64,000 nucleotides of DNA from Hexactinellida sp. DTS-2022 (lineage: Eukaryota; Porifera; Hexactinellida): assembly GCA_028753945.1 (NCBI GenBank), contig JAPNXP010000005.1, forward strand, positions 2,294,001-2,358,000. Reading direction: 5' to 3'. Both the position numbers and the translations under genes were made by a program. The notes beneath the pieces were generated by a model that worked only from the letters and a program-made list of their open reading frames with translations, had not been told where the DNA came from and ran no database searches. This document shows, piece by piece, positions 1 through 64,000 of this stretch (within the stretch, counting starts at the first letter, position 1; each line of letters opens with the position of its first letter).

Positions 1-741
1 GGCGACTAAATGCACTCTGCCCATCTGTGTGTTGAAGTGACAAATATCCTTCTGAGTAAATTTGACAAGTATGTCATTATCTACCAAATTTAGTGCATCA
101 TCAATATAAAAGATATAAGATCGACAATTTTCAAACTTACAAGACGCTTTAACTCTGAAGAAAGGACTATTAACCTTACGACTTTCAGGTTTCTTCAACC
201 AATAATTTACAAACTTTAAAACACACATTGGGGCTAAATCTTTAAAATTTTCAGCAAAAACATTAGTCCAATTACTAACCAATGATGTTATACCAATAGA
301 ATTGGTAATACAAATATTATCCCACTCACTCAGTTTGAGATAAAACTCCCCACAGTTACACTCAAATTAGTTAGAACTTCAATCTCAGAACTCTCTATCA
401 CCATTTCTGTTTCAAAGTTGTCAGTTTTAATATTAGGCACATCGTGAGAACGAGGAAGTGGAAGTTTACTTACAACTCTAACACAAAAATCAGTACATTT
501 ACTTTCTAAGCACTTAACACCATCAGCATTGTACACATCTTTTAACACCTTTACCCAAGTAATAAAAAGACTCAAGTCATCTCCACTTAAAAACACATAT
601 TTCTTACCAAACATTTGATACAAGAAACTACATTCAAGCTGCACTTCAGACAACCACAAAACCAATAAAGGAGTACATTCCACAAAACTTTTACAATAAG
701 TACTTACTATCTTGGGAATAAAATCAAAACACTCATCAAAA
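1..741 (-). CDS. Unrecognised protein fragment, open at the left window edge
   Basis: Two long minus-strand reading segments abut here. The first (about 741 to 333) is rich in Cys, Glu and Asp, with motifs such as LSEVQLECSFLYQMF and CLESKCTDFCVRVV. The second continues in another frame from about 358 to position 1 and runs off the window, with CNCGEFYLKLSEWDN and FENCRSYIFYIDDALN. The change of frame near 345-395 is either an indel or a very short intron: donor ATG|GTGATA and acceptor TTTGAG would join the two in phase. No ATG is evident upstream, where a stop precedes about 741, so an upstream exon is possible. Composition and length suggest real coding sequence, perhaps a multicopy invertebrate gene or transposon ORF. 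I do not recognise the family. Confidence 0.45.
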
Positions 742-2028
742 TATCAAGTTTCCTCGAATTGCAATAAACCAGAAAGATTTTGTGGACAAGTTAACGCTAC
801 CTACGAGTACTATTTTGCCAATGGCTACAAAATCACAAAAAAATTATTATTCGTCTATAGACGCTTGATTAAGCCCCCAAGGATATGTAAAGGTCAAACG
901 TACAATATCTCGATTAATTTGACCTCTTTAAGTACGATATTTGGGGTGCTGAGTGTACTTTTTCAGTGGTTCAGCACTTTCAGATGGATTGTTTGCTGTA
1001 ACTGACGTGAATTTTTGTGATTTTCCTTGAATATACCTGGCCCATTAGATAGTCTGTGGGAAAAAAAACAAAATTGATAAAAAAATCAAATAGAAAGAGA
1101 AAATTCGCAAAGTTAGGGCCATTATCTATCCTTGGGATCCTATTTCTAACACACCCCCTCTGAATACATTTCTCAGACTCCCGTGCACCTAGAATTAAAA
1201 TGTACTAGTGAAAAAGGCTCGCAATATACGACTTCCTATGCGTCCCTAATACATTTTGTGACCCTCAGACGCCCCGTTTTTTCAAATGACCATATATGGG
1301 CATGGATATGTGCCACATTTTGATGATTCAGCAATTTTGTATCTCATAAACTAGAGAAAGCAGAGCTTGGCTCTAATCGATTATTCACATCAATATATCA
1401 TGCATATATCATTGGAATAACAAATTGGACTATTTTCCAAATAGTTACCATGCTAAGAAGCCCATGCCCATATATGGAGGTGTCATGTGACCATCACAAA
1501 CCATCGATCATTAAAATCAGGGTTGTGCAAGAGTTTAGCTCTAACTTGCTAACACTATCAGTAATCGTTTTCGAGGAATATGAACTGCTTCAATTATCTT
1601 CAAACCATTATCTGTAAGAAGTATTGAAGGTTTGTGTCACTATTGTGTCCTTCTATACCCTCTTCTCCACATAAATATTTTCTAATACCGGCTGTGGAAA
1701 AAGCTAGAGAACTCCGTGATTATTTATCGTATCAACTTGAAATTTCGGGGAGATGTAGTTTATATATATATCTAAATAACGTTCAGAGCGTTTCCATACT
1801 TTTTTCTAATTTCGCAAAGTTGTATGGCCACATTTCTCAAAAATAGGGAAATTCCATAGAAAAATTGACCTAAATTTTTGAATTCCTAATAAATAATATA
1901 AATTTAGATAATATTGGTGATTTTCTCGTATAGGCAAGTTGAATGCATATTTATTTGACGAGTTATGAAGTAAAAACAAAGTGTTTATAGTTATCATGTT
2001 TTTCTACTAGATATATCTATGGCTTATA
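742..2028. other. Non-coding stretch with a small inverted repeat
   Basis: No supportable gene. Short open frames here have no protein-like composition. An inverted repeat pairs CCATATATGGGCATGG (about 1290-1305) with its complement (about 1461-1476), probably the core of a decayed MITE. A TTTATT at 1950-1955 reads AATAAA on the minus strand, about 75 bases past the stop of the neighbouring minus-strand gene, and is a candidate poly(A) signal for it. Confidence 0.4.
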
Positions 2029-3088
2029 TTACATAGCAACGCTATACATGTTTTCATTGAATATAGACAAGTTTAAGAATGAAATCAATGATGTTAGTAA
2101 TTTTTCATATACTATACAGCAAGGCAAAGGAACTGATATACTAATTGAATTGACATCGTTAATAGTTTTGATTTCACCCATTACGTCACAGTCCTGACTA
2201 GTCGTAGGTAGCGTTAATCCATAAAACATAGCACCGTCTACCCATAGCTGACATTCAGTTGTATTGAACATGTAATACACATCGTGACCATCACTATTTA
2301 GAGAACTATAATTTGCAGTCTTAGAATCTCTCTTCAACCGGTAATACATAGCTTGGTCGGGCGCAGAAGATGCCCACACAATAAGAAGTTTATCGTCAAC
2401 TAAATCAAATTCAAGTTTTCTTAAATCTAAGTTATCGAGTGCCGAAAATGAATCAGAACACGCAGCTACACTTAAACTTACTTCCTTAAGAATAGTGGCA
2501 GTTACCAATGATGCTCTCCTCTGAATAGTTAAGTTTGTAAGGCTACAACTCACGTGAAATTGTTCCTCCGAACTAGGGGGACTTACTAATGGTTTAACTT
2601 CGCTCAAAGCATCCCTCACCAGGGTTCTTATGTTATGAGAGTTGTTTCTCCATTTCAAATACAAGCTGTGTCTCTTGACAGGCTTGTTACACGAGTAAAC
2701 CCTCTTACAGATCGAACCCCAAATAGAACTAGGCGAACTGTAGCTGACAGATAGGGACTGGATCAATTGTTCAAATGTTAGTGTTGTGGAGAGGAGTGCG
2801 TCGATAATAGAGTTTATCTCTGCTGGTAGTAGTTCCAAAAAATAACAATAAAGGCTATCCTTATTCATAACGTATATCAATCAAATTACCTTGTTTGTAA
2901 TGAGTATCTTGAGTTGGGGTAATAGGCCCAGGATTCATCTCGATGCCGCCAATGACGAGTATAATTGCTATTATACAAGCAATAAGAGCCGAGATCTGTG
3001 AAACAGATGAATCAATTTGGTCTGTTGTTGATAGATTATGGTTATTGCATTTGCGGGTACAATGTAGACCGATGCGAGCACGCCACAA
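2029..3088 (-). CDS. Protein with 2A ribosome-skipping leader, unknown C-terminal domain
   Basis: Two minus-strand exons. Exon 1 carries a hydrophobic stretch (ALIACIIAIILVIGG) followed directly by a 2A-like motif GGIEMNPGP, then ITPTQDTHYKQ. Donor CAAG|GTAATT (intron from 2889) and acceptor CCAGCAG| (to 2820) remove 70 nt and join in phase into exon 2 (2819-2029), about 260 residues starting EINSIIDALLSTTLTFEQLI. Without this splice the first frame stops at 2861 and overlaps an ATG of the next frame (ATGAATAA). No ATG precedes the leader. An acceptor (TGTTTCACAG|) at 2996 suggests a further upstream exon. In known cases a 2A behind a hydrophobic leader yields a leader peptide and a separate downstream protein starting with Pro. 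The C-terminal domain is unrecognised, and it could be a retrotransposon ORF1 or an innate-immunity-type gene. Confidence 0.55.
2924..2950 (-). other. 2A-like ribosome-skipping motif (GGIEMNPGP)
   Basis: The consensus is D-V/I-E-x-N-P-G-P. Here the leading Asp is Gly, and the NPG|P core is intact. A hydrophobic run immediately precedes it. Skipping would occur between Gly (2929-2927) and Pro (2926-2924). Activity with Gly in place of Asp is uncertain. Confidence 0.7.
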
Positions 3089-3130
3089 TTCAATAGAAAT
3101 CTTTGACGGAGAACAATGAAGAAATTAATC

Positions 3131-4914
3131 AAGAAAGAATTGTAGAAGAGAACTAAAATTCGATAAATAGTGGAAGAAGAAATAGAAGTAGAAGAAAGTG
3201 AAAAGTGAAAAGATTGATAAAGATAAAAAAATAATGAAAACAAAATAATGTAAAGTTGGAAATCTATTTCTATTCTTAGGAAAAACTTATATATTCTAAG
3301 AATAGCCTATAGGCGCAACAGCTAAATTCCTTTTAAAATGTGTAAGTGGAACTAACGATTGTGTGACGCAAATTCGACTTATGAGAAATTACTGTTTAGG
3401 TATAGGTGTATAGTTATTATGAGCTTGCCGCTTACAACTTATAGTATGAAAATTTAGTTCATTAATGTTTTCCACGAAAAAGAATTCTGAAAGAAATGAC
3501 TAGCGAGTAGCGACCCCTGTTTTTTTTTCGGGGGATTGAATAATAATATATCAGAGAAGTACTTGTAAAGTTTGAATCGATTCTGATTTTATTTTATCTC
3601 GGAAAATTGAGCTCAAAGTTTGAACTGAGAAAACGATAAAAACAGAGATTTATACCATTTAAAAAATACTTATTTGTCTGTTATAAAGGGAATATTCGAG
3701 AATCTAATGGCATTGAGGTAAACCTCCGTGTCTCCTCTAACGAGTGCTACCAAAATAAATTAGATTCAGTTTGATATTGGATAGACTTTACACTTTGAAC
3801 TAACCCTACTCTATGTACTTTCCAAAATTATACTTCCACTCATTTTTAAAATTCAAGTTTGAATGTTTATAACTCAAATGTTTTGGGGAAATTTTAAATA
3901 AAATTTAAATCACATAAACCTCCATTTCTCCAAAGTATGATTACAAATTTTCAAAATGTAAACAAATTTTGAGATAGTGATTTTTATGAAATACCAACCC
4001 TGAATTGTATGATAAAAATAACTAACTGAAAACTATTTTTTTTTTAATATATCATATTACAGTAAACCTCCGTATCTCCTCTCTCCAATGATAGTAAATT
4101 TATTCAAATCTGATAACTATAAGTGAGTCACTTATGTGACTGAAGTGACCCTGGTCGAATACTATGCCAACTTTACACTCGTTAGCCTTGTATCAAAACA
4201 AATCAAATTCCTCTCTCAATCCACAATCTCAGCGATATTGGAGAAATCGATAAAATCATCACTGATGTTTCACTATATCTAAGGATTGTGTTGAAAAAAA
4301 GTATTAACGAAGGTTACGAAGCTACTGCTACCATCGAAAGTGCAATTTCGAATGTAGAATTTCAAATGATACATTAGATAAATATTCAGAATTGTTACCC
4401 CAGTTCAAGTTTACTGTGATTTACGCCGGTTATTGTATACATTCAGTATTCAAAGAAATTATATTCAAAGCGAGGTGGTAGTACTCACTCTTCTAGTTTG
4501 GATATGAATGAGAAAGTAAGTAGCGTCTGTTCCAAATGTTAGAATAGCCATATTCTAGAATACACTTTTGATCTAGACGTAATTGATTCTGTCTATGGCT
4601 TAATATTTTCGATTGACGGAGGAGGCCTTAAGGATGCTTCGGGTCAAAATTTAGTGGCTTCAGTGTCAAAATTGAAATGCGAGTTTATTCTTTGAAATGA
4701 AGCTAATATATCATAAAATTATGTGAGAAGTGAAAATTTTGAAAAAATAATCTGCAAACTCTTCAGAATGTCAATTTAGTTTTGATATTGATGATTCATC
4801 ATTTTTAATATCGCAATTGACATTCCTTGATATTATATGTATATATCGTGCACTTAAATACTTTAATTATATAAACTAACATTAATAAGTACATATATCT
4901 CAGTGGTTAGCATA
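3131..4914. other. AT-rich non-coding stretch
   Basis: No coding signal. A short motif AAACCTCCGTGTCTCC-like recurs near 3718, 3912 and 4063, possibly ends of degraded MITEs. Nothing else is supportable. Confidence 0.4.
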
Positions 4915-4916
4915 TA

Positions 4917-5103
4917 CAGTAGAGCCTCTGAACAACGGACACCTTGCGAACGGAACCGTTGTCCGTTATTTAGAGGTTGCTTTTCTGTTAGACATATGCT
5001 AAATAAATAAATCCGTGCCACGAGCGTTGTCCGTTATTTAGAGGTTGTCCGCTATTTAGAGGTTGTCCGCTATTTGGAGTGTCCGTTATGGGAGGCTCCA
5101 CTG
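4917..5103. mobile_element. pogo-like MITE, TA duplication
   Basis: Left end CAGTAGAGCCTC and right end complement CAGTGGAGCCTC, flanked by TA on both sides. Internal copies of GTTGTCCGTTATTTAGAGG repeat near both ends. TIRs beginning CAGTRGARCC next to TA are characteristic of pogo/Tigger-type elements. It has no coding capacity (187 bp). Confidence 0.75.
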
Positions 5104-5619
5104 TATGTCCAACAATTAGTTGATCATGGGTTTGAAATTCTGATTTGCATCCTTAATGGGTATTATTATTTCTGGAAAGTGTTCCCTTTCAGATGTTCCC
5201 TTTCAGAACATTTCTCAAGATGAGTTTTAAGTCTTTCTACCTTGGCGCTGACCATAATGCAACTTTTGATACACTTTACTTAGGTTCCTTTTCCCTCTTC
5301 TTCAACTTTGATGAAAATGTTCCAGATGGAATCAATGGGCCTTCTTCCTAGTACCATTTAAAGTGCATATAGTCTATGTTTCAGTAAGCAAGAAATACTA
5401 ACAGCACAATGTTATTCAATGGCTTTCATAGACCAAATGCTTTGGGATATTAAATTATAGTGCAACTTTGAAATATGCGTATCTGCTTATTAGTATTGAA
5501 TTGGTGAAACCACACATTTATACATATCAGGCAATAGTTATGACCAATTCAAATATGTTAAAAAAAAAACACTTTATAATTTTTCTTATTATTTAAGCAT
5601 ATAGTGTATGTAATTAGTT

Positions 5620-5650
5620 TGGACCAGTTTTGACCAGTTTTGACCAGTTA
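5620..5650 (+). repeat. Tandem repeat TTTGACCAG, three to four units
   Basis: Short direct repeats GACCAGTTTT / GACCAGTTAT in immediate succession. Simple local duplication. Confidence 0.6.
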
Positions 5651-5809
5651 TAACCGGGATTATCCCACTATCCTTCCAAAACTCAACCATAAAATGAACG
5701 AAATTTATATCAGCATATGGATGAAATACATGTCATCCAGTGGCAGACACTATGGAAATAATTGGGGGTACTCTAACCAAATTATCCAGCGCAGCGTTGA
5801 TTTAATATA

Positions 5810-6077
5810 CAGTCGAAACCGGTTTATTCTAACTCGGTTTATTCTAACTTATCGGTTTATTCTAACAATTAGTAATGCAATCTTTTGTAAGAAATTCCAA
5901 CTATACTGTATTTTTCATCGGTTTTTCTACTATCGGTTTTTTCTTACTATTTTTATCTGAAAAGAAATGGTTAGAAAAAACCGGTTTGAACTGTATTTTA
6001 ATCGGTTTATTCTGACTATCGGATTTTCTTACTTTATTTCCATGCGATAATTGGTTAGAAAAAAACGGTTTCGACTG
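5810..6077. mobile_element. pogo-like MITE with GGTTTATTCTAAC subrepeats
   Basis: Left end CAGTCGAAACCGGTTTATTC, right end complement CAGTCGAAACCGTTTTTTTC, flanked by TA. The motif GGTTTATTCTAAC is repeated several times near each end in both orientations, as binding-site arrays are in other MITEs here. Non-coding. Confidence 0.75.
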
Positions 6078-9060
6078 TATGTCCAAATAGAAAAGTAATT
6101 TACTCTGGAATGTCTAGATCACTGCAGTAATCACTATTTGCACAAAATAGTAAGTATTTGATGCTGTTACTAGATTATCACAAATACTATTGTCAGTAGG
6201 AAATGGCATACAGAGGGCATTATGAAGATCCAGATTCATTAAACCAATGTAAATTGGAAGTATTCATTAAATTAATGTTTCTTACATATAAACTCACCGT
6301 TTACATTGAGCGTTGACTGCATACTTTAAGGAAGTCAAATCTGCAAGTCACGAATTGTCCTGTCACGAATTGTCTGTCACTAATTGTCTTGATATTCTAA
6401 TTTTTCATTGTCATCTGTTCGCACTCTTAGTCCAATTACTTAATGTACTTTACACCACTGAACTTAATCTTATTACACTGTATATATTCTGAATCATTTT
6501 ATTTATTTATATTTTATTTTCATGTACAAAATTGTAAGCGCATTGAGACATTTGTATAATCCGCAAACAAATGCTGTATTATTATTATTATTATTATTTA
6601 TCATCCCCGCCCGTCCCAATTCTTATCCTCGGCAGGGACAATATATATTATTTATATAGGCAACATAATGTATAAATATAACAATTTCATATTTTACCTT
6701 CATCCTTTCGCCTGACCACATTCAAATACTGAAAAATTCTCCACCGTACCACTTTTCTAAAGGGCTTGCCGTTCAGGTATTACTATACTGTTTTGTGAAT
6801 TACCTCGTTAATCTCTTATAAGTGAATTGAGACTTTAATATTTGCCAATATTTAATGATAAAATAAATGGTGCCTCCATTCCCAATTTCTCGAACAGATG
6901 GATTAATTTATTTTATCTAGCCGTAGCTATGCAAGATAATTATACTATAAATGGACAACAATTGCTGGATATAAAAATAGTTACTTGAAATAACTATTGA
7001 AAATATTTTAACAGATTCCTGATCAGTCGTTCTATGACCCGAATCTATATAGACTATGAAGATCCTCTATATCATCCAAGGTGTCAGAGACAATGTCGAG
7101 GGCATCAGTTATGCGAGTACTTGAAAATAGATGCTATACCAATCTTTATCTTTTTCTAATGTCAATCTTGAAATATTAATGTCACCTGATGCTTTGATGC
7201 TTCGAAATCGTGTTATTCGGATTTTAACATGTGTTACCACTTATTTTACGATACGAAAGCTGCATTGAGTTTGACCTCGATATCATGAAAAGTCTACCCA
7301 AAGAGGGCGTATTATTATTATTGAATCAAGCCAATCCCTTGATCTAAAACTATACAAAATATCTGAACTTGGTAAATTTCCAATTCTTAAACTTTACCAG
7401 TAAGTACTGCTACAGTAGAACAAAGCTCTGGGGGGTGGGGCGAATGCCCCCCTCTGGCGCCGCCTGTTTCCAGTACAATGAATAGCCTGGGCTCGAAACA
7501 GCCTCCATTATACAAGAGCAAGTGATTTCATGTTGCTATCAATGATCGAGAACTACACTGCCATACAAAAGTTTTATCTCCATAGAATATAGCAATATAG
7601 TGTGTCTAGGAAAATTTATATTGTATTCATATTATATGGGATGTTGAAATTATGATGCCAGATTCTTATTATACGCATCCGAAATATCCATAGCAGAACC
7701 CATCATCTCTGTTAGCAACTGATTTGGTTGAAAATTACCAACCATTGTTACTTTATGCCACATGTCCCCCACCTTATACCATGTTAGCAATTGGGAAAAG
7801 GCTACATCGTGCCAGCGGATGATAATCTCTAAACAAATCAATGGGTTATTGAATTGAAAGCATCTACAAAGGTTAATTCGGATGCGTTGAACGCGATTCT
7901 GCAATCAAAATGACCTCGTATCATAGAATTTGAATGCATTAGCGCATAAAATTATACATATTTCATACTATTTCCAATGGGAAATTTTGGGTGCACGATA
8001 CCTTTGGTAGGGGAGTGTATAATGAATTCTGTGTCGTTGGCAGTAGCGGCGCTAGGGGGGGGGGCCATGCCCACCCTCTTTTGAGGCTGGCTCCCCCTAG
8101 AATAACAATGTTGTACAGTGTGCCCCCCCCTAAACGCTTCTACACACCCTCCAGTATCGGAGATTCTATTGGATTTTCAAATTTTCTTTATTTAGCTTAC
8201 TTTTCAAATTGCCCTAGCCTCTGCACACATAAAAAGAGTAATTTTAAGTAATAAGTTATCAATTGACGTGTTTACCATTGCCACATTTTCTAAATTATAT
8301 TTTTGCCTTCCATATACTATAATACAAATGATAATCAAGCACAATAGAATTTCTAAGTATGCACAAGATATCTTATTCCTATATGGCATATATTAATGTA
8401 CAAGCATATCCTACTCTATATAAGGCCTACCATCAAATGTACCATGGATGAAGTAGTGTTTGATGAGAAAGTGATAAACTCATTTCAATGTTTTCAACTT
8501 CATTTAGAAAATAATCTGTTATAATAAATAATCCTAGTAAATTAATAGATTTTCTCTATTTAGTCTTTATTGCTCTCTTAACAACAATAAGAATACATAA
8601 ATTATAATGTACGTAGGTTCAAATATCAATAATATTAACAATAATAATAAGAAGAGTAGCCTTCTAGTGTATTTCATTAATGTGAGAACTTCTTCAGTTT
8701 TCGCTTTCTATACCTTTAGATGCACTAGCGGAGTGGAGTTTTTGACCTTGTTAGCTAGTAAACAGTTGGCGCTGGTGAAAATAAGATTTTTTAGGATATT
8801 CAAAATAGAGACACCACAAGAAATGCAACTCGATTTAGCAATCGTATCAGTCTCTTCTAAGAATATCAAAGTTACTTCCACAATAATTTTTATTTTTTAT
8901 TTAATAAATGCATTCAAAGACCACCCTAAAAAAGTCTTGGGAAATGCTGTTAGTTCGAATTTAGATATTCTTGCGTGATCACTGTCACTTGTTATGATTA
9001 GCCTGTTGAATACTGTCAAATAATCCATCATTAATTTCGTTTCGTTAACCACAATTCCTA
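6078..9060. other. Long non-coding stretch with microsatellite and GC-rich MITE ends
   Basis: Contains a (TTA)n tract near 6575-6598. Two short GC-rich blocks with poly-G/C (7425-7472 and 8041-8130) begin or end CAGTAGCGGCGC / GGCGCCGCCTG and resemble single ends of hAT-type MITEs, but I cannot pair them. A minus-strand frame at 7650-7842 (WHDVAFSQLLTWYKVGDMWH) follows a TTGTTTAG acceptor-like site and might be an exon. This is weak. Confidence 0.35.
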
Positions 9061-9099
9061 TTTGAAGACTCGCAAGGGCTTTATTTTAAATTGAGTTGC

Positions 9100-9700
9100 A
9101 GTTTTTCAGCAACTGCCTTGTTGTAAAGGATACCAAGATCTCCTTAACACGTGAATCAGAAAGGGGTCGTTGACTTCAAACAAGTTCACGACTTTGAACA
9201 ATGTATCGTGGCCTTTCTTCATCTTGCTATGGGCAAGGTCTATGTGGATAACTTTCATTCTCCTGTCCACAGGGGCGTAAACTTGGGGTGTGCGGCGGGT
9301 GCCTGGCACCCTGACGGCTGTGATTCCATGGTGCCAAGGGTGTCTGGCACCCTGGCATTTTCAAACCGATATTAACCCCACAAACTTAATTTAGCAGATG
9401 GCGAGCTAAATAATTTTTTAATTAAGACACAAAAGCACAAAATGAATAGTAATCCAGAAAAAATATAACTATGGGATGAACAAAGTGTCATGGCACCATG
9501 GGTATTTTGATGAAGTTTACGCCCATGCCTGTCCATACGAGAGGACGAATTTCGATCACGTTGTTTACTTTAGCAAAATGATTCAAAGTACCTGTCCATA
9601 ATTTGTAGGCTGACTCTTGATTATGAAATCTCCCTCCTAGTAAACCACCTTTGGATTATGTATATTTCACCAATAATTGCGCAATGTACAAATCCGACCC
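9100..9700 (-). pseudogene. Unrecognised coding fragment split by a hAT MITE
   Basis: If the 258-bp insertion at 9270-9527 and one copy of its 8-bp duplication are ignored, minus-strand coding reads continuously across the junction: SAYKLWTGTLNHFAKVNN upstream of it, and RMKVIHIDLAHSKMKKGHDT then FKVVNLFEVNDPFLIHV downstream. It ends near 9106 at a stop. The composition is protein-like and the continuity across the target site is good evidence of a real, now broken, coding sequence. I do not recognise the family. It could be a host gene exon or another repeat. Confidence 0.45.
9270..9527. mobile_element. hAT MITE with perfect 8-bp duplication CCTGTCCA
   Basis: Left end CAGGGGCGTAAACTTGGGG, right end complement CATGGGCGTAAACTTCATC, flanked by CCTGTCCA at 9262-9269 and 9528-9535. 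The 8-bp duplication and CAG/CTG-type ends indicate hAT. Internally there are several TGGCACC repeats. Non-coding. Confidence 0.85.
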
Positions 9701-9789
9701 TAGATTCAGTTTGAGCCCAATCATGCACATACATTACTCAATATCCATTACGTCTATTACAGTATGTATTTAAATACAACCGGCATTTA

Positions 9790-9879
9790 ATTTTGAAAAG
9801 GCATGTGTTTGAATACAAGCGAGGGCCGCAGGCCCGAGTGCAAGTTGTAAGAACGCGCGTAGCACGGACGAGCAGCTAG
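9790..9879 (+). mobile_element. Helitron-like 3' end
   Basis: A GC-rich hairpin (GGGCCGCAGGCCC) and the tail GCGTAGCACGGACGAGCAG end in CTAG followed by T, matching the Helitron rule of a CTRR 3' terminus inserted before T. The 5' end was not identified. Confidence 0.5.
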
Positions 9880-12800
9880 TACTTATTAATACGTAATTCG
9901 CGTATTTATCAACTTAGATTATCAGATTTAGATTTTCGAATTTTTCGACTAAATGCATGAAATACGAGAGGTTATGTTTAATCTAGAACCAATCAGTGAT
10001 TCGAAACAATTTATAGTGCCCAAATACACAATGGAAGATAATATTTATTTTAAAAAAAAACACTTCCTTCGATTTTGAGTCATTTTGAGTGATATTTCCC
10101 TAATTGTTATCGCCCATCGCTTGTTAGGCCGCTTCGCGGGAAAAACACAACCACACGCAATCCGCTTCGCATTTGTTGGTTCTATAAACTTCTAACGTTA
10201 ATTTAGCTTAAATACAGTCAACTCCGCTTAATAGAGCCACACCGGTTAATCGGTTTCTCCGCTTAATCGGGTCAAAATTTCACAGGATTTATGGGACAGA
10301 ATTACAGTTTGGCTTACAATATTTTCGGTTAATCGGTTTCTCCGCTTAATCGGGTCAAAACAACCTGGTCCCGAGGTGGCTCAATTAAGCTGAGTTTTCT
10401 GTAGGATTATAATAGTCATTCTTTAAATTTGAAAATCGTATGATATTTTCTTATTTCGATAATGAGTCAATATGGTGTAAGTGTAACCCCAATCCCGCAT
10501 CCTGAATCTTCTATAAAATTTTCAGATTTTATCTCATGGGAGGTATAAATTATGAGTGATTATGTGAAATTCCACGCTTCTCCAAGTGTTAGAACATAGT
10601 CATAACTTTGCGAGGTGTGGGAAAATTCAAATGGACACCTCAACTTGTTCGCAGTGGCCAAAAGTTTACCAAACCTTATTAACTAGATAACTAGCTACAA
10701 AGATATTGTAATCAATAATTCAAAGTTATTTTCAATATCAAATTCTGAATTTAAATTTAAAATATAGGCATTATCTCTACATTTCTAATTTTCCTAGCTG
10801 TCGTAGATGTATAATTTTGCTATTATTTCACTCCTAGCATTTTCATTCTCAAAATTCAATATGCTAAGCCTAGTAGATTCACCGCAAAGTTTTTATTCGA
10901 CAGATAGTTTTCGGTCTCATTTTTGCGGTGTCAGCCCATTTTGTGGTGTGTGAGTTTGGTGCGTCAAGCTGGGTATTTACCTCTTCTTGATTTCATGATC
11001 TTTGGTGTGTTTGACTGAAATTCCTTAAATTTACGGTTTGTTTCACTAAAACATGTAATTAAATCCAATTATATAAATTCCCGGAAGTATGATACCAAAA
11101 TTCTTTTGAAAATGTTGTCTATGCTGGGAATCCGCATGATAGTTTACCCTGGTGCACAACCTGGCTCTCGACGCCTCTGTAGAATTCAAATGTATGTTAT
11201 CCTATTAAGTTCTGTTATTCAATTTACTACATGATTAATTCTGAAAAGTTATCGTTTTATATTTTAGTTACTTTGCCCTGTAGAAATCTTCCAGATACTG
11301 TGCCTTTTCTGCGGTGATCTTCCCCTAATGGGGGTTTTCAAGACAAAACCTATTGCTTTCTCAAAATCTGGGTTGCGAGACATATGCTGTCCCAAAATAT
11401 CCATGGGTTTGGGGGAAACCTCCCCCACTCCCCCAGCAACGATGTATATGTAGTCATATTTATTTAATTTTGATATGAATAATCTTTTTGATTTTTTAGA
11501 GTAGAGAAATATTTTCTATATAATACAAATTTTGTAAAGATCTCTCATTTTGTTAACCAAGTTTTCATTGGAATTAATAATATTCACGCTTTCAATCACT
11601 GAAAATAAGTTATTTATCCCTTATGTCGTGGTGGTAAGCACTCTAGAATTAACATCAACCACCATGGGTCAATCTGATCTAAAAAGCTTGGTCTTATTTT
11701 CTCTTCGGGTCAATATATTTTAAAATGCAGATCCTGTTGTTTTTCAAAGGAACAATTGTATCTGACTGTATATTGTTACACTGATGTTATGTTGGATGGT
11801 TATTTTTTTGGTGCAAATTTAAAATGTACAGATAGCGTAAAACTAAAATTCTGAGATGAATACATAACCTCTGTCATTTCTAAACATCTTGAATAATGCT
11901 ATGAATGCTTGTTTTTGGGATCCCACTTCTCTATTCCAACTCCCAGACAAATCAGACCATTTGGATACCGAAATCAATATTCCTGGCTATTCTCTCATTA
12001 GAAAGGACAGATACACTTCTTAAAGTGGAGGATGGATTCTGATAAATATAAAAGAACCTTTTTAATTCATAAGGATGCATGAACTGGAGTATGTTCAAGG
12101 TGTATATGTTTGATTCGACTAAATAATGGTAATTTTTCTCCTGTTCTGTGTCTGTACACAAAACAGGAGAAACATGATTTCTTCAGAGCTTCTTCAAAGC
12201 CTAATGCTGATTATCCTCTTTGGTTCGCTTTGAAGAAAAGTGATTGCTCGCTGCCTGAAGATAAGCAGGGTCTCATACGGAGCTGGTAGGGGGTGTACTT
12301 GTTCCCCTCCTCCTTCAAGTACCTTCCATAAAAACTCCATTTACACAACGAAGATTTAATTTATCCCCCCCCCATTATGAATTTACATATCCAAGATTTC
12401 CCCCTTGCATGTAATTCCTGTATGAAACACTGATAAGTATACTATTATATTGGTTGACTTAGATATTGATATTATGAGAGATGACTATAAATGTAAACGA
12501 ATTTATAATTACCACAACAATGGTATGTATCAACTTATACGTGAAAATACTCGAGCAACTGATGCTTCAACTCCATTATTGATCGCCCGTTTGTTTCTAT
12601 CCTAATAAAATTAGAAAGGTACCAAAATTCGCTGTAGTCATGATTTTTCGTTTGTTTATTTGTTTTGAAGATTTACAGTTAGGTAGAAACAATTCTATTT
12701 AACTTAAGGTATTTTAACACTTCAATGAGGCGAAGTTTCTTAATCTACTTCATAATGGAATACATTATAATCCTCTATTGATGCTAATGATGTTGATTAT

Positions 12801-12892
12801 ATGTTGTATTTATGCTATCAATTATACATCAAAGTTATTGACAAACACTTATCAATTAATAAAACGAGAGTCAAATATCCAACTCAGCAGGA
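9880..12892. other. Non-coding stretch with dispersed repeat pieces
   Basis: No gene seen. A GCTTCGCGGG-type block at 10110-10200 belongs to the family also found at about 25950, 26450 and 53500, whose complement ends in CTAGC/CTAGT like Helitron 3' ends. The remainder is AT-rich without recognisable features apart from the MITE at 10215-10401. Confidence 0.4.
10215..10401. mobile_element. pogo-like MITE, TA duplication
   Basis: Left end CAGTCAACTCCGCTTAATAG, right end complement CAGAAAACTCAGCTTAATTG, with TA on each side. Inside, GGTTAATCGGTTTCTCCGC occurs twice. Length 187 bp, no coding. Confidence 0.7.
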
Positions 12893-13720
12893 ATGGCTTA
12901 TCGAAGAAATTCTAAAAGATGTGTAACTCCCTATTGGTCTTCATTTATCCTGGGATATACTTCAGTTGGGAGATGGAAAAACAATGTAACCAAATTGATA
13001 ATAGATGCTACATCATCATCGTCTCACTATACCACCTTACTGTCAACTTATAAGTCAAATCCAAAAGCTTTTTGGAAAATTCTCAATGCATTGGTTCAAA
13101 AGATATGCCAGCTCCTCCCTGCGTGATAATTAGTGATAGTGCAGATTCAAAACCCATGTTGATAGCTGAGAATGAATATTTTTCTTACAGCTGATGTCGG
13201 TAGTTGGCCTGATTTTTCCTCTTTGTCAAATGCTCTTAATCAAATAGTTCCTGCTGATCTATACTTTGAAATTCTACACTAAACCCCTGAATTCGAAATT
13301 AAGGCTCTAAAATTACTTTTGCTGGTTTAGATAATATTGGTCCAAAATTCTTAAGATTGCTATACCAGTTATTGCGACATAGCTTTTTTTGTATTTAATT
13401 TGACAAGTTTCTTGCTCTTTGTAAGGAAGCTAGAATTAATGCCTTCATAAATCAGATGATTTATCGAAAGAATCCAACTTTAGTCTAATTTCCTTCCTTC
13501 CCATATTATCTAAAACTCTGGAATGTCAAGTTGCCAATTCGTTAAATTCGTTTCTAAAATATTACTTTGTTTCTGACGTTCACTCTTTCTTCAAGGTAAA
13601 GACAGTTGTGAAACGGCATTATGCATTATTAAAACTGACTCTAGATATTTATGATTGTCTCAATAGGATTGAAGTAGTTGGTCTTATTTCACTAGATTTA
13701 CGAAACCCTTGATATCAGAT
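12893..13720 (+). pseudogene. Decayed non-LTR retrotransposon reverse transcriptase
   Basis: Fragments in several plus-strand frames follow the order of the linker and RT domain of CR1/L2-like elements: YKSNPKAFWKILNAL (linker before RT), IAENEYF, LDNIGPKFLRLLYQLLR, FPYYLKLWNVK near the 'RPISLLPILSKTLE' position, and GLISLDLRNP at 13677-13710, which corresponds to the conserved 'DLxKAFD' RT block. Multiple stops and frameshifts make it non-functional. The endonuclease and the C-terminal half are missing or unrecognisable. Confidence 0.6.
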
Positions 13721-13724
13721 ATAA

Positions 13725-13970
13725 TTATATTCTCTTCAAAAGCATGTTTATTGCAGATATAGGCTCAAGATGAGAAGATCCTCTATGATTCAACAGTAGT
13801 AGGTGGTACTCTGTTGAATCAAAATTTTGCAATTCATCAAGTAAAATTTTTATCGTTGCTTCTGTGCTGATAAAATTTGCATCTCTTCTACATAAAACCT
13901 CAACTTCTATTTTGATAGGGTCCAATGCTTGTACAATATGTTCAAACATAGAGCACTTTAGACATAACAA
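13725..13970 (-). pseudogene. Transposase-like fragment, antisense to the RT remnant
   Basis: An 81-residue open frame with IVQALDPIKIEVEVLCRRDA and ATIKILLDELQNF. This phrase resembles a segment that recurs in hAT-type transposases ('..PIK..VE.L.RRDA.L..A...'), but I cannot confirm it from the sequence alone. It ends abruptly at 13725 where the RT remnant stops. No zinc finger or dimerisation domain is present. Confidence 0.35.
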
Positions 13971-15088
13971 TAAAATTTTGGGATCCCGGGATTGAGAAGG
14001 GATACCGGGATAGCAAGACAGGATTCACGATTTGAGAAACTCTCCAGGATTATTTCCCGGAGTGAAAAACACCTGGATCCACCCCTGGATTCTACCTCTA
14101 ATTGTATTATCTGTGTCAAGAAATACATACGATCATGTTATTTATTATTATTAAGTTTGTCATAAATCATATCATAACTTAGGAACATAGATAATATTGA
14201 AATTTATAGATTGTACAGAGAATCCCTTGTAGGTTTGAATAGGGTGTTTTGGGGGCTATTAGGCATTAGTTATTAATCTACACACAATCAATAAATTTCC
14301 AAACTAGTAATATACAAATTTATCATATCCCTGTACGTCTGGACAGTTCAACCAAAATGGTTGAAATCCCTGTACGGTTAACAGCAATGGACTGTTGGTA
14401 ATCTAGTTGCGCCTTATAGGATACTGCTCGTTATTTTGGCAATTTCGGTTCTAACTTCTAATAAACCGTTTTTCAAACCAAGTACACCTTTTATTTTAGA
14501 CCTGTACGTGTCAAAATTGACTTTTAACTGTCATTATAGCTAGTAGCTTTTCCTGTTGTATTTCCTGGGGTTGCAAAATTCTTATTAATGTATTTATTTT
14601 TAGGCTAGTTTTCATACTTTAGAGAATTTTAAACTAGAAAGTTTCTTATTCATCGCTAGTTAGTGGTCCCGTCAGGTGCTAGATATGTGATCAATATAAT
14701 GTTTGTCCACCTTAGATGAAAATCCTGGCAACATCCCTGCATAAACTATGTTGATGTAAACAAATTCCACAAAAATTATAACTCAATTATTTTAACTAAG
14801 TTAATTCAACTAAAGACATACTTACATTATTCTTTAGATTTGCTTAAGTTTTATTCAAATTCATAGTTTTTGCTTAAATTTTTTAGTGAATACCAACTTA
14901 AGTCTGATTTATAGTTTTGCTCAAATATTACTTATGTATTAGCAAAAACTAGGAATTTGACTAAACTTAAGCAAATGTAGTTATTGAGTAAGGACCCAGG
15001 CATTTTATTTCTTCTTGTCCTCATTAATTTGCACTTACACTTTAAATATGTTACTTTATTTTATGAAACTTGTAATTATTAAAAGTAT
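13971..15088. other. AT-rich non-coding stretch
   Basis: No coding signal. A CCTGTACGT-type motif recurs near 14331, 14370 and 14500. Nothing else stands out. Confidence 0.35.
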
Positions 15089-15230
15089 TTACTTATCCGC
15101 CGATCTTCGGCGTTTGTATATTAAAACCTCGCTACTTTCTATCGATTGTTTTTTTATGTTTATAAAAACACCATCAGTAGAAAGTAGCCAGGTTATTTAA
15201 TGCAAACGCCGATGATCGGTGGATAAGTAA
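15089..15230. mobile_element. Short foldback MITE upstream of the ABHD17 exon
   Basis: TTACTTATCCGCCGATCTTC at the left pairs with the complement of GATCGGTGGATAAGTAA at the right, and inner arms CTACTTTCT / AGAAAGTAG also pair. About 142 bp, non-coding, lying in the presumed intron before the exon at 15444. Confidence 0.65.
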
Positions 15231-15443
15231 ATTCATATAAAAATCTAATTATAAGCTACTGGAATTAGGAATTTGTATTTTCTAACGTAGTACTCATTTC
15301 CATATGAAATTTCATTAATTTTCAGAAATTAAAATACTAATAGTGCCTTGTTTTCGATAATGTGACTCATCTTATGTTAAGCGACTTTATAATTCTTATT
15401 ATTTATTTTGCCACCTTCCATCTTATAAATATTTTTTATTTAG

Positions 15444-15613
15444 AATATGCTGTATGTATGTTCATCTTACTGATTGTTCTCAGTATACTATCTTCTTCAG
15501 TCATGGAAATGCTGTAGATTTGGGGCAAATGGCTAGTTTTTATGTTGCTCTTGGATCAAGAATAAACTGTAATATTTTTTCTTATGACTATTCAGGTTAC
15601 GGCGCTAGCAATG
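15444..15613 (+). CDS. ABHD17: Internal exon of an ABHD17-type depalmitoylase
   Basis: The exon encodes about 56 residues containing [12 protein letters not shown] and [17 protein letters not shown], which match the start of the alpha/beta-hydrolase core of the ABHD17 (FAM108) family almost word for word. Those serine hydrolases remove palmitate from membrane-anchored proteins such as Ras and PSD-95. HGN forms part of the oxyanion-hole region. The catalytic Ser (GQSIG in the family) lies in a later exon. It is bounded by a clean acceptor (TTTATTTAG|A) and donor (AATG|GTAAGT), entering in phase 2 and leaving in phase 1. I found no preceding or following exon in this window, so the flanking introns are either very long and filled with transposons, or this is a retained fragment. 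It is the only confident host exon here. Confidence 0.9.
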
Positions 15614-15676
15614 GTAAGTATCTCTTTCTTAATATATCTGCGAACACCCCCTAGCGAAATTATTTGTATTGACCTA

Positions 15677-16023
15677 TAGTCTGCTCCCGTTATAACGAAG
15701 TGCTCGGGACCGTAGTTTAATTTCGTTATATGCGGAATTCGATCCTAGAAGAGTTCCTTCCAAGCTGATTTTGTTGTAACCGGAGTTCAATATAAAAGGA
15801 TTTCGTTATAACCGCAGTTCGTTATAACTGAGTAAAATAGATAGCTTTTAGGCTATATGTGATTATAACTGACTTCGTTATATGCGGAATTTCGTTATAT
15901 CCATTTCGTTGTAAAAAATGTTTCTGTTATGTAATACGATAGAAGGATTTCCGGACCATTGAATGACTTCGTTATAAGCAGGTCCTTCGTTATATCCGAC
16001 TTGGTTATATCGGGAGTTCACAG
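15677..16023. mobile_element. pogo-like MITE in the intron after the ABHD17 exon
   Basis: Ends TAGTCTGCTCCCGTTATAAC and complement CTGTGAACTCCCGATATAAC, flanked by TA. TTCGTTATA is repeated about ten times internally. Non-coding, 347 bp. Confidence 0.7.
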
Positions 16024-16169
16024 TATATTTATGTAATTGCTTTTATATTGAAATATTTTATTACAAGATATTTGATTAGTGAACGACCGCGACCGACGAC
16101 GTTTTCCCGGTTCTGGATCATCTCGGCATTCCAAAATTTATTCCGGCATTGATACGAGATCTTATCAGG

Positions 16170-17165
16170 CTTGGGGTCAAATACATTCAAATGTATTTAA
16201 ATACAATACAAATACTTTTGGAAATAATTACAAATGTATTTAAATACTTACAAATACTTTCCGAAAGTATTTAAATATACTACAAACTACAAACCTTCAA
16301 GTTCTAAATGCAGCAAAAATTAAATAAGGATAGCTATATGTAGTTGACCTATACCAGGCGTGCCAAAATCGATTTTAATTTCGGGCCACATTGGTTCCCT
16401 CAAATATTAGGTGGTCCAAAAGGCCAATTGCTAAATTTCAGATTTATTTAGGGAGAGATAGGTTGGGGTATCCACAGGACCGCGTTAAGAGTCGTCTGGG
16501 CCTTGGTGCTGTCCTAAATTTCAGGGCCCCTATTTGTCTTACACTCTCTAGAGGCACGCTATGCGGGCCCCTAATGGGCTCCTCAGGCCCTGGGCCCTGG
16601 TGCTGCAGTACCCATAGCCATAGGCGTCGTAACCCGCCCGGGTGCCGGAAGGTTTCTCCTATGCTACTAATACTATACCCGGAGTTTACCAGGACATTAC
16701 CCGGAATTTTCGGGCGGCCCGAAGGATTGACCTTTGCATTTACGACGCCTATAGCCCCCCCTTAATGCGGCCTTGGGTATCCAAACGAAAATGGAACAGA
16801 AATGGTTAAGTTACACAGCAAAAATCATGACAGACTACATAAAATGATCAACATATTAACCGGATTAAATTTCACGCGGGCCGTATGTTGGGCACCCCTG
16901 ACCTACACGGTAGAATAGATGGAAGTGAATATATGACATTTATTCGACACTACTAGTAACTAATACAAGTTCAATATTATTCCATATTAGTACTATGCCG
17001 ACTGCCTAGTGATAATTATTAATTAATAAAGTATTTGAATGTATTTGAACAAAATACAAATAAATTTCAAAAGTAATTAATTACAATACAAATACTTTCA
17101 CAAAAATATAAAAAGTATTTAAATACATCTCAAATACACAAACTAGGCAAAAGTATTTGAACAGT
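16170..17165. repeat. AT-rich element with GTATTTAAATAC arms, split by a hAT MITE
   Basis: Both flanks of the hAT at 16355-16900 are packed with GTATTTAAATAC, CAAATACATTC and ACAAATACTTT motifs in both orientations (16170-16290 and 17025-17165). This suggests one AT-rich inverted-repeat element that was interrupted. The family is unknown. Confidence 0.4.
16355..16900. mobile_element. hAT MITE (CAGGCGTGCC ends) carrying an inner GC-rich insertion
   Basis: Left end CAGGCGTGCCAAA, right end complement CAGGGGTGCCCAA, flanked by ACCTATAC (16347-16354) and ACCTACAC (16901-16908), an 8-bp duplication with one mismatch. The inner portion is GC-rich, which creates an open frame of 124 codons that is not protein-like. 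A second inverted repeat, TAGGCGTCGTAA / TTACGACGCCTA (about 16621-16752), marks a nested element. Confidence 0.75.
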
Positions 17166-17640
17166 AGGGATTTTAATGGACACACTTTACTCGACTGGCA
17201 ACTTATTAACGGCTATCTAAACTAATCTGAAATGACTATAAATATCTTATTATGGATATACATTACAAAATATTGTGATTTCAATTCATTTTAGAAAATA
17301 TCCACGAAGTGGCATAAGAGTTTCTGCCACGTGCCACTTGTGGCACAAATGGAAATATGGCTGTATAACAGTAGAAAATATTCGGATTGATTTGAAATTA
17401 TACACTTAGAGTAATTTAACCATGTAGTATTCAAATCTGCTATCAGAATTACTAAATTAACATTGCATCTTAATGATCACAAATTAAATATTTAATTATC
17501 TAATTAAATATTTAATGAGTTTAAAGCCTCCATTAAAATGTAAATTCGAATATTTTGCTGTTTTATTATACTTTACATATCGTTTCATGTAAATATCCAT
17601 TTTTTAGCATCTACCAATGTTATTATGCTGGTATTCCCTC
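17152..17640 (+). repeat. Dispersed repeat, copy 1 (direct copy at 25212-25715)
   Basis: Shares with 25212-25715 the order AAAAGTATTTGAACA, AGGAATTTTAATG, TTATTAA.GGC, GCCACGTGCCACTTGT, GGCACAAATGG, TTCAAATCTGCTATCAGAA and ATGTTATTATGCTG. About 490 bp, non-coding, element type unknown. Confidence 0.6.
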
Positions 17641-17943
17641 AAATGTCTGACTATATGCTTATTCTAGACTATTATTTAGTCAGAAAGCTTGTTCCCCACT
17701 GTGTGTATGAAATATTTCATTCCTTTTTATTAAATTCGTTAAAAAATTTAATTGACAATGAACATGATATTTATTTATTTAACGTGATTTACTTTAAAAG
17801 CAGGCTATAAAAACACGATAATACCCACCAAAAATATCGATTACGTAATCAAATGATGACATAGCTCAATTCTGAAGGGTGCTATGTATACCTTGATGTC
17901 ATATTCCTGAATAGTTATAGAACATTTATGAGGTCTATCACTA

Positions 17944-18454
17944 CAGTGGAACCCCGCGTATCAGGGCACCTCCGTCCAAGCGCTCAGCGCCCCGATACGA
18001 GGGAGTGCCCCGATATGCGGGGTTCTAAGAGAACTCCAATATGTTTTGTTAAAACAATTAAGTTAGCACCTACATAACAAATCATACACATATAGTCAAA
18101 ACCTAGAGTTAAGGCTGATATTTAAGCAGTACTACACATTACAATTTCACATTATACTTTACCTACACTAGGTGTCACAAATCTATGATATTCACGGAAT
18201 TATTCTTTTGAAAAACTCCCCCGATTATCTCAGCACGAGTCTCTAGCGTTAGTGGGTGACGCTTAGCGGCCATTACAAAGAATACTAAGCTGCTCAAAAG
18301 TAAAAAGCATGTTACTCAAAAGAAATAATCTTTGGTGGAGTGCCCCGATAAGTGAATGGCGCCCTGATACGCGGGATTATTTTTAATGGGAAAAAAACAA
18401 ATTCCCAACCAACTGCCCCGATACGCGCATGCCACGATACGCGGAGTTCTACTG
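17944..18454. mobile_element. pogo-like MITE, 511 bp
   Basis: Left end CAGTGGAACCCCGCGTATC, right end complement CAGTAGAACTCCGCGTATC, with TA on both sides. The sequence GCCCCGATACGCG and variants recur near both ends. Non-coding. Confidence 0.8.
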
Positions 18455-18573
18455 TACTAGTTATTTAGATAACGATAAATAACCTATTTATCAATAGCAT
18501 TCCTTTATTCAATGGTCCAGTTTCACAAAGTTGGTGATTAGGCCTTATATAACGTAGGTCACAATTGTCTATA

Positions 18574-18725
18574 TTTGGTGAGAATATTTTTAGTTTTCCA
18601 TAGCAACGGTAAGTATGTGATAACATTCCGATCTCCCAATTTGGAGTACCATATCGAGTGACCCCTTGTTTTTCTCGGGTGTGCGTACTGAGTGCGAATA
18701 TAATATTAGAAACACTCTAAATAAT
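18574..18725 (+). repeat. Dispersed repeat, copy 1 (inverted copy at 24236-24925)
   Basis: About 150 bp (TTTGGTGAGAATAT, CCATAGCAACGGTAAG, TAACATTCCGATCTCCC, GAGTGACCCCTTGTTT, CGTACTGAGTGCGAATA) recurs in reverse complement at 24236-24925, where a hAT MITE has split it. It provides an uninterrupted reference for that insertion. Confidence 0.7.
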
Positions 18726-18895
18726 AATTGTCAAGCCAAAAGTATGTATTTATCATATTCCTGCTCAAAGCCAAGATTTATCCAAGATCAAAAGTAGTAG
18801 CTTGAAGGGGCACTTCTGTACTTTGATGACAGAAAAAACCGCAAGAACATGTCTTTGTATTTGTACTACTTCTAGGCAGGCTTGGACCGTACATA

Positions 18896-19155
18896 CCGTA
18901 TTTACTCGAATAGTAGCCTAGGCGATTATTGTTTTTTAATCCATTTTGGGACCAATAATTTTGAGCAATTTTCTAGAATAGCACACTTTATTACAATTTA
19001 TTTATGATAATCGGTTGATATTCGTATTGTGAGTTATATTAGATATAAATGTTTACTCCGGGTATCAGTAATACATTTTTATTTGCTACTTTATTGGGGC
19101 GATTATTGGAGGTAGGCGATTATTCGAATAGAGGCCACTATTCGAATAAATACGG
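18896..19155. mobile_element. 260-bp MITE, CCGTATTT ends, copy 1
   Basis: Left end CCGTATTTACTCGAATAG, right end complement CCGTATTTATTCGAATAG, flanked by TA. GGCGATTATT repeats inside. The element at 54748-55007 has the same length, a similar terminus and similar internal motifs. Confidence 0.75.
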
Positions 19156-20158
19156 TAGTTCCATAGTGCAATGCACATGCCCCCCATTTATTCGTCCTTG
19201 TGTCAGGCCAGTAGATAGGGGGAGGCTCGCCGGGTAGGTTAACTTTTGTGATATATCTGACATTTGGATTTATTGTTGAATTGTATTTTATTGGAGTTTC
19301 AATTTCCTCATGCTCACATTTTGTATTAATACCCTCGAATAATCTAGTATCGCACTTGTACGTAGGTATTAAAATTTGGGTGAATAGTACTAATACCATT
19401 GTAACTGGCTTCCAAAGGCTACGCCCTGGATCCAACTGGGGAGCTAACTGCTCTCCCAGATCCCAAGCTGGCGATGCGATGTTTTAGAAACCACAACCCT
19501 CATAGCAAATCCTAAATGCACCCCTACCCAGGGTCTTCATATTAAATTATTATACTCAGCTCCCCTGCAATCCTCATAGCCTCACCCACTACTACTTCTG
19601 GCTACTGGCCTGCCTTGTGTAATAGTGATTTGTTAACCTGCCTCTCCCCCTAGTCACTTAATGGCACCACACCGAAGAGAGGGGATTCCTATCCTGCTTC
19701 AAGGTAAATGATTAGCTCTTTCTGTCCCAACCAACATTTTCATTACTATTTTCTCTCATTTACTCACAATATCGTCAAAATATTGGATGTTGTAACATAT
19801 GCATCTTTTGTTCTTGAATCAAATGGACCTTTATGTTTTTATTTAGTACATATATGGTATGAGACGCATTTACTCCAGTCCAAACAATAATTCGAACAAC
19901 ATTGACCCATTTACTCTAATTAAACAATAAAACTTGCATTAAAAAAGCGCACCCAAGGGGAGCCTAGCTAGGACCTTGGCACCCTTTCAGGGCTGTAGAT
20001 GGTGCTAACACCGCAGCGGAGTGATATATATAGTACGAGTATATAGTTTACATGTTGTTTATATAAAATCTGGGAGGACTTAAGACCCCTAACTCCCCAG
20101 ATCTACACCCTTGCCCCTTGAGATACTCTGGCACTACCTCTGACCCAACTTTTCTTCC
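19156..20158. other. Non-coding stretch
   Basis: No coding or repeat structure that I can support. Moderately GC-rich patches near 19420-19480 and 19960-20150 have no ORF of interest. Confidence 0.35.
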
Positions 20159-20263
20159 CTCCATTTAATTACTATTAAGTTAATTATGTCTAAGCATTCT
20201 TAGACATAATTAGCTTAATAGTAATTAAATGGAGCATTAGTAGTGAAAACTCTTTTCACTACT
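20159..20263. repeat. Two adjacent near-perfect hairpins
   Basis: Arms of 36 bases (20159-20194 and 20199-20234, starting CTCCATTTAATTAC) pair with one mismatch around a 4-base loop CATT. Immediately after it, AGTAGTGAAAA / TTTTCACTACT (20239-20263) forms a second perfect hairpin. This could be a foldback MITE or a transcribed hairpin. No gene. Confidence 0.65.
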
Positions 20264-20509
20264 GTACTTATAATATATTGAAGTGATAAAATTCGACATA
20301 ACTCTGGATTCAATTCTAGTTTTTATACAGAACTTCCTCCAATTCAAGCGATGGCCCTTTGTCTATGAATCGCCAAAAGTCCGTAAGTATCTCATCTCTC
20401 ATAGTTGTTCTGAGGTTGGTTGTTCAGCTATGATTCAAAATGGAATTTGTAAATACAAAATCGGATTCAGTAAACATGATTACTTCTTGTAACATTGGAA
20501 GTGAGTCTC

Positions 20510-20534
20510 CACAGTGGGGCAACATGGCTGAATA
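20510..20534 (+). repeat. Left terminal signal of the Transib-like element
   Basis: Heptamer CACAGTG (20510-20516), a 9-base spacer, then GGCTGAATA (20526-20534), which is also present at the right end. ACAAAAATT follows at 20536 and loosely resembles an RSS nonamer. Confidence 0.8.
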
Positions 20535-21276
20535 AACAAAAATTTTACCATTTTTAATTGCTAAATGATTGCGATATTCGAAATCAGAACTATTGAAACC
20601 TAGGAATCCGAATTTTAATTACTCTAACACCAGTGGTTATGAAATAGTTTGTGGTTGAAAGTTTGGTTTCTATTTTATCTAAAATATTCAATATATTTTT
20701 ATTATATTAGTGACATTTACGTCATCGCCATTTGAAAACTACGAATCACACGTATTGGAATGTTGTTTGTGAGGGATCTACTATCTACTTGTTGCATTTA
20801 TAAAAACATTTTGAATTATTCCGTTGAATATTATAAACTCCTCATCAGAATTCGTAAAGCTTGTTTCACAAATACATTACAAACGGTGACACTATACTTT
20901 AAACTGTCGAAACTTATACTGATCACTGCTGATCAAAGAAGTTAGTGATATGTGAAGACAAATATTGATATATATTTAAATTTAGTTTAAATTCATGGTG
21001 ACCAAAGATGACCAAAATATCTTTTTTGGTCTCCAGTTATACAGTTTAAGCTAAAATAGTCCCATAATGCATTGTAGTAAAAAAATGTAAATTTATTATC
21101 AATCAATATTGTAAGATGTAATATTTATTTGAACTTTCTTAGATATCAAACAAGAGAAATGGAATGCAATTAATTTGTTTCATAGAGATATTAGTGACTT
21201 AAAACAATGTAGTAATATTGGTCATAAATAATATAATATCCAATAAATTTTCAAAATTCTAAACATTTAATCTAAA

Positions 21277-23365
21277 ATGAACAATCAAGAAGCAAGAAAT
21301 ATTCTCCAAAAGGCCGAAAATAACTGTCGTAAAGCAACCAGCGAGATGCTGGTCCAATTTGATTTACCAGAATCTCAATTTTCAATGATGAACAGGAAAT
21401 TTCATGAATTAACCACTATCCGTAGAGAGTTTGTCCGACATAATGATCTGAATAATTGGGAAATTTTGCATTTCTATGAACATGGGGCATGTAAACCTTC
21501 AGAAAAGATGAGATCTGATGGAACAGATAAACTGACTGATACAATTTCATTTGTTGAACCTCTCTCTAATACAAACAGGAAATCTATTTCAGCAGTTACT
21601 CTGCAAACAATAAGAACACGGCTTATGGTACTACTCGATCATATCACTTTTCTCGCTGAGAGAGAAAATACTGACTCCAGAACAATTGCAGCTTTAGCAC
21701 TCCAGTGTATCAGCAATGATAATTATGACAGAGATACAGCCAAATTATGTCGCGATGTTGCTGCGAGAACTGCACCCAATCAAGTTAACAAGTTCCAATT
21801 AGAAAAAGCCTCCTTTATGTTAGATCTCTTGGAAATTGGGAAAAGGAAATACATTGACCTCCGTCGTATCTGCAAGTCAGAAGATATTCATTTTCCTGGT
21901 TACAAGAAGATTGTAGCATACCGAAATGAAATTTGTTCAGCACAGGAAATCTCTGTCTTAAATAATGAACAAGGAAATTCCATAGGAGTGAATATTCCAT
22001 ACTCTACTTTAGTACATAAAACAACAGAAAGAATAGTACAGTTGATTCCTTCTTGCATAGAATCTCATTACCCTTTAACTCTCACGATAGCTGATGGTTT
22101 AGATGGCTCAGGGAGTCATCGACTTTACAACCAGATTCCTACAAACCCAACCCTCTCAACGAAATCTCTCATATTATTTGCCTTCAAAGCTTTGTCCCTA
22201 ATCGATAAATCTGGTAAGGAAATTTGGTCAAATCCATGCCCTAACTCACCTTTTGTGACGAGGCCAGTTGCATTAGTATCTCAAAAAGAAAATTACGAAA
22301 ATGTCAATTATCTCATGAAAACACTAATTAATCCTAAAACTTGTTTACTAGAATCTAATGGCTTAGAACTACGTGAAGGGCATGTAAATGTGATTGTAAA
22401 GAGGACTCTGTTCGATGGCAAAATGTCCGCTATACTAAGTGGGGCTGGAGGTGCTGTATGTCAACTATGCACAGCTAATCGCGATCAACTTAAAGATATC
22501 GAGTTTGTTAAATATGGCTTCCCCATCAATAGGCATGTAAAAGATGCAATTGACATTTTCAGTGATGTCAATCCGGAAGAATTTCTCAAGCTACCTTCTT
22601 AGATGAGATTCGGTTTAACTCATCCTCCAGCCTCGGATATCAATATCCTACCTGTATCCCCACTACACAGTTATCTATGTGTGTTTAGGTGGTTTATGCT
22701 TTTAATTTACCACTTAGATGCTAATCTCAAGAAATGGTCTCCTACATCTCCAAAAATAAAAAGATCTATGGATAAAATGCGCACTTAGTTGTTGGAGAAA
22801 ACAGGATTTCATATCGATCTTCCTTCCTGTGATGGAGGGACAAGTACAACTGGGAACATAGCACGATCCTGTTTTCTAAATGAAAAGGAATTCATAAAGT
22901 TTGCACGAAGATAAATTGTCAATATCTCTGATCAGAAGAAATCTCTCTGTTATCTTAAGACTCTATAACAGCAGTTCGAAACTTAACACATTTAAACTCA
23001 ACAGTTTTTGTAAAGAAACTTATCTATTCGTGTTAACAACATTCCCATGGGCCAGCATCACGCCATCTCTACACAAGTTATTGGCTCATTCTGTGGAACT
23101 TGTAGCAGATTATAATAATGGATGTGGAATGAAAATATTGTCAGAGGAATGCATTGAATCTTTAAATAAATACGTTAGAAGGTACCGAGAGAAGCTATCC
23201 AGAAAATTCACGTTTGAAGATAACATTAAAGATGTATTCATGCGTATTTTATGTCAAAGTGATCCAGTTCTGGCAAGTTATAGGATGTTCACAGAAAAAA
23301 AAGAAATAAATATTTGTAAATTAAGTGAAGAAGATTTCCTTGTTAACTCGTTTATATTAGAATAG
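21277..23365 (+). pseudogene. RAG1/Transib-type DDE transposase, nearly intact
   Basis: Reading starts at ATG 21277 (441 codons to TAG 22600-22602), continues in the same frame through a second TAG at 22786-22788, and shifts by +1 near 22890-22905 into the last 154 codons ending at 23365. Landmarks match RAG1. ADGLDGSG has Asp at residue 273 (RAG1 D600) and LFDGK has Asp 380 (D708), a spacing of 107 against 108. VCQLC 395-398 corresponds to the zinc Cys pair, HKLLAH to the H937/H942 pair, and SEECIESLNKYVRR holds the catalytic Glu (E962, at 23156-23158). STTGNIARSCF corresponds to MRMNGNFARKL. The RAG1 N-terminal RING and nonamer-binding region are not recognisable. Two nonsense changes and one frameshift make it non-coding as read, though the catalytic core is otherwise conserved. 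Confidence 0.9.
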
Positions 23366-23640
23366 GGTATTCAATAAACTGAGGTGAATCAAATTATCAA
23401 AATGGCTTTACATGTACTAGCATCATTATAAACAATGGAAATTATAAATCGAAATAGTAATTAAGATTAGGTACATTATTGTAGTAAATTAATATTTTTT
23501 TTTTTTTTGTAAATCACGATGACGTGACAACAATTTATGGGGTATCCTTAGAAAAAATCTGAACATACCAAACGATTTCTCATAGTAGAAAACCCATATG
23601 TAATAATACATTTGATAGGTCTAACTTTAACCCAAACACC

Positions 23641-23674
23641 TATTCAGCCATTATTGCCATTTTGCCCCACTGTG
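23641..23674 (-). repeat. Right terminal signal of the Transib-like element
   Basis: Read inward: CACAGTG (23674-23668), an 18-base spacer, then GGCTGAATA (23649-23641). The spacer is exactly 9 bases longer than at the left end. Confidence 0.8.
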
Positions 23675-23699
23675 GTCTCTATCTCAATAATAAATCCGT

Positions 23700-24235
23700 T
23701 CTATATCGACCTATCACTCTAATATATCGGGAAAAACAAACAGACAAGCAAACAAAAAAAAGCACAACAATCGAATTTTAATAATATAAATTTATCGTCC
23801 CATGCAGCCAGAAAGAGCGAGATATCTCACTAATACATTTGTTTGATAAAAAGAGAGAAGCGGCTGCGTCAGTTTTAACACTAATATCTGATGGCGTTAC
23901 AACAACATAAATACTAGTCATAATTGTGACTAATTAAAACAGTCAATAACTAAAATGGTAACTATTTAAAACCACATATAAATATTTGCACGGTGACTCA
24001 ACCCCACATATGGAAGTAAGCTGGCAGATCCCTCCTAACAGCAGGCTTATGGCCAGCTCACGAACAAAACGGCCCTACCGACAGTGCCCTTGGAACTGTC
24101 TCAGTCCGCCCTAGTTGCATAAATACAATTACTGAAATGGTTCACTTATTTTTGGACAAAATATTGAGGGATCAAGGTATTAAAATGGCGAATCAAATAG
24201 CTGGATATGAAAATGCATACTTTTGAATCGACAAT
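23700..24235. other. Non-coding stretch right of the Transib-like element
   Basis: AT-rich except for a GC-richer block 24000-24110 (CTGGCAGATCCCTCCTAACAG). No coding signal. Confidence 0.35.
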
Positions 24236-24311
24236 TAATATTTAGAGTGTTTCTAATAGTATATTCGCACTCAGTACGCATACCCGAGATAAACAAGGGG
24301 TCACTCGATAT

Positions 24312-24837
24312 CAGTGTTCCCTCTAAGGCACTCAAAAATTTCCGTACGGAAGTTTGCTTGTTTTTGCCAAAGGAAAATACCGAAATTTTATGGATTTCGG
24401 ACCCTTAAAACGGAAAATTTCATTTATAGTATTATAAGAATTATTTTATTGTTAACATTCTTATTGATGTATGCAAAGATAGTGTGGCGAAAAGTCTAGT
24501 AATTCTCACTTCAGAATTCCTCTACCAGAAAGCTACTCTTTTGTACCACTTCGTAATCGTAATCATCCTCATCGCTTTCCTCATTATCCTGTTCGAAATT
24601 AGAGTCTGCGAAGTAGTCTTCGTTAGGTTGGGGATGTACAGGTTGTCCAGCGATTTCTCGCTTCACTGAAGGGAAGTCAACGTGGTAGTTCTAGTCACGC
24701 CCCTTTACTTTTGCCCGAGTACGGTAGAACATTAAATCTGAGTACGGAATTTTTCTCCCACAGGAAGTGTCGTCACGGAATTTAAATTAACTTCACGGAT
24801 CCAAAGGATCCGTCACGGATTCTTATAGGGAACACTG
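24312..24837. mobile_element. Non-autonomous hAT, duplication CTCGATAT
   Basis: Ends CAGTGTTCCCTCTAAG and complement CAGTGTTCCCTATAAG, with a perfect 8-bp duplication CTCGATAT at 24304-24311 and 24838-24845. Unlike most MITEs here, it still contains a stretch of minus-strand coding sequence, given separately. Confidence 0.9.
24511..24693 (-). pseudogene. Acidic C-terminal tail retained in the hAT element
   Basis: A minus-strand frame open from a stop near 24694 to TGA at 24511-24513, about 60 codons: VDFPSVKREIAGQPVHPQPN followed by an Asp/Glu-rich tail (EESDEDDYDYEVV). The composition is clearly protein-like and there is no ATG. It is probably the 3' end of the coding region of the autonomous parent, which makes this an internal-deletion derivative. 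The parent family is not identified. Confidence 0.5.
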
Positions 24838-25211
24838 CTCGATATGGTTACTCCAAATTGGGAGATCGGAATGTTATCACATTCTTACCGTTGCTATGGA
24901 AAACCAAAAGATATTCTCACCAAATATAGTCAATATACCTATCAAAATGCTGGAAATTATGTGCTGAGCACGAATCCGTCAATATATAGTCGTTAAGAAT
25001 GCATTTGAATGAACTATCCTGTATTTATACTGCCGGCGATTTCGATTGGACACCAATTTTTGATCCCCTGAAAAATTTGTTTTTCCAAAATTCTCCTATG
25101 TGCCATATCTGAAGTTGATCAGAACCTATAATACTACAATTATGCAAAATTTGGTGCTTTTATCTCGAAAATGCACAATTCGATCATTTCCTGCACCATT
25201 TTGCTGGACTA

Positions 25212-25715
25212 TTATCCAGCCAAAAGTATTTGAACAATAGGAATTTTAATGCAGACACAATATTCGCCTGGTAAATTATTAATGGCTTCTAAACTACTCT
25301 AGAATGAGTATAGATTTCTTACTACTATTATTTATTAAAAATATTGTAATTTCAAGTCATTTTAGCCAATATCCATGAACTGCCATAAGTGTCTCTGCCA
25401 CGTGCCACTTGTTGCACAAGTGGCACAAATGGGCTTGTGGCTGTATCTCAGTAGAAAACAATCGTCATGATTTGAAACTACGCACTTAGAGTAATTCGAC
25501 CATGTGAAATTCAAATTTGCTATCAGAACTTGTATATTCAATTGCTTCTAAATGATCAGAAATATTATATTTAATTAGTTAATTATATAGTTAATGAGTT
25601 TATCAGCTCCATAAAATTGGTAATTCAAAAATTTCGATATTTATAATACTTCACATATCCTTTTTATCTAAATAGCCATTTTTAAACATCTCCTAATGTT
25701 ATTATGCTGCTATTA
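25212..25715 (+). repeat. Dispersed repeat, copy 2 (of 17152-17640)
   Basis: Same motif order as copy 1. Includes CATGTGAAATTCAAATTTGC and a Gly/Cys-poor AT-rich 3' half. Non-coding. Confidence 0.6.
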
Positions 25716-25949
25716 GTACTAATTAGGAATACAAATTATTGCTGTTCAATACTTTAGAAACAAGTCAATAAACTCAAATAAAATAGCTTTCGATTTTGAT
25801 TTAGAATTAAAAAAAATTAATCTAAGATTATTTCGTATGTCTTTTCAAATATTTCTGAATTACAAATAAAATCATTTAGAAATTTACTTAAACTTGATAA
25901 TGTATGGAATCATAGTGTAACTTATGTAAATATCAAGGAAATATAGTTT

Positions 25950-26340
25950 CAACTAGCGCCCTTCGCTGCTAGCTTGCTTCGCGATAGAAAACAACCACAC
26001 CACAACCGTTTCGCGGTTTGCTGTGAGGTTTATACTTCTAACAATAATTACAGTGGCGCAAATAGGGGGCAGGGGGGGGGCATGCGCTCCCCCATAAAAA
26101 GTTGAAGGGGGACAACATTAATGGTGTGGGTGTTACCGTGCCTCTGGTTAGTATGGACTTGCTACTCTATTGACTCCATGAATGGTTACAAATCGATATC
26201 TGGATATCTCACAATCAATTTATTTGGGAGGAAAAGCCCCCAAAATGCCAAAGGATCTCTCACTACAGTCTCCGCGCCCCCTTCCACTTTAACCTCTTAC
26301 TTCTACAGCTTTGCGCCCAAGATGAATTATATTGAGTAAA
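25950..26340. repeat. Helitron-type end and unpaired G-rich MITE end
   Basis: 25957-26040 carries the GCTTCGCG-rich block with the order CTTCGC.., ACACAACC, GTTTATACTTCTAAC that recurs at 10110, 26455 and 53505. At 26052 CAGTGGCGCAAATAGGGGG starts a poly-G block like the hAT ends at 8041. No clear partner end. No gene. Confidence 0.4.
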
Positions 26341-26439
26341 TAGCTAAATCAGTCAAATTAGATAATTTGAAAATATAAAAATTACTTCATCATTCGATGA
26401 TGAATACATTATAATATATACTTTATTAAATCTTTGTGT

Positions 26440-27800
26440 TTTAATAATATGCTAGCGCGCTTCGCTTGCTAGGTCGCTTCACGGCAAAACGCAACACCAA
26501 CCGCTTTGCGGTTGGTGTGTGGTTTATGCACTTCTAACATTGATTGTAAAGCGTAAATAGGCCTAAATAGTCAAATTTAACAATGTGAAATTTAATGATT
26601 ACGTCATCATGCGATAATGAGTAAGCATATTAGCATTCTGGTGTGATCAACGTGTCCGCAACATTAATGTACATGTTCTATTGAATTTCCATTTTTTAAT
26701 CTCTTAGAGGGTGCATATTATGTGCGATTAAGTCAATTTTCAAGGTTCTCGAAATGTGACAATGACGTCATAACTTGTCGAAGTGTGAGAAATTTGAGTG
26801 GAACCTCAACTTATTTTGGCGCTAGCCCCTATATGCAAAAAATAACATTTGGACACCATCCAGTTTCTTCAATCAACACAAAACATACAAACAAATTTAC
26901 ACGCATACATATATACATCAGAGTGGACCATTGGACCCTCTTCTGACCCATCGCATTTGTGAGCCATTACCCATTGACCCATGACCCATCGAGTGACCCA
27001 TTGACCTATCAAGTAACGTTTTGACCCATCGTGTTACCCATTGACCCTTTTTCTGTGCCGACTATACTAGAATAGTATAGTGGCCGAGTTCTAATTTTAC
27101 TGCCTTTATTTTACTGTGCCGACTATACATACTATTATAGTATAGTGCCTCAGTATTGAAATCACTGCCTTTATTATTTTTGTTTCTCCGTAGCAGGTAC
27201 CCTGGCCGTATACATTGAGGGCCGAAATTTGGCATGCAGGTGCGGAGTGACCGTCTAATTTGCACCTGGGGTTACGAATTTTGATCAAATTATTTTAACA
27301 CCTATTTAAACTAATTATGGCTCATAAAATGAAATAATTATTATTGAGGTGATAAATTTTACATGTACGTATAGAGAATTAAATTCTACACCTTTTTACA
27401 GTGCACGAATTTTTAAATTGGGTTTCGTTAGTGCCAATATAGAGTTGCAAGTTTCCTTTGTTTACTAACACTTCAGTTCCATTGAAAGTGTTAAATCTAA
27501 TTCTATTGTTTCAACTTATAATAAATTTATTGATTTAACTTGTTAAATCTTTCACTATTGTTTAACTTGCGATAATTACATTGATTTAACTTGTGAATTC
27601 GAGCTGGCTTCTATTTAATTGTAGTATTACTATACAATGGATTAAATAAAATAAAATAAAATATGGAATTTGCTGACTTCACTCACTCACCGTGGATAAC
27701 ATTGCTAAAATAAATAACTAACTATATCCTATATTATCAATACTTAATGAATGGATGGCATTAAACGCAACCTTTTTATGATAGAAACAAATTTCAAATT
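26440..27800 (-). repeat. Helitron-like repeat, copy 1 (copy 2 at 53480-55680)
   Basis: Conserved landmarks in both copies: the GCTTCGC block, TAAATTGGCCTAAATAGTC-like, CTGTGCCGACTATAC, TGAACCTGGGGTTACGA-like, GTGGATAACATTGCTAAAAT and GAATGGATGGCATTAAAC. Read on the minus strand the terminal block ends GCGAAGCGCGCTAG, like a Helitron 3' end. Copy 1 lacks the three MITEs present in copy 2. Non-autonomous, no transposase. Confidence 0.5.
26925..27060 (+). repeat. TGACCCAT minisatellite, first block
   Basis: At least six imperfect copies of TGACCCATCG / TTGACCCAT. A reverse-oriented related block lies at 28355-28440, and the two are bounded by ATCAGAGTGGACCATTGGACC and GGTCCACTCTGAT, forming an inverted pair about 1.4 kb apart. 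Confidence 0.6.
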
Positions 27801-27909
27801 TATCAACCGTTCCTTGTGACTCTGACCAATTAACAAATGGTTCTTGACACCTTGAGGCGTTGATTACTTGGCTAAAAAGATCAAAAATTGCAGCCTGTGC
27901 CGACATCAT
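27718..27909 (-). pseudogene. Unrecognised coding-like fragment in the Helitron-like repeat
   Basis: A 63-codon minus-strand frame (SRCQEPFVNWSESQGTVDKF, EICFYHKKVAFNAIH). A diverged copy of its 3' part exists at 55610-55700. Protein-like composition, no known domain. It could be a captured gene fragment, which Helitrons commonly carry. Confidence 0.3.
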
Positions 27910-27995
27910 ATTCCTTTGGAGGCACTATCAATAAACCACCATCAAAATATAGTGCCACCAAAGGAACATGCGTCGGCACAGGCTGCAATTTTGTT
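27875..27995. repeat. Long hairpin with about 45-bp arms
   Basis: AAATTGCAGCCTGTGCCGAC and CCTTTGGAGGCACTAT on the left pair with ATAGTGCCACCAAAGG and GTCGGCACAGGCTGCAATTT on the right, around a loop of about 20 bases. It could be a foldback element or a snapback duplication. Confidence 0.65.
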
Positions 27996-28204
27996 AAATA
28001 TCTATTTTTAAATATCTAACATTATGTAACGACTTACAATATATTATGATGCTTGTCAATCAATTAATTTTGGTAGACTTCTAATACCAAATAAATAACG
28101 TGTAATGTTTCTGGGTTAATTTTATTCGTACTATAACTTGACGAATGGTTCCATGTCTGCCCATGACAAATGGGACATGGGCAGACCTGGGGCTCATTAT
28201 TAGT

Positions 28205-28440
28205 GAGTGATTTCGATTAGGATTACGATTAGGATTACGATTACGATTACATCCTTCAGAAAAAGCTTGATTATGATCACGAATACGATTACAGGAAATG
28301 TTGTAATCGATTACAATCGATTATGATTGTAACCGTAATCAGCCCCAAGCCTGGTCATGGGTCATGGGCATGGGTCACTTAGCCGTGACCCATCAATTTA
28401 AGTGATCCATCTGACCCATGACCCATGACCCATGGTCCAC
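28205..28440. repeat. GATTACGATTA simple repeat and inverted TGACCCAT block
   Basis: 28212-28345 is a degenerate array of GATTACGATTAGGATTACG and its complement. 28355-28440 is the second TGACCCAT/ATGGGTCA block. Non-coding. Confidence 0.6.
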
Positions 28441-28449
28441 TCTGATACA

Positions 28450-29214
28450 TACATATTTATACACATATTTTGTATAAATAATAGTATAGATAGATATATT
28501 TATTATTGTAAACTATAATAAAATATTTGCAATTTACAACTCAATTAAACCTAAATCTAATTCACTCAGGGCTCCTAGGGCCCATGACGATCAAACTTGT
28601 CCATATAACCCGACATTGTGATATATTCACTTCCCGACCACTATTATCAGGCTGCTTGATATTTAGTTGTAAGTGACGATGACACACTTCAAAACGCTTG
28701 CCTAATTTGTTACCAAACAATTGAAGGAATATTTGCATTGGTAGCTTGTGTCATGCAAATCTATTTCGAAATTTTGGAAATAAATTTATTGATTTATCTT
28801 ACTCCAGCGGCATAGCCCTAAAAGTTCAACAGATTTGTTCATTTTTTTGATAAAAGCACCAAGTTTTGTACACATGTACTTTGATTTAGTGCGAACATTT
28901 TGGATATTGAGGCAATTGAAAGACTGTCTATATCGGTCATAACAGCTCGCCAAAGTAACCACGTCCGATAGTGTTCGCCGTACTTGTCTCCCATAAAAAC
29001 CTGTTCAAATTAAGGTATATCGTTTTTTTCTTGCTGAATTCGGTTTCGAATTAAGATTTCCTATAATTTAATATATCACATGACCAAATTTGGAAGAGTT
29101 TACATAGCAACGATGGAATGTACCAGGAATGTGTAAAAATCTATTCTCCAATTGTGTCCTTAGCCAATCGAGTGACCCCTCTTTCGACTTCACTATATAC
29201 TCCCTTGTTTATTT
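28450..29214. other. Non-coding stretch
   Basis: No gene. 29040-29180 contains CATAGCAACGATGGAAT and CGAGTGACCCCT, motifs shared with the repeat at 18574, suggesting a diverged third copy. Confidence 0.3.
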
Positions 29215-30370
29215 ACTAATTAATACTATTAATTTATACTTACTAGCAACTAAACTTTATTTCATTAATTGACACAACAAACATCTAAATAATAAAGTAT
29301 ACAAATTATTTAGTTTCCAATGATATTCCTCCAATTCTCGGGACCCTCCAGCTAAGTCTCCATGTTTTGCAGTTTTCTAATTTTCTTCCTAATTTTTAAA
29401 TTCAAAGCATTTCTCTCATCCTCCTATACTCTTCTCTCATTCTCCAGGGATCTTCTGCTCTTAATTAAAAGAATTAATTAGTTAAAATTGTTTGACTGCA
29501 TCTTGGCAGCTCGATCTGCTCTTCGGCTGATTCTGAATTTCTTATGTCAACGTCTCGTACACATAAATCATTGAAACCATCCTAATTCAATAATTCCTAA
29601 ACTGTAACCTATTTATAGTTTATAAGTTTATACGTCTTTGATAATAGAAAGACTCAACGTCTTAATCACGAATATCATTTGCATTGATCATTAAATTTGA
29701 TGTATTCCGAACCAACAGCATATATTCATAATCAAATTCCGGAATTAAATGGAATGCGTCAGTTATTTATCTCCTCCGATTACAAGAATGAGGTAACTGG
29801 TTCCCAAAACGATTACTAAATTCGATGTCTTGCAATTCTTGAATTTTTTCTATCTAAAGCATTTTGTTGGCTACAATACATCATATTTATAATTCTAATA
29901 ATTTAAATATTTAACTCTAATCCACTTGCCATTCAAAATGACAGGGTCTAGTCTAGCTATACGTATTTCCCTTATAGATTAATTAATTAAAAAATACCAT
30001 TAATTAATACTAGTAAAGCACTGTTGCATGATATTTTGAGACGCGTGAGAGTGTGAGACATTGTATTAGCAAACCATGGATGTACTATTAGAATTTATAC
30101 AGTGATATTTTGAGACGCTATAAAAGGAATTTTTGGCTTCTTTACTTTTTATTATGAATTTAAGAAACTATGATTTTGAGATCATAATATAGATAAACCC
30201 TATACTATTATCAAATTAATTAACTATATAAGAAACTTAATTAATATATACATTAATTGTTTTGCTCATTACAACAATCAAACAATCAAATCCTTTCTTA
30301 TTTTTGAAATGACGAAATCATACATTTTATTCGCGAAGTCGGTCATCCCGGAATAAATACGACCCTACAT

Positions 30371-33105
30371 TCAGTTCAGCATAGATACACATGGGCAGGC
30401 GTTTCCCAAGAATATGTGAGTTTAATTATTCGGTATACTTTCCTAGATAGCGCGTGGATCCGTCATGGCCGGACCACTTGCCATTTGCAGTGACATTATT
30501 ATAAAGGATAGTCCATCTTCTGTATTTTGTTCATACTTTATAAAAATTTCCTACCGATCTCGTCTCCCTCGGACAAACTCCATTCAAGGTTATGTGGGAA
30601 GAGAGTCCCGGCATCAAGATCTCTTGTCCACCATTAACGACCTGCATCCCAACGATGAGGAAGACTTTGATTTGGAAGAATCGATTTTCTCTGAAGTCAC
30701 AGATCCACTAGATGATATCGAAGGTATTTTTCCCACCTCCTGATTATCCCCTCGAAGCAGTTAGCAACATCGATGAATCTCGAACTTCTACACAGCAATC
30801 AGCTATGGACTGCATCAATTTTGAACAACTCAAGCAGAAGATACAATATGATTAGAAAGTTAACACTTATCGGTTAGTTGAACTGATGACGATATTAAAT
30901 TCTTACATAACACACAGTCTATCTTGTTACTCATGTTCGATTAATTCTTTCGATTATAATTATTTTCATAATTATTCTCTCTGTAATTAGTGCATCTCTA
31001 AAGAAGGATGATAAGATAATCTATACCAACATGCCCAAACTAAAATACATGCCCAAAACAAAGAAGCAAACGAAACATCTCGGGCCTTGCACAGTGTCGA
31101 AAGGAACAGAAAGCCATGCTACAATTTCTAAAACAGAATTGTCAACGAAGAAGGACAAAAAGATTCCAATCCATATCACAAGACCTTACTTCGAAAGATC
31201 CTCTAGTCCCAAGAATAAGAAGTAAGTAAGCCTCGAAACTAGCATCGAAATCAATACCTCACAGGTAAATTCATTGTGACTGAGTTGTTATTTATGTTAA
31301 AAGATAAAATAGTGTTAATAGTAATATATTCCTTTTTTAGATGTACCAGAATCTTTTCGGATTTTATTCGGAATCTATATTTCAACACCTTAATAACTTA
31401 AAAGTAAGGTCCCGTTTTCACATCTACTGTCTAATTCATTGAGTGTAATCTTTATTGACACTCATTCTTATTATCGCTTTACACCTTCAATTGACGTCAA
31501 TCCAGAATATTTGTATCATTCCGTAATATTTTTCTTACAATGTTGTAATTTGTAGGAAATCCTAAAGCAGAATATACGTGGGCAGACCTTCATGACTCCT
31601 CTACATGAAGAACTGCACAACAAGCTACACAAAGCCTCGACTACACTCCCATCACGATGTTATTCGAGTATTTGCATAGTGAAAAAGAAGAGGAAGTTGT
31701 AAGTTAACAATGATTCATACGATAACTACAAATTATCATTTTACCCATCTATTGTAGGAGACTGATATTATGGAGATTATACTCGGATGGACAACAGATC
31801 TCTACCCCAGCTATACAGATACCCAACGTCGGGGCGGCAGGTCCTTTCGAAAAGTGGTACGGCGGAGAATTTACAGTATTTTAATGTGGTCCGACGACGC
31901 CGCACCAGGTATTTGAATGCGGTCCGGCGGTTCAACACCAGGTATTAGAGTGTGGTCCAGCGATCATAAAAGCATTAATTGGATAAATTATCACTGAATT
32001 GTTTAATTTCGAACAGATATAGGTGGTACTACAAAGCTGGCCATCCTGAAGTGGTACGGCGCTCGCCGCGCCAGCCGTATTGGGTGTGCCGCCCCTGCCC
32101 AAGGTGCTAGATACACACACAAAGTACTGTATTTCGTAGTAAGTTAAAGAAATCTAACAATATACTCATACAACTCAAATTCAGTTAAATGAGTATATTC
32201 GTTCAAGCGGGGTATAACATTAAAATTATTCTTATATTAATTAAATTGTAAATAAATTAATATTTAGGAAATGCAGTATCTAAACACAATGCTATGGGAA
32301 TCATTTCACAACGCAGTTCCGATCCGTAATCCATACTACACACCGATGGACCAAGGATCACTGTGATAAATGAAAATTGGCAGCGTAGTGAATGCGATAT
32401 GTTGGGGATATCATTTAAATTAGTTTGCAGATAACCATATAATAGCGTTGGGAAGTTACTTAGTAGTTTTGAACCTTGGGAAACGGAACATATCGAAGGA
32501 GATGGTAATTGTCTATTTCGATGCATATCTAAATTAATTACTGGGAGTGACCATAAGTCGTAAGAAATCTAGGAATATATTATTGAAATTCAGGAGAAAT
32601 AAAAAGGTTTAAACATTTAAAAAAAAAATTGTTTTTGTTAATCGTAATCAGATAAGGTAGTGTTGGCTATTGCCGTAAATGACACTAGTGTACATGTCGT
32701 ATAATTTCGTATGTTGGCTATCAAAGTTAAATAACTAAAAGTAATAGCTAACAAAACTATCTAATTTATATGTTACAGTAATACTACTCCATTGCCTCCT
32801 CCTCCTGGCCTCCCTCATCCTCCACCTCCTACTCCTGCTCCCCTACAATAATCCTCGGAGATTTAAGATCTCTCCTTCTGCAACCCACCTAGTTCGAAAC
32901 GAACTATAGAGAGGCTGAAAAGCAAAAAATCTTTTAATAAGCCCATCAGTGCTATCGAGACACATAAGCCCGTAAATAGCGCTACTGTAGCTCTCGCAAA
33001 GGTTCCACCTTACCCGAAGGTTATTCAAAAAAGCTCCTCAGTCCCTGATAAAGGCACACACTCTCCTCTCTCCTTCTCACTTCCGAATTTGGGATTTTTA
33101 TATTA
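30371..33105 (+). pseudogene. Copy B integrase-OTU gene remnant with alternative tail
   Basis: 30371-30415 is the rear of the zinc-binding exon (EVGHPGINTTLHSVQ, donor GTGAGT). The whole DDE core is deleted. 30560-30850 and 31031-31225 match the integrase C-terminus including HLGPCTVSK and IPIHITRPYF. 31555-31698 matches exon 7 and 31757-32115 exon 8, split by a GC-rich insertion. 32272-32560 is a frameshifted OTU exon retaining EGDGNCLFRCISK. A donor (AAGTC|GTAAGA) and an acceptor (TTACAG|) would join the broken OTU domain to a proline-rich tail (PLPPPPGLPHPPPP) at 32777-32850, followed by a Lys/Ser-rich frame to 33105. Several stops are present. Confidence 0.7.
31828..32105. mobile_element. 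GC-rich insertion in exon 8 of Ginger copy B
   Basis: Copy C exon 8 reads GAGCGTGCTAGA. In copy B the equivalent CAACGT and GCTAGA are separated by about 275 bp starting CGGGGCGGCAGG and ending CCGCCCCTGCCCAAGGT. Inner arms AAGTGGTACGGCG occur in both orientations, so this is a MITE. The duplication may be as short as GT. Confidence 0.6.
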
Positions 33106-33888
33106 ATTTTTTGTATATTGAGTTTTTTATTTAGTTTATCTATTTATTATTATGTTTCATTTAAATTAATTTAGAATATTTATTTTGTTTGTTTGTAATA
33201 GTTGTTTTTGTTTATAATTAATTAAAGTTGTGTCCCTTCAATTGTTAGTATTATAACCATTTGCTGAATTGGGAAATTATTAGATTAGGAAAAACTAGTC
33301 AAATCTAATATACACTGGAAATTGGGTTACTGGTATAACTTGCTATAATTATCAGTAATTAAGTTAATTAATTAAAAAGGGATAATAAATATTGCGGATA
33401 GAATATAAAATAGAGTGAAAGACGTTCAAAACAGGTAATCAAGTCAGAAATTGTTATATACCAGCTTCTCAAAACAATATATATGAGCACATCTATGTCT
33501 CTATGGTTAATCTATGCTATCGTTTCAAAATTGTAAGAATCTTAATTTCATAATATAAAGTGATACGTGTATTAAGTAGAAAATTACTTTTATAGTAGTG
33601 TCTCAAAATCGCACTAGTCTCAAAATATCACTGTATAATTTGTAATAGCATATCCATGGTGTATAGAGTGTATCACATAGGCGTCTCAAAATCTCACGCG
33701 TCTCAAAATATCATACAACAGCACTATTTTTACAATTTTATTTGCACAATTTATTTATCAATTTGAGAAGTAAATTATAAAATAACAATGACTTCTCAAC
33801 AACAATTCAGGAATGTAATCTTATTTGTGAAAGTAGTTAGATGTGTAAATATAGATACTGGTCTAATTCCATAGAGATTCAGGCAAGT

Positions 33889-35290
33889 CTATATTTGAAT
33901 ATTTTCAATTAAATTGACACTAGTTATGTAAATTGATTTAATCAATAGTACCTGTGATGTGTCGACACCTATGCTAGAATCGAGGTTTACTTTATTCTTA
34001 GCATTTCTTACAAAATAAGGACGTGTGATATGGCTTGGGATTTTATTGTCTTTTTTGGCTCCTAATTCTGTCTGAGAAATAGTAACATGACTATCTGTCA
34101 CTTTCGACACCGTGTAAGGCTCAATATATTTTATTGCTTCTTCGTTTTGGGTAAGTGTTTTAGCTCTGGCATGTTAGTGTATATGATCTTATCATCCATC
34201 TTCAGAGAGGCACTACATATTTCATAATGATAATAGAATGTGAGTAAGAAAACATTGTTGAATCTATAAAGCTCAACTAACCGTCCTTCGTAGACCTCAT
34301 CATATTGCATCTTCTGTTTGATTTGCTCAAACTGTGTAGAAGTACGAGATTCATCAATACTAGTAACTTTTTCTTGAGGAATGTCAAATGGTGGAGAAAA
34401 TATGTCTGATATTTCTTCAATATCATCGAGTGGAGGAATGACTTGGCTCATAATAGCATCGTCTATTGCAAAATCTTCTTCAGTGTTGCACTGATGGTTG
34501 TTAATGGTCGATAGACGATCTTCATGCCTGGACTCTCTTCCCACATAACCTTGAATGGAGTTTGTCCATCGGAACCTTTTAATGGTAGAATTCATTGTTA
34601 TTGCAGCAGCTTTTAGCAGATTTGTTCAATGATCTCCAGTCTGGATCTCCATTTTGTTCAGTTTACTAAAATATTTTTTTCATAGTTGGTATATTATCCT
34701 AAATCATACATTCGAAATGTTGTTATCATATACATGTACTAGTTAACTAATAACATTACCTTTTGAGAATCTTATTATGTGCTTCGACTAAACCTTTAGC
34801 CATCGGGTGGTATGCACGAGTGCTACGATTTTCAACTCATAATTTCCAGTGAAATTCCTGAAATATCTATGAATAATTCAAGCAAGATTACTATCGAATA
34901 CGTACTAATATTATTAAAATTACATATTTAGCAATATGTCACGGATAATATTTGATTATAATGCAGAAAAATCATTACACAACTCACACTACTTGTGAAC
35001 TCCTTTCCTTGTTCGTGCTGAATATTATCGGGTGATCCCATATCGAGGTAGATATCCTTTAGATTCTGGATTACTTCTTCTGATATCTTCGACTTGAGAG
35101 TTCGCACTGCAACTTATTTAGTCAGATAACAAACAGTGACTAAAATGTGTTATATCCATCTATGCTCTCAGTGAAATCACATATAAGGTTCATCCCTATA
35201 TGTTTCCACGATTTAGATGGAGGTGGGATTGGTTAGAGCTTATTTTGCGGTTGTGGTGGCAAGGCCGCTGTCATCTGACATATATGGCAA
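33889..35290 (-). pseudogene. Copy A integrase exons, catalytically broken
   Basis: Aligns with exons 3-6 of copy C. Lesions visible: QHEQGKEF where C has QHDQGREF, so the second catalytic Asp is Glu; a stop in the exon 3 equivalent (PQNKL*PIPPP, near 35235); and loss of one C in CAATCAAAAT giving CAATAAAAT near 34125, which shifts the frame at the GPY motif. The related zinc-binding exon lies beyond the hAT at about 45460-45632. Confidence 0.75.
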
Positions 35291-36639
35291 GTTATTACCT
35301 TTAGTATACAAGAAAGTAAATATAATATAGCATTTTTTAATAATTTTGTATTAGTTACAGCATCGATATCTAATTACACCATTATATAAAACTCGTAAAT
35401 GGTTGATTGAAGGTAACTGCTATAAAAATAATTATAAAAACAATTTGGGATCTTGCGAAATCATGTTAGTTGCTATTAGTCGTCAAAATAAAATGCTTTA
35501 CTAATTAGACCAGTGATTCCCAAACTGGGGGTCGCGACCCCCAAGGCAGGCCCGTAGCACGCCAACATTTATTATTGCGGTATAGTGACGTCACTATTTA
35601 ATATAAACAGACACTAATCCTTTGTACTTTATACGCGCTTTCGCTCTATGTTTAAGTTACTCAACTAAGGCAAATACAAAAAATACATACATTCTATTAA
35701 AATTTTATACAAAGTTTTAAAAGAATTGCTACTTGCTAAATAATCTAATGGTTAAAATACGATATATTATAATGGTACCGAACAGTTTGGCGTTTGCAGC
35801 AGCACCTATGCCACGCCTGCAGGAGTTTTGTTTACCAATACCATTATGCCGCTCCTATAGTTGTCGGTGACTTAAATGTCTCCCCTAAAATTTGTGTGGT
35901 CACCAAAATTATTGGTGTGGCCATGGCCGCACCTGCTCCTACGGCCCTGCAAGGGGTCAATGAACAACTAAGCGCGGGATCGCCAGTGCCGTAGCAGGGA
36001 ATAGAGTTTACCTGGGATATACTTGGGGCTTACATACAAAGTTACTATACTAATGTCACATATGGGTTCAAGGGCGTAGCAAACTTCTGAATGATTGTAC
36101 CGTCTGTGATTCTAAAGACAATTTAAATGGACTTGACTATATGCTCTGCATTAAGTATTTACACTTTGTTTTTACACTCAATTGTCTTAACTTTTTAAAG
36201 GTCTGTTGTGTGGTATTTTGAGACGCTGTGGTATTTTGAGACGCCTATATGATACACTCTATACACCATGGATGTGCTATTACAAATTAGACTGTGGTAT
36301 TTTGAGACGCTGTGGTATTCTGAGGCGCAACTATACAAGGCAAATTTTATCCACTCTAACTATAAGTTTACTGAACATTTAATGTTATACTAAATTATTA
36401 ATTTAATAATTAAATTGTGAATTTGATACTTAGTATCCAATCTACTGTGGTATTTCGAGGCGCTGGTAGTGAAGAGAATTTTCCACTTTACAGATTAATT
36501 GTAATCCACTAGCTTTATTAAAAGAAGGTGTTTATTAATTAATACGTAGTAGCAACTCAACTTTATTTCATTAATTGACACAACAAACATCTAAATAATA
36601 AAGTATACAAATTATTTTAGTTTCCAATGATATCCCTCC

Positions 36640-36960
36640 ACTTCTCGGAACCCTCCAGCTAAGTCTCCATGTTTCGCAGTTTTCTACTCTTCTCCCTAAT
36701 TTTCTTTTCAAAGCATTTCTCTCATCCTGCCATACTCTTCTCTCATTCTTCAGGGATCCTCTGCTCTTAATTAAAAGAATCAATTACTTAAAATTGTTCG
36801 ACTGCATCTTGGCAGCTCGATCTGCTCTTCGGCTGATTCTGAATTTATTCTGTCAACGTCTCGTCCACATAAATCATTGAAACCATCCTAATTCAATATT
36901 TCTAAACTGTAACCTATTTATAGTTTCTAAGTTTATACATCTTTGATCAAATAGAAAGAC
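36640..36960 (-). pseudogene. Second coiled-coil frame of Ginger, damaged in copy C
   Basis: Reads FRISRRADRAAKMQSNN upstream, then NERRVWQDERNALK. In a frame one base away it continues KKIREKSRKLRNMET to a stop, whereas in the frame of the first half it runs on into unlikely sequence. Copy A (29300-29560) has the homologous frame (NERRV, EDERNALNLKIRKKIRKLQN) with its own stop. Preservation in both copies argues for a real Ginger gene that has decayed. Confidence 0.4.
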
Positions 36961-37454
36961 TCACGAAGTAATCACGAATATCATGTGCATTGATCATTAA
37001 ATTTGATGTAATCCGAACTAATAGCTTATATTCTTTAATCAAATTCCGGAATTAAATGGAATGCGTTAGTTATTTATCACTTCCGATTACAAGAATGAGG
37101 AACTGGTTCCCAAAACGATTACTAACTTCGATATCTTGCAAATCTTAATTTTTTTCTATCTAAAGCATTTTGTTGGCTAAATATCATATTTATAATTCTT
37201 ATAATTGAAATATTTAACTCTCTAATCCACTTGCCTTAAAAAAGACAGGATCTAGTCAAGCTATAGGCATTTTCCCTTATAGATTAATTAATTAAAAAAT
37301 ACCATAAATTAAAATACTAGTAAAGCACAACTTTATTTAATCTTATGAATTAACAAAAAACACATTACAAAACTTTATTTAATCTTATGAATTAACAAAA
37401 AACACATTACAAACTAAAGTCTAATACTCTTCTTCTAATTAAATAATTCTTTAC

Positions 37455-37715
37455 TTAATCTGAATCTATATCCCCCATTCGTATTATCGTTTGTTTTAAT
37501 TTTCTGATTTTTTTTTTCAAATGCTTTTTTTCGATTTCCCATTCCGCCCTTTTCATATCTATATACGCTTTGTGTTCATCAATCATTTTGCATGTCTCTA
37601 CCATCATGCTCATTTTTTTTTCTTCGTATTCTTTTTCCATCTGTTCAATTAATTGAATATAGTATCTATCTGAAGAATCATCCATTATAGCTGTAATTAC
37701 TTTTGCATATTTCAT
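37455..37715 (-). CDS. Small coiled-coil protein inside Ginger copy C
   Basis: Starts at ATG 37715 and ends at TAA 37455, 86 residues. The second half is a charged coiled coil (EQMEKEYEEKKMSMMVETCK, then EWEIEKKHLKKKIRKLKQT). It lies between the OTU exon and the left TIR, same strand as the main gene. Its tail (KKKIRKLK) resembles the neighbouring reading frame at 36.6-36.9 kb (KKIREKSRKLRNMET), so the two may be related by duplication. Copy A has lost this locus by deletion. Function unknown. A DNA-binding or assembly partner of the transposase is a guess. Confidence 0.55.
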   Translation of the reverse strand: MKYAKVITAIMDDSSDRYYIQLIEQMEKEYEEKKMSMMVETCKMIDEHKAYIDMKRAEWEIEKKHLKKKIRKLKQTIIRMGDIDSD

Positions 37716-38359
37716 GTGGTATTTATAGTTGTAAGTTGTAAATCATTGTAGCACAAAACTGAGTCATGAAACATTAAAAACGTAATTTGGGCCAAGTGCA
37801 CACATTGTGGAAGCTTATGAAACTTGTGTAATTTGCGCCAAGTGCACACATTGTGGAAGCTTAAAATACTTCCTAAGTAACACGATATCTAATTTATCTA
37901 ACTACTAGTTTATTATCTTATTTCTCCACTTTATTTGGCTACAATACATACCTTATTACTCCCTGATTATATTTTTGATTATAAAAATTATGTCTAACTA
38001 AAAGCAAATTATATTAAAAATTTACTTTTATCACCCTGTTATTAAGATTAGCCACTATTATGCATTGATATCTTTTATTAATAAATTTAATGGGAAATAT
38101 CAGAGTAACAGTTTCAGAAAGATGTTATAAATATACCACATAACTAACGTGTAAAGGATATAAACTAATCCATCAAAATACACAAATTCTGGACGGGAAC
38201 TACTTGTTCTGGCTTGTACAATGTTCAGGCTCGATTCTTCTCGCAGAGTAATAAGATAAAATGTCTTGATAACTGCCTGTTAGTAAGCTATATGGAAAGA
38301 TAATTGATTATGCTGTGCGCTGTGAAGTAGTGTTAATTAATTAATTAATTAATTAATAA

Positions 38360-38470
38360 ATAGTAGGTTGGTCCCTCAGGGCTGCAGCTAGCTACTAAAG
38401 AGTAGTTTCGCTGTGAGTGTACTTGGAACACACTCTGTACCTTTCCCCAACCGCGAGCATAACGGTTGAG
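38360..38470. repeat. Short repeat block shared with 56560-56650
   Basis: TAGGTTGGTCCCTCAGGGCT, a middle with ACTTGGAACACACTCTGTACC, and TTTCCCC are shared in order with 56564-56625 (TTCCTTCAGGGCT, ACTTGGGACATGTCC, TATACCTTTCCCC). Possibly a SINE head or a small structured RNA. No A/B-box tRNA promoter was recognised. Confidence 0.4.
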
Positions 38471-38832
38471 GGATGTCAAGAGCTTACCTGAGAACACCTA
38501 ACTTATCTCTTGACACCATTAGCGGGACCTAGGCTCAGGACAATTTACCCATTACATGAGACTGAGGGTTTTTATTAAACAGAAGGTTTAATAAAAACTA
38601 TGATAAGTTATCACAACGAAAGTTTTAACTTAGCTAACTGAAAGGAATGGAAATTTTGGCTAGTTATTATCTCAGTATTCCACAACAACAACCAAATTAT
38701 AGCCAGACATATGTACTGAAATTAGATACTCTTTCTTATGGCATACGACAGCGCTATATAACAATTATTAATTAATATCGTTTCTAGCTGCTGTACCTAG
38801 TGTAGTATTAGTAAATTAATTATTATTTCTTT

Positions 38833-39033
38833 TTAATTAAAAACCAGTTTGTTTGTAAATTGTTCTAATTTCCTATTATAATTTAATCGAGAGTTCGCTA
38901 TATGTTTATGAAACTGGATAAACGGAAGAATTGGCATGGGAAATTTTGTTGATCTAGTTCCAGGTATTATGAAGAACCCTAAGAAGGCGAGGCGGTTTCC
39001 AATGTACCTAAAACTTAAAAGAAATAAACGCAA
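38833..39033 (-). other. Possible extra exon downstream of the OTU exon
   Basis: An open frame (YIGNRLAFLGFFIIPGTRST onward) follows an acceptor-like TTTTAAGTTTTAG| at about 39010 and ends at a stop near 38836. It could be an alternative last exon of the Ginger gene, but the OTU exon already ends in its own stop. Weak. Confidence 0.2.
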
Positions 39034-39301
39034 ACAATATTAACTACAATTAAAAAAATAACTTTAAAACTCACTTGATTCCATAGGTATCTCACTTACC
39101 TATTTGTTGTCATCTTTTATTTACCTTGTAGATAACAGCTCGTCTCTCGCCACTGGGGATGTGCCGTTGCAGGTCACGTTTCCATTATCTGGGCTCACCA
39201 TGATAGGGATTGCGTTGCCTGAATAACCTCGAGCAGAGGTCCCCACAAAGTTCGATGTACCTTGTCTTTGAGCGCTTTCGAAAGAGTGTTGTGAGTTGTT
39301 A

Positions 39302-42300
39302 TTACACTGTTAGGACTTCATCTGTTGTAGTTCCATACGTCGGGATAGGAGATTTCAGCATTGATACAACAGGTTCATAATGTAGGACGAAATTTTTGAT
39401 GTAAAGATTGGCAGTCGGGCTGTTAGTAGATCTGAGCAAGCTCCAACGCACATGACGAATTACAGACTCTGGCATTCTATAATCGTTGTTAGCAACGTAG
39501 ATATCGGCATTCAGAATAGCAGAAGCAGCCATAATTTCAACATCACTTCCCCAAATGGATTCACGATAGATAGCGTTTTCGTGTGTGAGGTAATGACACG
39601 GTGTTGTTTGCTTTGATTTAAAATACCATCCAAGTTTTGTTGTCCCTTCACTGGCTATAAATCGGCATATAATGGAACGAAGCTGTAGGTGGCTGTTTTC
39701 ACTCCCAGTAATTATTTTGGAGAGACATCTGAAGAGACAATTACCATCTCCTTTGATTTTCTCTGTCAGCTCTGGTTCGTATTTGCTTAGTGGCTGTCCA
39801 ACGAGATCCGATGGTTGCTTGCTAACTGAATCAAATGTTATCCCCAAGAGAACACATTTACTACGCTGCCAATTCTCATCTATAACAATAATTTTTGGGT
39901 CATCCGGATAGGCATCTGTAATAACGGTTTGATCTTTTTCGTCGAACGTGTCCCATAGCATTGTATTGAGATACTCCATCGCCTAATAAAGGTATATAGG
40001 AATCATTAAGTATAATAAAATTACACAATTAATTAGAGCATCCATATAAGGTATCTCAATAATATTGTGTAGAATACTTACCACGAAATACAGTATTTTG
40101 TGTGTATGTCTAGCACGCTCATTATCTGTAAAACTAGGATAAATATCTGGTGTCCATTCCATTACAGTCTCAATTATGTCTCTCTTCTACAGATATATAA
40201 ATACAATGGATAGAAGTTGTGTTTAACTAATCTAATATTTTCTAATTTATACTCGGTTAGACTTACAATTTTATCTTCTTTTTCACCATTCAAAAACTGA
40301 AATAAATAGGTGTTGGGAGTATAGATGTGTTGTTTGTTTAAGCTTCTGTACAATTTCTCATGTATAGGAGTCGCGAAGGTTCCTTGGAGAATATTCTGTT
40401 TTAGAATTTCCTAGAAATTCAAAAAAATGATGAAGTAATCATTATTGCCTGGAAGTTTATGAGATAACTGAAATTGACATCAATTGGAGAAGTAAATTAT
40501 AAAATAACAATGACTTCTCAACAATAATTCAGGAATGTAAAGAGAATGGAATCCTTACTTTGAAAGTAGTTAGATGTGTAAATATAGATACTGCTGTAAA
40601 TCCATAGAGATTCAGGCAAGTCTAAAATTGAATATTTTCAATTAAATTGACACTAATTTCTAATTATGTATGATTTGATCAATAGTACCTGTGATGTGTC
40701 GACACCTATGCTCGAATCGAGGTTTACTTTCTTCTTAGTGTTTCTTACAAAATAAGGACGTGTGATATGGATTGGAATTTTCTTGTCTTTTTTGGCTCCT
40801 AATTCTGTCTGAGAAATAGTAACATGACTATCTGTTACTTTCGACACCGTGTAAGGCCCAATATATTTTGATTGCTTCTTCGTTTTGGGTAAGTGTTTGA
40901 TCTTTGGCATGTTAGTGTATATGATCTTATCATCCATCTTCAGAGAGGCACTACAGATGTCATAATGATAATAAAATGTGAGTAAGAAAACATTGTTGAA
41001 TATATAAAGCTCAACGAACCGTCCTTCGTTGACCTTCTTATCATACTGCATCTTCTGTTTTATTTGCTCAAAGTTGATACTATCCATTGCTGATTGCTGT
41101 GTAGAAGTACGAGATTCATCAATACTAGTAACTTCTTCTTGGGGAATGTCAAGTGGTGGAGAAAAGATGTCTGATATTTCTTCAATATCATCGAGTGGAG
41201 GAATGAATTCGCTCATAATAGCATCGTCTATTGCAAAATCTTCTTCAGTGTTGCACTGCAGGTTGTTAATGGTCGATAGAAGATCTTGATGCCTGGACTC
41301 TCTTCCCCACATAACCTTGAATGGAGTTTGTCCATGGGACCTTTTAAAGGTAGAATTCATTGTTATTGCAGCAGCTTTTAGAAGATTTGTCCAATGATCC
41401 CCAGTCTGGATCTCCATTTTGTTCAGTTTACTAAAAAAGAACTTTCATAGTTGGTATATTATCCTAAATCATGCATTCGAAATGTTGTTATCATTTACTA
41501 GTTAACTAATAACACTACCTTTTGAGAATCTTATTGTGTGCTTCGACTAAACCGTTAGCCATCGGGTGGTATGCACGAGTGCTACGATTTTCAACTCCTA
41601 ATTTCCGGTGAAATTCCTGAAATATCTATGAATAATACAAGCAAAATTACAATCGAATACGTACTAATATTATAAAAAATACATATTTAGCAATATGTCA
41701 CTGATAATATTCGATTAGAATGTAGAAAAATGATTATGCAACTCACATTACTTGTAAACTCCCTTCCTTGGTCGTGCTGAATAATATCGGGTAATCCCAT
41801 ATCGAGGTAGATATCCTTAAGATTCTGGATTACTTCTTCTGATGTCTTCGACTTGAGAGCGCGCACTGCAACGTATTTGCTCAGATAACAAACAGTGACT
41901 AAAATGTGTTTATATCCATCTTTGCTCTCAGAGAAATCACATATAAGGTCCATCCCTATATGTTTCCACGTTTTAGATGGAGGTGGAATTGGTTGGAGCT
42001 TCTTTTGCGGTTGTGGTGGCAAGGCCGCTGTCATCTGACATGTATGGCAAGTCTTAACCTTTAGTATACAAGAAAGTAATTATAATATGGCATTTTTTAA
42101 TAATTTTGTATTAGTTACAGCATCGATATCTAATTACACCATTATATAAAATTCGTAAATGGTTGATTAAAGTTAACTGAACATTATAAAAATAAATATA
42201 AAAACAATTTGGGATCTTGCGAAATCATGTTAGTTGCTATTAGTCGTCAAAATAAAATGCTTTACTAATTAGACAATCTAGAACTTAATAATTACGATTA

Positions 42301-43592
42301 CAGCACATGGATGATTCAACTGAAATGTTCCACTAACACTGCATTCTAATGCTATTTTGGGATGTACGTACATCAATTAGAATAGAAATATAATAGAACT
42401 CGATTAAGGCGTACAAGCCTTGGGAAACAAGACAAAGTACGTACTAACGGAAGGCATGTCGAAATCCGTATGCATAATCCACAGGTCGAAATGCTGACTT
42501 GTTGAATTGTGTAAATACGATGTAAAGGGTATACAGTCTTCAAACATACTCAATGATAATATAAAAGTATTTTGGTTGTCACGTACTCAGACAATCAAAA
42601 CACTAACGAAGTTCTGCTGACAATTTTCTAAGAGTACATACTAGCAGAATTTAGTTGGGAATAGAAATTGGTACGTCTGATTCGAGTATGTACTGAATTG
42701 ATAATTGCAATGCAATTTACCCAGTAATTGTAAAATAAATCAAATGAATATATCTACATAACATTACAAATTGATTTTAATTGAAAATAAATCGAACTAA
42801 TAGTAGGTTAAGGGATAATTATATAATTATATAATCGTTAGGAAATAGGGAAATTTTTCGTACAGAAGTCAAAGATTAAAATGGTTGAAGTTGCAAAATG
42901 AGGACCAGGGTGATCCAGTTGGCTATAATTTGAAAAGTAACTACTTTTTCCTATTTTGAGTAGATAAGTTACCCTTATTAATTAAGCAATTTTAATTCGA
43001 AAGACATCAAATACAAATTGTTCAAATAAATTTCATTATCATATTAACTTACATAATCTCGAACGTCAATGTGCATGCCTGTCCATGTGTATCTTTGCTG
43101 AACTGAATGAAGAGTGGCGTGAATCCCTGGATGACCAACTTGGTCATGGAACCTTTGATAAATATCATCCAACTGAGACTTCAATGGAACTTCCAAATCT
43201 GTTTCTGTACCTCCCAGTTTAACTCTCTAAGGAGAAGATTAATTAAAAGTTTTAAATCAAATATAGTAGAACCTGCTAAGTAATAAGGACCAGGAAAGGA
43301 CAGGGCAAAATGGCCGTTATAGACAAGTAACCGTTATGCAGTGGCTGTTAATTAAAGAGGATCTACTGTATTTTTAATTAATATATAAATAATGGGATTA
43401 TTTATTAGTATAGCGAGTCATTTTTGGGGTTAAAAAAAATCTCACCTTGAATAGTGTGTCGGATTCTGCAATGAAATAGGAGGACAGTTTTCTTTTGTAA
43501 TTCCATCTTGTTTGCCGTGAGTCTTGTACTGTCTCAGGATATTTTTGTTCGCGAAGAAACTGAATAATTTCTTGATACTCGTCTGAATTCAT
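39302..43592 (-). CDS. Ginger1 integrase-OTU fusion transposase, nine exons
   Basis: Exons (minus): 43592-43446, 43226-43053, 42058-41747, 41625-41519, 41430-41020, 40950-40689, 40410-40267, 40186-40082, 39982-39302. All junctions are GT-AG and all phases match, giving 780 codons without a stop. Order of domains: H2C2 zinc-binding region (His 76 and 81, Cys 111 and 114); integrase core with Asp144 (MDLICDF), Asp203 (HDQGREF) and Glu239 (NGLVEAH), i.e. DD35E; a GPYTV motif near residue 413; acidic linker; and an OTU cysteine-protease domain with DGNC (Asp633, Cys636) and a terminal HYEPVV (His about 755). The integrase would catalyse element excision and insertion. The OTU part may remove ubiquitin from element or host proteins, a role that is inferred. 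The start is the first ATG after the TIR. Exon 5/6 splicing (donor ACG|GTTCGT) is the least certain. Copies A and B share the exon structure. Confidence 0.88.
43264..43367. mobile_element. pogo-like MITE in intron 1 of Ginger copy C
   Basis: TAGTAGAACCTGC at the left and complement CAGTAGATCCTC at the right, flanked by TA. The orthologous insertion sits at 45668-45751 in copy A, so it entered before A and C diverged. Confidence 0.65.
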
Positions 43593-45667
43593 TTGAAAAT
43601 CAGAATAGAAATGATTGATTATTTGGTTTGGTTTGATTAGTTTGTTTGATTGATTGATTGATTGTGTTGTGATAGTTGTAGACAAGCAGAGTAATATAAT
43701 TTGCCTTATATAGTTGCGCCTCAGAATACCACAGCGTCTCAAAATACCACAGTCTAATTTGTAATAGCACATCCATGGTGTATAGAGTGTATCATATAGG
43801 CGTCTCAAAATACCACAGCGTCTCAAAATACCACACAACAGGTCTCTTCATGAGAGGATCCAGAATTTTTTTAAATCCATAGCGGAGGAATCTATTCGGA
43901 GAAGGAATAGGTTCGCTGGGAAATCGTCGAAAATTTAACATTATTAACACCGAACTATGCTCACGAGAGTAAAATAATTTCGGCTTTCTTAGTCGAACGT
44001 GACCACTGATCTCAAGTTTATATCCCATTACATTATGGTCTTTGTACAGCGAGACCTCGTATTCAGAACCTTTTGGGCTCCCAACTAGTCAGGTTAATCG
44101 AGGTAGTACTAATTTTAAATATATGAGTATTGAGATTTTGTACTTCCTCCTTGGGCGCTTTCCCCCTTGCAGCAGGCCCTAACTATTTAAGCTAGGCCCG
44201 GATGGCGGAATACTAAGACGGTGGGGTGCATGATGGTTCGGCACTTGTAAATTCGGGTGCGACATTACCGTAATATAGAATTATATTAGTGGGCATTATG
44301 GTTTTCACAAATATTTTTGATGCAACTTGGCCCCAAGTGCCGCACCCTGGCAACTGCTCTAGATGGGCTCTACACTGATTGTGACACCCGGAGCCTACGG
44401 GCCATGGCTCCGCCACTGGGGTCTGAATTTTTAGTGTGGTGATAAGTACGTATTATTTTAAATGGACAAGGTGAAAAGAAGAAATATATCAAACTATCTC
44501 GTGTTTACTGATAAAAATAACTATAATATAATGAATTGTGTAAGGTATCAAATATAGTTATATGTATTAGGTAAGGGGGTCGCGAGTTTGTTGGAGAAGT
44601 AAAGTGGGTCACGAAGTAGTTAAGTTTGGGAACCATTGAATTAGACAATCTAGAACTGAATTATTACGATTATAGCACATGGATGATTAAACTCAAATGT
44701 TCACTGACACTGCATTATAATGCTATTTTCTATGTACATCAATTATAATAGAAATAAAGTAGAACTCGATTAAGGCGTGCAAACTTTGGGAACAAGACAA
44801 AGTACGTACAAACCGAGCATGTCTTATCCGTATGCATAATCCACAGGTCGAAATATTGACTTGTTCAATTGTGTAAATACGATATTAGGGTGTACATGTC
44901 TTCAAACATACTTAACGATAAGATAAAAGTATTTTTGTTGTCACGTACTCAGACAATCAAACACTAACAGAGTTCTGCTGACACTTTTCTAGAGTACGTA
45001 CTAACAAAATTTAGTTGCGAATAGAAATTGGTGCGTCTGATTCGAGTATGTACTGTACTTACTGAATTGATAATTGTAATGCAATTTACCCAGTAATGTA
45101 AAATAAATCAAATGAATATATCTACATAACATTACAAATTGATTTTAATTGAAAATAAATCGAACTAGTAGTAGTTTAAGGGTTATATAATTGTTAGGAA
45201 ATAGGCAAATTTATCTTTCAGAGTCAAAGATTAGATTGGTTGAAGTTGCAAAATGAGGACAAGGGTGATCCAGTTGGCTATAATTTGAAAAGTAACTACT
45301 TTCCTATTTTGAGTAGATAACAGTTACCCTTATTAATTAAGCAATTTTAACATCAAAAACCTATCACATTGTTGGGATAATTTTTTAAAAACTATGAAAT
45401 AGAAACTATATGACGATATAAATTGTTTAAATAATTTAATTATCATATTAACTTACATAATCTCGAACGTCAATGTGCAAGCCTGTCCATGTGTATCTTT
45501 GCTGAACTGAATGAAGAGTGGCATGAATCCCTGGATGACCAACTTGGTCATGGTACCTTTTATCAATATCATCCAACTGAGACTTCAAAGGAACTTCCAA
45601 ATCTGTTTCTGGACCTCCCAGTTTAACTCTCTATGGATAAGATTTATTAAAACTATTAAATCAAATA

Positions 45668-45751
45668 TAGTAGAACCTGCTAAGTAATGTGGACCAGGAA
45701 AGGACAGGGAAAAATGGCCGTTATACAGTGGCTATTAAAGAGGTTCTACTG
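45668..45751. mobile_element. Same pogo-like MITE in Ginger copy A
   Basis: Ends TAGTAGAACCTGC / complement CAGTAGAACCTC, TA-flanked. Internally about 20 bp shorter than the copy at 43264. Confidence 0.65.
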
Positions 45752-45984
45752 TATTTTATTAATATATAAATATTCTGATTTTTTATTAGTGTAGCGAGAT
45801 ACCTATAGGTCACCTATAAGTTAGCTTTCAACGGATATTATAATTATGGATAAATAACTTAAAATTATGGAAAATGGTAGATAGGGTGAGAAGTAAGGCC
45901 GCATAGCGGCCGTTGACTCGAGGTGCGTACCACCACTCCATAGCAAAGCGACCGAGACCGAAGTCATCGTTTAGTGGATACTAC

Positions 45985-46440
45985 TATAAGTGGCGTAGCT
46001 AGGATTATAATTTACCTGGGGCCAATTTCTAAATACACTACTAATGCACACCAGGGTGCTAGCAAGCTCCTGAATGATTTTACGGTTTGTGATTACAATA
46101 CCATATCAAAATAGTGTTGACTATATTTAAGTTGCTGAATTAAGTATTGTAGACTTGTTTTAGCTCAACGGCATTAAGTTATTTAAAGTTGGTTGTACTT
46201 TTAATCTCCAGGAGGGGATCCAGACATTTTTGTTACCAGCAGCGAAATTATCTTGAAGGGATAGGTTCACTCGAAAACGGTATCTCCTCTAGCCCTCTTG
46301 AAATTTGATTATCCGATCTCCCCACTTGCCCCAGTTCCTATCACGTTGCATACTGGCCAATCTTTAGCGAATTTCGATTATCCGAACCTTTGGACTTCTT
46401 CCAACGGATCCGGACACTGAAGGATTGCACTGATTAATTA
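45985..46440 (+). repeat. Paralogue of the hAT interior without Ginger copy C
   Basis: Matches both flanks of copy C: 46000-46190 resembles 35995-36200 (TTTACCTGGGGC, GCACACCAGGGTGC, CTGAATGATTTTACGG) and 46200-46270 resembles 43845-43925 (GAGGGGATCCAGA, GGGATAGGTTCACTCG). The two halves are contiguous here, giving an unoccupied site. Afterwards CGATTATCCGAACC motifs suggest another pogo-like remnant. Confidence 0.55.
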
Positions 46441-46779
46441 ACTAAAATTAACAGAAAAGCTTGAAAAAAGAAAGAGATTATTGGGATATTACGAAGTTAT
46501 AGTTGAACAATAACAGAGCTAAAGTAGAGGTAGTATCCATTGGAAAAAATATGTTTGCACAATGCACTCTATCTTTGGATGGATCCGCCGTTGCAGGATT
46601 TCAGTGGGCCCCAAGATTGAAATATTAAGGGGTGCCAATTATTTGCCAATTTGTATTGTGGCCTGCACAGCTGTGGAAATAGAAATTGGCCTCGATTATC
46701 AAAAATTTTGCAGAACACTTCCTAAGGGATCGTTTTGAAGGAAATACGTTAGAATCTAATAGAAACCACAGCTCTCTGT

Positions 46780-47540
46780 TAAGTGATTGTCTATTTTGGT
46801 GATGGAAACTATTGAATGTCTGATCTTGTGAATGTCTTTTTGCTTAATTTCTCACTTTCTGCAAGATGTTCCCAGTATTCAAGCCATGCGGCAACTAAAT
46901 TGATTAAACTAAATCTGGCATCATTGTTGGTAAGTAAAGAGAGTATTTGTCTTTTAAGTGTATTCCTTTCACTGGAATATCTCAATTAAAAATTTTCCAA
47001 ATATATATTGCTAATTAACCTGATGAAATCGAAAGTGTGATAGATAAAGCTCTTTCTGTAGGAATTCTGGATGACTAGACCAGCTTCAGTAGAGTCGCAA
47101 AATCCTCTTACATCAAGATTTACATTCTGACGTACCAATATTGATGGCCAACAAGATTTCACTGTGAGGCGTGGAGCTAACTTATTAATTCTGTTCTGGT
47201 CAGATTTGAACAGTAAACGTACATCTTCGAATGATGCAATATCCGTAGTGTAAACATATTACTGAAGTATTTGAGGTTTTGCCAGTTGTTGCGAATAGAT
47301 TTCAGGATAAGAATGAAATCAAACAATAGAAATAATGAACGACTGGAATCACAAGGATTGGGACAGCATCATCCAAAGTTTAGAAGTTGAGAATAATTTG
47401 AAGATACTAACGTTCAGAGTAGTTGTCAGTACAGCACTTTAACCTGAAGGATACAAAATTTGATAACACTGAAAATTCGCTTAACCAGAGGGAAAAAGTT
47501 TCAGCTGATGTCGTAGAGCAGGGAATTAGACGAACAATGC
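46780..47540 (-). pseudogene. P-element-like transposase remnant 1
   Basis: In order on the minus strand: ILKSIRNNWQN, ASFEDVRLLFKSDQNRINKL, VKSCWPSILVRQNVNL, GFCDSTEAGLVIQ, and NDARFSLINLVAAWLEYWEH then EKLSKKTF. These match the P/THAP9-type transposase blocks seen more clearly in the copy at 49489-51156. Frameshifts separate most blocks, so it is non-functional. Confidence 0.7.
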
Positions 47541-47627
47541 TGGACCATTTCTTGTTTATGCTTGAAACCATTAGAGCTAAGACTGTATGAGTTGGTTCTT
47601 TAATGTCTTCGACGAACCAATAATTTT

Positions 47628-47797
47628 TACAGCTTGTATGTTAATTACGAGTGTGAATTTGGCGCAGTATTCAACTGAGCAGATCAAAAATGAAATTTTA
47701 GGCCCTTCCCCCGATTTGATTTGGGCAAAAATTACACACCTTAAAGAGGAGATATGCGGGTTAGTTGCAAGAGAATCACTTTCAGAGGAATTAGGTA
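47628..47797 (+). CDS. Possible orphan exon
   Basis: Protein-like plus-strand frame (LAQYSTEQIKNEILGPSPDL, KEEICGLVARESLSEELG) between an acceptor (TTTTTACAG|) at 47628-47630 and a donor-like GAATTAG|GTATAT at about 47796. No family recognised. It lies opposite and just beyond the P-like remnant. Confidence 0.3.
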
Positions 47798-47989
47798 TAT
47801 TACTATTTAATTGAGTCCCATCTTGCTTTTTCCAATTAATATAATACTCAACGTAATACTTGCGAATATTATGTTGACAGCGCAAGTTTCGGGTTGGTTA
47901 TTGCGGGTTAGATTTGAGTTGATTTGGTTATACAACCCACACAGAGGTCTAGTGTCTTGTTTGGAGGGAAATTTATAAATGTTTATCAA

Positions 47990-48467
47990 GTCTCATTATT
48001 TTGACTCTTGAGTAGATTATCATATGATGGCTATCTGTTATTGCGGGATGTAGCTGATAATGAGTGGCTGTGTGATAATTATTTCCATAAATATTCCACT
48101 CTGAAGTTTAATGATTTCAAGGTGCTGCAGTATTCAATATTATTGATGTAATTTGCTATAAAGATATTTTTGCCTTTGAAGCTTTATTGGTATTTATGAG
48201 AACTAGAGAACTAGAGAATACGAACTAGAGAACTATTACTTATATATTCAAGGTTTCAGAAGAATTGGTGATTGATGTAAGGATCTTTGATGAGCTGAAT
48301 ATTTTGAAGAATAATCCAGGATATTGTAGCAAATGGACTATAAGCTGTGGAGATGTTTAACAAGAATATAACTATTCTATTAAGCATTGAGAAGAATTGA
48401 TGATTGATGAAAGGGTTTTTGATGAAATGAAGGCAGGCTGAAATCCTTCAGGTAGCATTACATCTAT
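47990..48467. other. Non-coding stretch with short direct repeats
   Basis: GAACTAGAGAA is repeated near 48200-48230, and GAAGAATTGATGATTGATG-like motifs recur at 48260 and 48390. No gene. Confidence 0.35.
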
Positions 48468-48957
48468 ACTATTAAAACACAAACCTTTATATATGTATAT
48501 ACTATATCATAGCATTCTATACATAAGGCAATGGCGCTCACTCAAATTTCTGGACCAGGGATTGGATAGTATAGTCAACTAAATATATGCAAGAAATTAT
48601 TCTTCGAAATAAGTATTGCAGGGGGCTTCTACTTATGTAATTGTTTTTTGCGCAATTGAGTATAATCATTTGAATGTAAGTACGTATATTACAATAATCA
48701 CAATTCTCAGAAAATTGGTTGGAGTTTGAGCATCGAAATGTATGATCATTGATTAGGAAGTTGATGACGGGCTATCAATTGGATCCATTGAGTAAGCTGT
48801 AACTATATTCCTTCTCGAGAATCAGTAGAGATATGACCTCATACATTCAAACCACATTTCCATAGCAACAAAGGAATGTGTGTCAGTAATAAACACCTCC
48901 TAAATTTAGTGGAGTTAGGCGAAAATGCTATATGGACACGTCTAGAACTCGCTAAAT
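48468..48957 (+). mobile_element. Helitron-type 5' end and inverted-repeat arm, left
   Basis: ACA|TCTATACTATTAAAACACA fits a Helitron 5' end (TC after A) and resembles the one at 63398. CATAGCATTCTATACATAAG (48510) and CTAAATTTAGTGGAGTTAGGC through GTCTAGAACTCGCTAAAT (48900-48957) recur inverted at 53052-53190. About 340 bp lie between these two blocks here but not at the right arm. Confidence 0.5.
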
Positions 48958-49488
48958 CTGTTGTTCTCAACAGCGGTGTCGCGACCCTATGTGGGGTCGC
49001 CATTTAATATTTCTTGGGGTCGTCGAATACTTTCTTGAGGTCTTAATGTTACTAATATTAATAACATTTTATCAGATTCCTTATTTGGAGCTCAATTACT
49101 GTAACTTAAACTCCGTTAACTGGGCAACTTTACGTGATTATACACCATAAGCTGAGTAAAACACATTATAAAGCCGATAGCAGTGGCGGCGTTTGAGGGG
49201 ATCAAGGGAAGCAGTATTTTAAGCAACTATTATACGTGAAAATTTGGACTGTTGGACGTCACTTCTATCTATTTTAGATGAGAAAAAAACTTGGTTAATG
49301 ATTCAGAAATAATAGTATAATCGGGAACTTCGTAATACAGGACTTACAACTAACTTTAACCATGGATAACGAGTATATGGCATTATCAATTAATAAATAC
49401 ACTTTTGAATAGTGGAGATACTAATAATTCAGTTAATTCAACATAAATAGGCGCCAACACACTAGTATTGATAAAATAGATTCACTAA

Positions 49489-51250
49489 TTATGACTGAAA
49501 TTTCTTTATTTTCCTGGTGTCTTCAACATTTGATATTCTTTTGGAAGATTTGAGTTTCTTCATTGAATTTAAATTTCGAACTTTGTTTACTAGAATGCAA
49601 TTAGCAACCGTTAGAAGTATGTTTTTAGTATATCTCATCTGACCCTCTGACAATTGTCGCACTCTGTCCTCCAAAATTCTGTCAAGGAGCATGTGTTTTC
49701 AATTTTCCGAATAGAGAGCGAAACCAGAATTCTACGTTGGGGGTGACGAAATCAATTTATTGAACAGCATTGATTGTTCTTCAATCGCAGTATTAATCTT
49801 CCAAAGAATAAGACTTGCCTCGAGAATTTCCATTGCTGGATACTTTAAACCTCCACGATCCGTTACTTGTATAAGTAGATGTATGTTGTCTTGATTTTCT
49901 AACTGGATAGAGTTGAGTTGAGTTAAACTAGAAAAACAAACTCCACATTTATATAATTTACTGGGGTAGAATGAACGGCATATCCAGCTATAAATGACAA
50001 CGCTTGAAGAACAGTTTCACTTACTTGTGGAAGTGGATTAGAGTTGTCCAAAATCGAAGAGAAATCTTCTAAAGGAGTACTTTGAACTGATTCTTCATCC
50101 AATGTAAACGTGTTTATAAATTCTTTAGGTGATAGTTCATCTGGATTTACCTTCTGAAATATCTTTAAAATTGAGGAAAGTTTGAGTCTTCGTTTACTTT
50201 CAATAATTTGGACAACTGATATATTATATTGGCTACCTGACATTTGTCGATACAAGCCAAAATGGTGTTCAAGTGGATCATTCTGAAGACGGGAGGAGAG
50301 AATATAAGTGAAACCGCATGTCACGCTTGTGAGATAGTTAACTATTTGAGGTAGTGCTAAACAAAAATGTCTAAATCTTGAGAATGTTTGTGGCGTTAAC
50401 TTTCCAACCTTACCAGGAAGGAGTTTCCATATGTCCAGCCACTGAACAATTTCATCAAGAAATGAGATACGTCCATCATTATTAGTCAGAGGATTTGAAT
50501 ATAAATCTCTCAAGCGTTTGCCTTTCATTGGACTGTTGACATTAAGAACTTTCCAAATTCGAATAATAAAGTACAAAAATTATTGAGTCTGAGTTCCTAT
50601 AGCAGCACCCTGCATTTCCTTCTTTAGCCTAAAGGTAGCACAGGTCGAATCGCTAAAGGACTGCCAAAGCAAGATTAACGTTTTGCCTCTCTAAATTCGT
50701 AGGCCAGCAAACTTTTGCTGTTAATTTATGTGCTTGCTTTACGGTCGAGGAGTGCTCAAGCCTGTACTGATTTCTGATATCTTCAAAGGAAGCTCTGAAT
50801 ATACTAGCTGGAAATTTTGAGTTTGAGATATCTTCAAAGGAAGGGAAAATATAACTACAATCAGCATCATGTTGGTTAAGCCAGTTGTTACGAATTGATT
50901 TTATGATCTGGACAAAATTCAAAATAAGAAACAAAGGGCGATTAGGGTCACAAGGATGAGGAACTAATTGTTTAATCTCATGCTTGCTCGAGAATTGTTT
51001 AAAAAGCTTTTGATTAAGAGGCAAGTTATCAGAACACAATACCACAACATTGAGATTGCATTCCTCAACAACAGCTATTACAGTTGTAAGAAGAAGGAAA
51101 GAAGGAAGGAAACCAAAACGGATTGAACAGGAACTTTTGCATGGCGACATTTCCACTTGTAACCATCCTGGGAGTTGGCGTAGGCACCCTCATACATTTC
51201 CTCACCACATTTGCATTGCATTGCACGAGCTAAAAGGCCATAATCCCGTT
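49489..51250 (-). pseudogene. P-element-like transposase remnant 2
   Basis: Best preserved of three copies. 51156-50653: LVPHPCDPNRPLFLILNFVQ, IIKSIRNNWLNQHD, ASFEDIRNQYRLEHSS, VKQAHKLTAKVCWPTNLERQ, NVNLAL. A frameshift at about 50655 and a TAA near 50582 precede 50576-49923: LPGKVGKLTPQTFSRFRHFC and NDPLEHHFGLYRQMSGSQYN. From 49920 down a further frame gives DRGGLKYPAMEILEA and a basic tail ending at 49489. P/THAP9-type transposases have a GTP-binding insertion and the conserved C-terminal 'DPLE..FG.YR' block. The N-terminal THAP zinc finger is not recognisable, so the copy is truncated as well as shifted. Confidence 0.8.
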
Positions 51251-51765
51251 ACCAGTTAATTGTGTGTTGATAGTTTGATTTTTGAAAATACAGGTCGAAA
51301 GAAGAATATCAGTTGGGAATTTGTAAATACTATGTATATATTATGTGTTAATTTATCAATAAATATTAATTACAACAATATCAATCCAAGTGCAACCAGG
51401 GTGGGTGAGTACAGAATAGAACATATATACAGTATATATATGTCATATTATAAGGCTTTCATCTGGGTGCGCAATATATAACACAAATTTGTTGTTATCG
51501 TTTGCATATCCATTGAGTTTCAGCTAGGTAAATAGGGATTTAATATTGTTTAGGTAAGTAATAGTTTTAATTTGCGAACCCAAAGGTGAGCAGATTTGCA
51601 AAGGCTATGTGAAATACTGCGTATAACTCAACTGTCTAGAGTACTTATTTACTTCAGTACTGTATTGTCTCTCTAATAGTCCACCAGTGGGAAAACGACA
51701 CAGGTGGAATATTAGAGAACATGGACTAATAAAGAATTTAGTCTTAATTAACATCAAAGGTAATA

Positions 51766-52202
51766 CAGTCAAATCTACAAGAACCGGACCTCCAAGAAGC
51801 GGACACCTCCTTCAACCGGGCAAATTAAGTCGCCCTTTTTTGGTTATTAGCCCAAAATTTAGTTTATCTTTGCAGATTTGAATGTCAAACATGTTACTGA
51901 AAGTAAACCACCCTTATCTGGGCAGTAAATATTGGTTTGGATTTGGCCATATGGGAATTTCGCTACTTTATATACAATTCATTTTTGAAATCTATGAACT
52001 CCTTTTGTAAAGTTATACCAAGTTTCGATGATCGGAGGATGCGCATCAGGCTAGAGTCCCCTCGACAATAGTTTTGGAGACATCAAACCATAAACACTAG
52101 TTGATTATGCAATAAATTTTTTGGTTATTTTCGAAATCCGGGAAAATTCTAAGATCCGGGCACCCACCGGATGAGGCTGCCCGGATAGGGGAGGTTCGAC
52201 TG
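51766..52202. mobile_element. pogo-like MITE, 437 bp
   Basis: Left end CAGTCAAATCTACAAGAACC, right end complement CAGTCGAACCTCCCCTATCC. Left flank TA, right flank CA (mutated TA). GGGCA/CCGGGCA motifs repeat near both ends. Non-coding. Confidence 0.6.
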
Positions 52203-53051
52203 CATAACTAGAACGTATACGATATAGTCAAAGTTTTAGTACAATAAAATATAATCTCGCATATACAATCACTAAATTCATATAAACACGATGAGAAAAG
52301 TAAGAAATTATAGAAGTGGACCAATAGAGAACTAGAGTATTAGAAAGTGTACTATTAGAGATAATTAAATGTAATGCAGTTGATTCATCTAAAAGTATTA
52401 CATGAGAAATGCATTTATGATTTTTAATGTATAATTATAGCTTACTTAACGCTTCCAGGGTGTTGAGCACAATATGACAGCGCATACCAATAGATGGAAT
52501 TGGTATATGTCATCCATATGTAGTACGATAGTACGCCCATTAGCAGCTCCAACATTTATTAATTACAGACGATTAGCTTGCTTGCCTACTCAGTTAACTT
52601 TTAATTTAATTGTTACGTTTAGGTAGCGTACCCCCATCAAATATTTGTACTAGTTATTTCTCGAAGTTACTTTGGTAAGTGATCAATATTCTTAATAAAA
52701 TACGGGAAGTTTAACTAGTGATGATGGTGCAATTAAAAATTGATTTAAAATATCTAATAATGTATTGTAGAGATTAATTAAGATATGGTTGTCAACAAAT
52801 TGATATCGTCAGAAATTTTGAAAAGTTAAAAATAGAGAGTAGAAATTGACACATATAAAGATATGTGTTCTGTAATAGTCAAATTTAGCTTGTATGCATA
52901 ATAGTAACTACTGTAATAGCATTGTTTACACTATAAAAGGCTTCTGTTATGTTATCAATTTTCTCCATAGGATTTGGCTTATAATTGATTTTGGCCGTAA
53001 CTTTGTCAATTATTGTCCGATTTTAGATTTCTTTTGGTCTATCTTCATCAT
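52203..53051. other. AT-rich non-coding stretch
   Basis: No coding sequence or paired repeats seen. Confidence 0.35.
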
Positions 53052-53217
53052 TTAGCGAGTTCTAGACGTGTACATAACGTTTTAGCGTTTTAGCCTTTTA
53101 GCCGACGCTTTAGCCTAACTCTACTAAATCTAGTAGGTATTTATTACTGAAGTTGCACCCATTGCCTTATGTATAGAATGCTATGACTATATATATATAT
53201 ATATACATATTAGTTTG
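53052..53217 (-). mobile_element. Inverted-repeat arm, right (partner of 48505-48957)
   Basis: ATTTAGCGAGTTCTAGACGTG, TTAGCCTAACTCTACTAAAT and CTTATGTATAGAATGCTATG are the reverse complement of left-arm blocks, in mirror order. A (TA)n tract follows. No TC 5' end is preserved. Confidence 0.6.
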
Positions 53218-54378
53218 CATTTTTCGAATTGATTGAAGAAACTTGTCGGTTTCCAAATGAGATTTTTGGCGTACAGAGTTAACCTTTGGCACCCGCCAAC
53301 AAGTTGAGGTTTTACTCAAAATCTCTCTCACCTCGACAAGTTATGACTTCATTATCACATTCGAGAACCTTGAAAATTCACTTATGAGTACATAATTCGC
53401 GCCCTCTAAGAGATAATAATCTGCAAATTTAATAGAACATGCACATTAATGATGTGGACACCTTGCTCCACCAGATCACCAATATGCTTACTCATTATTC
53501 GCTAGTAGGTCGCTTCGCTGCAGAACACAACCAGACACCAACCGCTTCGCTGTTAGAGTGGGGTTTATATACGTCTAACATTTATTATAAACCGTAAATT
53601 GGCCTAAATAGTCTATTTTAACAGTGTGAAATTTTAGTGATGACGTCTAAATGTGATATTGAATAAGCATATTCGTGTTCTGGTGAGATTAACATTTCTG
53701 CATAATTTTCAGATTTTAATCTCTTTTAGAGGGTCGGAATTATTTGCGATTAAGTGAATATTAGGGTTCTCTAATTGTGACAATGACTTGAGAAATTTCA
53801 GTGGAAACCTTAACTTGTTGGCGGGTGGCAAAAGTTACCCCTATATGCCAAAAATAAAATTTGGCAACCGTCCAATTTTTTATTACTGTGCCGACTATAC
53901 AATAGTTTAGTGGCCCAGTGTTGAAATGACTGCCTTTGTATATTATTATTAATATTTTTCGTATCTCATCCACAGAAGAGAATTTTGTTAGCTAAAAACT
54001 GAAATTTTCAGGACAGGTGTCTCATGGGTTACAGATGTGAACCTGGGGTTACGATTTTTGATTACCAAATTTTGGTCACATTTTTAACAGCTTTCAAAGT
54101 TTGTCTCCTCCATAACTCATTATGTTTCACTAAACTCCCAATTTTTTTTTCACCAATGGATTCACGATTAAATTTTGCGACTAATGTGAAAAGACAAATA
54201 TTTATGATGGGTTTGATTCATGTCATAAATGGGGGTTGAAATTTCTCTGTTCACTCACACTTCAGTTTCAATAAGACTATTAAATCTTTTTCCATTGTTT
54301 CACATTGTAATAAATAAATGGATTCACTTTGTTAAATCTTACCTTATTGTTTCAACTTGCGATATTTCCTTATTTTAG

Positions 54379-54724
54379 GAAATTAACGCGCCATGAATTA
54401 ACGCGAATTTCTCCAAATCGCGTTAATTTCCTTCGCGTTAATTTCATGGAGCTTTAATTTCCATGACCTTAATTTCCTGCTGTTTAGCAAAATTATTACA
54501 ATGGATGGACAAACTTCCGAGCTACATATTTTCAGATGTGCAACTAGTTTGAGAGGATATACCATGTCTATCAAGTAAATTGGTAGCCTATTTGGGCACA
54601 ATAATAGTATTCAACTAGGAGATTAATAATCCTGAAATCTTTTTATAAAATTTAATCGCGTTAATTTCATGTATTTGAAAATGTTCAGCTCCAATTCGAG
54701 TTAATTTCATGGCGCGTTAATTTC
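54379..54724. mobile_element. MITE with GAAATTAACGCG ends
   Basis: Left GAAATTAACGCGCCATGAAT, right complement GAAATTAACGCGCCATGAAA. GCGTTAATTTC occurs six or more times in both orientations. Family unknown, non-coding. Confidence 0.65.
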
Positions 54725-54747
54725 TTATAATAAAGTATATTGATTTA

Positions 54748-55007
54748 CCGTATTACCCCGAATAAGCGCCCCGGCGCTTATTGTTTTCATGGGCCAAAAT
54801 TATCCTGAAATATTTGTGAAAAATCCAGAATATAATATTTAGGTAGGTTCTAATGGTTTCCACCAATAATATACCTACCGAAGTGGCCAAAATCAATGGA
54901 ATTACATTACAGTGATCAACTACTGTGTATAAATTTTATCATGCCAATCTCATTTTTATTCTCCCGGCGATTATTCAAGCCCCCGGCACTTATTCTGGGA
55001 AATACGA
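54748..55007. mobile_element. 260-bp MITE, CCGTATT ends, copy 2
   Basis: CCGTATTACCCCGAATAAGC at the left and complement TCGTATTTCCCAGAATAAGT at the right, TA-flanked. Inside, GGCGCTTATTG and GGCGATTATTC repeat as in the copy at 18896-19155. Confidence 0.7.
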
Positions 55008-55048
55008 TAACTTGTTAATTCGACCCGGCTTCTTTTTGATTGTAGTAT

Positions 55049-55493
55049 TGTTGCGTCTGATTTTAACTCGCGTCTGTTCTTAACTCGTTACTATAGCAGT
55101 ACCATGGATACTTTTTTACCGTCTGATTTTAACTCGTTCTTGATTACTTAGTAATACTTTCAGTAATAAATTGAGCCCATATAATTCATACAGATCAACA
55201 TTAATTATTCTCAAATATTTTATTTACTAACACAGGATGTTTACAATACATTATCATTCTTGCGTAATTATAACTATATTTAGTTCCAATAACATGTGTA
55301 TATTATGAAATTTTCAAAGCTTTATTCCCACTAACAAATTCCTTCGCATTTCGGTAATGAATATTTTGCGAACAATGATTACAAGCAAATTATGAAATCA
55401 TACTTTCATTATTCAAATCAGACGGTAAAAGTATCCATGGTACTGCTATAGTAACGAGTTAAGATCAGACGCGAGTTAAAATCAGACGCAACA
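55049..55493. mobile_element. Ginger-like MITE, duplication GTAT
   Basis: Begins TGTTGCGTCTGATTTTAACT and ends with the exact complement. GTAT flanks it at 55045-55048 and 55494-55497. Inverted repeats of about 90 bp contain three GTCTGATTTTAACTCG-type subrepeats and ACCATGGATAC. The TGTTG start, 4-bp duplication and the CCATGGAT in the TIR match the Ginger copies, though the subrepeats differ. Non-coding, 445 bp. Confidence 0.8.
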
Positions 55494-55667
55494 GTATTAC
55501 TATCAATGGATTAAATTTAATTTAATAATGTAGGGAATTTGTTGACTTAAATCAATCACCGTGGATAACATTCCTAAAATATATAACTAATAATATAATT
55601 TATAATCAATACATAATGAATGAATGGCATTAAACTGAAGATGGTTTATGATAGAAACAAACTTCAA

Positions 55668-55770
55668 ATTAATCAACCGTTGCTTGTGGCAACGGTTGAT
55701 TAATTGATTAATTTGCAACGGTTGATTAATTTGTGGCAACGGTTGATTAATTCAACCGTTGCTTGTGGCT
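55668..55770. repeat. CAACGGTTGATTAATT tandem/inverted cluster
   Basis: Five copies of CAACGGTTGATTAATT or its complement within 100 bp, so the region can fold into alternative hairpins. Probably local slippage. Confidence 0.6.
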
Positions 55771-56150
55771 CAATCATCTCGGAACATACAGAGAAATCTA
55801 TACGTATATATATTATTTAAATATTTTTATATACGAGTCCTTCGGTCTCGGTCGCTTTGCGACAGTTCGGCGCTTCACCCTCAATTGACGACCGCTGCTC
55901 GGCCTTACTATGCCTTGAAACTAATCAATTAGAATTATACATCTCTGTAGTGTATTAAATATATTCCTCATAAAGTCCCCTTAATAAGAAGGATTTAGCA
56001 TTGCATAATAAATGATAAATCGATGATATAATTAAAAAATCAACAAACAAACAATAATTGATTTAAGTGATTACATTGATTTTAGTTGATTAGATTATTG
56101 AAGATAATTAAGTTGATTAAAATTGGTTAAATTATAATTTAATAATTAAT
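55771..56150. other. Non-coding stretch
   Basis: TTCGGTCTCGGTCGCTTTGC (55842-55861) is the reverse complement of a block at 45945-45964, marking another dispersed repeat end. No gene. Confidence 0.4.
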
Positions 56151-56154
56151 TCTA

Positions 56155-56550
56155 AATTAGTAAGACTTCCACCGCTGCCACGTCTGCCACTACCTCTGCT
56201 ACCACCGCTGCCACCTCTGCCACCACTTCTGCCACCACCTCTGCCCTCCTGCCGGTGCTTCGGGTCATCCGGATCCTTCGGGTGTTCCGGGTCCTTCGGG
56301 GGATCGTCCGGGTGCTCCGGCTCCTGCGAGTCCTCCCAGGAGAGATCTAATTGCTCTATCTAATTCAAAATTAGTAAAAGAAATAAGTCAATGTAAAGAA
56401 GAAAAATTATGTTCTGATAAAAAAGTAACTATTTTTAGTTAGGCATACTAAAGAAAAACATGCAATGTAAAATGTGCACAAATGATCGGTTAGATGAATT
56501 TATTTTCAATCAATCAGATTGCAGCCTCAGAAAGACTATATTATGTATTC
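56155..56550 (-). pseudogene. Helitron-derived fragment with Arg-Gly-Gly / Asp-Pro repeats
   Basis: 56360-56540 matches the 5' flank of the Helitron gene at 62790-62930 (AGGCATACTAAA, ACATGCAATGT, CAATCAATCAGATTGCAG). Directly downstream on the minus strand is a GC-rich island (56160-56345). One frame reads WEDSQEPEHPDDPPKDPEHP, then RGGGRSGGRGGSGGS, to a stop near 56145. The low-complexity composition and the abrupt GC jump indicate a captured or slippage-expanded segment. No ATG is in frame. Other frames are also open, so the coding strand is uncertain. Confidence 0.4.
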
Positions 56551-57050
56551 AAATAATTATAGGTTCGTTCCTTCAGGGCTATTCTATAATAGAACGGACA
56601 CACTTGGGACATGTCCTATACCTTTCCCCGAGCCTACGTATGTGCGCTAATTTGATCCGTCTTCTCCGGGGGCAGAAAACAATAAATATTGGTATTACTT
56701 CCTGCACTTCTTAGTAGTTCAATTAATGAAGTAACACTTGGATGAGTGAATCCTCTCACAATATACCTGTATACATATACTGTAATCATCACTATGCTGG
56801 GATAGGGAAGCAAATCTTCTGGCTGTCAATAAATACATATTAGGCAGCTACTCACCAATAGAGGATCACTCTTGGAATGACATGGGTATCATTTGCCACA
56901 AGTGCTCAGCGGATTCACGCTTCATTCAGTAGGCAGTAAACTACAGTTAGTCATGCCACGCCATTTTGAATAGCAGGGAGGATTTCGACGCTGTTGTTTC
57001 TTTATGAGCTACTAAGTAAATGGATCAAAGTGTTCAGAACCTACATTGTA
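56551..57050. other. Non-coding stretch with the 38.4-kb repeat block
   Basis: 56560-56650 carries the block shared with 38360-38470. The remainder shows no coding sequence. Confidence 0.35.
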
Positions 57051-57715
57051 GTCAATGCGATGATACACTATCCCCAATTTTTGACCATGGTAGGTTGCCA
57101 TTGGACTTGTTAGTTGACCATGGATATACACAGGGTGTAGTCTCCAGTTATTGCAATCATTATCGGTTGCAATGAATTATGAAGACGACGTCTATGCCAG
57201 CTAAAGCTCCTAGCATCCTTAATTGTACGTCGGTCCCCATGCATAAGGAGCGGAAATGCGTTGTACGTGCTCATGCAACTCCTGCTCAGAGAACAAACCC
57301 GATTTTCCATAACATTAGGGAGTGTTCACGGCTCGACATGAATCTACCAATCAGATTCTGCTTTAGCATTTCAAATTTCGATTCAGTACCAAATATAATA
57401 TGGGATAATGCTCGATACAAACAATTACCTACCATCGGCAAATACTGGTACTAAAGAAATATTCATGTGAAATGTATTTGTCAATCTATTTTCCCGTGAA
57501 CAAAATTTTGCTTCAAATTATTAATAAGAGGGCGATGTAATGGTTCTCTGGTCATTAAAATTGGTTCGACATCTAACCCAATACTACTGGCAATCCTCCT
57601 TTGCATAAAGGGAGTCAAGTTATTTATGGAACAATTGAGCAAATTAATATCCATAGTATGTACCCTGCCTGTGATAATACCATCAATGATCAAATCAGGC
57701 AAAAAAGTACTCATG
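57050..57715 (-). pseudogene. OTU-like protease remnant downstream of the Helitron helicase
   Basis: A 77-codon frame (STFLPDLIIDGIITGRVHTM, INNLTPFMQRRIASSIGLDV) ends at 57481. After a short gap comes NCLYRALSHIIFGTESKFEM, the hallmark Cys box of OTU cysteine proteases, then WGTDVQLRM and INNWRLHPVYIHGQ-like blocks in shifting frames. A GGTA repeat at 57425-57434 (GATGGTAGGTAATTGT) looks like a 4-bp duplication that broke DGNC. OTU domains occur in some Helitron/Helentron proteins, so it probably belonged to this element. It could also be a separate remnant. Confidence 0.6.
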
Positions 57716-57949
57716 GGAACTGAGTAGATCAGGAATCCAGGAATGGACTGAGGATATTATCACTGAATTCATTTAGCTTAGGTTTCCTGAAGTGACTCAG
57801 AATCATCTGCTTCATATACCCTTTTCGCATGACTAGAGACCGGGTCTTCGGAATCAGTTTGCGAAAGGGGAGAGTATGTAAGAGACACATCCATGGTACA
57901 TGTATCCTGAGTGGAGTGCACCATACCCAAATGATTCTGTAATACCTCA

Positions 57950-60132
57950 CGATATACTAGATTCTTAACCAAGGTCCCTTCGGTTGAGGAAGGGTACCGC
58001 CACAAACCATAAGTTTTAAGCCTGCAGCGTTTTGAACTCTGCTCAATGCAACATAAAGTAGTCCATGGCTGAAAATTGAATTCGGAGATGGTAGGAATAT
58101 GCCCACTTTTCCTTAACTCTGCCTTGCCCTTTGTTAATGGTAATACAAACGGCAGGACGAATTGGAAACTGCCTCCTGAGCACAAACGGAAAGCCTGAGT
58201 CAGATGGAGTCAAGGGAATGCGGGAAATACAAACCCGTTTACCCTTATTAACACCTGTAGCCATTTCAGCGTCAATCATGCGATTCAGGAATGCTTTTAC
58301 TGTTAACCGAGTACCGTTACACATTCCTTGAGTCGGGTCAAGACTACGCAATAAAATAATAGAAGCGTAAATTTTAAGGTACAGTCGATTAGGAGGCAAA
58401 CCATTTGGTGTAATAGAATTTAGGAACTCAGTGGGGTACATTGCTGCCTGCTCCTCACATACCGAGTCTGCGCTTAATAACATGCTCGCTTCCCCTGGTA
58501 TCAGGTTCATAGCGTATTGATTTATAAACTCAGTGGTGTCATTCTTAGGACACATCAAACTACGGCGAGAAATATAACCAGGATTATTTTAGTTAACTTT
58601 AATATCGCCGTTAGTAGCAGCAACCAAATCAGAAACTGACTCGCCTGCTACTACGAATTTGTGGTCTACGTGAATCATATGACTCTCATCCTCGGGCTCA
58701 GTGCCTTCTCCAACTCTCAAAAGGAATTCGGAGAAGTCACTAACTTGGGATGCATCACCTGAAGATCAATTACGAGTCGCATGTTTATAGTGAGTTTAAG
58801 AACCTTAACATGACTCCAGAGAGGCGATCTGTTCAGACAAGCTGACACAACATCAGCTTCGGTCCCATGTCTGATTACAGGCAGTATTTGACGGAAATCA
58901 CCTCCAAACACAATAACTTTGCCACCGAATGGGATATCGCATGAACAGAGATCTATCAATGTACGGTCGATACACTCTGCAGCATGTCTATGTGTCATAG
59001 GAGCATCGTCCCAAACAAACTGTTTCGTGCGCTGAATTAACCTAGCTAAGGCGCTCTGTTTTGAAATACTGCAGACAGAGATTTCATTCAAATGGATAGG
59101 GACCTTCATCCTAGAGTGAACAGTCCTACCACCCTGTAGCAGCAGAGCTGCTATACCGGATGAAGCCATTGCTAATGCTATATGACCCTGTGAACGGACC
59201 GTGGATAACATCGTGTTATAAAGGATCTTTTTTCAGGACCCTCCAGGTCCATCGATAAAGAATGCATTAGATCACGAATTAGTATCGTTAACAGCTGCAA
59301 TTATAATGTTATAAATACTTAACTGGTCAGCATTTAGCAGAAGCAAGTTTTGACTCACTGTATCATTCTGTTCACTAACATTATAATCAAGCTCATCCAT
59401 AATGATACGCGACTCCTCATACGGATTACTCACATTAGTAGGGATCGGCATTCCTGGGTAGTCAGCTAAGGACTTTCCATTTTTCTGCAGTCGGTACTCA
59501 AGATCAAGCAATACACTATTTAAGATATGCTCGTCGAGTTCCACATTAGCGAATACAGTTCTAGCACGACACTGGATGTCCTCAGCGAAAGAGGGTTTGT
59601 ACTTATCCCAGAGAGCGAGCGGAATAGATGGCTCAACAAACAGGAGAATAGTCACGAATTGCTGACGCAACTGTGCTGGCATAGAACAGGTAGCTGCCTC
59701 TGCCAAACACTGATCAACTTCCTGATCTTCCTCCAGCAGACCTCGCCTCAGACATGCCTCCTTATAGGTGTCACAGACGGTGCCATCAGGGAGAGTACGG
59801 ATGTCCTGAAAGCTCGTGCAACTTGTGACTTGGTTGAGAAGTGTCCTCAGGTAGAAACGTGGTCCCTCCCCTGGATGAGCTGAGTATATACGGGCTATCA
59901 CTTTCCCATGCCCCTTAACTCTAAGTTTCCATTCACGCTTATCTTTGTCCCACACAAACGTGTCAGCGAAATTCGTGTAAGTGAGTTCTAGCCCTGCAGT
60001 GAATTTCTTATTAGCTTCGAACCGTGCAGTTAGTGTGGTATGTTTTTGTCTGCTCAGAACATCTCCTATGTCCGCGTCAGCAGAGAAGACCACAGACTTC
60101 TCATTCTCAAGATGGAGAGCTAGCCTGACCAC
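57950..60132 (-). pseudogene. Helitron Pif1-family helicase domain, decayed
   Basis: Minus-strand pieces: 60132-59272 (linker before the helicase, LALHLENEKSVVF, DLEYRLQKNGKSLADYPGMP), then 59265-59215 with the Walker A region AFFIDGPGGS where the following Gly codon is TGA, then 59211-58717 (ALAMASSGIAALLL, VWDDAPMTHR, VFGGDFRQILPVI), then 58558-58043 (LLSADSV, YPTEFLNSITPNGLPPNRL, GMCNGTRL, ITINKGQG) and LKTYGLWRYPS to about 57950. The order matches Pif1-like helicases of Helitrons, which unwind DNA during rolling-circle transposition. Frameshifts and the Walker A stop disable it. Confidence 0.88.
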
Positions 60133-60154
60133 TTTGGGGAATTTACCGTGAAGT

Positions 60155-61290
60155 TCAAAGGCGAATATACGGTAGCAAGCTTTCCGTGGCAGAGACGTAT
60201 CGACCTTCTACGTAATTAGCGACCTCGTCCTTACGCTTAGCTAAGCTTGTATTCGCAGTTTCGCCTGAACTAAACTCAACAATGGCTCTATCGTGACCCT
60301 TGTACACATATTTGAAGAGGTACTTAACAGCAGTAACTGTGGTACAAAGCTCTAAATTAATGTGCGCATTGTACTTCAACAGCAAATAGGGATTGTGTGC
60401 GACTGCCCACCGATTGTCAAGAAGAGCCTTGCCTACTCGCACGCTACGGCCATCATTCCTGCGGCGGTAATTAGGGTACCCATTATTACCAGTGCTGGTC
60501 ACGGAAGAAAATTCTTTCGGGAATCTCTTAGAGCATTTACCATCACGCATGCAAGCGGCGCTTTTGTTAGACAAACCACATGGACCATGCATCATACAGC
60601 GCTTCACAATGCTATGTAGCCTCGGTTTAAGAACTGGGTCCGGGATCTCAGCACACACTATCTTATCATACGCAGAAGGGTCTCGCGGCTTATCCTCATC
60701 AGTAAGTATAATTATAAAATGAGCATGGGGTAGGCCCCGCTTTTGGAACTCTATGGTATACACATAAGCAAGAGGCTTACCGAAAATGTGCTTTATGGTA
60801 ATATCCCTCAGTAATTCACGCAGTTTAAGGCGAAAGACTCGAACTATTAAATCAGGGTGATCGCTCGCTTTCTGATATAATAGCAGTGCGGAAGTAATCT
60901 CCTCCCATTGTGGATTACAGGTAAATGTAATGAATAAGTCTGGCTTACCATATTTCCTGACTATAGCCATAGCGTCCTGATAGAGTTCAAACATTTGTCT
61001 GGAGCTACCTGTGTAAGAGGAGGGGAGAATAATACTGCGTCCCACCTCACCGGCGTCCGTGTTGCCTAAGGACAGAGCGTCAGCCAGACCGCTGTAGAGA
61101 TCACTCCTGATCTTCCTCTGGTTGAACTTTATGTATTTCAGTCTCTACTGCTCTATCTTAGCGTGCATATCCACCAGGTACTGATGGAACAGTCTCCCGA
61201 ACACGTGCAGGTAGCTCAGGTGCTCAGGACCATCAGTCTGTAGGAGTGGTACTCCATCGGTGTGACGCAGCCCTTTCCTCTGCTGTGAGG
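60155..61290 (-). pseudogene. Helitron Rep (HUH endonuclease) domain
   Basis: Continuous from 61045 to 60155 for about 296 codons, with an upstream extension to 61290 (HLSYLHVFGRLFHQYLVDMH) that contains one TAG near 61148. Rep motif 1 is FITFTCNPQWEEI. Motif 2 is GLPHAHFIIIL, with the two metal-binding His of the HUH signature. Motif 3 lies in KYLFKYVYKGHD, with the catalytic Tyr/Lys. This domain nicks and joins single strands at the element ends. It ends in a stop just before the helicase linker. The motif residues are intact, but flanking lesions break the protein. Confidence 0.9.
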
Positions 61291-61352
61291 GAATTTAAGC
61301 CGCCATCCTCCCCCAATTGAAGCAATATAATAATGCACAGCAATGAATAATG

Positions 61353-62200
61353 TCAATCAATCAGCAGTATACTTAGCTCGAGGGAATAGGAGCACATATC
61401 ATAATCGTATGCGCGGTGGGTCTCGGTGATGCGCTGCAAGTCCCCACTCCGCGCGTGCAGGACAATGTCTCTGCTGGCTTCCAGCTCGTTATATCCGTCT
61501 CCAGGCATGATAACGGCGATCTCAGGTGCAGTGGGGGCGTTGTACCGACGGGGATCAGAGGCGCCGTCAGATCTAATCGTCATCCTCACGTCTGCACCTC
61601 CATGCTCTCGCATAACGTCTATTCCCTGTCTGAAGAAGGAGACATAGGGATTGACCTCATGCAGCATAGCCTGTAGACACGGGAGCTCGGGTAGAGCAGC
61701 CCCACCCAGACCCTGCTTGCGATACTCCCTTCAGCCTCAGGGGTACCGTCATGGATGTATATCTGAGCAAATGCCGGGGCCTGTTTCTCTCTCGGCATGA
61801 GCTGTCCAATGTAGTGGTGCACAGTCCCGTGAATACGGAATGTGTACACTCCTCTCTTTTCATTGGCGAGCTGCTTATCCTGGTTAACTCCGAGCGAGGC
61901 GGAAGCAAGAGCAGAGTTGTACGCTCGGATGTTATCTCTGAAAGCTCTCCCTCTGGTGTCACCCACTGTCAGCAAGTGAGCAAGCAGGTCATGCGGCGTA
62001 GCTAAAGAGGGAAGAACAACCTTGGCCTGCCCACAACAGAGTGGAAACTTGGGTAATAATTTGGTGCTAGTGGATAATTTCTCACTTTCCCAGAATTTCA
62101 CTTCACAAAAAGTGCAGGAAGAAGTCATACTGCCAACTGAATACTCGGCGCTAAAGTTATCAGCAACTTCACAGGCAGATTGTGACCTAGCTAAGTTCAA
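61353..62200 (-). pseudogene. Helitron N-terminal zinc-finger-like domain
   Basis: 62200-61660 reads SCTFCEVKFWESE (Cys-x2-Cys), LLPKFPLCCGQAKVVLPSLA, TFRIHGTVHHYIGQLMPREK and FAQIYIHD, the usual order upstream of Rep in animal Helitrons. A frame change near 61660 leads into MLHEVNPYVSFFRQG, ending at 61353. Confidence 0.8.
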
Positions 62201-62221
62201 GGCCGTCTAGAAATGAGGGAA

Positions 62222-62773
62222 TTAGCATACAACTCAACCCTTTCCTGCATGCGCTTAGCATGCTGCTCTGCTGTCTCTCCTGCTCTCACCACGGTAGCAT
62301 ATTCCCTATTCTTATCGAGGCGCGCAGCAGTTTCCTCTTCAGTCTGAGAATCTAAATAGGTTGACTGGTATTCCCTCTGATTATCGAGGCACGCAGCAGT
62401 TTCCTCGTCAGTCTAAGACTCTAAATAGGCAGACTGGTATTCCCTCTGATTATCGAGGCACGCAGCAGTTTCCTCGTCAGTCTAAGACTCTAAATAGGCA
62501 GACTGGTATTCCCCTGATTATCGAGGCGCGCAGCAGTTTCCCCGTCAATCTGAGACTCTCTGTAAGAGGACTGTATCTGCTTTTGCGTTTGGCGCCTAGC
62601 TGCATTTCATTCTCCGTCTCTCCATCTCGTCTAGAAGACTGAAGCTGTCTTTGCGTGTCGAGACGGAGTCGGGTCTGGTCTGGAGTCTCGTTGGCTCGCT
62701 CCCAACGCTTCCGATCAGCCGGAGTTTTAAATCTGTTCCCCCCTTGAATCCCTGGCTTCTGTTTTGGAGGCAT
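62222..62773 (-). pseudogene. Start of the Helitron protein, with 23-residue repeats
   Basis: ATG at 62773-62771 begins MPPKQKPGIQGGNRFKTPAD. ETPDQTRLRLDTQRQLQSS starts a series of units matching ETAARLDNQREYQSAYLES, encoded by 69-bp tandem repeats. A frameshift (about 62565) and TAG/TAA codons at the LES* position interrupt it. This is the N-terminal region of the same gene as the zinc-finger, Rep and helicase parts. Confidence 0.75.
62285..62565 (-). repeat. 69-bp coding tandem repeat, about four units
   Basis: Units ATTATCGAGGCACGCAGCAG, TTTCCTCGTCAGTCTAAGAC, TCTAAATAGGCAGACTGGTA. The two central copies are nearly identical while outer ones are more diverged. 69 bp equals 23 codons, so expansion kept the frame. 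Confidence 0.8.
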
Positions 62774-63149
62774 AATAAGAATCGAATCTAATTCAACAAT
62801 GTAAAGAAAAAAATGTAGGTTCTTATGAAAAGTAAGTATTTATAGTCAGGCATACTAAAAAGAAATACATGCAATGTGTTACAGGCACAAATGATTGGTT
62901 CAATGAATTTATTTTCAATCAATCAGATTGCAGGCTCATTTATTATTGAATAAGTTAGCTAATCCAACAAACCCTCGAATTTAATTGGCTAACATATTTT
63001 GTCACCTTCAAATGTGAATATTTCTCTTCAAAAACCAATAGATCGTTGTCGCAGTACAAAATTATCCCTGTATACAAATTTTCAGCTTTCTAGGACTCGT
63101 AGTCTTTCCAATTAATTCTGGACAAACAGACAAACAAACACACACACAA

Positions 63150-63400
63150 CAATTCCTCTTTTAATATATAGATAGATTGATATAAAAAAGTTCCAAAGAT
63201 CTAAGTAAGTGTTTTTAATGTGTTTTATGGTTATTATCCAGCAAAAGTGTATTTATTAGGAAAAATGAGCTATAGGACGCGCTTCTGTTCTGCCTAGGCA
63301 AAACCCTAGATCTTGGGACAATCTTTAGATCTTGGGACAAAAATCTTGCATTTGGGACAGTTTTAATATGTATATACAGCCTTGTGTTTTATTAGTATAG
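63150..63400 (-). mobile_element. Helitron 5' termini (two candidates)
   Basis: Minus strand TCTATATATTAAAAGAGGAA starting at about 63170 and TCTATACTAATAAAACACAA starting at about 63401, each preceded by A. Both fit Helitron 5' ends. The outer one resembles the plus-strand end at 48468. The inner could be the start of the Rep/helicase element. Two GATCTTGGGACA repeats lie near 63310-63345. Confidence 0.5.
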
Positions 63401-63589
63401 ATCATCAAATCAAATAATATTTTCACAGATTGTACTTTTACCCACCCAGGTTGATAGATTAGCCACTGAATTCTGACGAAAATATTTCGTCTATATTCAA
63501 AGACCTACATGGAACTTCAAATCGAAAAGTTATTCTTTTAAACGACTTTTGTCTTTGAAAAATTCTGCCTGCTGCAAAAAGTTATTTAC

Positions 63590-64000
63590 CGCCGCATGTG
63601 GCCGGCAAATGAGGTGTTGTGGAACACTGCCTTAGAGCATCAGTTTGGTCTCTATCGTATGATGGCTTGTGCCCATTATCATTTAACTTATTGCCAGCTT
63701 CTCGAAACAGAGCATCGATTGAAACTAGCAAGTATTTTGAAGTTATTTACAAATACACCAGATGCTGGTAAAACTTCATTGAAAGTTTTCTGATATCATT
63801 TTCTTCTTCTGTCGAAGAGCATTCAGAGGCCAGCTTTGATCTAACTGATTCATCTATATAATTTATCGAACATTCACCTTGATGTTGCTACTTTGGAAAG
63901 TTTATCTTTTTTGCCGCCTACTCAGTCTATTCTTATTTGCTAAGTGTGAATTATGTCTTATAATATTATCTGAAGCTAAAACCTAAGAGGATGTAAACAG
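63590..64000 (+). pseudogene. P-element-like transposase remnant 3, cut by window edge
   Basis: Plus-strand ALEHQFGLYRMMACAHYH, CQLLETEHRLKLASILKLFT matches the conserved C-terminal block seen at 50280-50150 in remnant 2 (LEHHFGLYRQMSGSQYN, SKRRLKLSSILKIF). It stops at 63791-63793, and later coding-like pieces lie in other frames. Opposite orientation to remnants 1 and 2. Confidence 0.7.

Follow-up and report, generated by a model that had tools for sequence, protein, structure and literature searches.

We consider it highly probable that the window, the 64-kb stretch of sponge DNA analysed here, carries a decayed cut-and-paste transposon of the Transib type, with a RAG1-type DDE transposase and no RAG2, and that the transposase of an intact relative pairs a short end with a long one, cuts at CAC and inserts with a 5-bp stagger. 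Judged by its transposase homology, 5-bp duplication, CAC heptamer termini and DDE triad, the element belongs to the Transib superfamily. Its unequal bipartite ends, which were absent from the first-pass annotation, are a more telling feature than the heptamer.

The element spans positions 20510-23674 of the window (3,165 bp; Table 1). The left end reads GTCTC-CACAGTGGGGCAA from 20505 and the right end, up to 23679, reads TTGCCCCACTGTG-GTCTC. The inverted repeat is identical over 13 bp, or 95% identical over 20 nt when one flanking base per side is included. The first-pass annotation had described CACAGTG at both ends within a perfect duplication of GTCTC, and both held when the sequence was re-examined. 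CACAGTG is not rare by itself, with six occurrences in the window against 4.4 expected from shuffling; it counts as evidence here because of the paired geometry and the duplication, not as CACAGTG alone. In a second inward-facing pair (window positions 31090 and 32365) neither the ends nor the flanks resemble each other, and it was taken as chance. Separately, a lone CACAGTGGGG site on the minus strand (17696-17703), with no partner in the window, is possibly a solo end or a chance occurrence.

The insertion target is a repeat (window flanks 20380-20509 and 23680-23811) with dozens of further copies in the genome. The flanks were joined through one GTCTC and compared with the genome; of the 48 match rows from the 40 candidates scored (out of 259), 38 crossed the joint. 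Five of these empty-site copies were aligned base by base, and each had one GTCTC and an ungapped joint. The borders of the element, and the duplication, are thus confirmed by uninterrupted copies of its target elsewhere in the genome.

Table 1. Features of the element, in window coordinates.
Feature	Positions	Strand	Basis
Target-site duplication GTCTC, left copy	20505..20509	.	Sequence; single-GTCTC empty-site copies
5' terminal heptamer CACAGTG	20510..20516	+	Sequence; further copies of the same family
Spacer, 11 bp, 5' (short) end	20517..20527	+	Borders by convention, after the cross-family consensus
Second element, 5' end, CTGAATAAA (cross-family consensus GGNANTAGG)	20528..20536	+	Borders conventional
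Transposase piece 1 (441 aa), closed by an in-frame TAG	21277..22602	+	ORF list; HzTransib match; alignment
D276 codon (piece 1)	22102..22104	+	
D380 codon (piece 1)	22414..22416	+	
CQLC (piece 1)	22459..22470	+	
Transposase piece 2, frame of piece 1, ends at second TAG	22603..22788	+	
Transposase piece 3, different frame, with HKLLAH and RAG1 E962-equivalent glutamate	22901..23365	+	
HKLLAH (piece 3)	23072..23089	+	
E962-equivalent glutamate (ESLNK) codon (piece 3)	23156..23158	+	
Second element, 3' end, CTGAATAGG as read on the minus strand	23639..23647	-	
Spacer, 20 bp, 3' (long) end	23648..23667	-	
3' terminal heptamer CACAGTG	23668..23674	-	
Target-site duplication GTCTC, right copy	23675..23679	.	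Sequence; empty-site copies

The transposase of the window copy is broken by TAG codons at 22600-22602 and 22786-22788 and by a frameshift near 22898-22914; after the second TAG its frame runs on (GGTSTTGNIAR) to a stop at 22912-22914. This copy is a pseudogene, unable to encode a whole transposase. HzTransib was matched both by piece 1 (E=2.5e-9) and by piece 3 (E=9.2e-11). In the Pfam search piece 1 matched no family, and piece 3 reached 14.7 bits against Pfam RAG1, below the cut-off of 25 bits. Alignment with RAG1 and HzTransib equates RAG1 D600, D708 and E962 with D276, D380 and the ESLNK glutamate. The earlier choice of D273 as the D600 equivalent was wrong: D276 (in GLDGSG) aligns with both RAG1 D600 and the Transib aspartate, and the spacing to D380 becomes 104 instead of 107. 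D273 lies close by and, in the multiple alignment, is conserved among the sponge-type rows alone. The HKLLAH motif and the ESLNK glutamate that the annotation pointed to are present, and the glutamate does align with E962, but their frame is not that of D276 and D380, leaving the triad split over different frames.

The surrounding window has a GC content of 33-37% in 14 of its 16 4-kb steps; the 36% given for the Oopsacas minuta genome in the available text of PMC10280926 agrees with this. A higher-GC stretch at 58720-61144 (minus strand) holds Helitron remains, with Helitron_like_N at 60158-61144 (E=3e-50) and a PIF1 helicase at 58720-59232 (E=2.5e-59). Also on the minus strand are a fragment of a retroelement integrase core (rve, 41690-42079, E=9.1e-7, just under the Pfam cut-off) and an OTU-like cysteine protease frame (39305-39982, E=2.7e-9).

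A seven-row family profile matched HzTransib at 4e-37, amphioxus RAG1L at 3.4e-11 and RAG1 at 5.3e-11. Against Pfam RAG1, six of the seven members gave E values of 0.1 or lower (best 2.7e-7), and one relative, L059, cleared the Pfam RAG1 cut-off (36.8 against 25 bits); L-numbers denote labelled copies in the host genome and F-numbers denote families told apart by eye. In a tree of 36 rows the sponge-type proteins (23), the Transibs (11) and the RAG proteins (2) were each set apart by a well-supported branch. The sponge-type rows comprise two named Oopsacas minuta proteins, four unnamed database proteins and others from the host genome; the Transib rows are HzTransib and ten proteins found with it. 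These matches, the profile and the tree bear out the first-pass assignment to Transib and its kinship with RAG1.

Could this be instead a RAG-like (RAGL/ProtoRAG) transposon whose RAG2-like gene has been lost? The profile does match RAG1L and RAG1, and it aligns with both of them, after the CxxC, an insert of about 36 residues (GFPINR...) that the sponge-type proteins carry and four insect Transibs, 20-23% identical to the L059 protein, do not. Many sponge transposases also end in a zinc knuckle, as PMC9435367 describes for RAG1L. By eye, a C-terminal CCHC knuckle is present in L035, L036, L037, L042, L043, L045, L058, L059, L061, L064 and L065 and in variant form in L047, and is missing from window piece 3, L032, L050, L057 and L062; the Pfam zf-CCHC matches were weak (four of the seven members, best E=0.01). 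Against such a loss, HzTransib is by far the better profile match, and the window element contains no open reading frame longer than 61 aa beyond the transposase pieces, and hence no RAG2-like gene. A genome-wide search for RAG2 gave no match, but neither did its controls, so its silence carries no weight. The tree also keeps three separate groups, although it is unrooted, has long branches and does not give the closest pair. We regard the loss of a RAG2-like gene from a RAGL element as very unlikely, and treat the family as Transib.

The family profile found 104 proteins in the protein database (7,999 candidates were scored, those with most shared words), and all 17 that carried a species name belong to the glass sponge Oopsacas minuta. 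A region search aimed at more distant relatives gave 46 proteins, the named ones again from Oopsacas minuta. Together with the GC content, this makes a hexactinellid the probable host. No relative turned up in scans of viral contigs or of contigs from prokaryotic genomes, and no sequence named Hydra Transib-9 or ctenophore Transib was among the matches listed (in one list, 120 of 779).

In the host genome (112.4 Mb searched, 18 contigs) piece 1 found at least 102 protein matches (688 candidates, 95 scored), several of which may stem from one copy. Thirteen of the 102 lie in stop-free open frames of at least 700 codons, each checked by script; one of these, L056, ends in unrelated sequence. The window's own family has eight 5'-end matches, including that of the window, and the genome search called for in the first-pass annotation showed that further copies of the family keep identical termini. 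One copy (L003/L027, contig C1) has lost its 5' heptamer. Among the four family copies with both ends, two have perfect duplications, one matches at four of five positions and one is displaced by CG. L007 (G000:C14:3128024-3129487; 1,464 bp), an internally deleted copy of this family with its own perfect duplication, TAGTG, is a non-autonomous derivative.

Elsewhere in the genome, L032 and L033 are 99.86% identical over 3,666 bp and have different duplications, and L034 and L037 are 99.3% identical over 3,082 bp. That copies so alike carry different duplications suggests recent movement. L045 exceeds L043, to which it is 99% identical, by 725 bp, and something has probably inserted in it. The 3' ends L015, L016 and L017 lie on different contigs, share a 12-base flank and look like duplicated segments and not separate insertions.

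We examined duplications in 37 elements: 26 of the 39 protein-bearing copies (L026-L065), namely those with both ends placed, together with L007 and ten from the pattern search. A perfect 5-bp duplication was found in 27, one displaced by 1-3 bases from one end in six, a four-of-five match in two and none in two. Pairing the flanks of different elements as a control (1,332 pairings) gave two perfect and ten displaced duplications. The displaced cases, with 1-3 extra bases before the terminal CAC, are L038, L049, L030/L031 (the C13 copy), L087/L088, L089/L090 and L091/L092, and look as if cleavage or end processing is sometimes imprecise.

In 27 elements whose two ends were located through end similarity or a CAC..TG search, and not through the full heptamer, CACAGTG stood at 53 of the 54 ends. 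Outside this set, single ends deviated in L004 (CACAGTA) and L019 (CACAGAG). With heptamer positions 4-6 left free, and CAC, GG, an 11-bp spacer and GGNANTAGG fixed, the genome held 239 sites, compared with three when the pattern was reversed; CACAGTG stood at 89 of the 100 sites listed. It might still be supposed that the element belongs to a different DDE superfamily and owes its CACAGTG ends to chance, as CACAGTG alone does arise by chance in 64 kb. The transposase homology, the 5-bp duplications and the 53 of 54 heptamers make this so improbable that we give it almost no weight.

The two ends of these elements are not equivalent. We compared the ends of 15 representatives, one for each family told apart by eye (L038, whose ends are likewise one short and one long, was left out). 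The sequence past position 13 of the 5' end recurs in the 3' end with a shift of +9 in nine families and +10 in four, so that in 13 of 15 the best match is at +9 or +10; F11 and F15 differ. In these 13 a family-specific second element lies 9-10 bp deeper at the end on the 3' side of the transposase, and all of them share this polarity. Summed over the families the match at +9 was 123 of 210, whereas 3,000 shuffles never exceeded 86 and the opposite polarity reached no more than 79; in the window element it was 11 of 14. In an analysis of nine families the match at +9 was 89 of 126 and shuffles reached at most 56; one family, F3, matched best without any shift (shift 0). Where the second element is taken to begin is conventional, whereas the end-to-end difference of about 9 bp is not.

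Genome-wide pattern searches gave the same two distances. Spacers of 1-18 bp were found at 247 sites (reversed control 1), and spacers of 19-31 bp, with A fixed at position 12, at 207 (reversed control 0). The listed sites peaked at 11 and 20 bp. The spacer was 11 bp in 83 of the first 100 short sites listed, the other 17 having 9, 10, 12, 13, 15 or 18, and 20 bp in 90 of the first 100 long sites listed, one of which was listed twice. A spacer of exactly 12 bp with the same second element occurred at four sites genome-wide.

Ends facing inwards within 6 kb of each other were short/long in 23 of 24 pairs, drawn from 182 jointly listed entries; two of the pairs share one end, and copies belonging to one family do not count as independent. 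Ten of the 23 were inspected for duplications: six were perfect, three displaced and one lacking. The sole short/short pair (C4:2344603-2348301) has no duplication and unlike flanks and ends, and is probably two elements.

The asymmetry may be merely inherited: a founder with nine extra bases at its 3' end could have given rise to all the families, with an enzyme indifferent to the spacing. The single polarity of the 13 shifted families fits such a descent, as do the clustering of the sponge-type proteins in the tree, the deviant spacers at 17 of the 100 listed short sites, and L047, which kept a perfect duplication despite a shortened 5' end. However, the second elements vary from family to family and yet agree within an element, with a mean match of 10.3 of 14 between an element's own two ends and 6.8 of 14 across families, and the length of the spacer is far tighter than its sequence. 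We therefore think inheritance alone rather unlikely. Co-divergence of the second elements, with spacers held to length more than to sequence, looks like recognition at two fixed distances, and the enzyme may require, or even enforce, the pairing of a short with a long (11/20) end.

How would an intact relative move? Its transposase would bind one end with an 11-bp spacer and one with a 20-bp spacer together, with the CACAGTG heptamers contacted by the catalytic core and the second elements by the N-terminal region that aligns with the nonamer-binding region of RAG1. Cutting at the CAC border would then release the element for insertion with a 5-bp stagger. By analogy with work on RAG1 and Transib, we infer synapsis of the two ends, nick-hairpin cleavage at CAC and a 5-bp-stagger insertion. 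The N-terminal region is a putative reader of the second element. The profile's match to RAG1 begins in the nonamer-binding domain region; the isolated domain (3gna) matched the family profile at E=0.27 only.

Transibs with asymmetric ends are known. PMC9435367 describes Subgroup I Transibs as all having asymmetric ends, an equivalent of alpha11-alpha12 and a CTT1 tail. The sponge families resemble that description in their unequal ends (in 13 of 15 families) and may also do so in their insert at the alpha11-alpha12 place and, in part, in a CCHC tail, although the tail is missing from the window's own family. HzTransib (structure 6pqn) and its insect relatives, placed in Subgroup II by the same paper, share the DDE core, the 5-bp duplications and the single gene, and have ends resembling the RSS heptamer (PMC8289069, available text); the four insect proteins compared differ from the sponge type in their low identity and in lacking the insert of about 36 residues.

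ProtoRAG and RAGL elements have a RAG1-type transposase, a CAC heptamer and 5-bp duplications, the last reported for both RAGL and Transib in the available text of PMC7204232 and PMC4411706. The ends of ProtoRAG are also bipartite and unequal (27/31; PMC8289069, available text). In those texts, however, the ProtoRAG heptamer is CACTATG and RAGL carries RAG2L, whereas the sponge element has CACAGTG, 11/20 spacing and no RAG2L. Aureococcus AanRAGL likewise has two elements at its ends, the spacers being 4 and 13 bp long, and so the same 9-bp difference, but it encodes RAG2L and its end sequences are other ones (PMC9435367).

The vertebrate 12/23 RSS shares the identical heptamer and the combination of a short with a long end, but its nonamer is ACAAAAACC rather than the GGNANTAGG-like element of the sponge, and its spacers differ by 11 bp rather than 9 bp. 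The sponge ends are not V(D)J RSSs, which have an A-rich nonamer at 12 or 23 bp; in the sponge, 11 or 20 bp separate the second element from the heptamer. The first-pass annotation had called an exact RSS heptamer in an invertebrate transposon without RAG2 notable for RAG origins. The heptamer is indeed exact, but the available text of PMC8355894 already reports some Transib heptamers and nonamers identical to canonical RSSs, along with a few Transibs whose ends are 12/23-like. In general terms, the literature already contains both asymmetric Transib ends and Transib heptamers identical to that of the RSS. For sponges, no paper on Transib ends was among the literature matches listed, and the word 'Transib' was not found in the available main texts of two glass-sponge genome papers (PMC10280926, PMC10282587); an earlier description of such families is possible.

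The heptamer alone is a modest point, but the 11/20 geometry, seen across the genome and in an element that lacks RAG2, merits specialist attention. The pairing of short with long ends resembles the 12/23 rule, yet the element has no RAG2 gene, and the available text of PMC8355894 has the 12/23 asymmetry recognised only with RAG2. We suggest tentatively, as a possibility, that a functional 11/20 spacer rule operates on an exact RSS heptamer in RAG2-free sponge Transibs, and that both heptamer and rule would then predate the joining of RAG2.

This large sponge family, with its near-identical copies, open frames, exact RSS heptamers, unequal ends and RAG2-free element, offers natural substrates and enzymes. 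With these one can address the age of unequal pairing relative to RAG2 and the identity of the domain that reads the second element; the family-specific second elements permit swap experiments. Unequal ends built on an RSS heptamer facilitate tests of how the 12/23 rule arose.
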